Shown here: positions 1 to 64,000 of the stretch, one piece after another
How the letters are laid out: the number at the start of each line of letters is the position of its first letter
Position numbering within the stretch: the stretch's first letter is position 1
Assembly: GCA_903911145.1 (NCBI GenBank)
Contig: CAIWCD010000002.1
Coordinates: 1-64,000, forward strand
DNA length: 64,000 bases
Origin: an uncultured delta proteobacterium
GTDB taxonomy: Bacteria; Myxococcota; Myxococcia; Myxococcales; 40CM-4-68-19
Direction of reading: 5' to 3'
Notes under the pieces: model-generated
Databases searched by the model: none
The model's input: only the letters and a program-made list of their open reading frames with translations
What the model was told of the DNA's origin: nothing
Translations under genes and position numbers: made by a program

Positions 1-1
1 C

Positions 2-3000
2 GTCACGGCCAGGCACACGATCAAGGCGACCTTCACGCTCCAGACGTTTGCGATCACCACCTCGATGGATGGCAACGGCACCGGCACAATCTCGCCGACG
101 TCACCGACGGTGAACTACGGCGCGGACCAGGCGTTCACCATCACGGCTGCCGCCGGCTCGACGCTCACCGCAGTCACGGTCGATGGCTCGGCCGCCGCGG
201 TCGCGAGCCCGTACACGTTCCACACCGTCACCGCGACACACACGATCAAGGCGACCTTCACGCTCCAGACGTTTGCAATCACGACGTCGATGGACGGAAC
301 CGGCGCCGGCACAATCTCGCCGACGTCACCGGCGGTGAACTACGGCGCGGACCAGGCCTTCACCATCACGGCGAACGCCAACTCGACGCTCACTGCAGTC
401 ACGGTCGACGGCTCGGCGGCCGCTGTCGCGAGTCCGTACACGTTCCACACCGTCACCGCCACGCACACCATCAAGGCGACCTTCACGCTCAAGACGTTTG
501 CGATCACGACGTCGATGGATGGCAACGGCAGCGGCACCATCTCGCCAACCTCGCCGACGGTGAACTACGGCGCGGACCAGGCGTTCACCATCACGCCGGC
601 CACGGGCTCGACGCTCACTGCAGTCACAGTCGACGGCTCGGCCGCCGCTGTCGCGAGTCCGTACACGTTCCACACCGTCACCGCCACGCACACCATCAAG
701 GCGACCTTCACGCTCCAGACGTTCGCGATCACGACATCGATGGACGGCAACGGCAGCGGCACCATCTCGCCGACGTCGCCGACGGTGAACTACGGCGCAG
801 ACCAGGCGTTCACCATCACGGCGGCCACGGGCTCGACGCTCACCGCAGTCACGGTCGACGGCTCGGCCGCCGCTGTCGCGAGTCCGTACACGTTCCACAC
901 CGTCACCGCCACGCACACCATCAAGGCGACCTTCACGCTCCAGACGTTCAACATCACGTCCTCGGTCGACGGGACCGGCAACGGCACCGGCACGATCTCG
1001 CCCTCGGGCGTGACGAGCGTGAACTACGACGCGAGCCAGACGTTCAACTTCTCGCCCGCGAGCAGTTCCGTGGTCAGCGCGGTCACCGTCGACGGCAGCC
1101 CGGTCGCTCTTGCGGCCAGCTACTCGTTCAACAACGTCAGGGCGACGCACACCATCTCCGTGAAGTTCGCGCTCAAGACGTTCACCATCACGGCCTCTGC
1201 TGGCCCGCACGGGAGCATCTCGCCGCCGGGCGCGACGAGCGTGAACGATGGCAGCAGCCAGACCTTCACGATCACGCCGGCGAGCGGCTACATGGTCAAC
1301 GACGTGACCGTCGACAACGCGTCGGTCGGCGCCGTGACGACGTACACGTTCACCAACGTCACCGCGACGCACACCATCTCGGTGACGTTCGTGATCCAGA
1401 CGTTCACGATCACGCCCTCGAGCGACGGCACGGGCAGCGGGACGATCGCGCCCGGAACACAGCAGACGGTCAGCTCGGGCGGCAGCCAGCAGTTCACCAT
1501 TTCGCCCGCGGCCAACTCGACGTTCAGCGCGCTGGCCGTCGATGGCAGCGCCGTCACCGTGCAGAGCCCGTACACGTTCAGCAACGTCACGGCCTCGCAC
1601 ACCATCAAGGCCACGTTCACCAAGAAGACCTTCACGCTGACGCCGTCGATCGATGGCACGGGCAACGGCACCGGCACGGTCTCGCCCGCGACGGCGCAGA
1701 CGGTGAACTACGGCGACAACCAGACCTTCACGTTCACGCCTGACGCCAGCTCGACGGTCAGCGCGGTCACGATGGACGGCTCGCCGGTTGCCACTGCGAA
1801 CTCGTACCCGTTCACCAACGTCACCGGCTCGCACACCATCTCGGTGAAGTTCGCGCTCAAGACGTTCGCCATCACCGTCTCGGCGGGCACCAACGGAACC
1901 ATCACGCCCGGCACGACGCAGACGGTGAACTACGGCGCATCCCAGTCGTTCACCATCGCGGCCAGCAGCGGCTATCACATCGTCGACGTGCTCGTGGATG
2001 GCTCCTCTGCAGGCGCGATCACGAGCTACAGCTTCACCAACGTCACGGGCACGCACAGCATCAGCGCGACGTTCGCCATCACCTGCGCGAGCGACAGCGA
2101 CTGCTCGTCGGGCAACTACTGCGACACGACGCTCACGCCGCACGCCTGCGTGCCGAAGAAGGACACGGGCGCCTGCACCGCGAACGACCAGTGCTCGAGC
2201 AACGCCTGCACCGATGGCGTCTGCTGCAACCGGGCCTGCAACGGCCAGTGCGAGGCGTGCGATGTCCAGGGGCACAGCGGCACCTGCACCACGCTGACGA
2301 GCGGAGAGCCGCACGGGGCGCGGACGAGCTGCACCGGCAACGGAACGCTCTGCGGTGGAAGCTGCACCGGCGCGAGCGCGACGGCCTGCACCTATCCCGG
2401 CTCGGGCACGCAGTGCATCGCGGCCTCGTGCACCAACGGCGTCGCCACTTCCGAGGCGGGCTGCGCAGGAGACGGAACCTGCCCCGCGATCACCACCAAC
2501 TCGTGCGGCACCTATACCTGCGAGGCGGACGGCGGCACCGCCTGCAACAGCGCCTGCACGAGCGACACCGACTGCTCGACGGGCAACTGGTGCAACGGAA
2601 GCAACAAGTGCGTTCCCAAGGAGCCGAACAGCCCGGCCAACACCTGCACCGCGAACGACCAGTGCGTAAGCGGCCACTGCACCGACGGCTTCTGCTGCGA
2701 CACCGCGTGCAACGGCCAGTGCCAGGCGTGCGACGTTGCGGGCAGCGAGGGAACCTGCTCGCCGACGCCTGCGAACGGCGCCCCTCACGGCATCCGCGCG
2801 GCCTGCGCAACCGACGGCAGCGACTGCGGCGGCGCCTGCGACGGAACGCGCGTGCTCGCCTGCGCCTATCCGGGCAGCGACACGCAGTGCCGCGGCGCCT
2901 CGTGCGCGGCGGGAACGGCGACGCTGGCAGCGGGCTGCAACGGCGCGGGTGCTTGCCCGAGCGTGCAGACCGAAACCTGCTCTCCGTACGTCTGCGGAGC

Positions 3001-6000
3001 GAACGCCTGCACGGGCAATTGCCACAGCGACACCGACTGCGTCTCGGGCGACTGGTGCTCAGGCGGCGTCTGCGTGCCCAAGCTCAATCCGGGCCAACTC
3101 TGCTCGGCGACCGACCAGTGCGGCAGCGGCTTCTGCGTCGACGGGGTCTGCTGCGACACGACCTGCAACGGCCAGTGCGAGGCCTGCGCTGAGAGCGGAC
3201 ACGAGGGAACCTGCTCGCCCGTCGCGGGAGCACCGCGCGCAGGCCGCAATGCCTGCGCGACCGACGGCACCGACTGCGGCGGCGCGTGCGACGCGGTCCA
3301 CACCTCGGCGTGCGCGTATCCCGGTTCCTCGACGAGCTGCCGCGGAGCCTCGTGCACCGACGGAACGGCGATCCTCGCGGCAGGCTGCAACAGCGCCGGC
3401 GCATGCCCGCCCGAGCAGGACATCAGCTGCGGCGGCTTCGCGTGCGGCAGCACGATCTGCAACGGCGACTGCACGATCGACAGCGACTGCGCGACCGGAA
3501 ACTACTGCGCGGCCGGCATCTGCACGCCGAAGAGTGCGCCCGGCTCGGTCTGCAGCGCGGCCGATCAATGCGCGAGCGGAAACTGCGTCGACGGTGTCTG
3601 CTGCGACACGGCCTGCACCGACCAGTGCGCGGCGTGCGATGTGCCCGGACACGTCGGAACCTGCTCGCCGGTCCTCACCGGTGCGGCTCCCGAAGGCGCG
3701 CGCCAGGCCTGCGCGTCTGACGGCACCAGCTGCGGCGGCGCCTGCGACGGAACGACGACGGCCAGCTGCGCCTATCCCGACACGAGCTGCCGCGGCGCGA
3801 GCTGCACGAGCGGTGTCGCGACTCTCTCGGCTGCCTGCGATGGACACGGAAGCTGCCCGCCCGTGCAGACCCAGAGCTGCGGCGCGTTCATCTGCGGCGC
3901 GAACGCCTGCAACGGAAACTGCCAGAGCAACTCCGACTGCGCCGCGGGCAACTTCTGCTCGGCCGGCGTCTGCACCGCGACGCTCTCCAACGGCGGAGCA
4001 TGCAGCGCGGCCAGCCAGTGCACGAGCGGCTCGTGCGTCGACGGCGTCTGCTGCAACACCGCCTGCGATGGCCAGTGCGAGGCCTGCGATGTCGCCACCC
4101 ACGTCGGCACGTGCAGCGCAGTCACGGGCGATCCGCACGGCTCGCGCACGGCCTGCGCGACCGATGGAACGGCCTGCGGCGGCGCGTGCGACGGCACGAA
4201 CGCCACCGGCTGCGCCTATCCGACGAACTCGACGCAGTGCCGCGCCGCCTCCTGCGCGGACGGCGTGACGACCAGCTCCTCGAGCTGCGTCGGCACCGGC
4301 GCCTGCCCTGCTGCGTCGCAGAACACGTGCGGCATCTACGCGTGCGAAGGCACCACCTGCGCGACGAGCTGCACGAGCAACGCGGAGTGCGCAGCCGGCT
4401 CGACATGCGTCGCGCAACGCTGCGTCCTCGACGGAACCCCCGGCGTCTGGACGGTCGCGGGCTCGGGCGGCTGTGCCTCGGGCGGCGCAGGAAATCTCCT
4501 CCCTCTGCTTGGCCTCGCGATCTTCGCGCTGCTGCAGTTCATGCGGCGCAACGCGCGCAAGTCCGCGCTGGTGGCGGTCCTCCTCGTTCTCGCCGCGCCG
4601 ATGGGAGCGTTCGCGCAGTCGACCGTGCCGACCGACACGTCGCTCGTCATCGACCGCTTCCAACCCGGCGCGGGCGTCTACGACCTGCTCGGCGTCGGCT
4701 CGGCAGAGACGCCCGATCACCTCGCGTTTCATCTCTCCGCGTTCATCGACTACGCCAACCAGCCGCTGCGGCTGATCGCGAACGGCCAGCCCAGCCAGCA
4801 AGTGCTGCTGCTGCGCTACCAGTCGATGCTGTATCTCGGCGCGAGCATCGGTCTGTTCGATCGATTTGAACTCGGCTTCGTGCTGCCCACGCTGATCGCG
4901 CAGAAGTCCGGCTCGACGGAAGTGCTCGGCCCGACGTTGACGAGTGCGGGCTCTGGCGTCGGCGATATCCGTTTCGTCCCCAAGGCGAAGCTCTACGGCG
5001 GCAAGCGGCTCGTCTTCGCGGTGGCACTTCCCTTCACGCTTCCCACCGGCTCGGGCCACGCCTACCTGAGCCAGGGCCGCGCGACGTTCAGCCCCGAGCT
5101 GCGACTGGAGACGAATCAGAACTGGCTCCCGTTTCAGCTGATGGCCAATGCCGGCGTCGCTCTGCGCAACACGCGCGTGCTCGGCGATCTCAATCTCAGC
5201 AACGCCTTTACGTGGGGCGGCGCCGCGCAGGTTCCCTTCCACCTCTCGACGCAGAAGTTCGCCGCACTCGCCACGATCGCGGGCGAGCTCGGACTTTCTG
5301 TGAACCATCCGTCGGAGCGGCCGATGGAGGCGATGGGCGCCTTGCGCTGGTTCACTCCGGCGAGCGTCGATGTCACGCTCGGCGCGGGTCCCGGCATCAC
5401 CAACGGCTACGGCACGCCGCGCTTTCGCCTCTTCGGTGGGCTCGCCTACAACCCGGCCAAGGCGCAGCCCGCGGCGCCCGAGAAGCCCGCGTTCTGTCTG
5501 CTCGCGGCCGATACCTATCTGCGCACGCCGGCGGGCCAGGCGATCGATGTGCCGATCAACGCGATGGCACAGTCGGGCCAGCCGATCACGGTCTCGCGCA
5601 CTGAGCCGCCCTCGCACGGCGCGGTGCAGAAGGCCGCGAGCGGTGCGCTGCAGTACCTGCCCGCCGATGGCTACTCGGGCAAGGATGAGTTCGCGCTGAT
5701 CGTCAGCGATGGCAGCGAGCGCACCGCACGCCAGAAGGTCGTCGTCGATGTGCTCCCGCCGCCTCCGCCTCCGCCGCCCGCGCCGGTCGCAGAGCTGCCG
5801 CTGCCTCCGATGCCGATGCCCGAGCCGCTGCCGCCTCCGCCGCCTCCTCCGCCAGCAGCCAACGAGCCCGAGCGGATCATCCGCAACGGACACATCGCGC
5901 TGCTCGCGCCGGTGCAGTTCGCGGTCGACAAGGACATCATCCTGCGCAAGTCGATGCCGATCCTCGACAAGGTCGCGCAGATCCTCCGCGAGAATCCCGA

Positions 6001-6532
6001 CTACAAGAAGGTCAGCATCGAGGGCCACACCGACAGCCAGGGCGCGGCCGAGCACAACCTCGATCTCTCGCAGCGCCGCGCCAACTCGGTCATGCGCTAT
6101 CTGATCAAGGACAAGATCGACGCGGCCCGCCTTGAGGCGCATGGCTTCGGGCAGGACAAGCCGATCGAGAGCAACGCGAGCCCCAAGGGGCGCGCGCGCA
6201 ATCGTCGCGTCGAGTTCGTCGTCACCGACGGGCCGATGCCCGACACCAAGCCGAGCGCGACTCCCGCGAAGCCCGCGCCGAGCGATGCCGCGAAGCCCGC
6301 GCCGAGCGATGCCGCGAAGCCCGCGCCGAGCGATGCCGCGAAGCCCGCGCCAAGCGATTCTGCGAAGCCCGCGCCGAGCGACGCCGCGAAGCCTGCGCCG
6401 AGCGATGCTGCTGCGGCCTCGCCGAAGAAGACGCACAAGAAGCCTGCGCCGAAGACCGCGCCCGCTGATGCGTCGCAGGATCTGCCGCTCGACGCGCTTC
6501 CGTCGCTGCCTCCTCTGCCGTCGAGCAAGTAG
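2..6532 (+). CDS. Giant surface protein: InlB-type and Cys-rich repeats, MYXO-CTERM-like segment, fused in frame to an OmpA-family beta-barrel protein (5' partial)
   Basis: The frame is open from base 2, so the true start lies upstream; the track's Met at 65 is internal. Numbering from that Met, residues about 1-670 are nine tandem ~75-residue repeats of the divergent InlB B-repeat type. Residues 674-1453 are Cys-rich modules (CVDGVCCDTAC-like motifs). A MYXO-CTERM-like segment follows around Cys1470: Cys, glycines, a hydrophobic stretch, then a basic cluster. Without a stop, a classical signal peptide starts at Met1493 (basic n-region, hydrophobic core, AFAQ). After it come a predicted beta-barrel (about 1519-1800), an Ig/cadherin-like domain (about 1812-1895), a proline-rich linker, an OmpA peptidoglycan-binding domain (about 1938-2058, with GHTDSQG and the RRVEF end) and six KPAPSDAA repeats. 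By family knowledge, such Cys-rich MYXO-CTERM proteins are surface exposed and OmpA domains anchor barrels to peptidoglycan. The order resembles myxobacterial TraA followed by TraB, but no PA14-like domain is visible here. Whether one or two polypeptides are made is unknown. Confidence 0.8.
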   Translation, partial: VTARHTIKATFTLQTFAITTSMDGNGTGTISPTSPTVNYGADQAFTITAAAGSTLTAVTVDGSAAAVASPYTFHTVTATHTIKATFTLQTFAITTSMDGTGAGTISPTSPAVNYGADQAFTITANANSTLTAVTVDGSAAAVASPYTFHTVTATHTIKATFTLKTFAITTSMDGNGSGTISPTSPTVNYGADQAFTITPATGSTLTAVTVDGSAAAVASPYTFHTVTATHTIKATFTLQTFAITTSMDGNGSGTISPTSPTVNYGADQAFTITAATGSTLTAVTVDGSAAAVASPYTFHTVTATHTIKATFTLQTFNITSSVDGTGNGTGTISPSGVTSVNYDASQTFNFSPASSSVVSAVTVDGSPVALAASYSFNNVRATHTISVKFALKTFTITASAGPHGSISPPGATSVNDGSSQTFTITPASGYMVNDVTVDNASVGAVTTYTFTNVTATHTISVTFVIQTFTITPSSDGTGSGTIAPGTQQTVSSGGSQQFTISPAANSTFSALAVDGSAVTVQSPYTFSNVTASHTIKATFTKKTFTLTPSIDGTGNGTGTVSPATAQTVNYGDNQTFTFTPDASSTVSAVTMDGSPVATANSYPFTNVTGSHTISVKFALKTFAITVSAGTNGTITPGTTQTVNYGASQSFTIAASSGYHIVDVLVDGSSAGAITSYSFTNVTGTHSISATFAITCASDSDCSSGNYCDTTLTPHACVPKKDTGACTANDQCSSNACTDGVCCNRACNGQCEACDVQGHSGTCTTLTSGEPHGARTSCTGNGTLCGGSCTGASATACTYPGSGTQCIAASCTNGVATSEAGCAGDGTCPAITTNSCGTYTCEADGGTACNSACTSDTDCSTGNWCNGSNKCVPKEPNSPANTCTANDQCVSGHCTDGFCCDTACNGQCQACDVAGSEGTCSPTPANGAPHGIRAACATDGSDCGGACDGTRVLACAYPGSDTQCRGASCAAGTATLAAGCNGAGACPSVQTETCSPYVCGANACTGNCHSDTDCVSGDWCSGGVCVPKLNPGQLCSATDQCGSGFCVDGVCCDTTCNGQCEACAESGHEGTCSPVAGAPRAGRNACATDGTDCGGACDAVHTSACAYPGSSTSCRGASCTDGTAILAAGCNSAGACPPEQDISCGGFACGSTICNGDCTIDSDCATGNYCAAGICTPKSAPGSVCSAADQCASGNCVDGVCCDTACTDQCAACDVPGHVGTCSPVLTGAAPEGARQACASDGTSCGGACDGTTTASCAYPDTSCRGASCTSGVATLSAACDGHGSCPPVQTQSCGAFICGANACNGNCQSNSDCAAGNFCSAGVCTATLSNGGACSAASQCTSGSCVDGVCCNTACDGQCEACDVATHVGTCSAVTGDPHGSRTACATDGTACGGACDGTNATGCAYPTNSTQCRAASCADGVTTSSSSCVGTGACPAASQNTCGIYACEGTTCATSCTSNAECAAGSTCVAQRCVLDGTPGVWTVAGSGGCASGGAGNLLPLLGLAIFALLQFMRRNARKSALVAVLLVLAAPMGAFAQSTVPTDTSLVIDRFQPGAGVYDLLGVGSAETPDHLAFHLSAFIDYANQPLRLIANGQPSQQVLLLRYQSMLYLGASIGLFDRFELGFVLPTLIAQKSGSTEVLGPTLTSAGSGVGDIRFVPKAKLYGGKRLVFAVALPFTLPTGSGHAYLSQGRATFSPELRLETNQNWLPFQLMANAGVALRNTRVLGDLNLSNAFTWGGAAQVPFHLSTQKFAALATIAGELGLSVNHPSERPMEAMGALRWFTPASVDVTLGAGPGITNGYGTPRFRLFGGLAYNPAKAQPAAPEKPAFCLLAADTYLRTPAGQAIDVPINAMAQSGQPITVSRTEPPSHGAVQKAASGALQYLPADGYSGKDEFALIVSDGSERTARQKVVVDVLPPPPPPPPAPVAELPLPPMPMPEPLPPPPPPPPAANEPERIIRNGHIALLAPVQFAVDKDIILRKSMPILDKVAQILRENPDYKKVSIEGHTDSQGAAEHNLDLSQRRANSVMRYLIKDKIDAARLEAHGFGQDKPIESNASPKGRARNRRVEFVVTDGPMPDTKPSATPAKPAPSDAAKPAPSDAAKPAPSDAAKPAPSDSAKPAPSDAAKPAPSDAAAASPKKTHKKPAPKTAPADASQDLPLDALPSLPPLPSSK
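47..2081 (+). repeat. Nine tandem InlB-type (divergent B-repeat) units, the first four almost identical 225-bp copies
   Basis: Units begin with F-x-I-T and end with a THTIKATF/THTISVKF-type strand. Units 1-4 (47-271, 272-496, 497-721, 722-946) are exactly 225 bp each and nearly identical at the DNA level; units 5-9 are diverged and 72-78 codons long. A partial unit precedes base 47, so the array continues upstream of the window. Such repeats usually build stalk-like extracellular adhesin segments. The DNA identity of the first four implies recent duplication or gene conversion. Confidence 0.85.
2084..4430 (+). repeat. Cys-rich tandem modules, five full plus one partial, period about 150-157 residues
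   Basis: Modules start at C-x3-D/S-D-C-x2-G-x-W/Y/F-C sites near 2084, 2555, 3019, 3469, 3919 and 4370. Each then carries a C-x2-x-C-x-SG-x-C-DGVCC block, a GQCEACD-type block and a CGGACDG-type block. The even number and spacing of Cys suggest disulfide-bonded extracellular modules. Repeats of this style are common in myxobacterial surface proteins, and the last module stops just before the MYXO-CTERM-like segment. Confidence 0.8.
4462..4618 (+). other. Junction: MYXO-CTERM-like sorting segment directly overlapping an internal signal peptide
   Basis: Residues 1466-1500 (track numbering) read as glycine-rich GSGGCASGG, a ~17-residue hydrophobic stretch and the basic cluster MRRNARK, which is the layout of a MYXO-CTERM tag with its invariant Cys. 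The same basic cluster begins at an ATG (4541) and serves equally well as the n-region of a signal peptide ending in AFAQ. No stop codon separates the two. There is no convincing ribosome binding site just upstream of 4541; the nearest purine-rich run (aggaaa) is about 50 bases away. Confidence 0.7.
6269..6412 (+). repeat. Six 24-bp tandem repeats encoding KPAPSDAA
   Basis: Six units of 24 bp encode Lys-Pro-Ala-Pro-Ser-Asp-Ala-Ala. Units 1-3 are identical and units 4-6 differ by a few silent or Ser/Ala changes. They form a flexible Pro/Ala-rich tail after the OmpA domain, close to the C terminus. Such arrays change length by slippage. Confidence 0.9.
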
Positions 6533-6545
6533 CGGGATGAATCAA

Positions 6546-6612
6546 GCTCGAGCCTCGTTGCTCGAGCGGTGCACCCCAAACCCCACGTGGCCGCGATCGG
6601 CTGCGTGGGGTT
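6546..6612. terminator. Two hairpins between convergent genes
   Basis: A 7-bp inverted repeat (gctcgag/ctcgagc, 6546-6567) is followed by a 9-bp perfect stem (aaccccacg/cgtggggtt, 6579-6612) whose loop can itself pair. They lie in the 113-bp gap between the end of the giant plus-strand gene and the end of the minus-strand DUF5658 gene, a likely bidirectional termination zone. There is no strong U-tract. Confidence 0.55.
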
Positions 6613-6645
6613 CAACGCGTTCTGGAGCAGGCCAGTGGCAGACGA

Positions 6646-7977
6646 TCAGTGCAGCTGGTGCCAGAGCAGGGCAGCCCAGTAGAGATCGAGCAGAGCCCAG
6701 AGCCCGACGGCGACGCGAAGAAACCAGGTGCCGAAGCGGAAGAGCTGAAATCGCGAGACGACAAAGAACGCCACCAGAGCGAGGCCGTTCTTCACCGCGA
6801 GATATCCCCACGGATGGTGCAGCACGAGAGGCCGCAGGAGAGGATTTGCCTCCTGCACAAGACCTTCGCGCACGAACTTCCACGTCAGCGCAGTATCGAC
6901 GAGCGCAAGGACGCCATAGGCCGCAAACCAGGGCCAGATGCGGGTGGTCGGGCGATCGGCGAAGAGGTCGCTGGCACGCGTGAGCCGCTCGGGAACGTAG
7001 ACGCGACGGCCGAAGAGGATGAAGCGGTTGAGGAAGCTGGTGGGTCTGCGGCGGCGCTCGGGGCCGGCGTAGCTCGAGGTGACGACCCAATCGTATTCGG
7101 GGACTGCGAGCGCGCCCGCACGCACGTCCTCTTCGGGCGCCGCGTCGGGCATGGCGAACTCGCTGAGCTCCTCGAGCGCCTTCGCGTGCGCGTCGACGAG
7201 AAGCTCCCACTGCTCGGACCGCGGCTGCTCGCTCAAGATCCCCAGTACCGCCGTGATCCGCGGCTCCTGGCTCCACGGCAAGAGCACGACGTAGGCGTAG
7301 AGATTCTCGTCCTCGGCGTACTGCGCGTAGACCTCGCTCTCCTCGGAGAGGTGGCCGAAGCGGGCGAGCACGGGATGCTTGCGCAGCTTGCGATCAACAG
7401 CGGCCGCGCGCGACTTGATCGGCCAGAGCCAGCGGCGCACGAGGTCGGCCCGCAGCGCCTCGATGCGCTTGTTTCCGCGCAGGACGAACTGGAGCTGCAG
7501 CGCGAGCGGATCGGGCCCGAGCGGCCGCACGACCGCGCCCCGCACCTGAGCGAGCCGCATCGCCGTCGCGCGAATCAGCTCCTCGATCTTCTCCCAGCCC
7601 GCGCCGTGAACGACGCTGCGCGAATTGGAGGCCTCGTCATTTCCGGCGATCGCCTTGTCGATGACGCGAGCGATCTTTTCCGGAGTCGCGCTCTGCGGAA
7701 TCACGCGCGCGACCAGGCCCCGCGCACGCGCGCCGACGATCTCGGGGAGATCGGCATATTCGGCCAGCAGAATACGGCGCATATCCGGAGCGGCACGCAT
7801 GCAATCGCGCAGCAGCGCCAGCGAATCGCCGCCGGACATTCGATAGCGCACGACCATCGCATCGAATCGCCGCGAGGCAACCAGCTTGAGCGCCGCGTCC
7901 GCGTCTTCGGCGACGACCTGCTCATACCCGCGCAAGGCAGGCAGCGGCTCTCCAATGATGAGTGCGGACGCCCCCAT
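6646..7977 (-). CDS. Membrane protein with degenerate receiver domain and C-terminal DUF5658-like domain
   Basis: 443 residues from the ATG at 7977; the track ORF extends 20 codons further without support. The N-terminal ~110 residues have the alternating fold pattern of a CheY-like receiver, but the phosphoacceptor position is Arg (VVRYRMSGGDS where a receiver has D-x-x-M-P) and the acidic pair and conserved Lys are absent. It is therefore probably a pseudo-receiver that cannot be phosphorylated. A central region of ~190 residues is unrecognised. The last ~140 residues begin with GPERRR and hold about three hydrophobic helices, matching DUF5658 of unknown function. It is the last of three minus-strand genes (desaturase, globin, this one), 79 bases after the globin. 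The long plus-strand ORF over it is a shadow. Confidence 0.7.
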   Translation of the reverse strand: MGASALIIGEPLPALRGYEQVVAEDADAALKLVASRRFDAMVVRYRMSGGDSLALLRDCMRAAPDMRRILLAEYADLPEIVGARARGLVARVIPQSATPEKIARVIDKAIAGNDEASNSRSVVHGAGWEKIEELIRATAMRLAQVRGAVVRPLGPDPLALQLQFVLRGNKRIEALRADLVRRWLWPIKSRAAAVDRKLRKHPVLARFGHLSEESEVYAQYAEDENLYAYVVLLPWSQEPRITAVLGILSEQPRSEQWELLVDAHAKALEELSEFAMPDAAPEEDVRAGALAVPEYDWVVTSSYAGPERRRRPTSFLNRFILFGRRVYVPERLTRASDLFADRPTTRIWPWFAAYGVLALVDTALTWKFVREGLVQEANPLLRPLVLHHPWGYLAVKNGLALVAFFVVSRFQLFRFGTWFLRVAVGLWALLDLYWAALLWHQLH

Positions 7978-8056
7978 GTAATGGAGATTATCAGAGCGAT
8001 ATGCGCGCCCGGCGGGAACGATGCTCCGACAAATCACCGATGCCGCGGCGATTGAC

Positions 8057-8473
8057 CTATTCGGGAACGTTGCGGAGGAAATCGGCGACGCCCGCGAGCC
8101 GCTGCTCGAGGTATTGGCGCACCTCGGGCGTCACCGTCTCGATCGCGAGCGCGGCGTTCAGGCAGCGCATCCACGCATCGCGCATCGAGATATCAACGCG
8201 CACGTGCATATGCCGCATGCGCAGGCGAGGATGGCCGTGCTGCGCGATATAGTCCTGCGGTCCACCGAGCCAGCCGATGAAGAAGAGGCCGAGCCGATCG
8301 CGGACGCCTTCACTGACGCGGCCCTGCGCATCGCGCTCGTGCAGCGCCGCGAGTTCGGGCTCGTGCGCATCCATCGCGTCGTAGAAACGCGCCACCATCG
8401 CGCGCACGCCTGCGTCTCCGCCCATGCGCAGGTAGGGACTATCGGTCGCTGTCGGAACCCATTCAGCCGTCAT
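8057..8473 (-). CDS. Truncated hemoglobin (group II-like)
   Basis: 138 residues starting MTAEWVPTATDSPY. It shows the 2-over-2 globin pattern: an FYDAM helix, the GGPQ-Y segment, a GHPRLRMRH stretch carrying the proximal His and a DAWMRC helix with the Trp typical of group II (TrHbO/YjbI). Members bind heme and O2 or NO in the cytoplasm and are usually linked to oxygen delivery or nitrosative/oxidative stress. The track start at 8701 adds 76 residues that lie antisense to nothing conserved, and the ATG at 8473 fits the family length. Its start overlaps the end of the desaturase gene by 11 bp, so the two are probably co-transcribed; the oxygen-using desaturase next door makes a functional link plausible (inference). 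Confidence 0.85.
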   Translation of the reverse strand: MTAEWVPTATDSPYLRMGGDAGVRAMVARFYDAMDAHEPELAALHERDAQGRVSEGVRDRLGLFFIGWLGGPQDYIAQHGHPRLRMRHMHVRVDISMRDAWMRCLNAALAIETVTPEVRQYLEQRLAGVADFLRNVPE

Positions 8474-9590
8474 GGGCAGACGCTGACATCCGAGGCGCCG
8501 CCGGTGCAACCGATTCGTGCGCCGCCGGGTGCGGATCTTCATCGCGCAGCAGCACGCCGCGAAAGCGCCGATTGGCATGGATGAACGATTCGCGATCGAG
8601 CGCGGGATTGAATCTCTCTCTGCGGCCCATATGCTCGATATACCAACGCAGATATCCCGGATGGATGAGCATTGGCAGGCGCGCGGCCTCGGATTCGGCA
8701 AGCAGCGTCGGACGCAGTTCGCGCGCGAGCGGCCCCAGCGCCCAGCGGCTCACGCTCGGATAGAGATGGTGCTCGAGGTGATAGCTGAGGTTGAAGAAGA
8801 GGCCGCGCACGATTGGATTGGAGTCGATCGTTCGCGCGACAAAGAAGGAGCGGTCGCGCATGGGCAGCGCGTCGAGTCGATATCCCGCGGTCAGCGTGTG
8901 CAGCGGCAAGGTCGCGAGCGTCGTGAGCGTGAGCCCGATGAGAAATGGCGCGAGCAGCGCGATCAGCAGCACGCGCAGAAGCGCGCCGTGGGCCTGCGCC
9001 CAGAGGCAGATCGGGATCCAGAGCGCGGCCATGCAGAGCAGATCGAGCGCGGTCGCACGCAGAAGTCCGGCGCGCGATTCGCCTCGCTTCTCCGCTGATA
9101 ACCACTCGAAGAAGTGAACCGCCTGCACGCCCGGCGCAAAGATCAGCGCCGCGAAGGGACTCCGCGCGACGCTCGCGAGCTTGCTGCGCGCGGGCGAGCG
9201 CGCCGCGTGGGCCTCGGTGAAATCGAGCACCTCGGGATCGCCTTCGACAAGGCCTGCGGCGCGGTGGTGCTCGAGATGCGACATTCGCAGAAACGAATAT
9301 GGACTGAAGAAGTAGGCACCGATGATTCGCCCGAGCCAGGTATGCGCGGCGTTTTGATGAAAGAGCGAGGCGTGCATGCAGTCGTGCAGGATGAGGACCA
9401 TCTGCACCGAGAGCAGCCCCAGCGCGGTCGAGAGCAGCATCGCCGCGGGCAGGCTCTGCACGCGTGCTGCAGTGACGACGCCAAGGAGAAGCGCGAGCAG
9501 AACCAGCGACGAGAAGAGAAGTTCGCGCACTGGATGCTTGCGCAGATGCGTAGCAAGCAGCGGCGGGAGCGAGACGGCCTTCACGCTCAT
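8463..9590 (-). CDS. Membrane fatty acid desaturase
   Basis: 375 residues from the ATG at 9590 (MSVKAVSLPP). Three histidine boxes of the membrane desaturase/hydroxylase superfamily are visible: HDCMH, HLEHH and a second HLEHH (in SYHLEHHLYP). These ligate the di-iron centre. Four or so hydrophobic segments separate the boxes as expected. The family inserts double bonds into acyl chains at the membrane using O2 and electrons from ferredoxin or cytochrome b5-like donors; acyl specificity cannot be read from sequence. The gene overlaps the hemoglobin gene by 11 bp and is divergent (81 bp apart) from the enoyl-CoA hydratase gene. The track's 141-residue upstream extension is antisense to that hydratase gene and is not real. 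Confidence 0.9.
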   Translation of the reverse strand: MSVKAVSLPPLLATHLRKHPVRELLFSSLVLLALLLGVVTAARVQSLPAAMLLSTALGLLSVQMVLILHDCMHASLFHQNAAHTWLGRIIGAYFFSPYSFLRMSHLEHHRAAGLVEGDPEVLDFTEAHAARSPARSKLASVARSPFAALIFAPGVQAVHFFEWLSAEKRGESRAGLLRATALDLLCMAALWIPICLWAQAHGALLRVLLIALLAPFLIGLTLTTLATLPLHTLTAGYRLDALPMRDRSFFVARTIDSNPIVRGLFFNLSYHLEHHLYPSVSRWALGPLARELRPTLLAESEAARLPMLIHPGYLRWYIEHMGRRERFNPALDRESFIHANRRFRGVLLRDEDPHPAAHESVAPAAPRMSASAHDG

Positions 9591-9671
9591 CGGTTCACGC
9601 GATGCACGCGTCGCAGCCGGGGGAAGCGCCCGCCCGCGTTCAATGGTATCGCCTCGCTTCTGGAGGTTGCC

Positions 9672-10424
9672 ATGGCGGACGGAACCATCGATGTGCGTGA
9701 GCATGGCGCGGTGCGCGTGCTCGCCTTCAACCGGCCCGAGAAGAAGAATTCGCTCACGCAGGCAATGTATCTCGCCCTCAACGCGGAGCTGAAGAAAGCA
9801 TCCGACGATCCGGCCGTGCGCGTGGTGCTGTTGACCGGCACCGATGGCGTCTTCACTGCGGGAAACGACCTCGGCGATTTCCTCCATGCGCCGCCGATCG
9901 GTGACGACGCGCCTGTCATCCAGCTGCTCTACATCCTCGCCGATTACGCAAAGCCGATCGTCGCTGCGATCGATGGTCCGGCTGTCGGAATCGGTACGAC
10001 GATTCTGCTGCACGTCGACGATTCGATCGCCACGACACGCGCGCGCTTTGCTCTCCCGTTCGTCAATCTCGGGCTCGTCCCCGAGGCGGGCTCGAGCCTT
10101 CTCTTGCCGCTGCTCGTCGGCATGCAGCGGGCCTCGCGCTGGTTATTGAGCGGCGAGGCATTCGACGCGCAGGCCGCGCTGGGCGCGGGTTTGATTAATG
10201 AGGTCGTCGCGCCCGAGGAACTCTTCACGACCGCGCTCGCCCGCGCGCAGACGCTCGCGCTGCGTCCAGCGGAAGCGCTCGTCGCGAGCAAGAAGCTCTT
10301 GCGAGATCCGCTGCGCGAGCAAGTGCGCACGACCATCCGCCACGAGGCGAAGCTCTTCGGCGAGCGGCTGCAATCGGCGGAAGCGAAGGCGGCGCTCGCG
10401 GGGTTTCTCGCGAAGCGGCGATAG
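9672..10424 (+). CDS. Enoyl-CoA hydratase/isomerase family protein
   Basis: 250 residues from the ATG at 9672, preceded by ggagg at good spacing; the track extends upstream into the divergent desaturase. It is a crotonase-fold protein with the oxyanion-hole segment FTAGNDLGDF and a second one at AIDGPAVGIGTT. The sequence LGLVPEAGSS carries one Glu at the position used by delta3,delta2-enoyl-CoA isomerases, and GNDL is also more ECI2-like than hydratase-like. An isomerase acting on unsaturated fatty acyl-CoA is therefore somewhat more likely than a classical hydratase (inference). Proximity to a desaturase and an SDR suggests a lipid-metabolism neighbourhood. A TTA codon occurs in WLLSGE, unusual for this genome. 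Confidence 0.85.
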   Translation: MADGTIDVREHGAVRVLAFNRPEKKNSLTQAMYLALNAELKKASDDPAVRVVLLTGTDGVFTAGNDLGDFLHAPPIGDDAPVIQLLYILADYAKPIVAAIDGPAVGIGTTILLHVDDSIATTRARFALPFVNLGLVPEAGSSLLLPLLVGMQRASRWLLSGEAFDAQAALGAGLINEVVAPEELFTTALARAQTLALRPAEALVASKKLLRDPLREQVRTTIRHEAKLFGERLQSAEAKAALAGFLAKRR

Positions 10425-10473
10425 TTCCTCGATATCGGGCTGCAATCGCCCAAATTCAATTCGGAGAGGCCGA

Positions 10474-11238
10474 GTGATCGCCATCGAAGGCTACCAGTGT
10501 CGATTTGAGCCGCGAGGTGCTTTCTCGGCGCGACGCATGGGTGCCGCACGCGCGCCGCGTCCAGATTCGATTGAAGTGGAGATCAAGCCCAACGGGATCG
10601 CGACGCTTGTTCCGGGAGAAATTCTCGATCGCGATGACGCGGAGGATATCGACGACGTCATGCTCCCGAATCCGGTTCGCTTCCAGCTCGAGGGCAGAGA
10701 CCTGCTCGCCTTGCAGTTTGGCGAACCGGCAGAGAACGGGACGGCGCTCATTGCCTCAACCGGCGTTGCCGAAGAGTTGGGCCGATTCGAATCGGGATCC
10801 ATCGGCCAACACTGGAGCATCGTGACTGACAAGTTGGTCTGCTCCTGGCCAAGAGGGCTGGGCGTGGAGACAGGAAAAGGACGGAACGGGATCGACTTTC
10901 TTTTCTATGGAAACTTCGATTCGCGAGACGGGACGATCTTCATCCAAGGCCCATTTTCTGATCAGAACGCCCCCAACCCGCTCGATCTTGTTGCTCCAGG
11001 CCAATCGATCTGTGACTCCGATGTCACCTCAAGAGGACTCTGGGCCGACCTGACGTATCTGCACGAAGGCCAGCGCTGGACGCAGCGACGATTCCTGCTC
11101 GGCACCAGCGCGGACGGTGGGCATTTTCTAATCACTGGACAGGCGCCTGTCGAACCGGGGGATCCGTGGTTGGACAACGTCTTCATCGTGGCCGCGACGC
11201 TGCGACCCAGTTCGTCGGGAATGGCGGAGCGGCATTAG
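10474..11238 (+). CDS. Hypothetical protein, 254 residues
   Basis: Not recognised. The start is taken as the GTG at 10474 because of ggagagg just upstream; an ATG at 10537 is an alternative, and the track's extension overlaps the hydratase gene. The protein is soluble-looking with no signal peptide or membrane segment. It is rich in short beta-type segments with Gly/Asp turns (LDRDDAEDIDD, YGNFDSRDGTIF) and ends in a short Ser-rich tail. It lies 49 bases after the hydratase gene on the same strand. Base composition is less GC-rich than most neighbours. Confidence 0.6.
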   Translation: MIAIEGYQCRFEPRGAFSARRMGAARAPRPDSIEVEIKPNGIATLVPGEILDRDDAEDIDDVMLPNPVRFQLEGRDLLALQFGEPAENGTALIASTGVAEELGRFESGSIGQHWSIVTDKLVCSWPRGLGVETGKGRNGIDFLFYGNFDSRDGTIFIQGPFSDQNAPNPLDLVAPGQSICDSDVTSRGLWADLTYLHEGQRWTQRRFLLGTSADGGHFLITGQAPVEPGDPWLDNVFIVAATLRPSSSGMAERH

Positions 11239-11334
11239 CAAGACAAACGACGAGCATGAAGTCGAAGGCGCACCGATTTGCAGGTATATCGTCCGTCCCG
11301 CGCACGCATGCGCATCCAACGCCAGGAGCACGAC

Positions 11335-12156
11335 GTGTCCAATCTCAAAGGTAAGACCCTCTTCATCTCCGGCGCGAGCCGCGGCATCGGACTCGCGATC
11401 GCGCTGCGGGCCGCGCGGGACGGGGCCAATATCGTCATCGCGGCCAAGACGACCGAGCCGCACGCGAAGCTTCCCGGCACGATCTACACGGCCGCGGAGG
11501 AGATCGAGAAGGCCGGCGGCAAGGCGCTGCCCTGCATCGTTGATATCCGCGACGAGAATCAGATTGCCGCCGCCGTGCAGAAGGCGGTCGATACCTTTGG
11601 CGGCATCGATATCCTGGTGAATAACGCCAGCGCCATTAGCCTCACGGGCACGGTCGATACTTCAATGAAGCGATATGACCTGATGCACTCGGTGAATACG
11701 CGCGGTACGTTCGCCTGCTCGCAGGCCTGCATTCCCCACCTCAAGAAGTCGAGCAATCCGCATATCCTGATGAACTCGCCGCCGCTCAATATGGAGGCGC
11801 GCTGGTTCGCGCCGCACGTGGCCTATACGATCGCGAAGTTTGGAATGAGCCTCTGCGTATTGGGAATGGCGGAGGAGCTGCGCGACGATGGGATCGCCGT
11901 CAATGCGCTCTGGCCGCGCACCGTGATCGCAACCTCGGCGGTGAAGAATCTCCTCGGCGGCGACGATACGATCCAGGGGAGCCGCTCGCCGGAGATCATG
12001 GCCGATGCGGCCTATGCGATCTTCAATCGGCCGAGCCGCTCATTCACTGGCAACTTCTGCATCGACGACGAAGTGCTCAAGGCCGAAGGAATCACCGACC
12101 TCGCGAAGTATCAATCGGTGCCCGGCGCGGATTTAATCCCTGACTTCTTTATCTAA
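11335..12156 (+). CDS. Short-chain dehydrogenase/reductase, HSDL2-like
   Basis: 273 residues from the GTG at 11335, seven bases after a caggag ribosome site; the track Met at 11278 has no such support. It has the Rossmann cofactor motif SGASRGIG, a charged adenosine-binding region, the NNAS motif and the catalytic Tyr-x3-Lys as YTIAK, with the Ser in the MNSPP segment. The insert HAKLPGTIYTAAEEIEKAGG and the WPRT/ NLLGGD region resemble the HSDL2 (hydroxysteroid dehydrogenase-like 2) branch of SDRs, whose substrates are thought to be lipids. The reaction would be NAD(P)-dependent oxidation or reduction of a hydroxyl/keto group. It contains a rare TTA codon near its end. Confidence 0.85.
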   Translation: MSNLKGKTLFISGASRGIGLAIALRAARDGANIVIAAKTTEPHAKLPGTIYTAAEEIEKAGGKALPCIVDIRDENQIAAAVQKAVDTFGGIDILVNNASAISLTGTVDTSMKRYDLMHSVNTRGTFACSQACIPHLKKSSNPHILMNSPPLNMEARWFAPHVAYTIAKFGMSLCVLGMAEELRDDGIAVNALWPRTVIATSAVKNLLGGDDTIQGSRSPEIMADAAYAIFNRPSRSFTGNFCIDDEVLKAEGITDLAKYQSVPGADLIPDFFI

Positions 12157-12168
12157 GCAGGGATTAAA
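12132..12168. terminator. 11-bp inverted repeat spanning the SDR stop codon
   Basis: A perfect tttaatccctg/cagggattaaa stem (12132-12142 with 12158-12168) encloses the SDR stop codon and lies against the end of the convergent cheY-like gene. It is a plausible bidirectional terminator, although no U-run follows the stem on either strand. Confidence 0.45.
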
Positions 12169-12171
12169 AAC

Positions 12172-12546
12172 TCAGCGCGACATCGAGGCCATCTTCTTCA
12201 CGGCGGCAACGAGGATATCGGCCTTGAATGGCTTGATCATCCACGCCTGACAGCCGGCCTTCTTGCCGCGCATCATCAGCTCCGTGTTGCCCTCGGTCGA
12301 GAGGACCGCGATGGGCATCTTGTGCCCTTCCTTGCGCACGGTCTCGATGAGCTGGATGCCGTTCATGATGGGCATATTGATATCGCAGACCACGGCGGCG
12401 AAGCCGGGCGTCGACCGGATCTTGTTGACGCCATCCTGGCCATCGACCGCTTCGGTCACGTCGAATCCTGCATCCGTCAGCGCCATGCGAACCTGCTGGC
12501 GCACGAGTGGCGAGTCGTCGACAACGAGTACCTTCTGAGCAGCCAT
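12172..12546 (-). CDS. CheY-like single-domain response regulator
   Basis: 124 residues, a lone receiver domain with all key residues: acidic pair D10/D11, phosphoacceptor D55 in CDINMP, the Ser/Thr switch at S83-T84 and K105 in IKPF. There is no output domain, so it acts by protein-protein contact like CheY (flagellar or gliding/pilus motor control, or another phosphorelay). It follows a helical protein gene by 68 bp on the same strand, probably as an operon. No histidine kinase, CheA or motor gene is in the window, so its partner kinase is encoded elsewhere. Confidence 0.9.
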   Translation of the reverse strand: MAAQKVLVVDDSPLVRQQVRMALTDAGFDVTEAVDGQDGVNKIRSTPGFAAVVCDINMPIMNGIQLIETVRKEGHKMPIAVLSTEGNTELMMRGKKAGCQAWMIKPFKADILVAAVKKMASMSR

Positions 12547-12614
12547 AATTCCCTTTTTTTGCGCGTCGCGCTTCGACGATCAGGTGCCGCGTTGGTGTTG
12601 AAAATTCGTGTCGC

Positions 12615-13271
12615 TCAATCGAAGAGAACCAGCTCTCCAGCATTCGCGGCGCCGAGCAGCTCTGTGCCGCTGATATTGGCGATCGCAGGAGGAGGAGTCT
12701 CGGGAGGCGGCAACTGAAGCTGCTTGGCAACCGCGTGTTCGAGATCATACGCGAGCCGATCGAGGCCCAGCATCGACTGCGCTACCGGATCGATGACCTG
12801 AAGCGCCGAGAGAGCCGAGTGCGACTGGAGCACGATGCCCTGCATCTTCTCGTCCGCGTGCGCCACCAACTCGCCTAGGTCGCTGCGAAGAGATAGAAGA
12901 GCTTGCTCGAATCCCGCCAGACTCGTCCCCAGCGACGCCGAAAACACGCGCGAGACCTGGCTCTTGACGACTGCGTGTTGAACCGCTTCGCTTTGTGCAG
13001 CGACGCTGCGGCCGATGTCGCGGAGATATTCGCTCGTCGCGTGGCCCTGCGCCTGAAACGCAACCGATATATCCGCATTGGTCGAAGTGGCGGTGCGCAA
13101 AGCCTGTACGCGCGTGGTCAACCACCCAGCGTGGTCGACAATCGCCTTGAGCGCCTCGCCGGTCTTCAGGCCGGCCTGCTCGCTCAACGCGTTCGCTTGC
13201 CGGATCCGATCGGCCGCGTCGCTGCGAAAGCGCGCAACCAATTCGAGCGCACCTGTTCCCACTTCCGTCAT
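12615..13271 (-). CDS. Helical protein upstream of cheY-like gene; possible divergent CheZ-like phosphatase
   Basis: 218 residues from the ATG at 13271 (MTEVGTGALE), preceded by cggga. Almost entirely alpha-helical by composition up to about residue 185, then a proline-rich linker (PPPETPPP) and a short hydrophobic/acidic C-terminal peptide. The late helix contains D161-x3-Q165 (DPVAQ). This matches the spacing of the CheZ active pair (D143/Q147 in E. coli) and sits at a similar relative position, followed as in CheZ by ~20 helical residues, a linker and a terminal peptide that could bind CheY. Size (CheZ is 214) and the neighbouring cheY-like gene fit too. The rest of the sequence is also phasin-like, so this assignment is tentative. 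Confidence 0.55.
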   Translation of the reverse strand: MTEVGTGALELVARFRSDAADRIRQANALSEQAGLKTGEALKAIVDHAGWLTTRVQALRTATSTNADISVAFQAQGHATSEYLRDIGRSVAAQSEAVQHAVVKSQVSRVFSASLGTSLAGFEQALLSLRSDLGELVAHADEKMQGIVLQSHSALSALQVIDPVAQSMLGLDRLAYDLEHAVAKQLQLPPPETPPPAIANISGTELLGAANAGELVLFD

Positions 13272-13513
13272 CGATTCATCCCGTGCATACCAATGCACTT
13301 GTCACTTCCAATCAGCTAGATTGCAATTGTTGCATATTGCACAGCGGCGCGCATCTCGGCAAGCCGAGGCTTGCGTATACCAGCGCACGCAACCGGAAGG
13401 ATAGGAAGCATTGATTGGGGATTGAACGGAGGCGCCCGCAGAGGGCGAGGCGACGCGCGATTGCCTGACTGCTGGACAATCGCGCGCGCCAGTCGCGCAG
13501 AGTGCGCGAGCGA

Positions 13514-13810
13514 CTACTTCTTGTGCTTGGCGTTCCAGGACTCGCGAGCGGCTTCCTGCTGCTTCTTCGAGAGCGACTTGAGGTGCTCCTCGCAGATGAA
13601 GCCATAGCGCGGGCCGCGCGAGCGGTTCTTGCAGCCGTCAACGCGGCAGTTCATATCGAGCTTGCGGCCAGCGGTGCTGCGGCGCGGGCGGCCGGGACCG
13701 CGGGTGGCCTTGGCTGCGGCGGCCGGGGCGCTGTGCTTACCGCCGAGGCGCTCCGCGATCAGGTCGGCGAGGTGGTGCAACACGCTATCGAGATGGTTGG
13801 TCTTGGGCAT
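13514..13810 (-). CDS. Small Cys/His (zinc-finger-like) protein with AT-hook-like motif
   Basis: 98 residues. The C-terminal half holds C-x4-C then C-x2-H (CRVDGC ... ICEEH), likely a metal-binding knuckle, followed by a Lys/Glu-rich helix. Upstream of it is a basic low-complexity stretch with GPGRPRR, the core of an AT-hook. The N-terminal ~25 residues look like a helix (SVLHHLADLIAERLG). This suggests a small nucleic-acid-binding protein; I associate similar proteins with myxobacteria, but function is not established. It stands alone between the helical cheZ-like gene and the M1 peptidase gene, with 180-240 bp gaps on each side that show nothing clear. Confidence 0.7.
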   Translation of the reverse strand: MPKTNHLDSVLHHLADLIAERLGGKHSAPAAAAKATRGPGRPRRSTAGRKLDMNCRVDGCKNRSRGPRYGFICEEHLKSLSKKQQEAARESWNAKHKK

Positions 13811-13992
13811 AACGGTGCTTATACGCGCTTCAATCAGTTTGACAACAGCTAAATGACGTATCGCGACTATGGTGATTCAATCGAAGGCTATCCGCTCTCC
13901 TCTGGCGGGGCATAGCAAGAGTGAATCAGTGTGGACGCGCGGGTATCAACGAATCGAACGGACTGAATTCAATCAGCGGGCCCGTTCAATGC

Positions 13993-16770
13993 CTATTTAC
14001 CCGACTTGCCGAAGAGCACTGCGAAGCTCTTCGCCTGCGCCTCGCGACGGGAAATACAGAGCCGTGCGGCCTCGAGCCCCTGCTCGAGTTCAAGCGCTGC
14101 GCCCGGCACCTTCGCAATGCGAGGGCGGAGAAAGGATTCGATTGCATTCAATTGCGCGCGCTCGCAGCTCGATTGAGCCAACGATCGAACCAGATTCGAT
14201 TCGCTATCGGCCGGAATCCGGGCGAGCAGTGCGTCCCAATGACCTTCAATCCAATCCACCGCGGCCGCGCGCGTCTCGTCGTGCGAGAGCTGGCCGCTGG
14301 GAATCTGCAGCCGCTCGTTCTGGCGCAGCCGCGAATCGAGCGAGAGCGCGAGCAGCGCAGGCGTCGCCGTGGCATCGCGCAACTCGGAAAGGGCATCGAG
14401 AATGCGCGCGCGAATCGGCACCTGCTCCTCGGTGGCGAGCCGCTCAATCAATTTCAGCCGCACCTCGGGACCGCTCTCCTTCACCGCCAGCGCGAGCGCG
14501 AGCGAGGCCAATTCCGGAGGCACCGCGGAGGAATCAAACGCCGCCGCCTCGAGGTGCGCATAGGCAAGGCCGCGCCGCTTGCCCTCCTCGCGCACCGCTC
14601 CATCGCGAGCCGTGAGCGCGAGCGCAGTGAGCACCGCGGTCCGCTCGTCGCGCGTCGCCAGATCGTCCTCTTTCGCGGCAATCCATCCAACCTTCTTCCC
14701 GAGCGGCGAATAGGTCCTGCGCGCATACCCCTCGAGCGTCGGACGCAGCGCCGGATCGAGGACGTGCTCGTGCGCATCGGCGAGAAGATCGGCCAGCACG
14801 AGGCTCACGGTCGGCTCTCGATCGTGGGAGAGCGCCTCGAGCGCGTGCGCCGCCTCGGTCACCGGAAGTCTGCTCTGCCAATAGGAGGCCAGCAGATTGG
14901 CAGCGAGCGACGCCCGCTCGGGGACCGACTGCTTCCCGCGCCCCTTGATGAGCAGCTCGAGATCATTGGCATTCAAACTGAAATGGAAATAGCCAAGCCC
15001 GCCCTGGTTCGGCATCAGCCAGTCCGGGCAGCGCTTGCCCGGCAGCTCGAGTTCGCCCGTCTTCTCGGTCAAGAGCGTGCAGGCCGAGAGAGTCTCGCCG
15101 AGCACGCCCGCGTTGATGCAGATGGGCAGTTGCCAGCGCTGCGCCTTGATTGCCTCACTCACCGCGGCGCCCACCGGCAGCGAGCGCTCCTGCTCGAGGA
15201 GGACCTTCACGGTCTTGCCGACGCAGGAGAGTCTGGCATGCACGCGCGGCACGCCCGGCTGGTCGAGGAAGCTGCGCATCGGAGCGCCTACGTCGCGCCC
15301 TGCCGCCTCGCTCAAGGCCGCGAAGAGATCGTCGCTCGAGCCACTGCCGCCTGCGTGCGCGCGCAGATATTTCTGGATGCCCTTGCGGAAATTCGCCGGT
15401 CCGATCCACGCCTCGATCATCGAGAGAAGGCGGGCGCCCTTCTCGTAGGTGAGCGAGTCGAACTCGTTCCAGATCGAGGCCTCGTCCTCGACGGGCTTGC
15501 GGATCGCGCGGGCCGTGAGGGTGGCGTCGCTGAGCATCGCCGCGTGCACCCGCGCAAGCTGGCCGATCTGCGCGCGCAACTCGGGCCGCCACTCCTCGAC
15601 CGTGCGCGTCTCCATCCAGGCGGCGAACGATTCATTGAGCCACGCATCGGTCCACCAGCGCAGCGTGACGAGATCGCCGAACCACTGGTGGGCCATCTCG
15701 TGCGCCATCGTGACGGCGATGTTCGACTCGGCGCGCAGCCCCTCGATGCTCGGAGAGAAGAGCAGATCCTCCTCGCAATAGGTGATTGCGCCAGCGTTCT
15801 CCATCGCGCCCCACGCAAAGTCAGGGACGGCGATCTGGTCGAGCTTCTCGTACGGGAAGCCGATGCCAAACCAGGCCTCGAGGCGCGGAAGCAGCGCCGC
15901 CGTCGCCTCGAGCGCAAAGCGCAGCTCGCCACCTCGCCCCTGCGGCGCGATCCCGCGAATCGGCAGCGGATGATCGCGGACTTCATTCGGCGGCAGCGGC
16001 GGCATCGGCACGACGTCGAACGGGCCGACCGCGAACGCGAGCAGATAGGTCGGCAGCGGCGCGGTGGTGTTGAAGCGCACGCGGCGCATTCCCGCATCGA
16101 CCAACTGATCGTCGTTGATCGATGTGTTCGAGATCGCCACGTCCTTCGCAGGCACGACCAGCTCGATGTCCCAGGGGATCTTGAAGGCCGGCTCGTCGAA
16201 TCCGGGAAACGCGCGTCGCGCCGAGATCACCTCGAATTGCGTGAAGGCGTACGGCAGCTGCTTCTCTTTCGCGACATAGAGACCGGCGAGCTGCTCGCCG
16301 AACGGCGCGTCCCACGCGATCGTCAGCAGCGCACGACCCGCGACCGCGCAAGGCAGCGAGATGCGCACCAACCCGCCCTCGTTGACCTGCTCGTATTTCA
16401 CGGGAAGGCGCGCGCCCTGCAGATCGATGTGCGACTCGGTGACGTGCAGGTCGCGGCCGTGGATCCAGATCGTCGAGCGCGGCTGGTCGAGCTGCAGCGC
16501 GATCGCGGCGAGGCCCGAGAAGCGCGGCTGCGCGGGATCGATGTTGAGCGAGAGCGCCGCCGAAGTCGGCCGGACGTCGCCGGGCAGACGCAGCGCGGGC
16601 GGCAGCTCCCTGGCGGCCCTGGGATCGATCGGAAGAACGCGCGCGGTGCTCTCTTCGGGAAGCGGCGTGCACACGTCGGGCGCAGCTGCGGCAAGCGCCG
16701 GCGTTCCTGCGATGGCGAAGACGCAAAGTGCCGCGCAGGCCAGACTGCGCGGTGCGGTTCGAGCGGACAT
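13993..16770 (-). CDS. Secreted M1-family aminopeptidase
   Basis: 925 residues with an N-terminal signal peptide (hydrophobic core about 10-30, ALAAAA). All M1 landmarks are present: the GAMEN exopeptidase motif at 321-325, zinc ligands and catalytic Glu in HEMAH at 357-361, the third zinc ligand E380 in WLNESFAAW, and the downstream catalytic Tyr in LTYEKGARLL. The ~400-residue C-terminal part is helical, as in the ERAP-like C-terminal domain. It removes N-terminal residues from peptides, here in the periplasm or outside the cell. It lies 81 bases downstream of trxB on the same strand. The 1295-aa ORF on the plus strand is a GC-driven shadow. Confidence 0.93.
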   Translation of the reverse strand: MSARTAPRSLACAALCVFAIAGTPALAAAAPDVCTPLPEESTARVLPIDPRAARELPPALRLPGDVRPTSAALSLNIDPAQPRFSGLAAIALQLDQPRSTIWIHGRDLHVTESHIDLQGARLPVKYEQVNEGGLVRISLPCAVAGRALLTIAWDAPFGEQLAGLYVAKEKQLPYAFTQFEVISARRAFPGFDEPAFKIPWDIELVVPAKDVAISNTSINDDQLVDAGMRRVRFNTTAPLPTYLLAFAVGPFDVVPMPPLPPNEVRDHPLPIRGIAPQGRGGELRFALEATAALLPRLEAWFGIGFPYEKLDQIAVPDFAWGAMENAGAITYCEEDLLFSPSIEGLRAESNIAVTMAHEMAHQWFGDLVTLRWWTDAWLNESFAAWMETRTVEEWRPELRAQIGQLARVHAAMLSDATLTARAIRKPVEDEASIWNEFDSLTYEKGARLLSMIEAWIGPANFRKGIQKYLRAHAGGSGSSDDLFAALSEAAGRDVGAPMRSFLDQPGVPRVHARLSCVGKTVKVLLEQERSLPVGAAVSEAIKAQRWQLPICINAGVLGETLSACTLLTEKTGELELPGKRCPDWLMPNQGGLGYFHFSLNANDLELLIKGRGKQSVPERASLAANLLASYWQSRLPVTEAAHALEALSHDREPTVSLVLADLLADAHEHVLDPALRPTLEGYARRTYSPLGKKVGWIAAKEDDLATRDERTAVLTALALTARDGAVREEGKRRGLAYAHLEAAAFDSSAVPPELASLALALAVKESGPEVRLKLIERLATEEQVPIRARILDALSELRDATATPALLALSLDSRLRQNERLQIPSGQLSHDETRAAAVDWIEGHWDALLARIPADSESNLVRSLAQSSCERAQLNAIESFLRPRIAKVPGAALELEQGLEAARLCISRREAQAKSFAVLFGKSGK

Positions 16771-16851
16771 AAGTCCGAGTTATCCACAGCGCGCGCGAAA
16801 CTTCACTTTTTTGGCCGGGGTGCGCGGCAGGGACATTCTGCCGCGCAGGCG

Positions 16852-17787
16852 CTAAGCGTGTCCGTGCTCTCCGAGAAACCGCTCCGCATCGATCGCCGCC
16901 ATGCAGCCCGTTCCGGCCGCGGTCACGGCCTGTCGATAGATCGGATCGGCCGCGTCGCCTGCCGCAAAGACGCCCGCGATGTTCGTGCGCGTCGAGCCCG
17001 GCGCCACCTTGATGTAGCCGACGTCGTCGAGCTCAATTTGCCCCTTGAACAGCTCGGTGTTCGGCTGGTGGCCGATCGCAATGAAGAGCCCCTTGGCCGC
17101 GACGACCTTCTCCGTGCCGTCCTTCAGATTCTTCGTGCGCACGCCCGACAGACCCGTCGCCTTCTCGCCAAGCACCTCGATGATCTCCTGGTCGAGCTCC
17201 CACGCGATCTTGGGGTTCGCCTGCGCGCGCGCGATCATCACCTTCGAGGCGCGGAACGTGTCGCGGCGATGAATCACGGTCACCTTGCTGCACATCTTCG
17301 AGAGGTAGTTCGCCTCCTCCATCGCGGTGTCGCCGCCGCCGACGACGAGCACTTCCTTGTTGCGGAAGAAGAAGCCGTCGCACGTCGCGCAGGCCGAGAC
17401 GCCGTGGCCCGAGAGCGCCTTCTCCGAGGGCAGGCCGAGCCACTTGGCCGTCGCGCCGGTGCAGATCACGACCGTCTCCGCGAGCATCGTGCGCCCATCG
17501 GACGCGACCGTGAACGGCCGCTTCGCGAAATCCACGCTCGTCACCACGTCGTCGATGATCTCGGTGCCGAACCGCTTCGCCTGCTCGCGGAAGAGCTCCA
17601 TCATCTCCGGCCCCATGATGCCCTTCGGGAAGCCCGGATAGTTCTCGACGTCATTGGTGATGGTCAGCTGCCCGCCCGGCTGCATCCCGGTGAAGAGCAC
17701 GGGCTTCAAATTCGCGCGCGCCGCGTAGATCGCAGCGGTGTATCCAGCAGGCCCAGAGCCGACGATGACGATCGCGTGCTTCTCCAT
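16852..17787 (-). CDS. trxB: Thioredoxin reductase
   Basis: 311 residues from the ATG at 17787; the track's upstream 200 residues are antisense to the cyclic-nucleotide protein and not coding. FAD-binding GSGPAG near residue 11, the redox-active CATC at 133-136 followed by DG, NADPH-binding GGGDTAMEE and the C-terminal FAAGD FAD motif are all visible. It reduces thioredoxin with NADPH in the cytoplasm. Length is typical. It is divergent from the cNMP-binding gene with a 99-bp intergenic region that must hold both promoters. Confidence 0.95.
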   Translation of the reverse strand: MEKHAIVIVGSGPAGYTAAIYAARANLKPVLFTGMQPGGQLTITNDVENYPGFPKGIMGPEMMELFREQAKRFGTEIIDDVVTSVDFAKRPFTVASDGRTMLAETVVICTGATAKWLGLPSEKALSGHGVSACATCDGFFFRNKEVLVVGGGDTAMEEANYLSKMCSKVTVIHRRDTFRASKVMIARAQANPKIAWELDQEIIEVLGEKATGLSGVRTKNLKDGTEKVVAAKGLFIAIGHQPNTELFKGQIELDDVGYIKVAPGSTRTNIAGVFAAGDAADPIYRQAVTAAGTGCMAAIDAERFLGEHGHA

Positions 17788-17886
17788 GTGCAAAACCCCT
17801 CGCGTTGAGTGCGCCCTTCTAGAGCAGATCCGGCGCAAATGCTCTTGCGTCAGATGCGCGCGACCTCTGTTAGGATTTGAGCACGC

Positions 17887-18348
17887 ATGGACCCGACCCA
17901 GCTCAAGCAGATCCCGCTCTTCGCGAACCTCACGCCCGCGCACCTCGCGAGCGTCGCGGCGATCGCGGCCACCAAGAGCTTCAAGGCCAACGAGAAGATC
18001 TTCGAGGAGGGCGAGGTCGGCGGCGAGATGTTCCTCATCGCGACGGGCAAGGTCCGCATCTCGAAGATGGTCCCGGGCGTCGGCGAAGAGGCGCTCGCGA
18101 TCCTCGAGCCGGGCAGCTACTTCGGCGAGATGGCGCTCATCGACGACACGCCGCGCTCGGCCGACGCGACCGCGCACCAGGCCTGCACGCTGCTCACGAT
18201 CCAGAAGTCGGCGCTCGAGACGCTGATGCTGGCGAACAAGGATCTCGCGTACGAGCTGCTCACGACGTTCGTGAAGACGCTCTCGGGGCGGCTGCGGGAG
18301 ACGAACGATAAGATCAAGGCGTTCTTCGCGTTGAGCGCACGGTACTAG
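17887..18348 (+). CDS. Cyclic-nucleotide-binding domain protein
   Basis: 153 residues, nearly all one CAP-type cyclic-nucleotide-binding domain. The phosphate-binding cassette FGEMALIDDTPRSADA contains the Gly-Glu and Arg needed for cAMP/cGMP binding, so ligand binding is likely retained. There is no helix-turn-helix DNA-binding domain; a C-terminal helix of ~30 residues (LSGRLRETNDKIKAFF) follows instead. It probably acts as a stand-alone sensor that regulates a partner. It is divergent from trxB. Its stop codon is three bases before a long inverted repeat. Confidence 0.85.
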   Translation: MDPTQLKQIPLFANLTPAHLASVAAIAATKSFKANEKIFEEGEVGGEMFLIATGKVRISKMVPGVGEEALAILEPGSYFGEMALIDDTPRSADATAHQACTLLTIQKSALETLMLANKDLAYELLTTFVKTLSGRLRETNDKIKAFFALSARY

Positions 18349-18351
18349 CGC

Positions 18352-18481
18352 GCCGCGGGGCGCCGGTGCTGCTGGCCGTGCTCGGACATGCATCCGCGGC
18401 TGACGCAGAGAGTGCTCGCTGCGGAGAGTCGTGCGGCCGCTGCTGAACTGCGCGCGGCCTGCAGCACCGGCGCCCCGCGGC
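18352..18481. repeat. Long inverted repeat: 21-bp perfect arms, extended to ~29 of 30 pairs, 70-nt structured interior
   Basis: Arms gccgcggggcgccggtgctgc (18352-18372) and its exact complement (18461-18481) flank 88 bases. Beyond one T-T mismatch, another eight pairs (with one G-U) extend the stem to 18381/18452. The 70-nt interior contains nested complementary segments (gcggc/gccgc, cgcag/ctgcg). It begins three bases after the stop codon of the cNMP-binding gene. It could be a transcript-end hairpin, a MITE/REP-like element or a structured RNA; no target-site duplication is evident. Confidence 0.75.
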
Positions 18482-18575
18482 TATGACCGGACGAAAAGAG
18501 ATCGACGCAAAGATCGCGCGACGACGATCAGACGTTCCACTTGATCGTTGCCGTCAGTCCTTAAGGAGTCATCAC

Positions 18576-18898
18576 ATGGCATTTTCGATCCGCTGCGCCG
18601 CGCTGCTCCTCGTCGCGTTCGTCCTGTCGGCTCCGCCTTCAAGGCGAAGCTCGCCGTCATCCAGTCTCTCAAGGGCAAGCCACCGGTTGGCGATTCCTTC
18701 GAGGCAGAGACCAGCCACGACGAGCCACCTGTACATGCCTGCCCACTGGTCCTGAAGGCTGGCAAGAGCTACCTGCTGTTTCTGCGCTACGAAGGCAGCG
18801 CGCTGGTGCTCGAGCGCTATCACTCCTGGGATGGCGAAGTGGGCGACGTCCGAACGGACGCGTATGTGCGCGAGATCGCCGCGATGCATCTGCAGTGA
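18576..18898 (+). pseudogene. Frameshifted small secreted protein (NTR/TIMP-like remnant)
   Basis: An ATG at 18576 with a perfect aaggag upstream starts a clear signal peptide (MAFSIRCAALLLVAFVLSA), but that frame turns into a Ser/Arg-rich run. The following ~85 residues of plausible protein (FKAKLAVIQSLKGKP ... KSYLLFLRYEG ... EIAAMHLQ) lie in another frame of the same strand, needing a -1 shift near 18635-18650. The C-terminal part resembles netrin-like/TIMP-type secreted domains, but the N-terminal Cys region such domains have is missing. It is therefore either a decayed gene or a sequencing indel. Confidence 0.5.
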
Positions 18899-18949
18899 AT
18901 TCCCGCGGCAGCGGTATCGAGCCGAGACTGCACGAATGACTCGTTCGGC

Positions 18950-18983
18950 GCGACCCTACATTTTGTACAAATTGTAGGGTCGC
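18950..18983. terminator. Near-perfect palindrome between convergent genes
   Basis: The sequence gcgaccctacattttg/caaattgtagggtcgc forms a stem with one mismatch and a 2-base loop. It lies between the end of the broken secreted gene (plus) and the end of the 203-residue gene (minus), so a bidirectional terminator is the simplest reading. The arms are followed by gcggcg rather than a U-tract, so a protein-binding site is not excluded. Confidence 0.55.
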
Positions 18984-19013
18984 GGCGGAGCATCTCTTTC
19001 GCGGGGCGAGCGA

Positions 19014-19625
19014 TCAGCGCGAAGGCGCGCCCAGCTTGGCGAACGCTTCGAGCGTCTTCTCGCCAACGCGCTGATCCCACGCACCGAGGGTCATCGCTGG
19101 CCTCTTGTCCTCGCGATACTTCGTGCTGGTCATCACAACGTCCGCCACCAGCGTCCGCGTCTGGCCGTCGGGAAGCTCGACATCGAATGCGAGCCGCGCG
19201 CCGTCGAGGCTGGGCCCGCGCAGCCCCGCGCAGGTGCTCCGATAGAAATCGAGCATCGCGCCCATGTCGCGATTGTCGAGGTCGAACAGCTGCCCCTCGA
19301 GCGCGACGCGGCGGAACGAGCGCATCCCCAGCGCCGCATCGAGCTGGGCGATCTGGTGGATGCGCCGCAGAGCGAGTTCGGTGAGCGCTTCGCTCGCTTC
19401 GGCTCCTTTCCAGAGTGCCGGATGGATGAAGACCCGGCAGCGCAATCCGATGCGCTGCGCCTGCTCGGACGCATCGCTGTACTCGACGACTTTCGACGAC
19501 AACGGCCTGGGCGTCTCCAGTTTCTGCCCGGTCGCAAGCACGTCTTTCAACGCCTCGGTGTAGCGCTGCCCGGTCTCGTCCTGGCGCGCGCGAACGCGCT
19601 TCTTCAGATCCTTCTTCTTGGTCAT
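19014..19625 (-). CDS. Hypothetical protein, 203 residues
   Basis: Starts MTKKKDLKKRVRARQDETGQ at 19625, with ggag a few bases upstream; the track's longer ORF is unsupported. The basic N-terminal ~30 residues (K/R-rich, RARQDETGQRYTEAL) form a motif I have seen at the start of otherwise unrelated bacterial hypothetical proteins and may be a nucleic-acid or partner-binding tail. The remainder looks like a compact soluble alpha/beta domain without membrane segments. Function unknown. The 224 bases upstream before the next terminator hold its promoter but show no clear elements. Confidence 0.6.
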   Translation of the reverse strand: MTKKKDLKKRVRARQDETGQRYTEALKDVLATGQKLETPRPLSSKVVEYSDASEQAQRIGLRCRVFIHPALWKGAEASEALTELALRRIHQIAQLDAALGMRSFRRVALEGQLFDLDNRDMGAMLDFYRSTCAGLRGPSLDGARLAFDVELPDGQTRTLVADVVMTSTKYREDKRPAMTLGAWDQRVGEKTLEAFAKLGAPSR

Positions 19626-19849
19626 GGCCTCACTCCGCAGATCGGCTCGCTTGTGGTCCCATGCACCGCGAGCCGCGACGAAGGTGGCTTGTGCGGCAAA
19701 AGCGACTTCTCGTGCCCGAGGAGAGGACTCCCCTTCGCCCTCGTGTTGAGCCGGGCATGGGCCGGCCTGGGGAGGGCTGCGCGTGAGCGACGCGTGAGGG
19801 AACGATACGAGGCGTTCGCGACGGACGTCAACGAGGCGTCGCGCGCAAC

Positions 19850-19883
19850 GAAAAGGCCCGCCTCGATCGCTCGAGACGGGCCT
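19850..19883 (-). terminator. Intrinsic terminator of the Ig-like repeat lipoprotein gene
   Basis: On the minus strand, aggcccgtctcga pairs with tcgaggcgggcct (one mismatch) around a 4-base loop and is followed by a T-run (ttttc). It is placed 37 bases after the stop codon at 19920, a textbook Rho-independent terminator for the minus-strand gene. Confidence 0.85.
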
Positions 19884-19919
19884 CTCCTTCATTCAGCGAA
19901 GCGGCGCTGTCGTTGTGGC

Positions 19920-22574
19920 TCAGGGCCCCAGGGTGCTGAACGAGCTCTGCCTCGTCGACTGCTCGAGTTGGCCCACCTGCACCGAGACCTGCAGCCAGTA
20001 CGTCGTGCCGCTCGCGAGGGCCGAGCCCTGGCCATCCGAGTTGTAGCCGAGGCTGGTGGTGCCGCTGGGGATGTCCTTGATGTACCACTGCGTGTTGCCG
20101 TTCGAGTCGTTGACCTGCAGTTGGTAGGTGTACGAGCTCGGGGCCGGGCTGGGAGCGGTCCAGCTGATGGTCGGGATCGCCGTGTTGATCACTTCGCCGT
20201 TGGCAGGTGAGACGCCGGTCACGAGCGCGACCGCCGCAGGCAGCGGGGCCGACAAGATGGTGCTCGTGCCATCAGCGAAGCCGACCTCGAAGTCGTAGGT
20301 CGTACCGGTGATCGGCGTCCCGGCGAGCCGCAGCTGCGTCTGCCACGTCGCCTGTCCGCTGCCTCCATTGCCTCCGTTGTTGAGGCTGAGGCCAACGTCG
20401 GTCGGGACCACGCCGTCGCCCGAGAGGAGCTCGACGGTATTGATCATCTTGGTTCCCTCGACGACGACGGCCCCGTAGTTGACGTTGGAGTTGAAGTTAC
20501 CGTTGCCGTCGTAGCTGCCGTAGTTGTTGACGGCCATCTCGAGCATCGCAACCGACTGGCCGCCGAGCGACAGATCAACGCCGGTGACGGCAGCGCCCGA
20601 GACAGTGAACTGGGGCCCGGTACTCGAGTTGAGGTCATTCGGAAGGTTCGGGTTGAGGTAGCCGAGGTCATCGGGATCATCGAACGCGACGAGCTGGTAG
20701 GTCCCGTCCGGAACTCCGGTGAGCGAGTAGGCCTGCGCGGTGGTGGTCTGCTCGGTGTGCGCGAACGCGACCGGACCGCCTCCGCCGCTGATCGCCACGA
20801 CGTAGAGCGAGCCCGTGTTGGCGAAGCTCGAATCGGTGATGGTGCCGGAAACGGTGTGGCCGGTCGTCGCTGCATTGATCGTGACCGGGCCGAGATCGGC
20901 CGAGAAGTCTCCATCCACGCCGTTGAGGACGCCGCGATAACGGAAGCAGTAGCCGGTGCCGTTGGTCAGCGCGTTGGCGCCACCGAACATTCCGATGTTC
21001 ATCAGCCACGAGGGAGAGGTGATGAAGACCGCGCCGTTCTCGCTCGCGCTCGAGCAGTCGGTCGCCTGCGCCGCGACCGGACGCGCCTCGATGACGTAGT
21101 GATCGACGATGATGCCGCTCTGGTTGGAGAGGCCATTCCAACCGACCAGAGCCGAGCTGTCCGCAGGCATGACGAAGTTCATCGGTTGGCTCGGCGTCGG
21201 AACCGCGGGCACGATCGGATCGACAAGCGTGACATTGAAGTTCCTGACGCTCCCGAGCGTCGAGTAGCTGCCGCCGTCCGTCCCGATCGGATCCACAGCG
21301 GCCAGGGGAATAACCGTCTCGCCGGTCGTCTCCATCCACGCAGTCAGCTCGAGCAGCGAGCCGTTGTTCGGGTAGGCGGTGACTCCGCGCAGCGTGTAGC
21401 TGCCGGTGCCGCCGTCGAGAGCGAGGCTGGTGCCGCCAACGATGCTGCCGCCGCCGCAGTTGCTGCACGTCTCCAGCAACGAGACGTAGACCCGTCCGGA
21501 CTTCGAGCCCGCGTACGTGATCGTTCCGGAGACGGAGATCGAGACGGTGATCTCGACGCCGGCGGTGGCCGTCCCATCCGCCACGCTCGTCGCAACGAGG
21601 TGATAGACGCCGCTGTGGTTGGGCGCGGTGAACAGGCCTGACGCGTCGACCGAGGCGCCCTCGCCGGTCTCAAGCACCGACCAGGTCACCGCGTGATTCG
21701 TGGCGCCCGTCACGGTCGCCGAGAACTGGTGCGTCGCGCCCGGATCCATCGCGTAGCTCGCCGGCGAGATGCTCACGACGACGGGTACCGTCACCGCCGC
21801 AGTCGCGAACCGCCGGGGATCGGCGGCGCTCGTCGCGACGACGTGAAAGAGTCCAGCGAGGGGAGGAGCGACGTACGCGCCCGACGAACTGACCGAACCG
21901 CCCGTGAGCTCGGTCACCGTCCAGACCACCGAGGCGTTCGTGGTGCCAACGACCGAGGCAGTGAACTGCTGCGTGCCGAGCGCCGGGAGCGCGACGGACG
22001 TGGGGTCGATGGTGATCGAGACGAGGTCGACGACCACCGCCACCGTCGCGCTCTGCGTAGGATCGGCCACGCTGGTCGCAACGACATGATACGTGCCGCC
22101 CGTCGCAGGCGCGGTGTAGACGCCCGCGCTGGTCACGCTTCCCCCACTGGTCTCTGTGACCGACCAGGTGACGGCGGTGTTGCTCGACCCGGTCACGGTC
22201 GCGGTGAACGACTGCGTTGCGCCAGTGATCAGCGTCGCGGTCGTCGGAGCGATCGTGACGGTGACATCGAGAGTCACTGTGACCACGGCGGTCGCGCTCT
22301 TCGTCGCATCGGCCACGCTGGTCGCGACGACATGGAATGTGCCCGCGGTTGAAGGCGCGGTGTAGCTGCCGGTGCCATCGATCGCACCGCCCGCAGCCTC
22401 GGTCACACTCCACACCACGGCTGTGTTCGTCGCTCCAGTCACGGTCGCCGCGAAGGCCTGGACCTGACCGGGGTGAAGAGCCGCCGTCGTCGGGTTGATG
22501 GCGACGGAGATGGTAGCGGGAGTGGTGCTGCACGCAACGCAGGCGAATGCTGCGGCGAGAAGAAGACGGCGCAT
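19920..22574 (-). CDS. Secreted Ig-like repeat surface protein (probable lipoprotein)
   Basis: 884 residues from the ATG at 22574, with caaggag upstream; the track's 228-residue extension is antisense to radC. A short signal sequence ends in FACVAC-S, an imperfect lipobox, so lipid anchoring is likely but not certain. Four tandem ~85-residue bacterial Ig-like repeats follow (about 22-370), each with VTIAPTTATLxxGxTQSF, TAVTWSVTE and GTYHVVATSVAD signatures. The next part includes carboxypeptidase-regulatory-like/beta-sandwich segments (VSGTITYAGSKSGRVYVSL; TVSGTITDSSFANTGS) and a C-terminal fibronectin-like segment (TISWTAPSPAPSSYTYQLQV). No enzyme motif is seen. It is probably an exported adhesin or scaffold. 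A good intrinsic terminator follows it. Confidence 0.8.
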   Translation of the reverse strand: MRRLLLAAAFACVACSTTPATISVAINPTTAALHPGQVQAFAATVTGATNTAVVWSVTEAAGGAIDGTGSYTAPSTAGTFHVVATSVADATKSATAVVTVTLDVTVTIAPTTATLITGATQSFTATVTGSSNTAVTWSVTETSGGSVTSAGVYTAPATGGTYHVVATSVADPTQSATVAVVVDLVSITIDPTSVALPALGTQQFTASVVGTTNASVVWTVTELTGGSVSSSGAYVAPPLAGLFHVVATSAADPRRFATAAVTVPVVVSISPASYAMDPGATHQFSATVTGATNHAVTWSVLETGEGASVDASGLFTAPNHSGVYHLVATSVADGTATAGVEITVSISVSGTITYAGSKSGRVYVSLLETCSNCGGGSIVGGTSLALDGGTGSYTLRGVTAYPNNGSLLELTAWMETTGETVIPLAAVDPIGTDGGSYSTLGSVRNFNVTLVDPIVPAVPTPSQPMNFVMPADSSALVGWNGLSNQSGIIVDHYVIEARPVAAQATDCSSASENGAVFITSPSWLMNIGMFGGANALTNGTGYCFRYRGVLNGVDGDFSADLGPVTINAATTGHTVSGTITDSSFANTGSLYVVAISGGGGPVAFAHTEQTTTAQAYSLTGVPDGTYQLVAFDDPDDLGYLNPNLPNDLNSSTGPQFTVSGAAVTGVDLSLGGQSVAMLEMAVNNYGSYDGNGNFNSNVNYGAVVVEGTKMINTVELLSGDGVVPTDVGLSLNNGGNGGSGQATWQTQLRLAGTPITGTTYDFEVGFADGTSTILSAPLPAAVALVTGVSPANGEVINTAIPTISWTAPSPAPSSYTYQLQVNDSNGNTQWYIKDIPSGTTSLGYNSDGQGSALASGTTYWLQVSVQVGQLEQSTRQSSFSTLGP

Positions 22575-22693
22575 CGAGACTGCTCCTTGTGAAGAGTGAA
22601 GCGACGGATCGGGGACCCGTTCAGCGAACGCACCGTAGAGCAAACCGCGCTGCAGAAGGGTGGAAGGCAACATCGAAATGAATCGGCGGGTAC

Positions 22694-22734
22694 GTCTCGC
22701 TTTGAGACCGATCGGTCCAAAACGAGTCGGTCTC
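22694..22734. promoter_or_regulatory. Overlapping palindromic sites in the lipoprotein/radC divergent region
   Basis: Within the 195-bp divergent region sits tttgagaccgatcggtccaaa, a palindrome (TTTGGACCGATCGGTCCAAA) with one extra base. A second perfect 8-bp pair, gagaccga/tcggtctc, spans 22704-22734, and a gtctc/gagac pair overlaps at 22694-22708. Clustered, interleaved half-sites of this kind suggest a dimeric repressor operator. The regulator is unknown and the pattern does not match an SOS box I recognise. Confidence 0.4.
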
Positions 22735-22769
22735 ATCGTCCGCGCCTCTGTTCCTCGAGCGGGGAGGCG

Positions 22770-23486
22770 ATGGCACGCGAGCTGCTCTGTGCTCTGCGCA
22801 TGCAAGGACGCGAACGGATCTTGTCGGAAGGCGCGGGCATGCTCTCCGAAGAGGAGCTGCTCTCGGTGCTCGTCGGCAGCGGCACGCGCGAGCATCCGGT
22901 CGGAGAGGTGGCCGCGCGCCTGATGCGCCGTGGTCTCGTCGGTTTGCGTCGCGCCGGCTACGCGTCGCTCGTTGAAACGCCGGGCGTGGGCGAGGCGCAG
23001 GCCTGCCGCGTGCTGGCCGCTCTCGAGTTGGGACGACGCGCTGTCTCGGTCGCGCCAGGCGAGCCGCGGCGTCTCTGGAATGCGGGCGAGGTCGCGCGGC
23101 GTCTCTTTCCGCGTCTCGCATTTCTCTCGCGCGAGGAGTTCTGGGTGCTTCTGCTCAATGCGCGTCTCGAGGAGATGCGTGCGGTGCGCATCAGCCTCGG
23201 TGGACTCACGCACTGCTCGGTGCTCCCGCGCGAGGCGCTCGCGCCCGCGCTCATTCACTCAGCTCCCGTCGTGATCTTCGCGCACAACCATCCCTCCGGA
23301 GATCCCGCGCCGTCAGGGGAAGACCAGCGCCTGCAGATGCTGCTCGACGAGTCGGCGCGGATGCTCGGAATTCGCGTGGCCGATCACGTCGTGCTCGCGG
23401 AGCGCGGCATGCACAGCCTGCGCGAGGGCCTCTTGCCACCGCCCGAACGCAACAACGACCACGAGGATGAAGATGACTGCTGGTGA
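22770..23486 (+). CDS. radC: RadC/JAB-domain protein
   Basis: 238 residues from the ATG at 22770, right behind ggggagg; the track's 58-residue extension is not supported. The N-terminal half has the helix-hairpin-helix-like segment (LVETPGVGEAQACRVLAALELG) of UPF0758/RadC. The C-terminal half is an MPN/JAB domain with metal-binding motif HNHPSGDPAPSGED and an upstream Glu. Despite the name, a direct repair role is disputed; a metal-dependent hydrolase activity is inferred. Its last 14-20 bases overlap the start of recQ, and ssb follows convergently, so this is a DNA-transaction cluster. The C-terminal tail is acidic (NNDHEDEDDCW). Confidence 0.9.
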   Translation: MARELLCALRMQGRERILSEGAGMLSEEELLSVLVGSGTREHPVGEVAARLMRRGLVGLRRAGYASLVETPGVGEAQACRVLAALELGRRAVSVAPGEPRRLWNAGEVARRLFPRLAFLSREEFWVLLLNARLEEMRAVRISLGGLTHCSVLPREALAPALIHSAPVVIFAHNHPSGDPAPSGEDQRLQMLLDESARMLGIRVADHVVLAERGMHSLREGLLPPPERNNDHEDEDDCW

Positions 23487-25908
23487 TCGAGTCGCGGATC
23501 TCGATGAGGTAGAGATGCCGGCGATGCCTCCGCCTCCGCCATCCGCGCCGCCTGTCCCAATGGCGCCCGCCGATCTGAACGCCGCGCTCCTGCGCCACTT
23601 CGGCCACGATCGCTTCCGGCCCGGACAGGAAGCGATTGTGCGCTCGGTCTTGAGCGGCCAGCCGACCATCGCGATCCTCCCAACAGGCGGAGGCAAGAGT
23701 CTCTGCTACCAGCTGCCCGCGCTGCTCCTGCCGGGCACGACTGTCGTCGCGTCGCCGCTGGTGGCGCTGATGAAGGATCAGGTCGACCAACTCAACGCGC
23801 GCGGTGTCGCTGCGACGTTCATCAACAGCTCGATCGGCGAGAGCGAACGGCAGGAGAGGCAAGCGAAGCTGCGCCGTGGCGAGTGGAAGATCGTCTACGT
23901 CGCGCCAGAGCGATTCCGCTCGTCGTCCTTTCTCTCGGCGCTTTCGCAGCAGCGAATTCCTCTGCTCGCCGTCGATGAGGCCCACTGCATCTCGTCGTGG
24001 GGTCACGACTTCCGTCCCGACTATGCGCGTCTGCAGGAGGCGCGCGCGGTCATCCAGGCCGAGCGCGTGCTGGCCTTGACCGCGACGGCGACGGCAGAGG
24101 TGCGCGCAGACATCGCGAAAGCGCTGGGGCTCGCGGACCCGCGCGTCTTCGTCGCCGGATTCGATCGACCGAATCTCTTCCTCGAATCGGTCCGCGCGAG
24201 TGGAGACAACGACAAGCTCGCGCGACTGGCCGCGCTTGCCCGAACCGGCGGACCGGGGCTCGTCTATGCAGCGACGCGGCGCAACGTCGAGAAGATCGTC
24301 GCGGCGCTGCGGGCACGCGGCCTCGATGCGATCGGCTACCACGCAGGCATGAACGACGACGCTCGCTCGGCCGCACAGGATCGCTTCCTGCGCGACGGCT
24401 GCGATGTGATCGTCGCGACCAACGCGTTCGGAATGGGCGTCGACAAGCCGAACATCCGCTACGTCGTCCACTTCGATGTCCCGCGCACAGTGGAGGCCTG
24501 GTACCAGGAGATCGGACGCGCGGGCCGAGATGGGAACGAGAGCACAGCGCTGCTCCTCTTCAACTTCGCTGACGTGATGCTCCAGCGGCGGCTCATCGAT
24601 GGTGCGCGCGCATCAGAAGACGTTGTCCGCGCAGCACTCGCTGGAGCGCGGAGACTGCGCTCGGGCTCCATTGACGCGCTTGCCCGCACGACCGGACTTT
24701 CGCCGCAGGAGCTGCAACCCGCGTTGCGCGTGCTCGAGAGCGCGGGCCTTCTCGAGCGCGGATTTGCGAGAGGAGATGGCGCCGAGTTCTCCGTCGCGAA
24801 CAACAACGGCCCAGACTCCGACGATCTCGGGATCGACTTCGCGATGCTCGAGAAGCGCGTGATGCGCGAGCGGCGGATGCTCGATCGAATGGTGCGCCTC
24901 GTCGACTCGAACGGCTGCCGTCGCCACGAACTGCTGCGCTACTTCGGAGATCCGGAGGCGCCGGCGAAGTGCACTGCTTGCGACAACTGCGTCGGCCCTC
25001 GCGCACCTGCGCCCAATGCGAGCGACACGCGCGATCGCACCTCGGGAAAGAGCCGCACGCGGAGAGACGAGAGTGGCAGCGAGTCAACGTCGCGCAGCAA
25101 GCGGAGCGCCGATCGCGCAGCCGCTCCCGAAAACGAAGAGCCGGTCGATGCCGAGCTGTTCGCCGCGCTGCGCGCTCTGCGCACCGAGCTTGCCCGCGCA
25201 GCCGAGACGCCGCCGTACGTGATCTTCCACGACGCCACTCTGCGCGCCCTCTGCCGCGAACGTCCGCTCACGAAGGAGTCGTTCCTCGCAGTCAAAGGCG
25301 CAGGTCCGGCGCGCTGGGAGCGCTACGGAGAGAAGGTGCTCGACGTGATTCGTCGCGCATCGCCTGCACCATCGGGCAATCCGCTCGTCGCAACGCCAGC
25401 CTCGCGCCCACCCGCACCGGCTCCGCCGATCCGACGTGAAGCCGGATCGCCGCACTCGCAGTCACGCCTGGAGCCTCGACGCGAAAGCTCCGCGCAAGGG
25501 GCGCCTCGAACTGCTCCTCCACGCGCCAGTGAAGCGATGCCCGGCTGGCTCGCTGCGGTACCTGCGTTCAGCGCGGACGGATACGACGGGCGAACAGCGG
25601 GAGGTGGCGATGAGCATCTCGCCGTGCGCGGAACTCCGCTCTCCGCGCGGCTTCTGACGCTCTCGCAAAGCGGGCGCACACTGGCAGAGATTGCCGACCA
25701 GCTCTCGACAGAGCCTGCCGAGATTGCATCGGAGCTGGCCGCGATCGCCTCTCGCGGAACAGCGCTCGACATCGCGAAGCTCCTCGGCGCCGAGCGCTAT
25801 GCAGCCATCCGCGCATCTTCGGCGGGCGCAGACGGCGATCTCGTCGCCATCCGCCGCCGACTGAACTTCCCGGCGACGATCGGAGAGATCCGCCTCGCCT
25901 TGATGTGA
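23473..25908 (+). CDS. recQ: ATP-dependent DNA helicase RecQ
   Basis: 811 residues from the ATG at 23473, which has gagg six bases upstream; the ATG at 23467 abuts the same site. Helicase motifs: Walker A PTGGGKS (about 72-78 counting from 23467), VDEAHC, ALTATAT, and the motif VI region QEIGRAGRDG. A RecQ zinc-binding Cys set follows (CRRHELLRYFGD ... CTACDNC), then a Ser/Arg-rich linker, an HRDC-type domain (about 560-630) and a C-terminal helix-turn-helix segment (GRTLAEIADQLSTEP). It unwinds forked and recombination DNA 3'-5'. It is longer than E. coli RecQ (609) because of the linkers, the N-terminal Pro-rich tail and the extra C-terminal HTH. Translationally coupled to radC. Confidence 0.93.
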   Translation: MTAGDRVADLDEVEMPAMPPPPPSAPPVPMAPADLNAALLRHFGHDRFRPGQEAIVRSVLSGQPTIAILPTGGGKSLCYQLPALLLPGTTVVASPLVALMKDQVDQLNARGVAATFINSSIGESERQERQAKLRRGEWKIVYVAPERFRSSSFLSALSQQRIPLLAVDEAHCISSWGHDFRPDYARLQEARAVIQAERVLALTATATAEVRADIAKALGLADPRVFVAGFDRPNLFLESVRASGDNDKLARLAALARTGGPGLVYAATRRNVEKIVAALRARGLDAIGYHAGMNDDARSAAQDRFLRDGCDVIVATNAFGMGVDKPNIRYVVHFDVPRTVEAWYQEIGRAGRDGNESTALLLFNFADVMLQRRLIDGARASEDVVRAALAGARRLRSGSIDALARTTGLSPQELQPALRVLESAGLLERGFARGDGAEFSVANNNGPDSDDLGIDFAMLEKRVMRERRMLDRMVRLVDSNGCRRHELLRYFGDPEAPAKCTACDNCVGPRAPAPNASDTRDRTSGKSRTRRDESGSESTSRSKRSADRAAAPENEEPVDAELFAALRALRTELARAAETPPYVIFHDATLRALCRERPLTKESFLAVKGAGPARWERYGEKVLDVIRRASPAPSGNPLVATPASRPPAPAPPIRREAGSPHSQSRLEPRRESSAQGAPRTAPPRASEAMPGWLAAVPAFSADGYDGRTAGGGDEHLAVRGTPLSARLLTLSQSGRTLAEIADQLSTEPAEIASELAAIASRGTALDIAKLLGAERYAAIRASSAGADGDLVAIRRRLNFPATIGEIRLALM

Positions 25909-25923
25909 GTTCTTTCTCGAGAC

Positions 25924-26415
25924 CTAGAACGGGATGTCGTCGTCCCCGCCGCCCTTGGCTCCGCCACCTTGGCCGCCGCTCGGGCCGCTGCCGTGGTCGT
26001 CCATTCCCGGAGGAGGCGGACCGAAGTCGTCTGCGCCGCCGCCCTTGCCGCGACCCTGCCCTTGTCCCGCTCCGCGCTCACCACCCGCGAGGAAGAGAAC
26101 CTGGCCGGCGACGATCTCGGTCGTGTACTGCTTGACGCCTTCCTTGTTGTTCCATTCGCGCGTCTGGATCTTGCCCTCGATGTAGACCTGCCGGCCCTTG
26201 GTCAGGTACTCGCCGCACAGCTCGGCGGTCTTGCCCCAGGCGACGATGCGGTGCCACTCGGTGCGCTCCTGCTTGGCGCCCGACTTGTCGGTCCAGGCCT
26301 CGTTGGTCGCGATGGTGAAGTTGGCGACCGCCTGCCCGCCGGGCGTGTAGCGAACCTCCGGATCCTTGCCGAGGTTGCCGATCAGCATCACCTTGTTGAG
26401 CCCGCTGCCTGCCAT
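25924..26415 (-). CDS. ssb: Single-stranded DNA-binding protein
   Basis: 163 residues from the ATG at 26415 ([20 protein letters not shown]). It has the OB-fold of bacterial SSB, with the usual [19 protein letters not shown] and [13 protein letters not shown] segments in residues 1-110. A Gly/Pro/Asp-rich disordered linker and the conserved acidic tip DDDIPF that recruits repair and replication partners follow. RecQ is a known SSB-tail client, and the two genes are convergent with 15 bases between their ends. The 126-bp gap to the upstream carboxypeptidase gene holds its promoter. Confidence 0.96.
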
Positions 26416-26541
26416 GCGTTCCGCCTTGTCGAAAGGGACGCGCAAGCTAGCACAGGGCTCCGACACGGCAAGCGCGACAGGAGTGGAAGCGGTTCGCGGA
26501 GCCGCTCTGGGTGCGGACCGCGGCTCATTTTGTCTGCTGCG

Positions 26542-28836
26542 CTATCCGCCCGAACCGGTCGCCGGGCTCTCGGTTTCTGCACTCTCGAGGAACGACAGCC
26601 GAGAGCCACGATTTTCGATCAGCTGGACCCAGTGGCGTGCTTCGGAAGCGTCGCTGCCCATTCCCGCAGCGAGCACGAGCAGGTCCTGCGCGAACGCGGA
26701 GTCGTCCATCTCGACGCTGCCGGCTGCGAATCCCGCGCCGATCAGCTCGGCCGCGGCGCGAGATTGCTCGAGCGGAGCGAGCTTGAGAGCAGCGAGCGTC
26801 TCGTCGGGCGAGGCATCGGCGACGTCAGCCAGACCGTCGGCGAGTGCGCGCGCGAGACCACCGCGGGCCGATGTGCAGAGCGCGAGCAGCCGCGCGAACG
26901 CATCGGCGTTTCCCTCGGCGGCGAGATCGAGCAGCGAAGGAATGACCGGCATCGCCAGCTGCGTTGCTCGCGTCGCCCGGCGCAGGCGGGACAGGAGCTC
27001 ACCGCCCGGCGGAAGCGCGTCGAGCAGCGGCCCCGTTCCACTCTCGGCATCGATGCGGAAGAGCGCGTCCGCGGCCATCAGGCGCACCATCGGGTCCCGC
27101 TCGGTGCGCACGGCCGAACGCAGCTGCACCAGGTTCTTCTTGTCGTGCGTAAACGCCATCTGCGCGTAGTTCGCCACGCGCGCCTTCTGCTCGTCGGGCG
27201 GAAGCTCAAGCGCCGTCGAGAGCGCGAGACGGGCCGCGCGATCGGCGGGCCGCTCACCCACCGACGAGAGCAGCGCGCCGACCTTGTCGACACCGGCGAT
27301 CATCGGCGCAAGCTTGCCGGGCCAGTCGTTGGCGATGAGCGAGAAGACGAACGACTCTCCCGAGAGCGTCTGCAGAAAACCCGAGAGCGCGATGGCCTTC
27401 TCCAGCGTGCCCGTCTTGGCGCGCAGACGACCCGCCGCCTCGGTGCCATCCATGCGCAGCCGCAGCGTCCCGTCGCGCCCCGCCACGGGAAGAGACGCCA
27501 CGAACTCCGCCGCGATCGGGAAGCGGCCATAGACGGTCGAGAGCAGCGAGACGAGCTGGTGCGCCGAGAAGCGATTCGAGTCGTTGAGGCCGGAGCCGTT
27601 CTTCAGCTGGTAGCTCCCGCGTGTGAGGCCCAACTCGGCGAGCGCGTCCTGCGTCGCGGTCGAGCCCTTGGCCCACGTCCCCGGCGCGCCCTGCAGCTCG
27701 GCACCGAGCGCCTTGAAGAGCATCTCGGCCATGAAGTTGCTCGAGACCTTGTTCATCTCGCGCACGAGCTCGCCGAGCGACGCGCCATCGTAGGAGCCGA
27801 CGAGCTTCGCGTCGGGCGCCACCGTCCCGCGCTTGACCACACCCGTGACGTGAACGCCGTGCGCGAGCAGCAGCGCCTTGAGCGTCGCGCCGAAATAGAA
27901 GGTCGGATCGGTCACGCGCCGATAGAGGACCATTGCGTCGGAGCCCACGCCGATGCGGCCCGACACGGTCACGCGCGTCTTCTCGCCCGCAGCGATGGTG
28001 TGCGGCACCACCCGCTTGCGCTGGTTGGCGCGCACGGTCTGCACCTTGTTGACCAGCTCGAACGCACCGTGCGCGTCGGGGTCGAGCTGGACGATCGCCT
28101 TCTGGCCCGCCTTCTCCGCCGGCCGCACATAGATGCCGACTGAATTGTGATTCAGCGAGAGCGCACCCACGGGAGCTGCATACGACTTGTCTGACGTCTC
28201 CGTTTCCCAGCCGGGACCCCACGCCTCGTGATCGAACTGCGTGTCGTCGAGGACGAGATCGCCGATCTGCACAAGCCCGCGGTGCGCGAGATCGCGCGCG
28301 AAGGCCTCGAGCCGCTCGGTGGTGATCCCCGGATCGCCTCGGCCCTTCACGTAGAGCGTCTTGGCGTGGCCGTGCGCGTAGGTGTGATCGGCGAGGATGT
28401 CGGTGGTGAAGCGGTACTCGGGCCCGAAGCGCAGGAAAGCCGCCGCGGCCGTGGCCACCTTGGTGTTCGAGGCGGGGTTGAGCAGGTCGTTTTCGTTGCG
28501 CGCGTAGACGAGCTCGTTGTTCGCGAGTGACCGGACCTCGAGAGAGACGTGTCCGGTCGAGAGCGGCGGCGACGCGAGGAGCGCATCGAGCTGCTTGACG
28601 AGGGCCGCGCGATCGGCAGGCGCCTCGGGGAGCGACGCGCTGCTCGGTTGCATCCGGGCCGCGCCTGGCGTGCCCGCGCGCGCTTCGCGTGCCACGAGGA
28701 CCGGCTGCGTGCAGAGGGCGAGACCAGCGAGGATAGCTATGCGGCGGCGGCGAAGGAGTGACACGGGCAGCTTGACCAACTCACGGCGCGCACGAGGGGG
28801 AGAGCAGGCGCGTGGGCGAGATCGTAGCATCGTCAC
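26542..28836 (-). CDS. dacB: D-alanyl-D-alanine carboxypeptidase/endopeptidase (PBP4, S13) with helical C-terminal extension
   Basis: 764 residues. A basic N terminus and hydrophobic stretch (RRRRIAILAGLALCTQPVL) form a signal peptide; the exact start (28836 or a later GTG/TTG) is uncertain. S13 motifs: S-x-x-K as SNTK in NPASNTKVATAA, S-x-N as SSNFMAE and K-T-G as AKTGTLE. This class trims or cleaves peptidoglycan cross-bridges in the periplasm. The enzyme core ends near residue 520; about 240 more residues are Ala/Leu-rich helices resembling HEAT repeats, not part of usual PBP4 (about 480 residues). It is divergent from nagZ, so peptidoglycan turnover genes sit back to back. Confidence 0.88.
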   Translation of the reverse strand: MTMLRSRPRACSPPRARRELVKLPVSLLRRRRIAILAGLALCTQPVLVAREARAGTPGAARMQPSSASLPEAPADRAALVKQLDALLASPPLSTGHVSLEVRSLANNELVYARNENDLLNPASNTKVATAAAAFLRFGPEYRFTTDILADHTYAHGHAKTLYVKGRGDPGITTERLEAFARDLAHRGLVQIGDLVLDDTQFDHEAWGPGWETETSDKSYAAPVGALSLNHNSVGIYVRPAEKAGQKAIVQLDPDAHGAFELVNKVQTVRANQRKRVVPHTIAAGEKTRVTVSGRIGVGSDAMVLYRRVTDPTFYFGATLKALLLAHGVHVTGVVKRGTVAPDAKLVGSYDGASLGELVREMNKVSSNFMAEMLFKALGAELQGAPGTWAKGSTATQDALAELGLTRGSYQLKNGSGLNDSNRFSAHQLVSLLSTVYGRFPIAAEFVASLPVAGRDGTLRLRMDGTEAAGRLRAKTGTLEKAIALSGFLQTLSGESFVFSLIANDWPGKLAPMIAGVDKVGALLSSVGERPADRAARLALSTALELPPDEQKARVANYAQMAFTHDKKNLVQLRSAVRTERDPMVRLMAADALFRIDAESGTGPLLDALPPGGELLSRLRRATRATQLAMPVIPSLLDLAAEGNADAFARLLALCTSARGGLARALADGLADVADASPDETLAALKLAPLEQSRAAAELIGAGFAAGSVEMDDSAFAQDLLVLAAGMGSDASEARHWVQLIENRGSRLSFLESAETESPATGSGG

Positions 28837-28912
28837 CCGACGCCCGCACAGGAAGCGCCGATGCTACTGTCCGCGGCGCAACCCCGCTCGCTTCTCCCGA
28901 GGGATCGCTCTG

Positions 28913-30028
28913 ATGGACACGATGGAACAGCTGGCCGCACGGCTGGTGATCGCCGGAATTCGCGGGCCGATCGCGACGGACGATGAGCTCGATCTGGTTC
29001 GCCGCGGCATCGGCGGGGTGATCCTCTTCTCGCGCAACGTGCAGGATCCAGCGCAGGTGGCGACGCTCGCCCGGCAGCTCAAGAGCGCAGCGCCCGGGCC
29101 TCTGATGATCTCGATCGATCAGGAGGGAGGCCGCGTGCAGCGATTGCGGCCGCCGCACTGGACTGCGCTGCCGACGATGCGACGCCTCGGCGAGCTCGAC
29201 GATGTCGCGATCGCGGCTCGACTCGGGACGCTGATGGCGCAGGAGCTGACAGCTTGCGGGATCGACCAGGACTTCGCGCCCGTCGTCGACGTCAACACCA
29301 ACGCGGCCAATCCGGTGATCGGAAACCGCGCGTTCAGCAGCGATCCGCAGCAAGTGGCGAAACTCGGCGTCGCGCTCGCGACCGCGCTGGAGAAGGCCGG
29401 GATCGCTTCCTGTGCCAAGCACTATCCCGGCCACGGCGACACCTCGCAGGACTCGCACCACACGCTGCCGCGCCTCTCGCACGATCTTGCGCGACTGCGA
29501 TCGTGTGAGCTCATTCCCTTCTTTGCCGCGGCGCGGGCGGGCGTCGCGTCTCTGATGACCGCGCACGTCGTCTTCGAGGAGCTCGACGAGAAGCCCGCGA
29601 CTCTCTCTTCACGCGTGATGCGGATCCTGCGTGAGGAGATTGGCTACGCAGGCTGCGTCATCTCCGACGATCTCGAGATGGCCGCGATCGCAAAGGGAGT
29701 GGGCGTGCGCGAGGGCGCGGCGCTCTCGGTGATGGCGGGCTGCGACGCCGTGCTCGTCTGCCACTCGCTCAAGCTGCAGCACGAAGCGATCGACGCGATC
29801 GCCAATGCGGCCCGCTCGGGCCCGATGCCGTACGCGCGCTTGCAGGAGGCGGCAGCGCGCGTCGCCGTGCTGCAGAAATTTGCGAAGCCCGCGAGCGCGA
29901 TCGAGCCGGCCAGAGCAGCGGCAGCGTGCGCCACCAGCGAGTCGCGCGCGTTCGTCGAGAGCCTCGCCGCGCAGGCGAAGGATGCCTCGCTCAATGCCGC
30001 GATCGATCCGACGGAGAAGCGCGCGTGA
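28913..30028 (+). CDS. nagZ: Beta-N-acetylhexosaminidase (GH3), NagZ
   Basis: 371 residues from the ATG at 28913, with gaggg upstream; the track ORF extends into the divergent dacB. It is a GH3 enzyme with the NagZ signature KHYPGHGDTSQDSH (169-182), whose His/Asp pair acts in acid-base catalysis, and the nucleophile Asp in SDDLEM (about 252). It also has the substrate segment IDQEGGRVQRL. It removes N-acetylglucosamine from muropeptides during cell-wall recycling, normally in the cytoplasm; no signal peptide is seen. The following gene starts inside its stop codon (GTGA overlap), so they are co-translated. Confidence 0.92.
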   Translation: MDTMEQLAARLVIAGIRGPIATDDELDLVRRGIGGVILFSRNVQDPAQVATLARQLKSAAPGPLMISIDQEGGRVQRLRPPHWTALPTMRRLGELDDVAIAARLGTLMAQELTACGIDQDFAPVVDVNTNAANPVIGNRAFSSDPQQVAKLGVALATALEKAGIASCAKHYPGHGDTSQDSHHTLPRLSHDLARLRSCELIPFFAAARAGVASLMTAHVVFEELDEKPATLSSRVMRILREEIGYAGCVISDDLEMAAIAKGVGVREGAALSVMAGCDAVLVCHSLKLQHEAIDAIANAARSGPMPYARLQEAAARVAVLQKFAKPASAIEPARAAAACATSESRAFVESLAAQAKDASLNAAIDPTEKRA

Positions 30029-30714
30029 CCCGACTCCTCGCTGGATGCATGCGCGCAGTCGCGGGCAGCTTGCTTCTCTTTGCCGCTCTGCCCGCGCAGG
30101 CCCGCAGGGCAGAACACGCCTCGCGCCGCGCGAAGAAGGACGATGCGAACGTCGATCCCGCGCACTGGTTCGCCACGCGCGAGGGCCTCCTGCGCGTCTA
30201 CCAGGCGCACGCGTCAGACAAGAGCGCCGCAGCGTCCGACGACGGCAAGAGCGCGCCCGCGGCCGGCGCGAGCTGCGAGGTGATCGAGAGCTCGCCGAAG
30301 GATGGCGACGCCGAGGCGCGCACCAAAGAGAGCTGCACGATGATCGCCGGGCGCATGCCCAAGGGCGGCACGCTCTTGACGTACGAGCTGCGCGCAAGCG
30401 GCATCTTTCTCATCGAGGCCAAGAGTGAGAAGGCCGCAGAGCCCGCGAAGATGGAGCACCTGCTGCTCCCCTCGCCGATGCACAAGGGGACGAGCTGGAG
30501 CGAGAAGCGCGGCCCGCTGACCGTGACTCGCACGGTGAAGAGCGCTGGCAAGGCCTGCACCGCGGCCGATCGCAAGTTCGGCGACTGCCTCGTCCTCGCG
30601 GTGGTCGAGCACGAAGGGAAGAAGACGCGGCGCAAGTACAGCGAGGTCTATGCCGCGGGCGTCGGGCTGGTCGAAGACGCGCAGTGGGAGCTGATCGACG
30701 TGAAGGGGCTGTAG
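30025..30714 (+). CDS. Small secreted protein of unknown function
   Basis: 229 residues from the GTG at 30025, overlapping the nagZ stop by four bases, with ggagaag upstream. The N terminus is a signal peptide (MRAVAGSLLLFAALPAQARR), so the product is periplasmic or outer-membrane associated. The mature part begins with a Lys/Arg-rich stretch and continues as a beta-rich domain (TLLTYELRASGIFLIEAK ... VLAVVEHEGKKTRRKYSEVYAAGVGLVED), a pattern seen in small exported proteins of unknown function. Cys residues at two spaced pairs may form disulfides. Translational coupling with nagZ hints at an envelope role; nothing more specific can be said. Confidence 0.7.
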   Translation: MTRLLAGCMRAVAGSLLLFAALPAQARRAEHASRRAKKDDANVDPAHWFATREGLLRVYQAHASDKSAAASDDGKSAPAAGASCEVIESSPKDGDAEARTKESCTMIAGRMPKGGTLLTYELRASGIFLIEAKSEKAAEPAKMEHLLLPSPMHKGTSWSEKRGPLTVTRTVKSAGKACTAADRKFGDCLVLAVVEHEGKKTRRKYSEVYAAGVGLVEDAQWELIDVKGL

Positions 30715-30877
30715 TCGTCGAGGGGCGGGCAGCGGCCGCGTCGCCATAAAGAAGCTTTCAGACGATCCCGCAAGATCGTTGCAGTCGCGTGGCGTACGCA
30801 CTCTCTGATCGCATGTCTGCCCGAGGAGAGGTTCGCTTCTGGCCTGCTTGGCCCGCGAGTTGCGGAAGCGCTTGCGC

Positions 30878-33800
30878 GTGACCGAACCGACGCTCCCGAC
30901 TCAAACTCCGGCCATCCAGCGTCTCACCACCGCCGTGCTCAACACGCGCGCGCTCATCATCGCGGTCGTGCTCGGCCTGGTGGCGCTCGGCTTCCACTCC
31001 TTCTCGGTGCTCGACATCGAGGCCTATCCGAATCCCGTCGCGCCGATGATCGAGATCATCACGCAGCCGACCGGAATGAGCGCAGAGGAGGTCGAGCGCT
31101 ACGTCACGCTGCCGCTCGAGACCGCGCTCGCGGGCATGCCCGATCTGCTCCACATCCGGTCGCAGTCGCTCTTCGGCCTCTCGGACGTGAAGTGCTACTT
31201 CAGCTGGAATCCGAGCTACGCCGACGCGCAGCAGCGCGTGATCAACCGGCTCCAGTTCGTCACCCTGCCCCAAGGGCTTTCGCCGCAGCTGTCTCCCTGG
31301 AACGCGGTCGGCGAGATCTATCGCTACACGCTGCGCGGCCCCGGCCACTCGCTCGCGGAGCTCAAGTCGGCGCAGGATTTCATTCTCGAGCGGCAGTTCA
31401 AGCAGGTGCCCGGCGTCATCGATGTCACCTCGTTCGGCGGCCTCTCGCGCGAGCTGCACGTCGAGGTGGATCCCTACAAGCTGCGCGGCCACGGGCTGAC
31501 GCTTTCGCAGCTCACCGGCGCGGTCGCGAACGCGAATCAGAACGTGGGCGGGCAGCGTCTCGAGCTTGGCGCGCAGTCCTACGACGTGCGCGGTGTCGGG
31601 CTGTTTTCCTCTCTGAGCGACATCGAGAAGGTGGTGATCGCCGCGCCCAAGGGCGTTCCGGTGAGCGTCCACGATGTCGCCGAAGTCACCGACGCCGCCG
31701 CGCCGCGCCTGGGCATCGTCGGCAAGGATCTCGAGTCGGATGTCGTCGAGGGGATCGTGCTGATGCGCTACGGCGGCAACGCGCTCTCGACGCTCGCCGG
31801 CGTGCACGAGCGGGTCGAGAACATCCGCAAGTTCCACCTGCTCCCGCCGGGCATGACCATCGAGCCCTATTACGATCGGGGAAATCTCACCAAGCTGACG
31901 ACCGACACGGTGCTGGAGAATCTGCTGCTGGGGATGCTGCTGGTGGGCCTTGTGCTCTGGCTCTTCCTCGGAGATGCGCGCGCGGCGCTGGTGGCGGCGA
32001 TCAACATCCCGCTCGCGCTGCTCTGCTCGTTCAGCGGAATGGTCTTCACGCAGACGCCTGCCAATCTCATCTCTCTGGGCGCGGTCGACTTCGGCATCAT
32101 CGTCGAGTCGACCGTGATCGTCGTCGAGAACATCCACCGTCACCTCGGCGACACGCACCTCACGATCGAGCAGCGGATCGTCCGCGCAGTCGGCGAGATT
32201 GGCACGCCGATGATCACCTCGACGCTCGTGATCGTCGTCGCCTTCCTGCCGCTCTTCACCATGACCGGCGTCGCGGGAGTCATCTTCTCGCCGCTCGCGC
32301 GCACGTATGCCTTCTCGATCGGCGGCGCGGTCGTACTCGCGATGACGCTGACTCCCGTGCTCGCCGCGATGGTGCTGCGCCCTCATGTTGCGGCCGTGAG
32401 CGAGGTCGGCGGCTCGGGGGTTCTCTCGGCCGTCTTCGGGCGCGTGGCCAGCGGCGAGGAGCGCGCGGCAACCCTCCTGCGCGAGGCGCACGGGCAGCAG
32501 GACCAGCCCGAAGAAGAGCATGGCGCGATGCTGCTGTTGCGGCGGATCTACGACCCGCTCTTCCGCTTCGGCGTGGCACGTCCCTGGACCGCGGTGATGC
32601 TCGCGGCCGCGCCAGTCCTGCTCGCGATCGCACTCCTGCCCGCGCTCGGCGGTGAGTTCATGCCGAAGCTCGAGGAGGGAAATTTCTGGATCCGCGCCAC
32701 TCTGCCGATGAGCGTCTCGCTGACCGAATCGTCGAAGTTCGTCGGACGGATGCGCAGAATCCTGCTTGGCTGCCCGCCCGACGAGCAGACCGCCTGCACG
32801 CAGCGGACGCGGCCCGAGATCACCACCGTGGTCTCGCAACTCGGAAGGCCCGACGACGGCACTGATCCGTCCGGCTTCTACAACATCGAGCTGTTCGCGC
32901 CGCTCAAGCCGACCAACGAGTGGCGCAAAGGAGTCACGAAGGAGTCGCTCACCGAGGAGCTGAGCAAGGAGCTCCAGGAATCGTTCCCCGGCTTCGACTT
33001 CAACTTCTCGCAGTACATCGCCGACAACGTCGAGGAGGCGATGAGCGGCGTGAAGGGCGAGAACACGGTCAAGGTCTCGGGGCCGGATCTGCACGTGAAC
33101 GAAGCGAAGGCGCGCGAGATCGTCGCGGTGCTGCAGGGGGTGAAGGGGATCGAGGACCTCGGTCTCTATGAATCGCTCGGGCAGCCTGACGTGAAGATCA
33201 CGCCCGATCGGACGCTCTGCCAGCGCTACGGCCTCAACGTCGGCGATGTCGCGTCGGTGATCCAGGCCGCGATCGGCGGCCTCTCGGTGACGCAGTTCTA
33301 TCAAGGCGAGATGCACTTCGACGTCGTCGTGCGCTGGCAGGAGCAGTACCGCAAGGACCTGCGCTCGCTACGCGAGGTGCTCGTCGCCGCTCCCGATGGC
33401 TCGCAGATCCCGCTCGGACAGCTCGCGAAAGTCGAGACCGTCGAGGGTCCGGCGCGCATCTGGCGGGAGGACGCGGGTCGCTATGCGCCGGTGAAGTTCT
33501 CGGTGCGCGGGCGCGATCTCGCCTCGACGATCGACGAGGCGAAGGAGAAGATCGCCGCCAAGGTCTACCTCCCCTACGACACGCATCTCGAGTGGGGCGG
33601 GGAGATCAACGAGCTGCACGACGCGAAGACGCGGCTGCTCTTCGTCATCCCCATCACGCTCATCCTGATCGGCTTTCTCGTCTATTCGGCGGTGCGCAGT
33701 TGGCGCGCGACCGTGGTGGTGCTGACAGGGATCCCGGTTGCATGCGTCGGCGGAGTCTTCGCGCTGTTGCTCACGGGAACGCCGCTCTCCGTCTCGACCG

Positions 33801-34150
33801 CGATGGGCTTCGTCTCAATCTTCGGCATCGCAGTGCAGGACGCGCTGCTGGTCGTGACGGCCGCCCAGCGCCTCTGGAAAGAGGGGCATCCGCTCGCCGA
33901 AGGTGCGCGCCTCGCGGCCGCGCGCGGGCTGCGTCCCGTGTTGATGACGGCCTCGGTGGCGTTGATCGGACTGCTGCCGGCGGCGCTCTCGCACGGTATC
34001 GGCAGCGAGACGCAGCGGCCGCTCGCACTCGTGGTGATCGGCGGCGCGCTCGCTCTCTCTGTCTTGCCGCGCCTGCTGCAGCCGGCGCTGCTGATCATCG
34101 CGCATCGCAAAGAGGAGCAGCAGCGGCAGGCCACGATCGCTTCAAGATGA
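30878..34150 (+). CDS. RND efflux permease, heavy-metal (HME, CusA/CzcA-like) family
   Basis: 1090 residues from the GTG at 30878; the track start at 30848 is a TTG with no ribosome site. It has the RND layout of one N-terminal membrane helix, a large periplasmic domain, helices 2-6, a second helix and periplasmic domain, then five final helices. The TM4 segment DFGIIVESTVIVVENIHRHL corresponds to the HME proton-relay motif DFG-x2-VD; here the second Asp is Glu. An insertion of ~60 charged residues (GSGVLSAVFGRVASGEE ... PEEEHG) sits in the mid-protein cytoplasmic loop. It exports metal ions or small molecules across both membranes using a periplasmic adaptor and outer-membrane channel. Neither adaptor nor channel gene is nearby. 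Confidence 0.88.
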   Translation: MTEPTLPTQTPAIQRLTTAVLNTRALIIAVVLGLVALGFHSFSVLDIEAYPNPVAPMIEIITQPTGMSAEEVERYVTLPLETALAGMPDLLHIRSQSLFGLSDVKCYFSWNPSYADAQQRVINRLQFVTLPQGLSPQLSPWNAVGEIYRYTLRGPGHSLAELKSAQDFILERQFKQVPGVIDVTSFGGLSRELHVEVDPYKLRGHGLTLSQLTGAVANANQNVGGQRLELGAQSYDVRGVGLFSSLSDIEKVVIAAPKGVPVSVHDVAEVTDAAAPRLGIVGKDLESDVVEGIVLMRYGGNALSTLAGVHERVENIRKFHLLPPGMTIEPYYDRGNLTKLTTDTVLENLLLGMLLVGLVLWLFLGDARAALVAAINIPLALLCSFSGMVFTQTPANLISLGAVDFGIIVESTVIVVENIHRHLGDTHLTIEQRIVRAVGEIGTPMITSTLVIVVAFLPLFTMTGVAGVIFSPLARTYAFSIGGAVVLAMTLTPVLAAMVLRPHVAAVSEVGGSGVLSAVFGRVASGEERAATLLREAHGQQDQPEEEHGAMLLLRRIYDPLFRFGVARPWTAVMLAAAPVLLAIALLPALGGEFMPKLEEGNFWIRATLPMSVSLTESSKFVGRMRRILLGCPPDEQTACTQRTRPEITTVVSQLGRPDDGTDPSGFYNIELFAPLKPTNEWRKGVTKESLTEELSKELQESFPGFDFNFSQYIADNVEEAMSGVKGENTVKVSGPDLHVNEAKAREIVAVLQGVKGIEDLGLYESLGQPDVKITPDRTLCQRYGLNVGDVASVIQAAIGGLSVTQFYQGEMHFDVVVRWQEQYRKDLRSLREVLVAAPDGSQIPLGQLAKVETVEGPARIWREDAGRYAPVKFSVRGRDLASTIDEAKEKIAAKVYLPYDTHLEWGGEINELHDAKTRLLFVIPITLILIGFLVYSAVRSWRATVVVLTGIPVACVGGVFALLLTGTPLSVSTAMGFVSIFGIAVQDALLVVTAAQRLWKEGHPLAEGARLAAARGLRPVLMTASVALIGLLPAALSHGIGSETQRPLALVVIGGALALSVLPRLLQPALLIIAHRKEEQQRQATIASR

Positions 34151-34157
34151 AGCCGGT

Positions 34158-36446
34158 CTAGCGGCGGGTCAGCGCGCCCTCGCCGAGCAGCGCGAGCACG
34201 CAGAGCAAGAGCAGCGCGGGCCAGAGCGCCGTCCCGCCATTTCCCTGCGCGGAGAGCGACGACGACGCCACCTGCGCGCTGCTCGCACCACCCAGCAACG
34301 CCTTGAGTTCCGCCTCATCGACGCGGCGCAGATCGCTCTCCTTCGCATCGAGCCCGGCCGCGAACGCGAGCGATGGATCGTCTCGCGCCTCGCCCGCAGA
34401 ATTCGTCGAGGCGCCCATCGGCGCGGTCTGCACGCGATAGACACCCGGCAGCGCAACGGCCACCACGAAGGCGTCGCGCTGTCCCTGCGTCTCTGCACCC
34501 GAATCGCTCCCGACCTTGCCAGGAGCGGTCTTGCTGCTCGTCGCGAAACCGTTCGCGGCCTCCTTCGCTGAGTTGGTCGAGAGCTCCCGAGAGAGCGCGA
34601 GCGGCCTGTTGTCGGGCCCGAGCACCTGAACGATGCGCGAGCCGCGCGCTGCCGAGATCACGCGCTGGTCACCGACCTGCGATGCCGTGCTCACGCGCTC
34701 CTCGAGTGCGCCTGCGAGATGACTGACCGCCTGCTGCACGACGGGCAGAAAGCTCGGATGCAGCGGCCAATCGTTCCACGACGCGCTCGCGCTCGAGGTG
34801 AAGAGGAGCACGCGGCCTGCGCCGAGCTGCGACTCGATCAGCGCAGGCGCGCCGTCGTCGAACGAGGCGAGGATGCGCACGCTCTGCTTCCCGTCCGCCG
34901 CGAGCAGCGCGTAGCGATTGACGTGCACGCTCTCGAGCGCCTCGCGCTCTGTCGGTCCGAAGACGCGGAAGATCGGATGCTGCCAATCGATCGATGCGAA
35001 GCGGGCCGGCGGTGGCAAGCCCCCCTGCCCATCCGATGCATCCGGATCGCGCGCGGTCTTGAGGAGATGGAGCGGGCGCGGCAACAGCGACGCGAGCGAC
35101 TCGTTGAGCGCGTCAGGATCGGTGTGATCGCCGAGCGCGATGAAGAGCCCTCCGCCCTTTTGGACAAACGCGCGCAACCGCTCTGAGAGCGGCTTTGAGG
35201 GCACTTGCGGGTTGAGCAGCAGCACCACATCGACACCGTCGAGCGGGTGATTTTCCGCAGCATCCTGATCGAGCGTCTGCGCGGTGATGCGTCCCGCGGT
35301 GCGTGCGGGATTCAGCGCGGCCTCGACAAACCAGGCCTCGTCGCGCTCGCGCAGAGAGGCGGGCGCACCATCGATGATCAGCGCCTTGAGGTCGCGTGGG
35401 ACCTGGATGGCAAACGCGCGCGCGTCGTCCTCGTCGAGACCGGGACCATCTGCATGCGCGAGCACGACCTCGCCCGCCGCGAGGCCCGCGGGGAGCACCG
35501 CGCCGAGCAGCTTCTTGCCCGTCTCGTGCGCGGGCAGATCGACGAATCCCTTCGCCAGCGCGTGCCCATCGACGCGCAGTTCCACCTCGACGTTCGCGAG
35601 AGGATGCGCGCTGAAATTTCCGATCGTCGCGGCGACCTCGTATCCGCGCGGGCCCAGGCGGGGCGCGGCCGCGGCGCTCACGGAGAGGATCGCGACGTTG
35701 GGCAACTCGGCCCCTTCCGCGGCGTCGACAAGGACGATCTCCGGTCGGATCGGCGCGGCCTGCCCGCTCGCGCTCGGCGGCGCGGGGGTGAGCGGCGGCG
35801 GCGCATCGAGCCTGAATGCGTGCGCAGACATATCCGTGAAGGCGAATATTCGCTTACCCGAAACCATGCTTTCACCCAGTGTGTGGGCAGCGGCGTCGAG
35901 GCACGCCGTCATGTCGGACGCGACCTCGCTCGGCTGCGCGGTCGTGAGGATTCGCCGGACCGCTGCGCGATCGAACGAGGGAGCCGCGAGGCCTCCTTCG
36001 CCGAATCCCGCGGGACCTGCGCAGAGGCCCGCCGTCGCCGGCTCCTCGGGAGTGAGCCGCTCGAGCGCCGCCAGAGCCTCCGCGCGCGATTTCTCGAAGA
36101 GCGTCTTGCCGCCCATCCGGTAGCGCATCGAGAGCGACGCATCGAGCACCAGCGCGGTGGCGTGCGGACCACTCGCTGCCTGTGCGGACTCGGTGCGCGG
36201 GACGAGACTCGGGCGCGCGAGCGCGAGCGCGAGTGCAGCGATGAGAAGACAGCGCAGCGCGAGCAGCAGCAACTGGCGCAGCCGGAGATTGCGCCGCTTC
36301 TGCTTCTGCGAGCGCAGCACCAGCTCGATCGCGCCAAAGGGGAGCGGGCGCGGGCGGCGGCGCGAGAAGAGGTGGATCGCGAGCGGCAAGGCCACCGCGA
36401 GCGCGCCCCAGAGGTAGGCGGGATTGGCGAACGAAAGCGCGCCCAC
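34158..36446 (-). CDS. BatA-domain / VWA-like membrane protein
   Basis: 762 residues. The N terminus (MGALSFANPAYLWGALAVAL, then HLFSRRRPRPLPFGAI) is the BatA (aerotolerance regulator N-terminal) signature with two membrane helices. A von Willebrand A-like domain follows with MIDAS residues D-x-S-x-S (LDASLSMRY) and a later TDMSAHAF. The middle has a beta-sandwich and a glutamine-amidotransferase-like segment (VVLLLNPQVPS ... GGGLFIALGDHTDP). The C terminus ends in a last membrane helix (LWPALLLLCVLALLGEG). Members work with MoxR ATPases and DUF58 proteins at the membrane. It is the last gene of the five-gene operon, one base after the DUF58 stop. Confidence 0.85.
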   Translation of the reverse strand: MGALSFANPAYLWGALAVALPLAIHLFSRRRPRPLPFGAIELVLRSQKQKRRNLRLRQLLLLALRCLLIAALALALARPSLVPRTESAQAASGPHATALVLDASLSMRYRMGGKTLFEKSRAEALAALERLTPEEPATAGLCAGPAGFGEGGLAAPSFDRAAVRRILTTAQPSEVASDMTACLDAAAHTLGESMVSGKRIFAFTDMSAHAFRLDAPPPLTPAPPSASGQAAPIRPEIVLVDAAEGAELPNVAILSVSAAAAPRLGPRGYEVAATIGNFSAHPLANVEVELRVDGHALAKGFVDLPAHETGKKLLGAVLPAGLAAGEVVLAHADGPGLDEDDARAFAIQVPRDLKALIIDGAPASLRERDEAWFVEAALNPARTAGRITAQTLDQDAAENHPLDGVDVVLLLNPQVPSKPLSERLRAFVQKGGGLFIALGDHTDPDALNESLASLLPRPLHLLKTARDPDASDGQGGLPPPARFASIDWQHPIFRVFGPTEREALESVHVNRYALLAADGKQSVRILASFDDGAPALIESQLGAGRVLLFTSSASASWNDWPLHPSFLPVVQQAVSHLAGALEERVSTASQVGDQRVISAARGSRIVQVLGPDNRPLALSRELSTNSAKEAANGFATSSKTAPGKVGSDSGAETQGQRDAFVVAVALPGVYRVQTAPMGASTNSAGEARDDPSLAFAAGLDAKESDLRRVDEAELKALLGGASSAQVASSSLSAQGNGGTALWPALLLLCVLALLGEGALTRR

Positions 36447-36447
36447 G

Positions 36448-37377
<930 letters not shown>

Positions 37378-37382
37378 TTACT

Positions 37383-38431
<1,049 letters not shown>

Positions 38432-38435
<4 letters not shown>

Positions 38436-40147
38436 CGTGCGTCCTTGCTTTCTCTGCTGCTCGCGTCGCTCGAAGAAGGGGGCGCACTCTGCCCCGAAGG
38501 GTTGCGCCCGTACAGAACGGCGAGGGCGTTGGCCTCGCGCGTATGCACCGGCTCGTCGTGAAGCGCTTCGGCCGCGTCGGCCCAGAATTTGTGGACGCGC
38601 GGATCGAACGGATCGATCTCGACCGCTGCCTGGATGGGCGCGAGCGCATCCTGCGGCCGATTGGCGAGCAGCAGCGCATTGGCGAGCAGCAGCTGCGCGC
38701 CCGAATCTTCCCGGTCGAGTTTGACCGCCGCTTGCAGAACGTCGATCGCTTCCGGACGGCGTTTCTCCTCGAGCAGCGAGAAGCCGAGGCGACGCAGGAG
38801 CCGCTCGTTCTCTTCGTGCAACTCGAGCATGCGCGTGCGGGCCTTGCCGTACTCGTCCGCCGCCGCCGACCAGCGACCGCGCGCGAAGAAGATGTCTCCG
38901 AGCCGCGAGCTCTTCTTCGCTGAGGAGTCCTTCACGTCGGGGGTCGCGCCTGCGTCGTCCTCCTTGCCACCCTTGCTCTTCGCGTCCTCGCGAAAGACCA
39001 GCTCGTGCTTGAGGTGGGGCTTGCCCGCGCCTACGTCGACTGGCGTCCGCGGCTTCGCGATGTCCGCGCGCCAGTCGGCCTCGAACTGCTCGAACGACTT
39101 GCCGTAGGCCTGCGCCACCGCGCGCTCGTCGGAGAATCCTGCGGCCATCGCCGAGACCAGCTCGCTGAGCGCCGTTTGGCCGCCGCGCTGGTAGAGCATC
39201 CGCATCGCCGCCTCGACCTCCGCGAACGCGAGCGCCGCGCGCTCTTGCGGATGCAGCTTGGCCATCGACGGATGCATCTCGGCGAACGTGACCAGCTCGT
39301 GCTTCTTCGCGGCCTGCACCAGCAACTGCGCGGCCTCGGGCTCGATCGACTTGCCCGGCTCACCGCGCCAGCGCGTCTCGAGAAATTTCGCCAGCCCCTC
39401 CTGCAGCCAGATGGGAACGGTGTTGCGCCCCTTGTGCGTGACGAGGAAATGGACGAACTCGTGCGACACGGTGTCGAGCCACGGATAGCCGCGCATCAAC
39501 GCGCGCGGGCTCGTGACCATGAGCCGGTTGTATTTGCACAGCGCGATGGTGCCCGAGCCCTTGATGTCCTCGACGGTGAGCGGCGAGACGCGCGCGAGCG
39601 CCTTGGCGCTGTCGTAGATCTCGATGCGGATTTTGAAGTCAGGCTGGTAGCCGAGATCGGCCGTGAGCGCGCTGTAGGCCTTCTCGAGCGCATCGATTGC
39701 ATAGGGCGCGAGGATGCGATCCTTCTCGGCCTTGGCGCGGAAGAGAAAGTGCGCGCTCTCGATCACCGGCGCACCGCGGACCTCTTCGCCGGCGTTCTTC
39801 GCCAACCGCAGATCCTCATCGATCGACGGGATGCCCACACCCTGCGCCTTCGCGCTCTCGAAGGCTTTCGCTGCGACGTCGTAATTCCCCTCTTCGAACG
39901 CGACCCGACCGCGCAGCCACTCGGTCTCCGGAGCCGCGTGCGCGCGCGCTTCAAGCTGCGTGAGCAGTGCGCGGGCGCCTGCGATGTCCCACGCGGAGAG
40001 CTGCTCATCGGCCTGCATGAGCAGCGCGTGCAGGGACGGCTCGGCGCGCACATTCGCTGAGGCGAATATCGCCAGCAGGAGCGCAAATCCGCGCCCAGCA
40101 AGGCCAAGCGCACGCAGGCCCGCGCGGTGAGATCCGCGCGCCGTCAC
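38432..40147 (-). CDS. Exported peptidase-MA-like metalloprotease with TPR repeats
   Basis: 571 residues with a signal peptide (GLAGRGFALLLAIFASANVRA). Residues about 35-110 are TPR-like. A gluzincin-type domain follows, with zinc-binding HEFVH (in VSHEFVHFLVTHKGR) and the third-ligand region WLQEGLAKFLE, characteristic of the peptidase MA family; catalytic residues are intact. After a Lys/Asp-rich linker, residues about 410-550 are further TPR helices. It probably acts in the periplasm. It is sandwiched by ATGA overlaps between the DUF4175 gene (upstream) and moxR, so it is an integral member of the operon. Its substrate is unknown. Confidence 0.8.
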
Positions 40148-43100
40148 TTGACGAGCTCCTCGTAGTAGCCGCGCACCTTCTCGCGGAAGCTCTGCGGCGC
40201 CGGCTGTTTCATCGCATCGAGCAGCTTCTTGCGGAACTCCTGCGGCCCGCGCGACGACTCGGCGTCGGGGATCTCGACGTGCTCCTGCTTCTGCTGCTCG
40301 CCGTCACCTTCCTCGTCTCCGCCCTCGCCGCTGCCCTGGCCTGACCCGCTCGGCTCGCCCCACGGCATCGGCATCCCTGCGCCGCTGCCCGAGCCGTTCT
40401 TCGCCATCTCCTTCATCGCCTCCTGGAACTTGCCGAGCTTGTCGAGCGCCTCGCTCTCGGCCCCTTCCGCGCCGCGCGGCTGCTTCTGGCCAAGCTTTTC
40501 GCTCGCCTGCTCCATCGCGCCCTGCGCCTGCTCGAGCATCTGCTCGTGCTGCGGCGAGAAGATCGGCACCTTCTTGCCCACTTCGCTCATCTGCTGCCGC
40601 ACGCCCTTCATCCCCTGCGCGATCTCCTTCTGCTCCGCCTCCTGCGACTGCATCTCGGCGCGCTGCTCGGGCGAGGCGAGCGACTGCTCGTCGGGCATCG
40701 CGCTCTTGAGCGCCTGCGTGACGTCGCGCAGCGGCCCGTTCGCGCCAGCCGCGGCCTCGAGCGATTTGCGCACCTCGACGGGCTGCCCGAACTGCCGCAA
40801 CTGATCCTCGACGTTGAGCCGCCCCTGCAGCATCTCGGCGGCATGCTCGGCCTTGCTGCTCTGCTCGAGCGCCTCCTGGTAGTCGCCCGCCTTGAGCGCG
40901 CGCTCGAGATCGGCGACGCGCTCCTGCGCAGCATCGAGCGTGTCGTCGAGCCCGAGCAGGCTCGAGATGTGCGGATCGATCTTCGCGACCTGCTTCTTCG
41001 CCTCTGCGACCTTCTCGACGAGCTTCTGCGCGAGCTGCTTGCCGCCGTTCTCCTCGAACCGCTTCTTCGCCTCGCCGCGCAGCTCCTTGCGCAGCCTGCC
41101 TGTGCGCTTCTCGAGCTCCTGCTCGCGCGACTCAAGCTGCGCGAGTTTCTGCGCCGCGCCTTTGAGCTCCTTCGCCTCCTCGGCGTACTTCTCGGCTCCG
41201 CTCTCCTCCGCCTGTTTCGCCAGCGCCTTCTCGAGCTGATCAAGATTCTTCGACATGTTGTCGAGCTCTTTGAGCGCGCCGTCGACATCCCCCGACTGCA
41301 GCTTCTTCTGCACGTCGGCGAGCTGCGCGAGCGCGTCGTCCTCTTTGTCCGCCGACTTCATCGCGTCTTCGTTGAGGTGCTCGTCGTTGATGCTCTTCGA
41401 CATCTCCGCCATGCGCTTCATCAGCTCCGTGACGCGCTCGCGCAGCCGCTGCACCTCGGCGAGCACCTGCTTCTTGGTGGCCTCATCGGGCGCGTTGCGC
41501 AGCTTCTCGGCGAGCCGCTTCAACTCCTCGCGGCTGCGCTTCATCTCGCGCTGCAGCTCTTGCAGGTCGTCGATGCGCGCCTGGTCGAGCAGGTCGTCGA
41601 GATAGAGGATGTCCTTCTCCTCCTCGCGGATTTCCGTCTCGAGCGCGTGCGTGAGCTGCTTCTGCGCGCCAGCCAGAGCCGCGCCTGGCGTCGCGAACGG
41701 CGCGCGCGCCATGATGGTGCGCTGGAGCAGCGGCGAGAGACTTGTCGCGATGTTCTTCAGGGCCCGCCCGAGCGCGCGCGGGGCGAGCTTGTCCTTCGCC
41801 AGCTCATCTCCCGCCTTGCGCAGTTCTGCGGTGAGCTGCAGTCCGTGAGCGTCGCGGCTTTGCGCCTCGGAAAACTTGAAAGCGGGATGGACCTGCTCGT
41901 CGATCCGCTCGCTGGTGAGCAGAACGAGCCGCTCCCAGAGCGCCTGCGCGCGCGCGATGCCCTCCTTGTGATGCTCCGCGGCCGAGAAGACCTTGAGCGA
42001 ATGGATCGCCGAGCTTCCCTTCTGCGGTCCGTCGATTGCGTCCTGATCGTACACTTCGACACGAAATGTCACATTGTCACCCTCGCGCAGCGCGAGGCTC
42101 GACATCTCCCAAGCATACGTCCCGTTCAGGCGGCGCGCGGAAGCGCTGCTCGTGGGCGCGGCCAGCTCGACGCGCTGCTCCGCGTCGCCCGCGCGCTGGT
42201 AGACGAGCGCGACCTTGCCGATGCCGTAGTCGTCCTGCGCCGACCAGACGATCGGCAGCTTGCCCGCAGGATCGACCTCGGTCTCGCTCTTGTGCGGATC
42301 CACGATCGTTGCCTGTGGCGGCTGATCGGCGACGACCTCGATCGAGCGATCCGGACCTTCCACGACGGGCCGGCCCTTCTTGTCGGCGAAGCGAAAGCGC
42401 CAGTGGCCGGGCTTGCTCAGAGTGAAATTTCCCGAGAGGAGACGATTGCCCGCGCCGCTTGCCTCGAGCTTCACGGGCGTGCCGTCGATCACCGCGAAGG
42501 CCTGCGCCACATCGCGATCGGCCCGCGCGGTCAGTTTGATCTCGGTGCCCTTCGGGCCGCGCAGATCGCCGGGCGTGCCCTCTTCAACGCGCGCGGGAAG
42601 GTTCGTGTAGGCGGGATAGAGATAGGTGACCGAGAGATCGCCGACGATCGGTTCGAGATCGGGCGCGGGAGTCGCCGCCTCGCCGAGCCAGAGTCGCGAC
42701 AGGCCCAATCGCAACGGCTGCGGCGCGGCGAGCGCGAAGAGTCCCGCGGCGGCGAGCGTCCCGATCAGGCCCAGTGCGGGTGCGCGCAGATTGCTCGACG
42801 GCAGCGCAAGCCGCAGGTCGATCGCGCGAGCCGTACGCGCGGCGCGCTGGTGGAGCAGCGCAAGCAGCGCGCCCGAAGAGCCCGGTGGCGGCGCCTGATC
42901 GATCTCGATCGACGAAAGCAGCTCCGAGCCATACGAGCCTGCGTGCGGACTGTGTGCGATCAGCAGGCGGCCGAGCGCATTCCGGTCGCTCCGCGATGCG
43001 CGGGACAAGAGGCTCCGCCTCGACGCGAAGAGCAGCGACAGCGGAATCGCGAACGCCAGCAGCGCGGCAAGCACGCGGCCGGGAAGCGGACCTGTGCGCG

Positions 43101-43356
43101 CCGCGAGCCCTGCCCCAAAGAGGAGCGCCGCGACGAGCGACGCAGCGAGCACGAGGAGCCGCTGGCCCAACAGGAGCCTCCGCGCGCGCGTTTGGGCGAG
43201 CGTCAACCAGCGCGACAGATCGGCCCGCGCCGCGGCACCGGCGCTCTCGAGTTCGGCCAGCGAACCGGGCGGCGCGGACGTGGGCGTCCCTGCATCGCCC
43301 GCGGGCGGCACAGGCGCGAGCGCGCCGAACGGATCTGTCGCCAGGGGGGTCGCCAT
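40144..43356 (-). CDS. DUF4175-family large membrane coiled-coil protein
   Basis: 1070 residues from the ATG at 43356; the track's 48 extra residues overlap the divergent promoter. Three membrane helices (LLVLAASLVAALLFGAGLA, VLAALLAFAIPLSLLF, ALGLIGTLAAAGLFALAA) lie in residues about 50-230. Ig-like beta segments follow to about 460 (TYLYPAYTNLPAR; IVWSAQDDYGIGKVALVY), then a very long charged coiled coil (about 600-1000, Glu/Lys/Gln rich) and a Gly/Ser-rich tail. This is the DUF4175 layout, known from MoxR/BatA-type operons of several phyla but without assigned function. First gene of the operon; it is divergent from the release-factor-like gene over 142 bp. Confidence 0.85.
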   Translation of the reverse strand: MATPLATDPFGALAPVPPAGDAGTPTSAPPGSLAELESAGAAARADLSRWLTLAQTRARRLLLGQRLLVLAASLVAALLFGAGLAARTGPLPGRVLAALLAFAIPLSLLFASRRSLLSRASRSDRNALGRLLIAHSPHAGSYGSELLSSIEIDQAPPPGSSGALLALLHQRAARTARAIDLRLALPSSNLRAPALGLIGTLAAAGLFALAAPQPLRLGLSRLWLGEAATPAPDLEPIVGDLSVTYLYPAYTNLPARVEEGTPGDLRGPKGTEIKLTARADRDVAQAFAVIDGTPVKLEASGAGNRLLSGNFTLSKPGHWRFRFADKKGRPVVEGPDRSIEVVADQPPQATIVDPHKSETEVDPAGKLPIVWSAQDDYGIGKVALVYQRAGDAEQRVELAAPTSSASARRLNGTYAWEMSSLALREGDNVTFRVEVYDQDAIDGPQKGSSAIHSLKVFSAAEHHKEGIARAQALWERLVLLTSERIDEQVHPAFKFSEAQSRDAHGLQLTAELRKAGDELAKDKLAPRALGRALKNIATSLSPLLQRTIMARAPFATPGAALAGAQKQLTHALETEIREEEKDILYLDDLLDQARIDDLQELQREMKRSREELKRLAEKLRNAPDEATKKQVLAEVQRLRERVTELMKRMAEMSKSINDEHLNEDAMKSADKEDDALAQLADVQKKLQSGDVDGALKELDNMSKNLDQLEKALAKQAEESGAEKYAEEAKELKGAAQKLAQLESREQELEKRTGRLRKELRGEAKKRFEENGGKQLAQKLVEKVAEAKKQVAKIDPHISSLLGLDDTLDAAQERVADLERALKAGDYQEALEQSSKAEHAAEMLQGRLNVEDQLRQFGQPVEVRKSLEAAAGANGPLRDVTQALKSAMPDEQSLASPEQRAEMQSQEAEQKEIAQGMKGVRQQMSEVGKKVPIFSPQHEQMLEQAQGAMEQASEKLGQKQPRGAEGAESEALDKLGKFQEAMKEMAKNGSGSGAGMPMPWGEPSGSGQGSGEGGDEEGDGEQQKQEHVEIPDAESSRGPQEFRKKLLDAMKQPAPQSFREKVRGYYEELVK

Positions 43357-43498
43357 GCTGCCGGTTGTATCCAACGCGCGCGCTCTCTGCGCGAGCACGA
43401 TTTCGATCTTTCTGCACCGCGGACAAGGGCGTGCGCTTGATCGACAATCGGCAGCCTCATTCCATTCCCGACGCTCTTGCGCGAAAGATGCACGCTCC

Positions 43499-43915
43499 AT
43501 GCAACCGCCTCGTCCCCCGTCGCCGCCCGCACCGCCAGCGCCACCGGCATCACCGCGCCCGCCTCCCGCATTGACGCGGTTCCACGCGCTCTCCGACGAT
43601 GCGCTGCTGGCCCAGTGCGAGGTGCAGGTTCACCGCGCAGGCGGCCCTGGCGGGCAGCATCGCAACAAGACCGAGACGGCGATTCGACTGGTGCATCTGC
43701 CGACGGGAGTCACGGCAGAGGGAAAAGATCAGCGCAGCCGCACCCAGAATCTCTCCGCCGCGCTCGGGCGGATTCGCGAAAAGCTCGAGGTGCGCGAGCG
43801 TCCACGCAAGAAGCGGCGACCGACGAAACCGACCCGTGGTGCCAAGGAGCGACGGCTCGGTGAGAAGAAGATCCGCTCGGAGCGAAAAGCGTCGCGACGG
43901 GGCCGGGACGAGTGA
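43499..43915 (+). CDS. Peptide chain release factor-like (GGQ-domain) protein
   Basis: 138 residues from the ATG at 43499. After a Pro-rich N terminus (~30 residues) comes a class-I release factor catalytic domain with GGPGGQHRNKTETA, whose GGQ triggers peptidyl-tRNA hydrolysis. A strongly basic C-terminal tail follows (RKKRRPTKPTRGAKERRLGEKK), similar to the tails that bind the mRNA channel in ArfB/ICT1-type rescue factors. No stop-codon recognition domain is present, so it is likely a ribosome-rescue factor, not a true RF1/RF2. It overlaps the next gene by four bases. Confidence 0.85.
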   Translation: MQPPRPPSPPAPPAPPASPRPPPALTRFHALSDDALLAQCEVQVHRAGGPGGQHRNKTETAIRLVHLPTGVTAEGKDQRSRTQNLSAALGRIREKLEVRERPRKKRRPTKPTRGAKERRLGEKKIRSERKASRRGRDE

Positions 43916-44811
43916 CGCGCCGGGCGCGCTGGGCCGCACTGGGCGCGGCCCTCCTCTGTTTCGTCGCGGGGCATCTCTCTGCGCCCGCACGCGCCAACGA
44001 GCCTGCACCAGCGGCCGCAAGCGATGCGCAGGCGAGGGAAGAGCGCTTCCTCTATCTGCTGCGAACGTATCCAGAGCGAAGGCCCGACGCCACGCTCGGC
44101 GAGACAGCGAAGCTCGTCGAGCAAGGTCCCTTCGCGGAGCGGGATCGGGCGATCTACTGGATCGGCAGCGCGCGTCTCGCGCTCGGTGATCGCGACGCGG
44201 CGCGCGTCTGGTTCGCGCGGTTGGCGCGCGAAGCGCCCGACTCCGTCTGGGTGCAACGAAGCTACCTCGGCCTCGCGGAGGCCGCCGCGATGGAGCGACG
44301 CTTCGATGAGTCGCTGCGCTGGTACTCGCGCGCCGATCTCTCGAGCGACGCGACCGTGCGCGAGCGCGCACGAATCTCCCGCCCCCAGATCCTCACGCTG
44401 CAGCACCGCCAGTGGTTCGCCTGGCTCTGCGCGGGCCTGCTCCTCGCGACCAGCCTCGCGCTCATCGTCGCGATCTGGCGCTCCGCGCGTCCATCAGAAC
44501 GTGCGCGCGCGTTCCTCCCCCCGACCGAGTTGCGCATTCTCGCGCCGCTGCTCGCAATCCTCGCTCTCTGTGCGCTGCGGCAGGAGGCAGCCCCGCGCGC
44601 AGCGACGCTCGAACTCTGCCTCTTCGGCGGCGGCCTCACCTGGCTGAGCGGGTCCTATCTGGGCACGCGAATCGTGGCGCGCACGCTGCCTCGACGCATC
44701 AACTACGCCCTGCTCGCGCTGCTCGTTCTCGCCTGCGCGAGTTACTTCGCCATCTGGCGCAACGATCTGGTCGGAATGGTCATGGAGACCTGGCGAGCCG
44801 GACCGGATTAA
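43912..44811 (+). CDS. Hypothetical membrane protein with TPR-like N-terminal domain
   Basis: 299 residues from the GTG at 43912, overlapping the release-factor-like stop (GTGA). A signal peptide or first membrane helix (AALGAALLCFVAGHLSAPARA) precedes a ~110-residue TPR-like helical region (AIYWIGSARLALGDRDAARVWFARL; GLAEAAAMERRFDESLRWYSRA). Four hydrophobic segments follow at about 165-290. It has no recognised catalytic motif. The coupling to a rescue factor is probably genomic convenience. Its stop codon forms the foot of an intrinsic terminator. Confidence 0.7.
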   Translation: MTRRARWAALGAALLCFVAGHLSAPARANEPAPAAASDAQAREERFLYLLRTYPERRPDATLGETAKLVEQGPFAERDRAIYWIGSARLALGDRDAARVWFARLAREAPDSVWVQRSYLGLAEAAAMERRFDESLRWYSRADLSSDATVRERARISRPQILTLQHRQWFAWLCAGLLLATSLALIVAIWRSARPSERARAFLPPTELRILAPLLAILALCALRQEAAPRAATLELCLFGGGLTWLSGSYLGTRIVARTLPRRINYALLALLVLACASYFAIWRNDLVGMVMETWRAGPD

Positions 44812-44830
44812 CCCGTTCGTGCGGGTTTTT
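44810..44830 (+). terminator. Intrinsic terminator overlapping a stop codon
   Basis: aacccg (44810-44815, including the last two bases of the TAA stop) pairs with cgggtt (44822-44827) around a 6-base loop and continues into a T-run to 44830. It ends the plus-strand release-factor/membrane-protein unit just before the convergent purE. Confidence 0.8.
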
Positions 44831-44877
44831 AATGAATGACGCTGGCGTGGGTGAATCAACCAGATCGAAATCAGAGT

Positions 44878-45393
44878 TTAAACACCGCCGCGCGCCCCGT
44901 TGAGCTTCTCCTGCTCAACGTCGCTCGCGATCACCTCCTGCGCACGAGCCGCCCGCCACGTCCGCAGCCTCTCACGAAGCGCCGCATCACCGTTGGCGAC
45001 GATCTGCATCGCCAGCAGCGCGGCATTCGCTGCGCCTGGCTTTCCGATCGCCAGCGTCCCGACAGGAACTCCTTTCGGCATCTGCACGATCGAGAGAAGC
45101 GCATCGACTCCATTGAGCACCGTAACCGCCACAGGCACGCCCAGCACCGGCACCAGCGTCGCCGCTGCAATCATCCCCGGCAGATGAGCCGCGCCGCCAG
45201 CGGCCGCGACGATCGCCTTTAATCCCCGCGACTCGGCGTGGGCCGCATAATCGAGCGCGCGCGCGGGCGTGCGGTGCACAGAGAGGATGCGCACCTCGTG
45301 CGCAACACCAAGCTCCGCGAGCAGATCCAGCGCGGGCTGCAGCGTCTCGAGGTCGCTCTTGCTGCCCATGACGACGCCGATGAGCGGTGCCAT
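44878..45393 (-). CDS. purE: N5-carboxyaminoimidazole ribonucleotide mutase (PurE)
   Basis: 171 residues from the ATG at 45393, which has a strong aaggag seven bases upstream; the track's longer start is not needed. Class I PurE signatures: MGSKSDLETLQPA at the phosphate-binding N terminus, the SVHRTP motif with the catalytic His, the GGAAHLPGM loop and the QMPKGVPVGTLAIG segment. It converts N5-CAIR to CAIR in purine biosynthesis. purK, its usual partner, is not adjacent. It is divergent from the alpha/beta hydrolase over 119 bp. Confidence 0.95.
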   Translation of the reverse strand: MAPLIGVVMGSKSDLETLQPALDLLAELGVAHEVRILSVHRTPARALDYAAHAESRGLKAIVAAAGGAAHLPGMIAAATLVPVLGVPVAVTVLNGVDALLSIVQMPKGVPVGTLAIGKPGAANAALLAMQIVANGDAALRERLRTWRAARAQEVIASDVEQEKLNGARGGV

Positions 45394-45512
45394 ATCAATC
45401 TCCTTGAATGCGTTGCGGCTCGATGCGCGGGCGTTATCGCACGGGAGCAATCATCGGGATATTTGATTGATTGGGTTGACCGCGCCGCGCATCCGGCGAC
45501 ACCATCGCTGCC

Positions 45513-46418
45513 GTGCCCGATACCTCCACTGACCTTGATATCCGCGGAATCAGAATCCGCGCCCGACAGAGCGGCCCGCAAGGCGCGCCCGCCTGCGTTC
45601 TCCTCCACGGCTGGCTCGATACTGCGGCCTCGTTTGACCGACTCGCGCCGCTGCTCCACGCGACCGGCCTGCGCACAATTGCGCTCGATGCGCGCGGCCA
45701 CGGCGATTCTGCCTGGGTCGGCGCCGGCGGCTTCTATCATTTCGTCGAATATATCGCCGACCTCGATGCGGCCCTCGACGCGCTCTCGCTTGCGCCGCCG
45801 GTTGGTGAGCACGGGCGCGTGCATGCTCCGGTGCGCCTCGTCGGCCACTCGATGGGCGCGTCGATTGCGCTGCTCTATGCCGCCACCCGCCCTGGCCGCG
45901 TCTCGCATCTCACTCTTCTCGATGGGCTGCCCATGCTGGTGCGGCCCAGCGAAGTCCCGGGCCGCGTCGTCGAATATCTCGATGATCTGAAATCAATGTC
46001 CCGCCAGCGCAAGCTGGTCGCATCGTTCGACGACGGGGCCGCACGACTGCGCAAGACCAACCCGTTTCTCCGCGAGGATGCATCAATGGAACTCGCCCGC
46101 GCAGGGATATCCGCCGACGCGACGCAGAACAATCAATTGGCCTGGAAATGGGACCCCTGGCTGCGCGCCCATTCGCCGCTGCCATTTACCGAGGATATCT
46201 TCCGCGAGCTGTTACCGATGATTCATACGCCGACGCTGATCCTGCGTGCCGCAAAGACCTGGCTCCCCGATGAACAGGAGCTGCGCGAGCGGCTTGCGGG
46301 AATCAACGCCGCATTAACCATTGATACCATCGTGGATACCAGCCACCACCTGCATATCGAATCCCCCGGGGAGGTATCGCGACATATCCTCGCCGCCTGG
46401 AAGTCAGCGGGGCTTTAA
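45513..46418 (+). CDS. Alpha/beta hydrolase fold protein
   Basis: 301 residues from the GTG at 45513. The oxyanion segment is LLHGWLDTA, the catalytic Ser lies in the nucleophile elbow GHSMGAS, an acidic residue is likely in the LILRAAKTWLPDEQ region, and the catalytic His is in TSHHLHIE. It has the size and order of small esterase/lipase/haloalkane-dehalogenase-like hydrolases; the substrate is not deducible. It contains two TTA Leu codons, rare elsewhere in the window. It is convergent with metH. Confidence 0.85.
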   Translation: MPDTSTDLDIRGIRIRARQSGPQGAPACVLLHGWLDTAASFDRLAPLLHATGLRTIALDARGHGDSAWVGAGGFYHFVEYIADLDAALDALSLAPPVGEHGRVHAPVRLVGHSMGASIALLYAATRPGRVSHLTLLDGLPMLVRPSEVPGRVVEYLDDLKSMSRQRKLVASFDDGAARLRKTNPFLREDASMELARAGISADATQNNQLAWKWDPWLRAHSPLPFTEDIFRELLPMIHTPTLILRAAKTWLPDEQELRERLAGINAALTIDTIVDTSHHLHIESPGEVSRHILAAWKSAGL

Positions 46419-46424
46419 TCCTCC

Positions 46425-46450
46425 GTCCGGTCAATCCGGCTGATTGGGAC
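46425..46450. terminator. Hairpin between the hydrolase and metH 3' ends
   Basis: gtcc-gg-t-caatc pairs with gattg-ggac around cggct, and outer tcctccg/cggagga arms extend around it. It is located between two converging stop codons and probably terminates one or both transcripts. No U-tract is present. Confidence 0.45.
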
Positions 46451-46485
46451 GAGAGGCGCTCGGAGGAGGCGGGGAGCGGCGTCCT

Positions 46486-49400
46486 TTAGCTTAATCGCGC
46501 CGTCGCACTCCGAATCGCATAATAAGACGCCTCCGGATGCTGCACGACCACCGCGCTGGTGCTCTGCTCCGGCACCATCTGATGCGCCTCGGTCAATGTG
46601 ACGCCGATGCGCGCGCCGTCGAGGAGCTTGAAGACCCCCTCCTGGTCAGCCAGTTCCGGCCACGCCGGATATCCCGCGCTATACCGCTTGCCCTGATCGG
46701 GAATAATGCCCAGCTCGTTGCGAACGCGCCGGTGCCAATACTCCGCGAGCGCCTCTGCGGTCTCGACTGCGAGCCCGTGGAGGAAGTAGCTGCGCGAGAA
46801 CTCTCCGGCCTGCTCCCACTCGGCGCACAACTCGGTCGCGCGCGAGCCGACGGTCACGATCTGGAACGCGACCACGTCGTCTTCCCGGAAGTAATCAGCG
46901 AGGCAATAGCGCGGAGACTCGAGCTTGCGGGGGAACTTGAAGGTCCAGAGCACGCGCCGCTTCTCGGGCGGCAGGTCGGCGTCGAGCGGTTCGTGAATGA
47001 CTAAATCGTTCCCGCGCGCGCTGCAGGGGAAATAGCCATAGACGACCTTCGGGGTTAACCAGCCATTGGCGATGCACTCTTCCTGCAGCTCGCGCCGTTT
47101 CGCCCCGAACTCATCCGCGATCATCTTCTGGTACTGCTCGCGCGTCTTTGCCCGCACGCCCCATTGCAGCTTGTAGAGCTCGGTTAAATCCAGGCAATCG
47201 AAGATATCGCGCAGCACGAGATCCTGCGGCTCGACAACCTGCGTTCCCCAGAACGGCGGGCGCACAACCGGGGGAGCCGCAACCGGGCGCTCCATCACGT
47301 CGGTCGTTGCGACCAGTGTCTCGAGCTGGTTCTCATTGCCCGCGGCGATTAGATTTCGGTGCATATGGGCCTCGCGGCGCACCTTCTCGCGCAGCTTCTC
47401 CCGCCCCGTTTCGTCGCAGAGCGATTGAATCAGCTCGAGCCCTTCGAATGCATCGCGGGCATAGTAGACGCCGCCTTCATACAGACGATCGGTGCCCTCG
47501 AGATAGGCATTGCGCCAGCCAAACTTCCGGTTGATTGCCGCGCCGCCGATCAGCACGGGGATTTTTAATCCGCGGCGATCCAGTTCCTGCACCACCAGCG
47601 GCATCTGCTTGCTGGTTGAAACCAGCAGCGCGGAGAGCCCGATGATATTCGCGCCCTCCCTCACAGCGGCGTCGACGATCTTATCGACCGGCACCTGCTT
47701 GCCGAGATCAATGACCGTGAAGCCGTTGTTCGAGAGGATCGTCTTGACGAGATTCTTGCCGATGTCGTGCACGTCACCGAACACAGTCGCGAGCACGACC
47801 TTGCCGCGCGAATAGCTGTCGCTCTTCTCCATGAACTGCTCGAGATAAGCGACGGCCTTCTTCATGACCTCCGCGCTCTGGAGAACGAACGGGAGAATCA
47901 GCTCGCCCGCGCCGAAGCGATCGCCGACCTCTTTCATTGCCCCCAATAAGACGTCATTAATCACGCCGACTGCGCTGCGCGTCTTCAGGCAGGCGTCGAT
48001 CGCCTCGACGAGGTTCTTCTGCTGCCGGTCGACGATCATGTGATGCAGCCGCGCCTCGGGCGTGGCGTGAACGATCTCCTCTTTCGCCTGCGCGCGCGCA
48101 GGCCCCGCGGCCCCTTCGAAATGCTGGATGAGTTTGCTTAATGCATCCTCGCTGCGCGCAAGCACGAGATCCTCGGCGAGCGTGCGCACCGCCTCGGGGA
48201 TCTCGCTCCACGGCAGGATATGCGCGGGATGGATGATCGCGGCATCGAGTCCTGCGCGCAGGCAGTGGGTTAAAAACACCGAGTTGATGACTGGGCGCGC
48301 CGCTTTCGAGAGGCCGAAACTGACATTGGAAACGCCGAGAACGGTTAATGCCCCGGGGCACTCCTTTTTAATCGCGGCAATCCCCTCGATCGTATCAAGC
48401 GCCGAGCGACGATACTGCTCCTCGCCCGTCGCCAGAGTGAATGTCAGCGCGTCGAACATCAATTGATGCGGCGCAAGGCCATCGGCGATAGCGCGATCAT
48501 AGATGCGCTTGGCAACCTCGAGCTTGCGGGCCGCGGTTAATGCCATTCCCTGCTCATCGATGGTCATCGCCACTGTGACGGCGCCATATCGTTTTAATAA
48601 GGGGAATATCTGGTCGATGCGGTCCCAGCCGCGCTCGAGATGGACGCTGTTGACGATGCCGATGCCGGGCATCCACTCGAGAGCGGCCGCGACGACGTCG
48701 GCCTCCGTCGTGTCGATGCAGAGCGGCGCCTCGATCTGGCCGGAGAGCTGGCGCACCGTCTTGACCATCGTCGCGAGTTCGTCGGCCCGCTCGGTGAGCG
48801 CGACGCAGATATCAAGTGCGTGCGAGCCGCTCTCCACCTGATCGCGCGCGATCGCGAGCACGCCGGCGTCGTCGTTGGAGAGCAGCAGCTCCTTCATCTT
48901 CTTGCTGCCTTGCGAATTGACCCGCTCGCCGATCACCAGCGGGCGCGGCTCCTGGTGCAGCGGAGTCGCAGCCAGCCCGCTCGAGAGCATCGGCACTCGA
49001 TGAGGAGGCGCGCGCACAGGGCCCAATGAGCGGACGGCTGCGATGACTTCGCGCAGATGCTCGGGCGTCGTCCCGCAGCATCCGCCGACGACGCTGACGC
49101 GGAAATCGCGCACGAAGCGGGCGAGCGCCTCGGCGAGCTCGCTGGGCGTGAGCGGATAGAAGGCCTGGCCTTCGCGGTTCTCGGGGATGCCCGCGTTGGG
49201 CTGGCAGGAGAGCGGCAGCGGCGCGTGTTCGCTCATCGCACGCAGCGCATCGACCATCTCGCGCGGACCCGTCGAGCAGTTCAGGCCCATCACGTCGGCG
49301 CCTGCCTGCACGATCACCGCGGCGGCCGCGAGCGGCTGCGTGCCGAGCAGCATGCGCCCGCTCGGGTCGAGCGTGATCTGCGCAATCAGGGGAATGCGGC

Positions 49401-49968
49401 GGCCCCGCTCGGCCATTGCGGATCGCGCGCCGTGCAGCTGCGCGCGCAACTCGAGCAGGTCCTGCGCGGTCTCGGCGAGGATGCAATCGACGCCGCCGTC
49501 GAGGAGGCCCAGCGTCTGCTCGTGGAAGATCTCGACGAGCGCCTGCGGACGCACGCGGCCGAGATCTGGATCGCTCGACGAGGGAAGGAAGCCCGATGGG
49601 CCGAGCGAGCCGGCGACATAGCGGGGACGACCGTCCACCTTCTCGGCTGCGACAGCCTCACGCCTGGCGATGCGGCCCGCCTCGGCGTTGAGCTCGAGCG
49701 TGCGCTCACCGAGCCCGTACTCCTCGAGCTTGGGCCGGTTGGCGCCGAAGGTGTTGGTCTCGACGACGTCGCAGCCGACCTCGAAGTAGCCGCGATGAAC
49801 GGACGCGACGACGTCGGGTCGAAAGAGGTTGAGGGCTTCGTTGCAGCCCTGGCGGCCGCCGAAATCCTGTGCGGTGAGATCGTGGCGCTGCAGCGTGGTG
49901 CCCATCGCGCCGTCGAAGATGATGATTCCGCGCTGCAGGGCTGAGAGAAACGAGTCGGGGCTGGACAT
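46486..49968 (-). CDS. metH: Cobalamin-dependent methionine synthase
   Basis: 1160 residues, full-length four-module MetH. Homocysteine domain (about 1-310) with zinc Cys residues in GLNCSTGP and GGCCGTT; folate (pterin-binding) domain from about 340 (PLVIGERVNSQGSKK); B12 cap and binding domains (about 640-880) with DVHDIGKN, the lower-ligand His motif D-x-H-x2-G; and a C-terminal AdoMet reactivation domain with RYSAGYPAWPE. It transfers the methyl group from methyl-folate to homocysteine in the cytoplasm. The 73 bp upstream are too short for a cobalamin or SAM riboswitch. Odd: at least a dozen TTA Leu codons cluster in the C-terminal two-thirds (46.5-48.6 kb) and none in the first ~450 residues. 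Confidence 0.97.
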   Translation of the reverse strand: MSSPDSFLSALQRGIIIFDGAMGTTLQRHDLTAQDFGGRQGCNEALNLFRPDVVASVHRGYFEVGCDVVETNTFGANRPKLEEYGLGERTLELNAEAGRIARREAVAAEKVDGRPRYVAGSLGPSGFLPSSSDPDLGRVRPQALVEIFHEQTLGLLDGGVDCILAETAQDLLELRAQLHGARSAMAERGRRIPLIAQITLDPSGRMLLGTQPLAAAAVIVQAGADVMGLNCSTGPREMVDALRAMSEHAPLPLSCQPNAGIPENREGQAFYPLTPSELAEALARFVRDFRVSVVGGCCGTTPEHLREVIAAVRSLGPVRAPPHRVPMLSSGLAATPLHQEPRPLVIGERVNSQGSKKMKELLLSNDDAGVLAIARDQVESGSHALDICVALTERADELATMVKTVRQLSGQIEAPLCIDTTEADVVAAALEWMPGIGIVNSVHLERGWDRIDQIFPLLKRYGAVTVAMTIDEQGMALTAARKLEVAKRIYDRAIADGLAPHQLMFDALTFTLATGEEQYRRSALDTIEGIAAIKKECPGALTVLGVSNVSFGLSKAARPVINSVFLTHCLRAGLDAAIIHPAHILPWSEIPEAVRTLAEDLVLARSEDALSKLIQHFEGAAGPARAQAKEEIVHATPEARLHHMIVDRQQKNLVEAIDACLKTRSAVGVINDVLLGAMKEVGDRFGAGELILPFVLQSAEVMKKAVAYLEQFMEKSDSYSRGKVVLATVFGDVHDIGKNLVKTILSNNGFTVIDLGKQVPVDKIVDAAVREGANIIGLSALLVSTSKQMPLVVQELDRRGLKIPVLIGGAAINRKFGWRNAYLEGTDRLYEGGVYYARDAFEGLELIQSLCDETGREKLREKVRREAHMHRNLIAAGNENQLETLVATTDVMERPVAAPPVVRPPFWGTQVVEPQDLVLRDIFDCLDLTELYKLQWGVRAKTREQYQKMIADEFGAKRRELQEECIANGWLTPKVVYGYFPCSARGNDLVIHEPLDADLPPEKRRVLWTFKFPRKLESPRYCLADYFREDDVVAFQIVTVGSRATELCAEWEQAGEFSRSYFLHGLAVETAEALAEYWHRRVRNELGIIPDQGKRYSAGYPAWPELADQEGVFKLLDGARIGVTLTEAHQMVPEQSTSAVVVQHPEASYYAIRSATARLS

Positions 49969-50041
49969 GGGGCGCGCACCCTAGCATCGGCCGCGGCGTG
50001 GATAGAGTGAACAAGAGCTGCCTGCTAAGGTCCGCGCCGCT

Positions 50042-51595
50042 ATGGCGACCAAAGGCAACGACAAGGCGCAGCCCGGACGCAGCGCAGGCAGCTCGCGCGC
50101 GGCTCCCCGTACTCAGGATGCGGCACCCGCAGAGAGCGAGACAACGCTCCCCGGCCTGCCTGCGGTGTCGGTCGCGGACGGCGATCGGGTAGCGCTGCTC
50201 GAGCGCGAACTCGCCAGCGTCCGCGCAGACTCGACGCAGGCGCTCGCAGCGGCCGAGGCCCAGCTGGGCGCGGCCGCGAAACGCATCGAGCAGGTCGATG
50301 AGATTCGCCGCCAGAGCATGCCGCCGCCGCCCGCTGAGCTGACCGACGCGAAGGCGCGCGCGACGAAACTCGCGGCCGAACTGGCCTCTCTGCGCGACGA
50401 GCGAGATCAACTCGCGAGCAGGCTGGACGCGGTCCAGATCGATCTCGACTCGGCGCGAGTGCAGGGCGCAACGCACGCCGCGGCGATGGTTGCGCGCGAT
50501 GCCCGGCTGGCGATGCTCGAGCGGGCGAGCCAATCCGAGACCGCTCTGCGCGACGCGCGCGACGAGCTCCAGATCAGGCTGGACGCGGCCGGGAAGAATC
50601 TTGAAGCGCTGCAGGTCCGACTCGACGCGGCGATGAACGCGCGCGAGGGAGCAGAGCGCGAACTCTCGACGACGCAAGATGCCTTGTCGACGACGCGCAG
50701 CGAACTGTCCGCGGCGCGCGCTGAGCAGCGGCTGACGCTCGAGTCGGGCGAGGGCCTGCGCGGCGTCCTCGAGCAGCGAGACGCAGCGCTCGCCGGCCTG
50801 CGCGCCGAGCAGGAGGAGTTGCGGGCGGCGGCTGCCCAACTTCGCGCCGAGGTGGATGAGGAGCGGGCCGCGGCGCGTGCGCGAGAGGAGAAGATCATCC
50901 ACGACGTGCGCGAGCGCGAGACGCGCATGATCGCCGAGGTGCAGTCGCGCGAGGCCCGGCTCGTCGAGATGGCCCAGACGCGCGAGAAGCAGTTGCTCGC
51001 GGAGGCCGAGGCGCAGCTGCAGGCGCTCGCACGCGACAAGAATCCGCTCACCGAGCGCGTCGCGGTGCTGCAGAAGGCGCTCGAGGAGTCGCGCGAGCGC
51101 GAGGCCACGCTCGATGCCGAGGCGCGGGTGCGCAGCAACGACGTGAGCGAAAGCGAAGGCGCGACCGAGCGCGAGCAACAGCTTGAGGAGCAGCTCGAGA
51201 ACGCGCGCCGCGATGCCCGCGTCGCGCGCGATGCGCTCGAGGACGTCCGCGAAGAGAAGCAGCGGGTCGAGGTGAAGCTGGCCGATCTGCAGGGCACCAT
51301 CGACTCGCTCGGCATGGAGCGATCGGCGCTGCGTGCAGAGGCGGGCCAGGCGCGCGCGCAGCTTGAGTCGCTGCACGCGGTCGAGCAGCGGGCGCACCAG
51401 CTGCTGCAGGAGCTCGAGGAGGCGCGGCGCGAGAACGAGTTCCTCGGGCAGGAGGTCGCGCGCGCCACGGCGAGCGGTGCGGTCCGCGAAGAAGCGGCGA
51501 AGACCGACGAACAGGGCGCGCCCATCGTCACGCCTATCCCTTCGCCCGCCGTACCGCCTGCGCCGAAGAGCTCCTCGCGCAGACGGCGGAGCTGA
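50042..51595 (+). CDS. Long coiled-coil protein of unknown function
   Basis: 517 residues. After a disordered, Ala/Pro/Ser-rich N terminus (~45 residues) nearly the whole protein to about residue 480 is a heptad-rich coiled coil full of Glu, Arg, Ala and Leu (for example REEKIIHDVRERETRMIAEV). It ends in a Pro-rich segment and a basic tail (SSSRRRRS). There is no signal peptide or membrane helix. It could be a structural, polar-organising or cytoskeletal scaffold, as similar coiled coils are in myxobacteria, but no specific family is recognised. It is divergent from metH by 73 bp and followed three bases later by hemW. The 891-aa minus-strand ORF over it is a shadow. Confidence 0.7.
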   Translation: MATKGNDKAQPGRSAGSSRAAPRTQDAAPAESETTLPGLPAVSVADGDRVALLERELASVRADSTQALAAAEAQLGAAAKRIEQVDEIRRQSMPPPPAELTDAKARATKLAAELASLRDERDQLASRLDAVQIDLDSARVQGATHAAAMVARDARLAMLERASQSETALRDARDELQIRLDAAGKNLEALQVRLDAAMNAREGAERELSTTQDALSTTRSELSAARAEQRLTLESGEGLRGVLEQRDAALAGLRAEQEELRAAAAQLRAEVDEERAAARAREEKIIHDVRERETRMIAEVQSREARLVEMAQTREKQLLAEAEAQLQALARDKNPLTERVAVLQKALEESREREATLDAEARVRSNDVSESEGATEREQQLEEQLENARRDARVARDALEDVREEKQRVEVKLADLQGTIDSLGMERSALRAEAGQARAQLESLHAVEQRAHQLLQELEEARRENEFLGQEVARATASGAVREEAAKTDEQGAPIVTPIPSPAVPPAPKSSSRRRRS

Positions 51596-51598
51596 CGC

Positions 51599-52816
51599 TT
51601 GCCCAGGCGCCAGGCAGACACTTTCGGCATCTACGTCCACTTTCCCTACTGCCTCTCGAAGTGCCCCTACTGCGACTTCGCCTCGCGCGCCGAGGCGGTG
51701 ATTCCGCAGCGCCGCTACACCGACGCGATCCTGCGGGAGCTGCGCACGCAGGCCCCGCGCTTCACGCGCAATGCGAACGCGCGCGCCGTCAGCGTCTACT
51801 TCGGCGGCGGCACACCTTCGCTCTGGGATCCGCCGCTCTTCGCCGAGGTGCTGCGCGAAGTTCGCGCACTCTTCCCTGTCGCCGCGGACGCCGAGATCAC
51901 GCTCGAGGCCAACCCCGGCACGACTGACGAGGGCCGCTTCTCCGCCTTCCGCGCGGCCGGCGCCAATCGCATCTCCATCGGCGTGCAGTCCTTCGCGCCC
52001 CGGCAGCTCGTCTCGCTCGGCCGCAAGCACTCGGGCGGCGACGCGGTGCGCGCGTTCCAGACCGCGCGGGCCGCGGGTTTCGACAACATCTCGCTCGATC
52101 TCATCCACGGCGCGGAGGAGCAGAGCGCCGACGGGGCCGCTCGCGATGCGCGCACGGCCATCGAGCTCAATCCCGAACACCTCAGCTGCTACGCGCTCAC
52201 GCTGACGGGTCTCGCCGAAGAGGTTCCGATGGCGAAGGCGTTCCGACGCGGTGAACTGGAGCTGCCGGACGACGAGCTGCAGGCGACGATGGGCGAGGCC
52301 GTGCGCGACGAGCTCACGCGCGCCGGATATCGCCGCTACGAGATCTCGAATTTCGCGAAGCCCGGACGCGAGGCGGTCCACAACTCTCTCTACTGGCGAG
52401 GCCTGCCGTATGCGGCGGTCGGCTGCGGCGCCTGCGGATTCACGCTCAACGAATCGCTCCGAAGTGGCGCCAGCGCTGACCCGCAGATTCGCGAAGTGGG
52501 TCGACGCTGGCAGAACGATCGCTCACCGGAGCGCTACATGGAGCGAGTCGAGGCGACCGGCCTCGGTGAGAGCAGCGCCGAGACGCTCACCGCCGAGGAG
52601 CATCTGCGCGAACGGCTCTTCACCGGACTGCGCCTCGCCGACGGATTCGACCTCATGGAGCTCGAGCACGAACTTGGACTGCCCGTGCGCAAGCGCTTCG
52701 CAAGCCAGATCGATCGTCTCTGCCGAGAGGGCCTCGCTGAGCGCGACGCCTCCTGGCTGCGCCTGACTGCGCGCGGCCTCGACCTGCACAGCGAGGCCGC
52801 GCTCCGCTTCTTCTAG
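51599..52816 (+). CDS. hemW: HemW-type radical SAM protein (heme chaperone / coproporphyrinogen oxidase-like)
   Basis: 405 residues, read from the TTG at 51599 with cggag upstream; no closer ATG precedes the conserved core. The radical-SAM cluster motif C-x3-C-x2-C appears as YCLSKCPYCDF right after the family's YVHFPY. GGGTPS, EANPG and GVQSF motifs follow. The C-terminal HemN/HemW helical domain is present (YEISNFAKPG; LRERLFTGLRL). The short N terminus favours HemW (heme insertion) over true oxygen-independent HemN. Its stop codon interlocks with that of the convergent DUF3857 gene at a CTAG. Confidence 0.9.
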   Translation: MPRRQADTFGIYVHFPYCLSKCPYCDFASRAEAVIPQRRYTDAILRELRTQAPRFTRNANARAVSVYFGGGTPSLWDPPLFAEVLREVRALFPVAADAEITLEANPGTTDEGRFSAFRAAGANRISIGVQSFAPRQLVSLGRKHSGGDAVRAFQTARAAGFDNISLDLIHGAEEQSADGAARDARTAIELNPEHLSCYALTLTGLAEEVPMAKAFRRGELELPDDELQATMGEAVRDELTRAGYRRYEISNFAKPGREAVHNSLYWRGLPYAAVGCGACGFTLNESLRSGASADPQIREVGRRWQNDRSPERYMERVEATGLGESSAETLTAEEHLRERLFTGLRLADGFDLMELEHELGLPVRKRFASQIDRLCREGLAERDASWLRLTARGLDLHSEAALRFF

Positions 52817-55800
52817 CGGCGCGCGGGCTCGACGAGCAGTTCGGCTCCCTGCACCTGATCCACCTCGCGCACGAACGCCACGAACGCCGGATAGTCGGCC
52901 GGCGAGATCCGCTGCGGAGGCATCGACAGCTCCTCGCTGATGAGCATCCGCCCCGCTTCCTCCCTGGCGCTCCATCGGTAGCGACCAAACGGACTGCTCA
53001 GCTCAACTGGTTCGGGTGCACGGACGAGATGAAACCCGGCAGGTAACGCGATGGAGGCCTGCACCGAGAGCTTCTCGAGCAACTGAAGCAGCAACGTCTT
53101 CTTGCGCTCCCCTCGATCCGCGTAGTGCCTCTCGAGATGCGCAGCCGAGAGAGACGCCGGCACCCGAAGTCCCGCACCATCGAGGCGACCGAGCGGCGCG
53201 TGCAGGCCGTAGCCGAGCGACGCAGGTCCACCCTGGGCGTTCTCGCCCTCGACGGAGAGCGTGTCGAGCGTCGCACCGGCGATCGCGCGGGCGAGCATCT
53301 GCTCGATCGCCTGCCGACGCGCCTGCCCATCGAGTTGCTCAAGCGCCTCGCGCAGCGCAGCCGCCTCGAATCCGTGAACTTCGTCGCGGGCCGTGCCGAG
53401 CGCCTCACCTGCGGCACTCAATTTGAGATCGAACGAAAGCAGCCGACCGTCGTCTCCATCGTGTGCATCGCTCGGCGTCTGCAGCAACTGCGCTGCCTCG
53501 CCAGGCTCGGGGAGGATGAGCGCCGGTTGTCCGCGCGCGAACGGCGGCAGCTGATCGATCGGCCCCAGGCGCCAGGAGGCATCGAGCCAGATCGGCGCGA
53601 CGAGACCTGGCTGGGCATCGATGCGAAGAACGGCGAACGAGTAGAGATCACCGCGCGGGAACCGCACCGATTCAGCCATCGCGCCAAACGGCTTGACGAG
53701 CGCGAGATGGGAGCTCACGCCGGCAGACGCAAGTGCTGCCTTGATCACCAGCAGTCGATTGCCGCGACCGAGCGCGAGGACGAGCTGCGCGGGAAGCGCG
53801 AAGTCTGCTGCATTGATCCGACCGCGCACCGCGCCCGAAACCGCGGCGACGATCTTGTCGACCTTCTCTCGCACCGTCGCGCCAGACGCCCGCGACGCGA
53901 GCGCGTCGGTGGCCACGGTCGGCCGCGCCCGCATCAGCACCCAATCGGCGATCGAGCGCGCCACGGCTTCCGGCCGGGCGCCAAAACCAACCTGCACCCA
54001 GGGAGCGATCTCCTCTTCGCCGGGCTGGTTCGGCTCGGGATGCACCGGCGCGATCGAGCGCGCCGTATGCGAAAACCGCAGCCCCTCGCTGGTCGTTTCG
54101 ATCGGCTGCACCGCTAGGTGATGCGCATCGACCTCGAGCGGAACCCCCTTCGCTCCATGCACCTCATAGGTGCTCTCCAGCATCGGCGTATCGTCATCAA
54201 CGAAGTAGAACGCTCCCGGCGCCGAGCCCGGCAGCTCCGGACCTCGCGCGGCATAGCTGCGCAGATAGTCCGTCTCGATCAGATCGCCCGGCGCGAGTCC
54301 CGGCAGACTGTGCGCATCCTTCTCGGCGATCTGCTCTGGCTCGAGCACGCGCCCGTCCGGTTTGATCGTCCGCAGCTCGAGCAACTCCGCATCGGCTGGA
54401 ATCTGGACCTCGCCGAACTTGGCGATGCCATTCTTGTCGAGCAGGCGCACCAGCGTGTGAACCCGCTCGATCGCGGTGCCATCGGCGGCAAACTCGACGC
54501 CGCCATAATCGAGCAGGCGCAGCGCGGCCGGGCGGGCGCTTGTCTCGCTCTCCGGAAAGGTCGAAGCGGCACGGTGCGCAAGCGCGAGCCCGTCGCGATC
54601 GGACCAGGCCATCAGCTTCTCTCCGCGTGCGAGCGCCACTTGATGACGCAGCTGCAGATCTCCGGGCAGTCGCGAGAGTGCCATCGTCCGCGCCTCGAGC
54701 GCTCCCTTCGCATCACCCGCAAGGTCGAGAAACGCAGCGATCTGGCGCCAGGGATCCGAAGCGCGCGGCGCGAGGTCGACTGCGTGGCGCAGCGTCTCGA
54801 CCGCCTGTCCGATGTTCCCGCGCGCGGCCTGCAGCTCTGCCAATTGGGCGAGCCTCTGCGGCTGGGCGGGGCGTTGCGCGGCAAAGCGGGCAAGCAGCGC
54901 CTCGGCGGCCGGTAGATCGCCGCGCTCGCGAAGCATCATCGGGAGCGCCGGCCGCAAGTCGGGACATTCGACGAGCGCATCGGCCAGGCGCATCTGCTCG
55001 ACCAGACTTCCCTCGCGGCGCGAGAGCTCCTGCGAGAGCCCGAGAGCATCGCAGCGGCCCCCGTCACGCTGGCGAGCCGCTTGCGCGCGTGTCCTCGCCA
55101 GCGCGGTATTGCCCTGCATCTCGAGCAGACGCGCACGCGCGACCAACAGGCGCGCCGGGAGAGGAGCGTCCTGCTCCAGCATCGCGCGCGCGCTGCGCTC
55201 TGCACGAGAGAGTGCCGCCGCGGCCTCATCCATCCGCTCCGCGTCGCGCTGCAACGCGCCCTGCGTGAGCGCCGCGCGCAACATCCGGGGATCCTTCTCA
55301 AGCGCGGCCGAGAGATCCGACAGCGCCTGCGCATGTCCGATGCGCTCGGGAACATCGGCGTCGCCAAGCACCTGCGCGACGCGCAGCGTGAGCGCTGGAG
55401 CTCCGCTTCCCGTCAGCGCGATCAGCCGCTCGATCGCGCCGCGCGCGGCATCGCGATCATCCTTGAGCGTCGCGCGCACAAGAAGGAAGGCCGCGACCAC
55501 ATCTTCGGGATTCTGCGACAGCCGCGCCTCGGCCGCTCCGCGCAACCCTCGGGCATCGACGAACGCAGGCGGTGGCACGCAGGCGATTCCGAGACGGCAA
55601 GGAGATGCGAGTCGCTGCCCAGCGAGGTGCTCGGGCGCGCTGGAGACGAGATCGCTTGCCGCGCCGTCGACGCGAGCGAGCGAGATGCGAAAGCGCGGCC
55701 CCTCGGCACGACTCCATCGCACGAGCAGCGCGTGTCTTCCCGGAGCGAGCCGAACAGACTGGGTCTGGGCGCGCGGCTCCTCGCGAGGCCAGGGCGAACG

Positions 55801-56715
55801 CGCGATCGCGACCATCCCGTCGAGCCGCGCCTCGAGCGCACCCGCGCCCTCGACCATGAGCAGGTAGTCGCCGCCTCGGGCCACGACCAACTCGCTTGCG
55901 CCATAGTAGAGATCACCTTCGCTCGGCTCGAGGTCGAGCCCGACATCTCCGTCGGGAAACTCGAGCGTGCGCTCCGCCGTGCTGCCAGCGGGCCCGCGCT
56001 CTGGTGCGCGCGAGAGCTGCGGTGAATCCAACACCGTGGGCTGATCGAGATCGAGCAAGCGCTCCGCCGCGAACGGTCCGGCGACACGCCAGCGCTGGAC
56101 CGCTCCAGCCGCGGCCCAGAGCTCCGATTCCTGCGGAGCTGGAGACGAGCCGTTCCGACTGATCGCAACGTGCGCAGCCGCCTCCCGGATCAGGTGGGCC
56201 GCCCGACCTTCCACTCCGGCGTGAAGCCATTTTGCGATCTCGAGCACGACATCATCGACTGCGCGCGAGTCCCCCTCGAGAGCCAGAAGTCGCTCGGCAG
56301 CCAACTCTGCGATCGGACTCGAAGGCGCGGCGCGGAGGGCCTCCGCATAGCTGCCCGCGGCTGCCACCGACTGCAGCCGATCCTCAAGGATCTCCGCCGT
56401 GCCCGCGAGCGCCAGCGCTCTCTGCTCTTGAGCAGAGGCATCGTGCGCCATCTGTGCACGAGCGAAGCTCTTGAGCGCCGCATCAGGATCGGACGCGATC
56501 AAATACTCGAGAAAGCCCAGCGTGACTTGAGCCTCCGCGCTCTCTGGCGCCGCAGCAGCGTGCCGACGCGCATCGTCCAGCCGCCCCAGCGGACTCTCCG
56601 CGGCGACTGGCTTCTGCGCGACCTGCGCTGCGCGGCAGGAGAGCAGCGAACCGACAAGGGCAAGCACCGCGACAGAGCGGAGGTTGAAACGCGTGATCAG
56701 CGATGGCGCGCTCAC
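52813..56715 (-). CDS. TPR/DUF3857 lipoprotein with degenerate transglutaminase-like domain
   Basis: 1300 residues. The N terminus ends in LLSC, a clear lipobox. A helical TPR-like region covers about 40-750, with beta-rich GLEYA-type segments around 200-350 (WRVAGPFAAERL; GRHALLVRWSRAEG). The DUF3857 beta domain (about 755-900: GIAKFGEVQIPADAELLELR) precedes a transglutaminase-like region where the expected GDCKDKA-type active-site segment reads LGRGNRLLVIKAAL, with no Cys. So it is probably not a transglutaminase or protease. The C terminus resembles the paralogue's DUF. It follows the intact paralogue with an ATGA overlap and seems to be a diverged duplicate with a structural role. Confidence 0.8.
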   Translation of the reverse strand: MSAPSLITRFNLRSVAVLALVGSLLSCRAAQVAQKPVAAESPLGRLDDARRHAAAAPESAEAQVTLGFLEYLIASDPDAALKSFARAQMAHDASAQEQRALALAGTAEILEDRLQSVAAAGSYAEALRAAPSSPIAELAAERLLALEGDSRAVDDVVLEIAKWLHAGVEGRAAHLIREAAAHVAISRNGSSPAPQESELWAAAGAVQRWRVAGPFAAERLLDLDQPTVLDSPQLSRAPERGPAGSTAERTLEFPDGDVGLDLEPSEGDLYYGASELVVARGGDYLLMVEGAGALEARLDGMVAIARSPWPREEPRAQTQSVRLAPGRHALLVRWSRAEGPRFRISLARVDGAASDLVSSAPEHLAGQRLASPCRLGIACVPPPAFVDARGLRGAAEARLSQNPEDVVAAFLLVRATLKDDRDAARGAIERLIALTGSGAPALTLRVAQVLGDADVPERIGHAQALSDLSAALEKDPRMLRAALTQGALQRDAERMDEAAAALSRAERSARAMLEQDAPLPARLLVARARLLEMQGNTALARTRAQAARQRDGGRCDALGLSQELSRREGSLVEQMRLADALVECPDLRPALPMMLRERGDLPAAEALLARFAAQRPAQPQRLAQLAELQAARGNIGQAVETLRHAVDLAPRASDPWRQIAAFLDLAGDAKGALEARTMALSRLPGDLQLRHQVALARGEKLMAWSDRDGLALAHRAASTFPESETSARPAALRLLDYGGVEFAADGTAIERVHTLVRLLDKNGIAKFGEVQIPADAELLELRTIKPDGRVLEPEQIAEKDAHSLPGLAPGDLIETDYLRSYAARGPELPGSAPGAFYFVDDDTPMLESTYEVHGAKGVPLEVDAHHLAVQPIETTSEGLRFSHTARSIAPVHPEPNQPGEEEIAPWVQVGFGARPEAVARSIADWVLMRARPTVATDALASRASGATVREKVDKIVAAVSGAVRGRINAADFALPAQLVLALGRGNRLLVIKAALASAGVSSHLALVKPFGAMAESVRFPRGDLYSFAVLRIDAQPGLVAPIWLDASWRLGPIDQLPPFARGQPALILPEPGEAAQLLQTPSDAHDGDDGRLLSFDLKLSAAGEALGTARDEVHGFEAAALREALEQLDGQARRQAIEQMLARAIAGATLDTLSVEGENAQGGPASLGYGLHAPLGRLDGAGLRVPASLSAAHLERHYADRGERKKTLLLQLLEKLSVQASIALPAGFHLVRAPEPVELSSPFGRYRWSAREEAGRMLISEELSMPPQRISPADYPAFVAFVREVDQVQGAELLVEPARR

Positions 56716-59700
56716 GGCGAACCTCCCGGGTGCACGGATGGCGAGGGCGTCAGTTCGATCTTGCGCGCGAGCGCCTGATCGAGCTCCCCGAGCAGTGCAC
56801 GATAGGCGGGGTACTCCGAAGGAGAGAGCGTCCCCCCGACGAGGAGAAGATCGAGCTGCGCCCGCAGCGTCGCTCCCTCGTTGACGAACGCGATCTCCCA
56901 GCGTCCTTGCGGTGACTCGCCGTGGGCATCGGTCGGCACCGTCGCCGCCCAGCCCACGGGCAGCGAAATCGAGACCAGCTGCCGGGCGCTCTCGGCCTCG
57001 GGGAGCTGAAGAGGAAGCTTGCGCTGCGAGAGCGGTGCGAGGGTCTCGACGAAACCGGCCCGCTGGCCGAACGGCGAGAAGCTCCGTGTCCCGCTGCCAG
57101 ACGGCACGGCGAAGGCCGGCACTTTCGCGGCGAGCCGCACTTCGAAGGGATGCTCGAGCAGGTGAGGATCGGAGACGTCAACGCCGCCGATCTGGGCGCC
57201 CGGATATCCTGCGCGGGCGAGCAGCTCCGATGCGTGCGCCTGCCGCTCTACCGGAGATTCGAAGATCCGGCGCGCCCACGGTGTCGACGATCCCGCGCTG
57301 ATCGTCTGCAGCGCAACCGTCGCCGATCCGTCGGGGTGAACCTCGATCCGCGAGCGCGTCTCGCTGGTGTTGTCTTGCGGCGAGGCATCTGGCGTGCGGA
57401 AGAATCGTGAACCCTCGTCGCCCGGCTCGACGATGAGGACGTCCGCCCCGCGATCGTCGCCGGGCAGCTCCTGGGAACCGTGGAACTCCGCGGTGCCGTC
57501 GAGGAAGAGATCGTACTGCGGCAAATAGAGAATCGCGTGGTTGAAGATCGCGAGCGATGCGGGCTCCTCGGGAAGGTTGCCCAGGCGTTTCATGCGCAGG
57601 AGCACCAGCCGCGAATCGATGCCCAGTGCCTCGAGCAGCGCGTGCATCAGCGACGCCTTGTCCTTGCAGTCACCGAATGCGCGCGTCAGGATCGTCTCGA
57701 CGGGATAGGGCCGATACGAGTTGATCCCGAACTCAAGCGCCACGTAGCGCGTCTTCGAGAGAACGTAGTTGTAGACCGCGCGGATGCGCGCCCGCTCGTC
57801 TGCCGCCGGAACATCGGCGACCGCCTCGTTGGCCGCGCGGCGGATGTCCTCCGTGACGCGGAGCTGGTCCTTGATGAGCCCCCAGTAGAAGCGGCCCACG
57901 CTGTCCCAATCCTTGTAGGTCGAGACGTGAACCCAGGCGATGAGCTCGCTCGCACCTGGCGCACCTGGCTCGGGGGCGACGCGCGGGACATGGTGTGCTG
58001 AGAAGCGCAGCCGCGTACCGCCGTCGGGGAGTTTGTCTTCCGTGCGCGTCAGATTCGCGAGCGGCGCGGCTGCCGAATAGAAGATTTTTCCCGGCGGGCC
58101 GAGCAGCAGATAGTCCGAGTGGAGTCGCGGCGCACCGCCCTGCATCCACGCCAGATCACCGAAGTAGTCGGAGAAGTAGTTGCTGCCCGCGTCGTCGAGG
58201 CGGACCACCAACTCGAGCACGTCACCCGGCTGCAGCTGGGTGAACGAAACGATCTTCGCACGCACATCGTAATAGAGCCCGTACCAGGGCTCGGAGAGGT
58301 TTCGCTCCCCCTCGCTGCGGCTCTCGAGGACCTGTCCTCCGACGCGGAAGATGCGCGCCTGTTCGACGCGAATCTGCGTCCGCTCGGGCGAGAACTGGAT
58401 CGCTTGCGTGCGGGACTGCTCGACTCCTCGCGGAGTCAGCGCCCGCAGGACAATCTGATGCGTGCGCGATGCGAGACCGTTTCCGTAGACCTTGACCACC
58501 GAAAGATCGGCGAGCACCTCGACATCCTCGGCCGAGGCCACGCCGCTGGTCTCGCGGGCGAGCGCGGCAGCATCGTAGAGATACGGTGCGGCGTACCTCT
58601 CCTCGGGCTTCACGGAGCGCACGAGTTCGCGCAGCGCAGGGTTCTGCGGACGCAACGTGAGCGCGCGCTCGAAGGTCGCGAGCGCCTGCTCGGTGCGACC
58701 GGCGCGCAGCTCGTGATGGCCGATCGACTCCGCGACATCGGGATCATCCGGCGAGAGCACGACCAGCTGCGTGTAGACACGATCAGCATCGTCGGTGCGG
58801 CCGTTCTGCGAGAGCAGTTCGGCAAGACGCACGCGCAGGGACACGAGTCCCGGCTCAAGCGCGATCGCCTGCGAGAGCAACGCCAAAGCACCTGCGAAAT
58901 CTCCGCGGTCGAGACAGAGTCCCCAGAGCTCGGCGCGAGCATCGACGTCGTCGGCACGCAGAGCCAGCAGCCTGCGCAGCGCAGCCTGCGCCTCCTCGAT
59001 GCGCCCCAGACGACGCAGCGATGAGGCCAGCGCGCGGAGCGCCCGCACATCATTCGGATTCGCCTGCGCAATCGAAAGGCGCGACGCATTCGCCTGCATG
59101 CCCAGACCGACCGCATCGAGCGCGCGCGTCTCGAGGAGCTGCGCGCGAGAAGCATGCGGCGCGATCTTGACCGCCCTCCGCGCAGCCTCGAGCGCCTTCC
59201 AGCCATCTCCACGCTCGAGACGAAAGGCGGCAAGACCTTCGAGAAGTTCGACATCATCGGGATGGGCTGCGAGGCCCTGCTCGAGCGCCTGGCGCCGCTT
59301 GTTCGCGTCGCGCTCCTCGAGCCGGGAGAGTCGTATTTCGATGCGCGGATCTCCGGGCGCGGCAGCAGAAGCACGCTCCTGGGCGTGCAGCGACAGCTCC
59401 TCGGTATCGTCGTCGGGTCGCCGCGTCGCGAGCAGGATCGCGAGATCCTCCTGGGCGCGCGCATCGTGGTCGTCCCGCGCAGCCCGTACGCGAAGTTCTT
59501 CGAGAGCATCGAGTGGCGTCGGCAACCGCGGAGATGCGCCATGTGCAGACAAGCCCTTCGCAGCGAGAGTCGGCGGTCCCATCGGGGTGAGCGGCGCGAA
59601 GGCCTTCGCCGCCAGAGCGGGAAGCGGCTCGTCCTTCTCTCCTGCGAGGCGCAGCCAGAAACCGACCCGACCGTTCGCGTGCGCGATTTTCAGCAGCAAC

Positions 59701-60431
59701 GTGTTCTGTCCAGCGCGCAACCGCACCGCCACCGCCCGTTGATCGAAGCGTGCCGGGTGCTGGTTCTTATCCTCGAGAACCAGCTCACCGTTGACCCAGA
59801 GCTTGTTCGCGCCGCTCGTACCCAGGTGCAGCACCGCGCCCTGTGCGTGCGCTGCGGGAAGCACGCTCAAGGCATAGACGGTGACATCCTGCCGTGGCCA
59901 GATCGCACCATCGAGGTCGACGAAGCCAAGCGGCGCGACGTCGGGAAGTGCGCGCCAGGAGACCTCGTGCTGCTTTCCGCGCACTCGCGACGCCGGATCG
60001 AATCCACCACTTTCTGGCGCGTAGACAGCCGACAGCCCGCTGCGCCCATCGTTGTCGAATGGCCCGATCACCGACCAGGCGCGGATCGGCGCGAGACCGT
60101 CGACAAGAGAGCGCGCCTTCTGCTGCTGATCCTGCGCAGTCCAGAGCTGAGCACGAAGATGGACGGCGAGCGCGCGAACGTCCTGCCGCGCCTTCGGGCT
60201 GCTGGCCGCCTCGTCTAAAGCCAGCGCAATCGGCTGCAGATCGCCGTCCTGATCGCGCAACTCGGCGAGGCGGATCAGATCCGGCAGCGCCTCCGCGCGG
60301 TCGAGCTCCGCGTGCAGCCGCGCGGCAAGCTCGGGCACTTGCGACGCCTGCGCGCGCGCCGCCAGCGCGAGAACGCAGCCAAGCGCGAGCGCAGCGGAAC
60401 GGATTTGCCAGACGGAAAGTGCCATTCGCAA
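56712..60431 (-). CDS. Large TPR/DUF3857/transglutaminase-core periplasmic protein
   Basis: 1239 residues with a signal peptide (RSAALALGCVLALAARAQA). An early beta-sandwich segment (about 110-260: WSVIGPFDNDGRSG; VWVNGEL-type GANKLWVNGELVL) is followed by TPR helices (about 300-600). DUF3857 (about 620-800) and a transglutaminase core come next, with the catalytic Cys in FGDCKDKASLMHALL and downstream His (IFNHAILYLP) and Asp (LFLDGTAEF). The catalytic triad is thus intact. A C-terminal beta domain completes the protein. DUF3857/transglutaminase proteins are envelope proteins of uncertain activity. First gene of the pair; the GC-rich plus-strand ORFs over it are shadows. Confidence 0.85.
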   Translation of the reverse strand: MRMALSVWQIRSAALALGCVLALAARAQASQVPELAARLHAELDRAEALPDLIRLAELRDQDGDLQPIALALDEAASSPKARQDVRALAVHLRAQLWTAQDQQQKARSLVDGLAPIRAWSVIGPFDNDGRSGLSAVYAPESGGFDPASRVRGKQHEVSWRALPDVAPLGFVDLDGAIWPRQDVTVYALSVLPAAHAQGAVLHLGTSGANKLWVNGELVLEDKNQHPARFDQRAVAVRLRAGQNTLLLKIAHANGRVGFWLRLAGEKDEPLPALAAKAFAPLTPMGPPTLAAKGLSAHGASPRLPTPLDALEELRVRAARDDHDARAQEDLAILLATRRPDDDTEELSLHAQERASAAAPGDPRIEIRLSRLEERDANKRRQALEQGLAAHPDDVELLEGLAAFRLERGDGWKALEAARRAVKIAPHASRAQLLETRALDAVGLGMQANASRLSIAQANPNDVRALRALASSLRRLGRIEEAQAALRRLLALRADDVDARAELWGLCLDRGDFAGALALLSQAIALEPGLVSLRVRLAELLSQNGRTDDADRVYTQLVVLSPDDPDVAESIGHHELRAGRTEQALATFERALTLRPQNPALRELVRSVKPEERYAAPYLYDAAALARETSGVASAEDVEVLADLSVVKVYGNGLASRTHQIVLRALTPRGVEQSRTQAIQFSPERTQIRVEQARIFRVGGQVLESRSEGERNLSEPWYGLYYDVRAKIVSFTQLQPGDVLELVVRLDDAGSNYFSDYFGDLAWMQGGAPRLHSDYLLLGPPGKIFYSAAAPLANLTRTEDKLPDGGTRLRFSAHHVPRVAPEPGAPGASELIAWVHVSTYKDWDSVGRFYWGLIKDQLRVTEDIRRAANEAVADVPAADERARIRAVYNYVLSKTRYVALEFGINSYRPYPVETILTRAFGDCKDKASLMHALLEALGIDSRLVLLRMKRLGNLPEEPASLAIFNHAILYLPQYDLFLDGTAEFHGSQELPGDDRGADVLIVEPGDEGSRFFRTPDASPQDNTSETRSRIEVHPDGSATVALQTISAGSSTPWARRIFESPVERQAHASELLARAGYPGAQIGGVDVSDPHLLEHPFEVRLAAKVPAFAVPSGSGTRSFSPFGQRAGFVETLAPLSQRKLPLQLPEAESARQLVSISLPVGWAATVPTDAHGESPQGRWEIAFVNEGATLRAQLDLLLVGGTLSPSEYPAYRALLGELDQALARKIELTPSPSVHPGGSP

Positions 60432-60496
60432 AGGTCACTCCATCGCGTGAATGAAAAGCCTTCGCTTCTACTCCAGAAGCAAAATTGACGACGCGC

Positions 60497-61189
60497 CTAC
60501 GGCGCCCGACTTAACGTCCGCACCTCGACCCGTCGCGCTCCAGCCGCATAGAGCGCGCGTGCCGCTTCTCCTGCCGTCGCGCCCGTGGTGAGCACGTCAT
60601 CAATGAGACAGACCGAACGGCCCCGGATATTTCCCCGCGCGCGAAAGGCTCCCTGGACATTGCGTGCGCGCGCCAGCCGATCGCGCCCGACCTGCGGCGC
60701 TGTCGGGCGGCCGCGCTCCACCAGATGTTCGACGGGAAGAGAGAATCGTCGACCGGCCTCACGCGCCAGCAGCGCAGCTTGATCATAGCCGCGCTGGATC
60801 TGCCTTCGAGGATGCAACGGCACCGGAGAGAGGACCTCGGCACGCGGCCGTTCGACCGCTTCAAAGAGCACACCCAGAGGACGCGCCAGCTCCTCGCGCT
60901 TCTCGTACTTGAACGCGTGGATCGCCTCTGCCAGCGCGCCTCCGTGAAGAAAGGGCGCACGCGCGAGCACGAACGGCGGCGCCCGATCGCGACAGGCCCC
61001 GCAACGTCGCGGACGCGTCGCAGGGAGGAGTGCTTCATCAAGTGGTGCTCCGCAGACCGTGCAGCCCGCTGGAGCCGCGACCAACGACTCCGCGCACTGC
61101 GCGCAGAACGGCTCGGCGCCGAGAAGTTCACACGCGGCACAGCGCGCAGGAAAGATCAGCTCAAGGATTCGCGAGAGGACCGGGTGCAT
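60497..61189 (-). CDS. ComF family phosphoribosyltransferase-like protein
   Basis: 230 residues from the ATG at 61189. Two Cys-x2-Cys knuckles open the protein (CAACELLGAEPFCAQC, CTVCGAP ... CGAC), then a PRPP-binding loop LIDDVLTTGATAGEA near the C terminus. This is the ComF/amidophosphoribosyltransferase-like layout linked to competence and DNA uptake in other bacteria; catalytic activity is unproven. It lies 65 bases upstream of the DUF3857 pair on the same strand. A gcgcc-tac-ggcgc hairpin sits on its stop codon, and a gcttc/gaagc pair follows, so it may terminate there. Confidence 0.88.
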   Translation of the reverse strand: MHPVLSRILELIFPARCAACELLGAEPFCAQCAESLVAAPAGCTVCGAPLDEALLPATRPRRCGACRDRAPPFVLARAPFLHGGALAEAIHAFKYEKREELARPLGVLFEAVERPRAEVLSPVPLHPRRQIQRGYDQAALLAREAGRRFSLPVEHLVERGRPTAPQVGRDRLARARNVQGAFRARGNIRGRSVCLIDDVLTTGATAGEAARALYAAGARRVEVRTLSRAP

Positions 61190-61254
61190 GCCCACGGACT
61201 TCGCAGAGCGCGTGCCAATCGCGCTTCTCTCTGCGCGACGGCGTGCCGGGGGTA

Positions 61255-61310
61255 TCAAAATGAAACCCTCAGCGACTCAAAATGAGACCCTGCGGTCCAG
61301 AATGCGACCG
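61255..61310. repeat. Three direct repeats of tcaaaatgaRaccct type
   Basis: tcaaaatgaaaccct (61255), tcaaaatgagaccct (61277) and the more diverged tccagaatgcgaccg (61296) recur at 22- and 19-base spacing in the 252-bp divergent region between comF and the alpha-2-macroglobulin gene. They may be regulator half-sites or a relic of an IS21-type end, which carry multiple short terminal repeats. The AT-rich motif stands out against the local GC-rich background. Nothing else notable is seen in the gap. Confidence 0.5.
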
Positions 61311-61441
61311 CTCGTCGCGGCCGCGAGCGGCAGGCACGCAAGCGTTTCCTCGAGCAGTGTGCTGAAATGCGCGCGACGCTGGCGCACCCTTTGCTCAACT
61401 CCCCAAGTCCAGCTCGTCGAACCACTGGAGGTTCCGTCATC

Positions 61442-64000
61442 ATGAAGCGCCTTGCTCTTGCGCTCCCGCTCATTGCGGCCGCCGTTGCTTGCCATTCTTC
61501 GCAGGACAAATCCGCCGCGACGAAGTCCCGCGCGGTCGGCATCGATCGCAAACTCGAGGCGCCGCCGCCTCCGCCGGATGTGCTCGCAACAGGCCCGGCC
61601 GCGGGCATGCCTGACGCCGCGCTGACCGTCATCGTCGCGCGCCCCAAGGGAGAGCTGGAAGGACTCAATCGCCCCTCGATCACGTTCAACAAGCCGGTCA
61701 TCTCGCTGGCGACGCTCGATCAAGGCGACGCCGCGAACCCGGCGCGCGGGTTTCTCATCGAGCCGAAGCTTGCGGGAAGCTGGCACTGGCTCGGCAGCAC
61801 GACCGTCGAGTTCGTGCCCGACGCGCAGCTTCCGTACAGCACCACATTCAAGGTCACGGTGCCGCAGGGGCTCGCTGCACTCGACGGCAGCAAGCTGGCA
61901 GCGCCCTATTCGTTCAGTTTCAATACCGTGACGCTGCATCTGCAGAGTTGCGAGACCCAGCCCGAGCCGGGGCTTGGCCAGTGGTCGACGCCGCAACAGC
62001 AGTTTGGCGTGACGCTCAACCAGCCGCTCGCCGATCCTGCGCACGCCTTCTTCTTCACCACCGAGAGCGGCGCGCACATCGACGCGAAGATTGTCCGCTC
62101 GGCCAATCTCGAGGAGGAACAGCGCGCGAAGGAAGCAGCGGAGACCGACCCCGCCAAGCGACGGCATGTCGAACGCGCGTCGACGGATGCGCTCAAGTTC
62201 AAGAACCAGCAGACCCGATACGAGATCCAGCCGGCCTCGGCGCTGCCTGCGGGCAAGCCGTTCTCGCTGGCTCTCGATGTTGCGGCACACGCGAGCCAGG
62301 GCCCGCTGCTCGCAAACGAGGGATGGGAAGGCAAGTTCTCCACCTACGGCGCGATGACCGTCACGCAGATCACGCGCTGCTGGGAAGGAGCGGAGCACTG
62401 CTCGCACGGCCCGATCTGGATCCACGTCACCAACCCGCTCGGCAAGGTCTCCGAGTTGCGCTCGCGACTCCACATCGAACCAGCGGTCACGCTCGACTGG
62501 GATGACCAGGACGAGGATCTTGGCGCGGAGCTCAGCGCGCAGCGAACGCAGGTGCGCATCCCGGCGAGGTGGAAGCCTGGGACGACCTACAAGATCTCAG
62601 TCGATGCCGGAGTCGTGGATCGATTCGGGCAGAAGGCGCCAGCGTTCCTGGGCGACATCTCTCTCGACGATCTCGAACCCTCGATGTTCATCGGACGAGA
62701 CGTCGGACTGCTCGAGGCCTCTGGCGACGGCCAACTTCCTGCGCAGACCACCAATGTCGCGGCACTCAACGCCGACATCTGGCAACTGACTCCGGCGGAG
62801 TGGCTCGCATTGCGCACTTGCGGTGGCCCTGCCTGCAAATGGCCCGCGCGCAAGCCTGATGCATCGCCGCAAACGGCGCTGACCGATCCGAAGAATGAAC
62901 CGCACCTCCACGGAATCGATCTTCGCGCGGCGTTCAAGGACGGACAGAAGACGGGGCTCGCGCTGGTGCGCGCATGGTCGCCCGGAACGGAATCAGAGAA
63001 GGAACCCAATCGCGTGCTGGTGCAGATCACGGATGTGATCGCGCACGCGAAGGTCGGCCTGACGAGCGGCGTGGTCTGGGTAACGTCAGCGCAGACAGGA
63101 ATGCCGCGGCCGGGCGCGCAGGTGGTGGTGATTGGGCGCAACGGCGGGATCGTCGCGCAGGCCACAGCCGATCAGGACGGCCTCGCTTCGCTGCCACCGC
63201 TCGCGCAGCTCGATCCTCGGCCGGTCGACAAGCAGTGGGAGCAGCCGAGCATCCTCATTGCGGCGACGGACCAGGGCGATACGGGCGTCGTGACCACCGT
63301 CTGGAGCGACATCTCGCACGACGTCGAGAGCGCGGCCTTCGATGGCCTCTCTCCGTCGCCGGTGGGCGTTGTCTTCACGGACCGGGGGATCTATCGGCCC
63401 GGAGACACGGTGCACATCAAGGGTGTCCTGCGCAGGCGCGCGAACGCGTCTGCGACGGGACTGGCCACGCCCGCGGGCGCGACCGTCAACGTCGAAATGC
63501 GCGACCCCGATGGAAAGTCGATCCTGAAGAAGACGGTGAAGCTCAACAGATACGGAACCTTCTCATTCGACGCCGCGGTCCCGACCGAGGGTCGCCTCGG
63601 TAGCTACGACGTGGTCGCGGTGCAGCCGGGTGCGTCTGGCGGAGGAAGCTGGGTGGGCTCGTTCAACGTCGCCGAGTACCGAGCGCCCACATTCCGCGTC
63701 GATCTGCTCGCAGGCAAGAGCGCGATCCTCGCCGGCGATCCGCTCGGCGTGAGCATCTCCGCGCGCTACCTGTTTGGCGGCGCGATGAAGGGTGCGAAGG
63801 CCACCTGGAGCATCATGCGCACCAGCTCGGACTTCTCACCGCCGCGCTGCGAGGGCTTCTCGTTCGGCCGCCAGACCTGGGGCTACGATGAGAGCACGCC
63901 CGCGGGAGACAACGGCCTCTTCGCTTCGGGCGACGGAATCATCGACGGACAGGGCAACCTCTCCATCGAGGCAGGCAAGGCCGACGCGCCCGGGGATCGC
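61442..64000 (+). CDS. Bacterial alpha-2-macroglobulin family lipoprotein (3' partial)
   Basis: The reading frame from the ATG at 61442 (ggagg 10-15 bases upstream) runs open to the window end, giving 853 codons; the ORF track omits it because it has no stop. The signal peptide ends in AVACHSS, a lipoprotein-type cleavage site. The first ~200 residues include a Big_5/MG1-like domain (PSITFNKPVISLATLDQGD; WLGSTTVEFVPD). A hallmark macroglobulin strand, FTDRGIYRPGDTVHIKG, appears at about residue 645, followed by further MG-domain sequence. The bait region and thioester motif would lie beyond the window. By family knowledge such lipoproteins (YfhM type) trap proteases in the periplasm, often next to a PBP1c gene. 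Confidence 0.85.
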   Translation, partial: MKRLALALPLIAAAVACHSSQDKSAATKSRAVGIDRKLEAPPPPPDVLATGPAAGMPDAALTVIVARPKGELEGLNRPSITFNKPVISLATLDQGDAANPARGFLIEPKLAGSWHWLGSTTVEFVPDAQLPYSTTFKVTVPQGLAALDGSKLAAPYSFSFNTVTLHLQSCETQPEPGLGQWSTPQQQFGVTLNQPLADPAHAFFFTTESGAHIDAKIVRSANLEEEQRAKEAAETDPAKRRHVERASTDALKFKNQQTRYEIQPASALPAGKPFSLALDVAAHASQGPLLANEGWEGKFSTYGAMTVTQITRCWEGAEHCSHGPIWIHVTNPLGKVSELRSRLHIEPAVTLDWDDQDEDLGAELSAQRTQVRIPARWKPGTTYKISVDAGVVDRFGQKAPAFLGDISLDDLEPSMFIGRDVGLLEASGDGQLPAQTTNVAALNADIWQLTPAEWLALRTCGGPACKWPARKPDASPQTALTDPKNEPHLHGIDLRAAFKDGQKTGLALVRAWSPGTESEKEPNRVLVQITDVIAHAKVGLTSGVVWVTSAQTGMPRPGAQVVVIGRNGGIVAQATADQDGLASLPPLAQLDPRPVDKQWEQPSILIAATDQGDTGVVTTVWSDISHDVESAAFDGLSPSPVGVVFTDRGIYRPGDTVHIKGVLRRRANASATGLATPAGATVNVEMRDPDGKSILKKTVKLNRYGTFSFDAAVPTEGRLGSYDVVAVQPGASGGGSWVGSFNVAEYRAPTFRVDLLAGKSAILAGDPLGVSISARYLFGGAMKGAKATWSIMRTSSDFSPPRCEGFSFGRQTWGYDESTPAGDNGLFASGDGIIDGQGNLSIEAGKADAPGDR

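Follow-up and report, generated by a model that had tools for sequence, protein, structure and literature searches.

Probable palindromic mini-insertion elements at gene ends in an uncultured member of the Myxococcales

The large hairpin behind a cNMP-sensor gene in the window, i.e. the whole stretch of 64,000 nucleotides analysed here (contig CAIWCD010000002.1, positions 1 to 64,000, of an uncultured delta proteobacterium), probably represents a non-autonomous palindromic mini-insertion element of ~150 nt that has spread in its own genome, a reading to which we assign a probability of about two thirds. The best interpretation is a new family of palindromic mini-elements that resemble REPIN and YPAL and would be moved by a putative mobilising enzyme. 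When the draft genome to which the window belongs (5.30 Mb in 53 contigs, 99% complete) was searched at the DNA level, dozens of matches were returned, those of full length being 73-85% identical (best E 2e-39, leaving out the self-match), and a covariance model made from 33 aligned copies led to 34 full-length or nearly full-length copies. Both further copies and covariation, on which the original prediction had made its proposals depend, were found.

Structure of the hairpin

The original prediction had described a perfect 21-bp stem, extendable to about 29 of 30 pairs, which starts three bases after the stop codon of a gene for a cNMP sensor, and all of this was borne out. The 5' arm GCCGCGGGGCGCCGGTGCTGC is the exact reverse complement of the 3' arm, followed inwards by a T-T mismatch (18373/18460) and then by GGCCGTGC and GCGCGGCC with one G-T pair; only CGC separates the TAG from the stem; and the upstream protein contains a Pfam cNMP_binding domain. 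Folding of positions 18340-18500 as RNA gave -105.5 kcal/mol compared to -78.8 ± 3.9 kcal/mol for 200 dinucleotide shuffles (z -6.8), none of which was as good. The predicted extent of 18352-18481 is right for the hairpin itself, but the true repeated unit is larger, as it includes the AG of the stop codon on the left and, on the right, a 3' tail with weak conservation, CTATGACCGGACGAAAAG, that reaches to about 18498. Read from 5' to 3', the element consists of AG, an outer stem of ~21-25 bp, an inner stem CCGTGC/GCGCGG, the motif CTCRRACATGC opposite CTGAACTGC, a small apical helix, the outer stem again and the tail CTTGGACCGGACNAAAAG, in total about 150 nt (Table 1).

Table 1. Parts of the element and its upstream gene, in positions of the window
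Feature	Position	Strand	Remarks
cNMP-binding-domain gene, 153 aa	17887..18348	+	PF00027, E 1.3e-21; element at its stop codon
TAG stop codon	18346..18348	+	AG (18347-18348) probably the left end of the element
Outer stem, 5' arm	18352..18372	+	21 bp perfect; sequence free to vary among copies
Inner stem, 5' side GGCCGTGC	18374..18381	+	CCGTGC portion common to all aligned copies
Left motif CTCGGACATGC, family CTCRRACATGC	18381..18391	+	One strand of the internal loop; identity 0.93
Apical region with its own short helix	18392..18442	+	Moderately variable
Right motif CTGAACTGC	18443..18451	+	Mean pairwise identity 0.97; GAACT kept in related genomes
Inner stem, 3' side GCGCGGCC	18452..18459	+	Conserved
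Outer stem, 3' arm	18461..18481	+	Reverse complement of the 5' arm
3' tail TATGACCGGACGAAAAG	18482..18498	+	Weakly conserved; consensus CTTGGACCGGACNAAAAG

A strong GC-rich hairpin directly after a gene could also be an ordinary intrinsic terminator that is merely large. We regard this as barely credible, since the hairpin is followed by TATGACCGGACGAAAAG and not by a U-run, its arms enclose a long interior, and the existence of copies with a conserved 130-nt body contradicts it.

Copies and their placement at stop codons

In 27 of 35 examined copies the first stem base lies within about 12 nt of a same-strand gene stop (hand tally, counting same-strand open frames that span 100 codons or more and show a coding-type GC3), compared to 4.4% of random non-coding positions in a comparable test (binomial 4e-30). 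The other eight have no adjacent long open frame: one is found at the end of a contig, another comes after a frame of 60 codons and the others are located elsewhere between genes, with the first two (C39:139, at the contig start, and C35:126.7k) likewise found directly after a stop. TAG is the stop codon in 19 of 22 confident element-bearing genes, compared to 43 of 107 other genes (Fisher p 1e-4), and as AG is kept even in copies without an adjoining stop codon, it most likely belongs to the element. Pfam analysis of upstream proteins, for which only domain calls are usable as some queries carried a few non-native N-terminal residues, identified MreB, IF-1, Rho, a Lon-type substrate-binding protein (Lon-N domain), DksA/TraR and a subunit of a transketolase-type dehydrogenase, while RecN, UDP-glucose dehydrogenase and EF-G were among those assigned from inspected translations. 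The genes that bear the element have unrelated housekeeping functions and share no common pathway.

At the cNMP locus, the one site covered by the filled/empty comparison, all ten relatives with an orthologous gene (10/10) end at the same final residue (...FFA[LI]SARF, then the stop), followed by unrelated sequence and no element, indicating that in the own lineage the element was inserted precisely at this stop codon. A RadC-like frame is located ~100-150 nt past the cNMP gene in the relatives and ~4 kb from the element in the window (22.6-23.5 kb). The extra segment between them (~18500-22600), with the element at its edge, contains a large gene on the opposite strand for a protein with Ig-like repeats, and a near-perfect 36-bp palindrome, CGCGACCCTACATTTTGTACAAATTGTAGGGTCGCG, at 18949-18985, of which no second copy was detected among the fetched loci.

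In addition to the 34 copies, two divergent variants (C52:31526 and C7:3328) and a 5' remnant (C46:49212) were detected, and the copy at C46:27301 lacks part of the apical block. Two independent copies (C30:109.8k and C12:18.8k) show a tandem duplication of the 5' half, both ending directly after CATGC; judged from the sequence, this common inner breakpoint after ACATGC may be a candidate cleavage point of the mobilising enzyme. Tail-to-tail pairs with gaps of 58-121 nt are present on C31, C39 and C12, and a further one on C23 has a partner that consists of a hairpin with the tail but without the core. As the pair members on C39 and C12 are of different sub-types, they resemble independent arrivals. 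For pairs 3 kb apart, a composite transposon was considered and rejected, the intervening genes being ordinary and different.

The core-less hairpin on C23 is one reason to consider that the conserved core alone is mobile and was inserted into the loops of older terminator hairpins specific to the respective genes, whose former terminators would then make up the outer stems. This would account for stems that are variable yet perfect and that adjoin stop codons, and YPAL has been reported to target dyad symmetries (PMC2229807). We nevertheless consider it distinctly unlikely. Conservation among copies extends to the outer end of the stem (identity 0.70), the leading AG and the tail, which hence travel with the core, no T-run follows the stem, and the relatives have no such hairpin past the stop codon of the cNMP gene. 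Moreover, when the tail motif was followed as a separate general 3'-end feature, the hairpin on C23 was the single core-less one with the tail after genes in 315 kb.

Related elements were confined to three other genomes of the same family. One from the same genus carries about 15 copies with the same motifs, which are longer (about 170-195 nt), have another stem and are mostly located 3' of same-strand genes at distances looser than in the own genome. A second (G002) has one clear copy, and in the third (G011) three loci were found, all of them tail-to-tail inverted pairs, of which two share one composite with the ends TCGGTTCGGACTCGG; no target duplication was seen in this composite on inspection by eye. 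A broader model gave no further match among 145 genomes of the order under stricter filters, which weak relatives may escape, and a search with the core pattern led to seven scattered matches in named genomes, approximately the number expected by chance, and none in viral contigs.

Conservation, covariation and the level of pairing

The central motif CTCRRACATGC...CTGAACTGCGCGCGG is 93-97% identical across copies, and CCGTGCTC in the 5' side of the inner stem is invariant across the 33 aligned copies. Mean pairwise identity in this alignment was 0.93 for the left motif, 0.97 for the right motif, 0.58 for the apical region, 0.70 for the outer stem end and 0.39 for the mid stem. The latter is near random, yet ~93% of the alignment cells of the mid stem pair. 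Under the RNAalifold structure 95.7% of cells were paired, which dropped to 28-44% after sliding the partner by 1-3 columns, and 183 cells were changed on both sides compared to 50.6 ± 5.7 in shuffles. From its near invariance, the internal motif of the hairpin looks like a recognition site, in keeping with the cruciform protein target that the original prediction had named as a possibility.

If an RNA stem is under selection, G·U is expected to be more frequent than A·C. Alignment of the outer arms within each copy, with equal scoring of G·T and A·C, gave 770 Watson-Crick, 7 G·T, 15 A·C and 14 other pairs among 806 ungapped pairs, besides 20 gaps. That G·T is no more frequent than A·C (7 versus 15; two-sided p 0.13) suggests an upkeep of the stem at the DNA level, and these counts thus point to template switching and not to selection for RNA pairing as the cause of the maintained complementarity. 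Template switching has been described to keep hairpins perfect (PMC8794818) and is documented for bacterial quasi-palindromes (PMC7202029). A bulged base is conserved in about 20 copies, which complete correction by template switching would not predict. In the inner core, the few variable pairs change almost only via G·U (columns 43/112 and 60/98), as predicted for folding of the + strand, which may therefore matter in the core.

These data also bear on the suggestion, made in the original prediction, of a structured 3'-UTR RNA, which would here be a functional RNA family (e.g. binding a protein and tuning mRNA decay or end formation) held by selection on RNA structure. The sense orientation directly after stop codons fits this well, as do the strong covariation, the internal loop conserved across species and the variation of inner core pairs through G·U only. 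The outer-stem mismatches do not fit, as they show no preference for G·U, and furthermore the host genes have no common pathway, the orthologous cNMP genes of relatives lack the element, and Rfam gave no match at either gathering or relaxed thresholds. A structured RNA of this kind is therefore unlikely to be the main explanation. Covariation is commonly taken as proof of RNA structure, and 33 copies in one genome, which covary overwhelmingly while their outer stems do not favour G·U, provide a clean natural case in which to ask whether template switching alone can keep hairpins perfect.

Relation to known elements and possible mobilisation

Of the options named in the original prediction, a MITE/REP element comes closest, in view of the dispersed copies, the empty sites and the inverted dimers. 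It does not hold in the strict sense of a REP, for which stem and length are too large and a Y1/RAYT transposase is missing. REPs are reported to be located no more than 20 bp away from the 3' ends of genes, to which they frequently contribute a TAG stop (PMC3733652). With GTAG REPs and the REPIN-RAYT system (PMC3733652, PMC3116915), the element shares its palindromic nature, the dispersion, the location beside gene 3' ends, the frequent supply of a TAG stop and the inverted dimers, which REPINs form in convergent intergenic regions. In contrast, a REP is a unit of 20-40 bp with a stem of 5-13 bp and a small loop, whereas the element has a stem of 21-25 bp and a long interior; the REP tag is GTAG, whereas the element shows NTAG or TGAG, the base before TAG not being G in many copies; and, unlike in REPs, its centre is conserved and its stem variable. 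No Y1 (RAYT) transposase (PF01797) was detected in the own genome at its completeness of 99%, while all 11 other genomes of the family (11/11) contain Y1 transposases (IS200/IS605-like), with 2-23 per genome, and the Y1 loci fetched from these relatives showed no element above chance scores. A classical MITE is characterised by terminal inverted repeats in common with a transposon and by a target duplication of fixed length; the ends of the element form a stem, with the right end placed only approximately (to about 18498), and no parent transposon was found.

In the original report from 2006, the YPAL units of Yersinia were reportedly located closely downstream of stop codons and folded into robust hairpins; copy-specific stems have, to our knowledge, not been described for them. 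YPAL/RU-2 are palindromic mobile units of ~168 bp with empty and filled sites between relatives (PMC2229807, PMC2759123), as observed here. Homology was rejected, as 22 elements compared by blastn with the published RU-2 gave only short matches of the chance type, the best of 18 nt. The bcr1 repeat of the Bacillus cereus group is about 155 bp long, mobile-like, and has a folded structure with compensatory changes. It has been listed among the MITEs (PMC3733652). Its taxon and placement differ from those of the element, to which it is likened by description only. In its behaviour the element thus comes nearest to REPIN and YPAL, without belonging to either.

Integron attC sites are likewise hairpins after a gene in which structure comes first and sequence is poor. 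The element could accordingly be a single-strand DNA recombination site, attC-like or of another kind, with the folded hairpin bound by a tyrosine recombinase and located behind the stop as in integron cassettes, and the stem free in sequence, the conserved bulge and internal loop and the position immediately after the stop would agree with that. As the best match to the integron integrase model TIGR02249 in the own genome reached 88 bits compared to an NCBIfam cut-off of 265, and the copies form no arrays but are dispersed after resident housekeeping genes, we consider such a site very unlikely.

For the palindromic mini-insertion element that we favour, the following route can be envisaged. 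A candidate enzyme would recognise the motif of the internal loop, presented by a DNA hairpin that is extruded or single-stranded, and would place the element at or just past stop codons, with the leading AG of the element completing the stop. The stem arms would mutate freely and be re-matched at the DNA level via template switching during replication (quasi-palindrome correction), whereby pairing would persist without a constraint on sequence. Being co-transcribed, the element would form a very stable hairpin at the mRNA 3' end, with a possible role in transcript protection or in the insulation of convergent genes; 3'-end stabilisation of mRNA has been proposed for MITEs and REPs (PMC3733652). 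A bolder idea, put forward here only tentatively, is a new class of mobile DNA hairpins in which the near-invariant internal loop would be the sole sequence-specific part, an enzyme other than Y1/RAYT would target stop codons precisely using the element's own AG, and the arms would diverge almost freely while staying complementary through copying at the DNA level. The strict placement at stop codons without a RAYT points to an undescribed route by which mobile DNA is brought to gene ends without harm.

Repeats derived from retron msDNA are known from Nannocystis. Such an origin was rejected for the element, as no element-like sequence was found around the three reverse transcriptase genes of the own genome. 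Apart from the element, a distinct inverted repeat of ~250 bp is present on C2 at ~158.3-158.5k (L011:3955-4205), with a 51-bp stretch that is 86% complementary and similar frames on both strands, and may represent a second family of palindromic repeats there. Two paralogous gene pairs were observed on C23 (~173.3-176.9k; L121:3273-6883) and C51 (~10.2-13.8k; L122:3193-6761), each encoding a reverse transcriptase of ~505 aa, which matches the generic PADLOC RT model and several DRT/UG models weakly, followed by a multi-membrane protein of ~690 aa without a Pfam match, and they possibly represent an undescribed system of a reverse transcriptase and a membrane protein.
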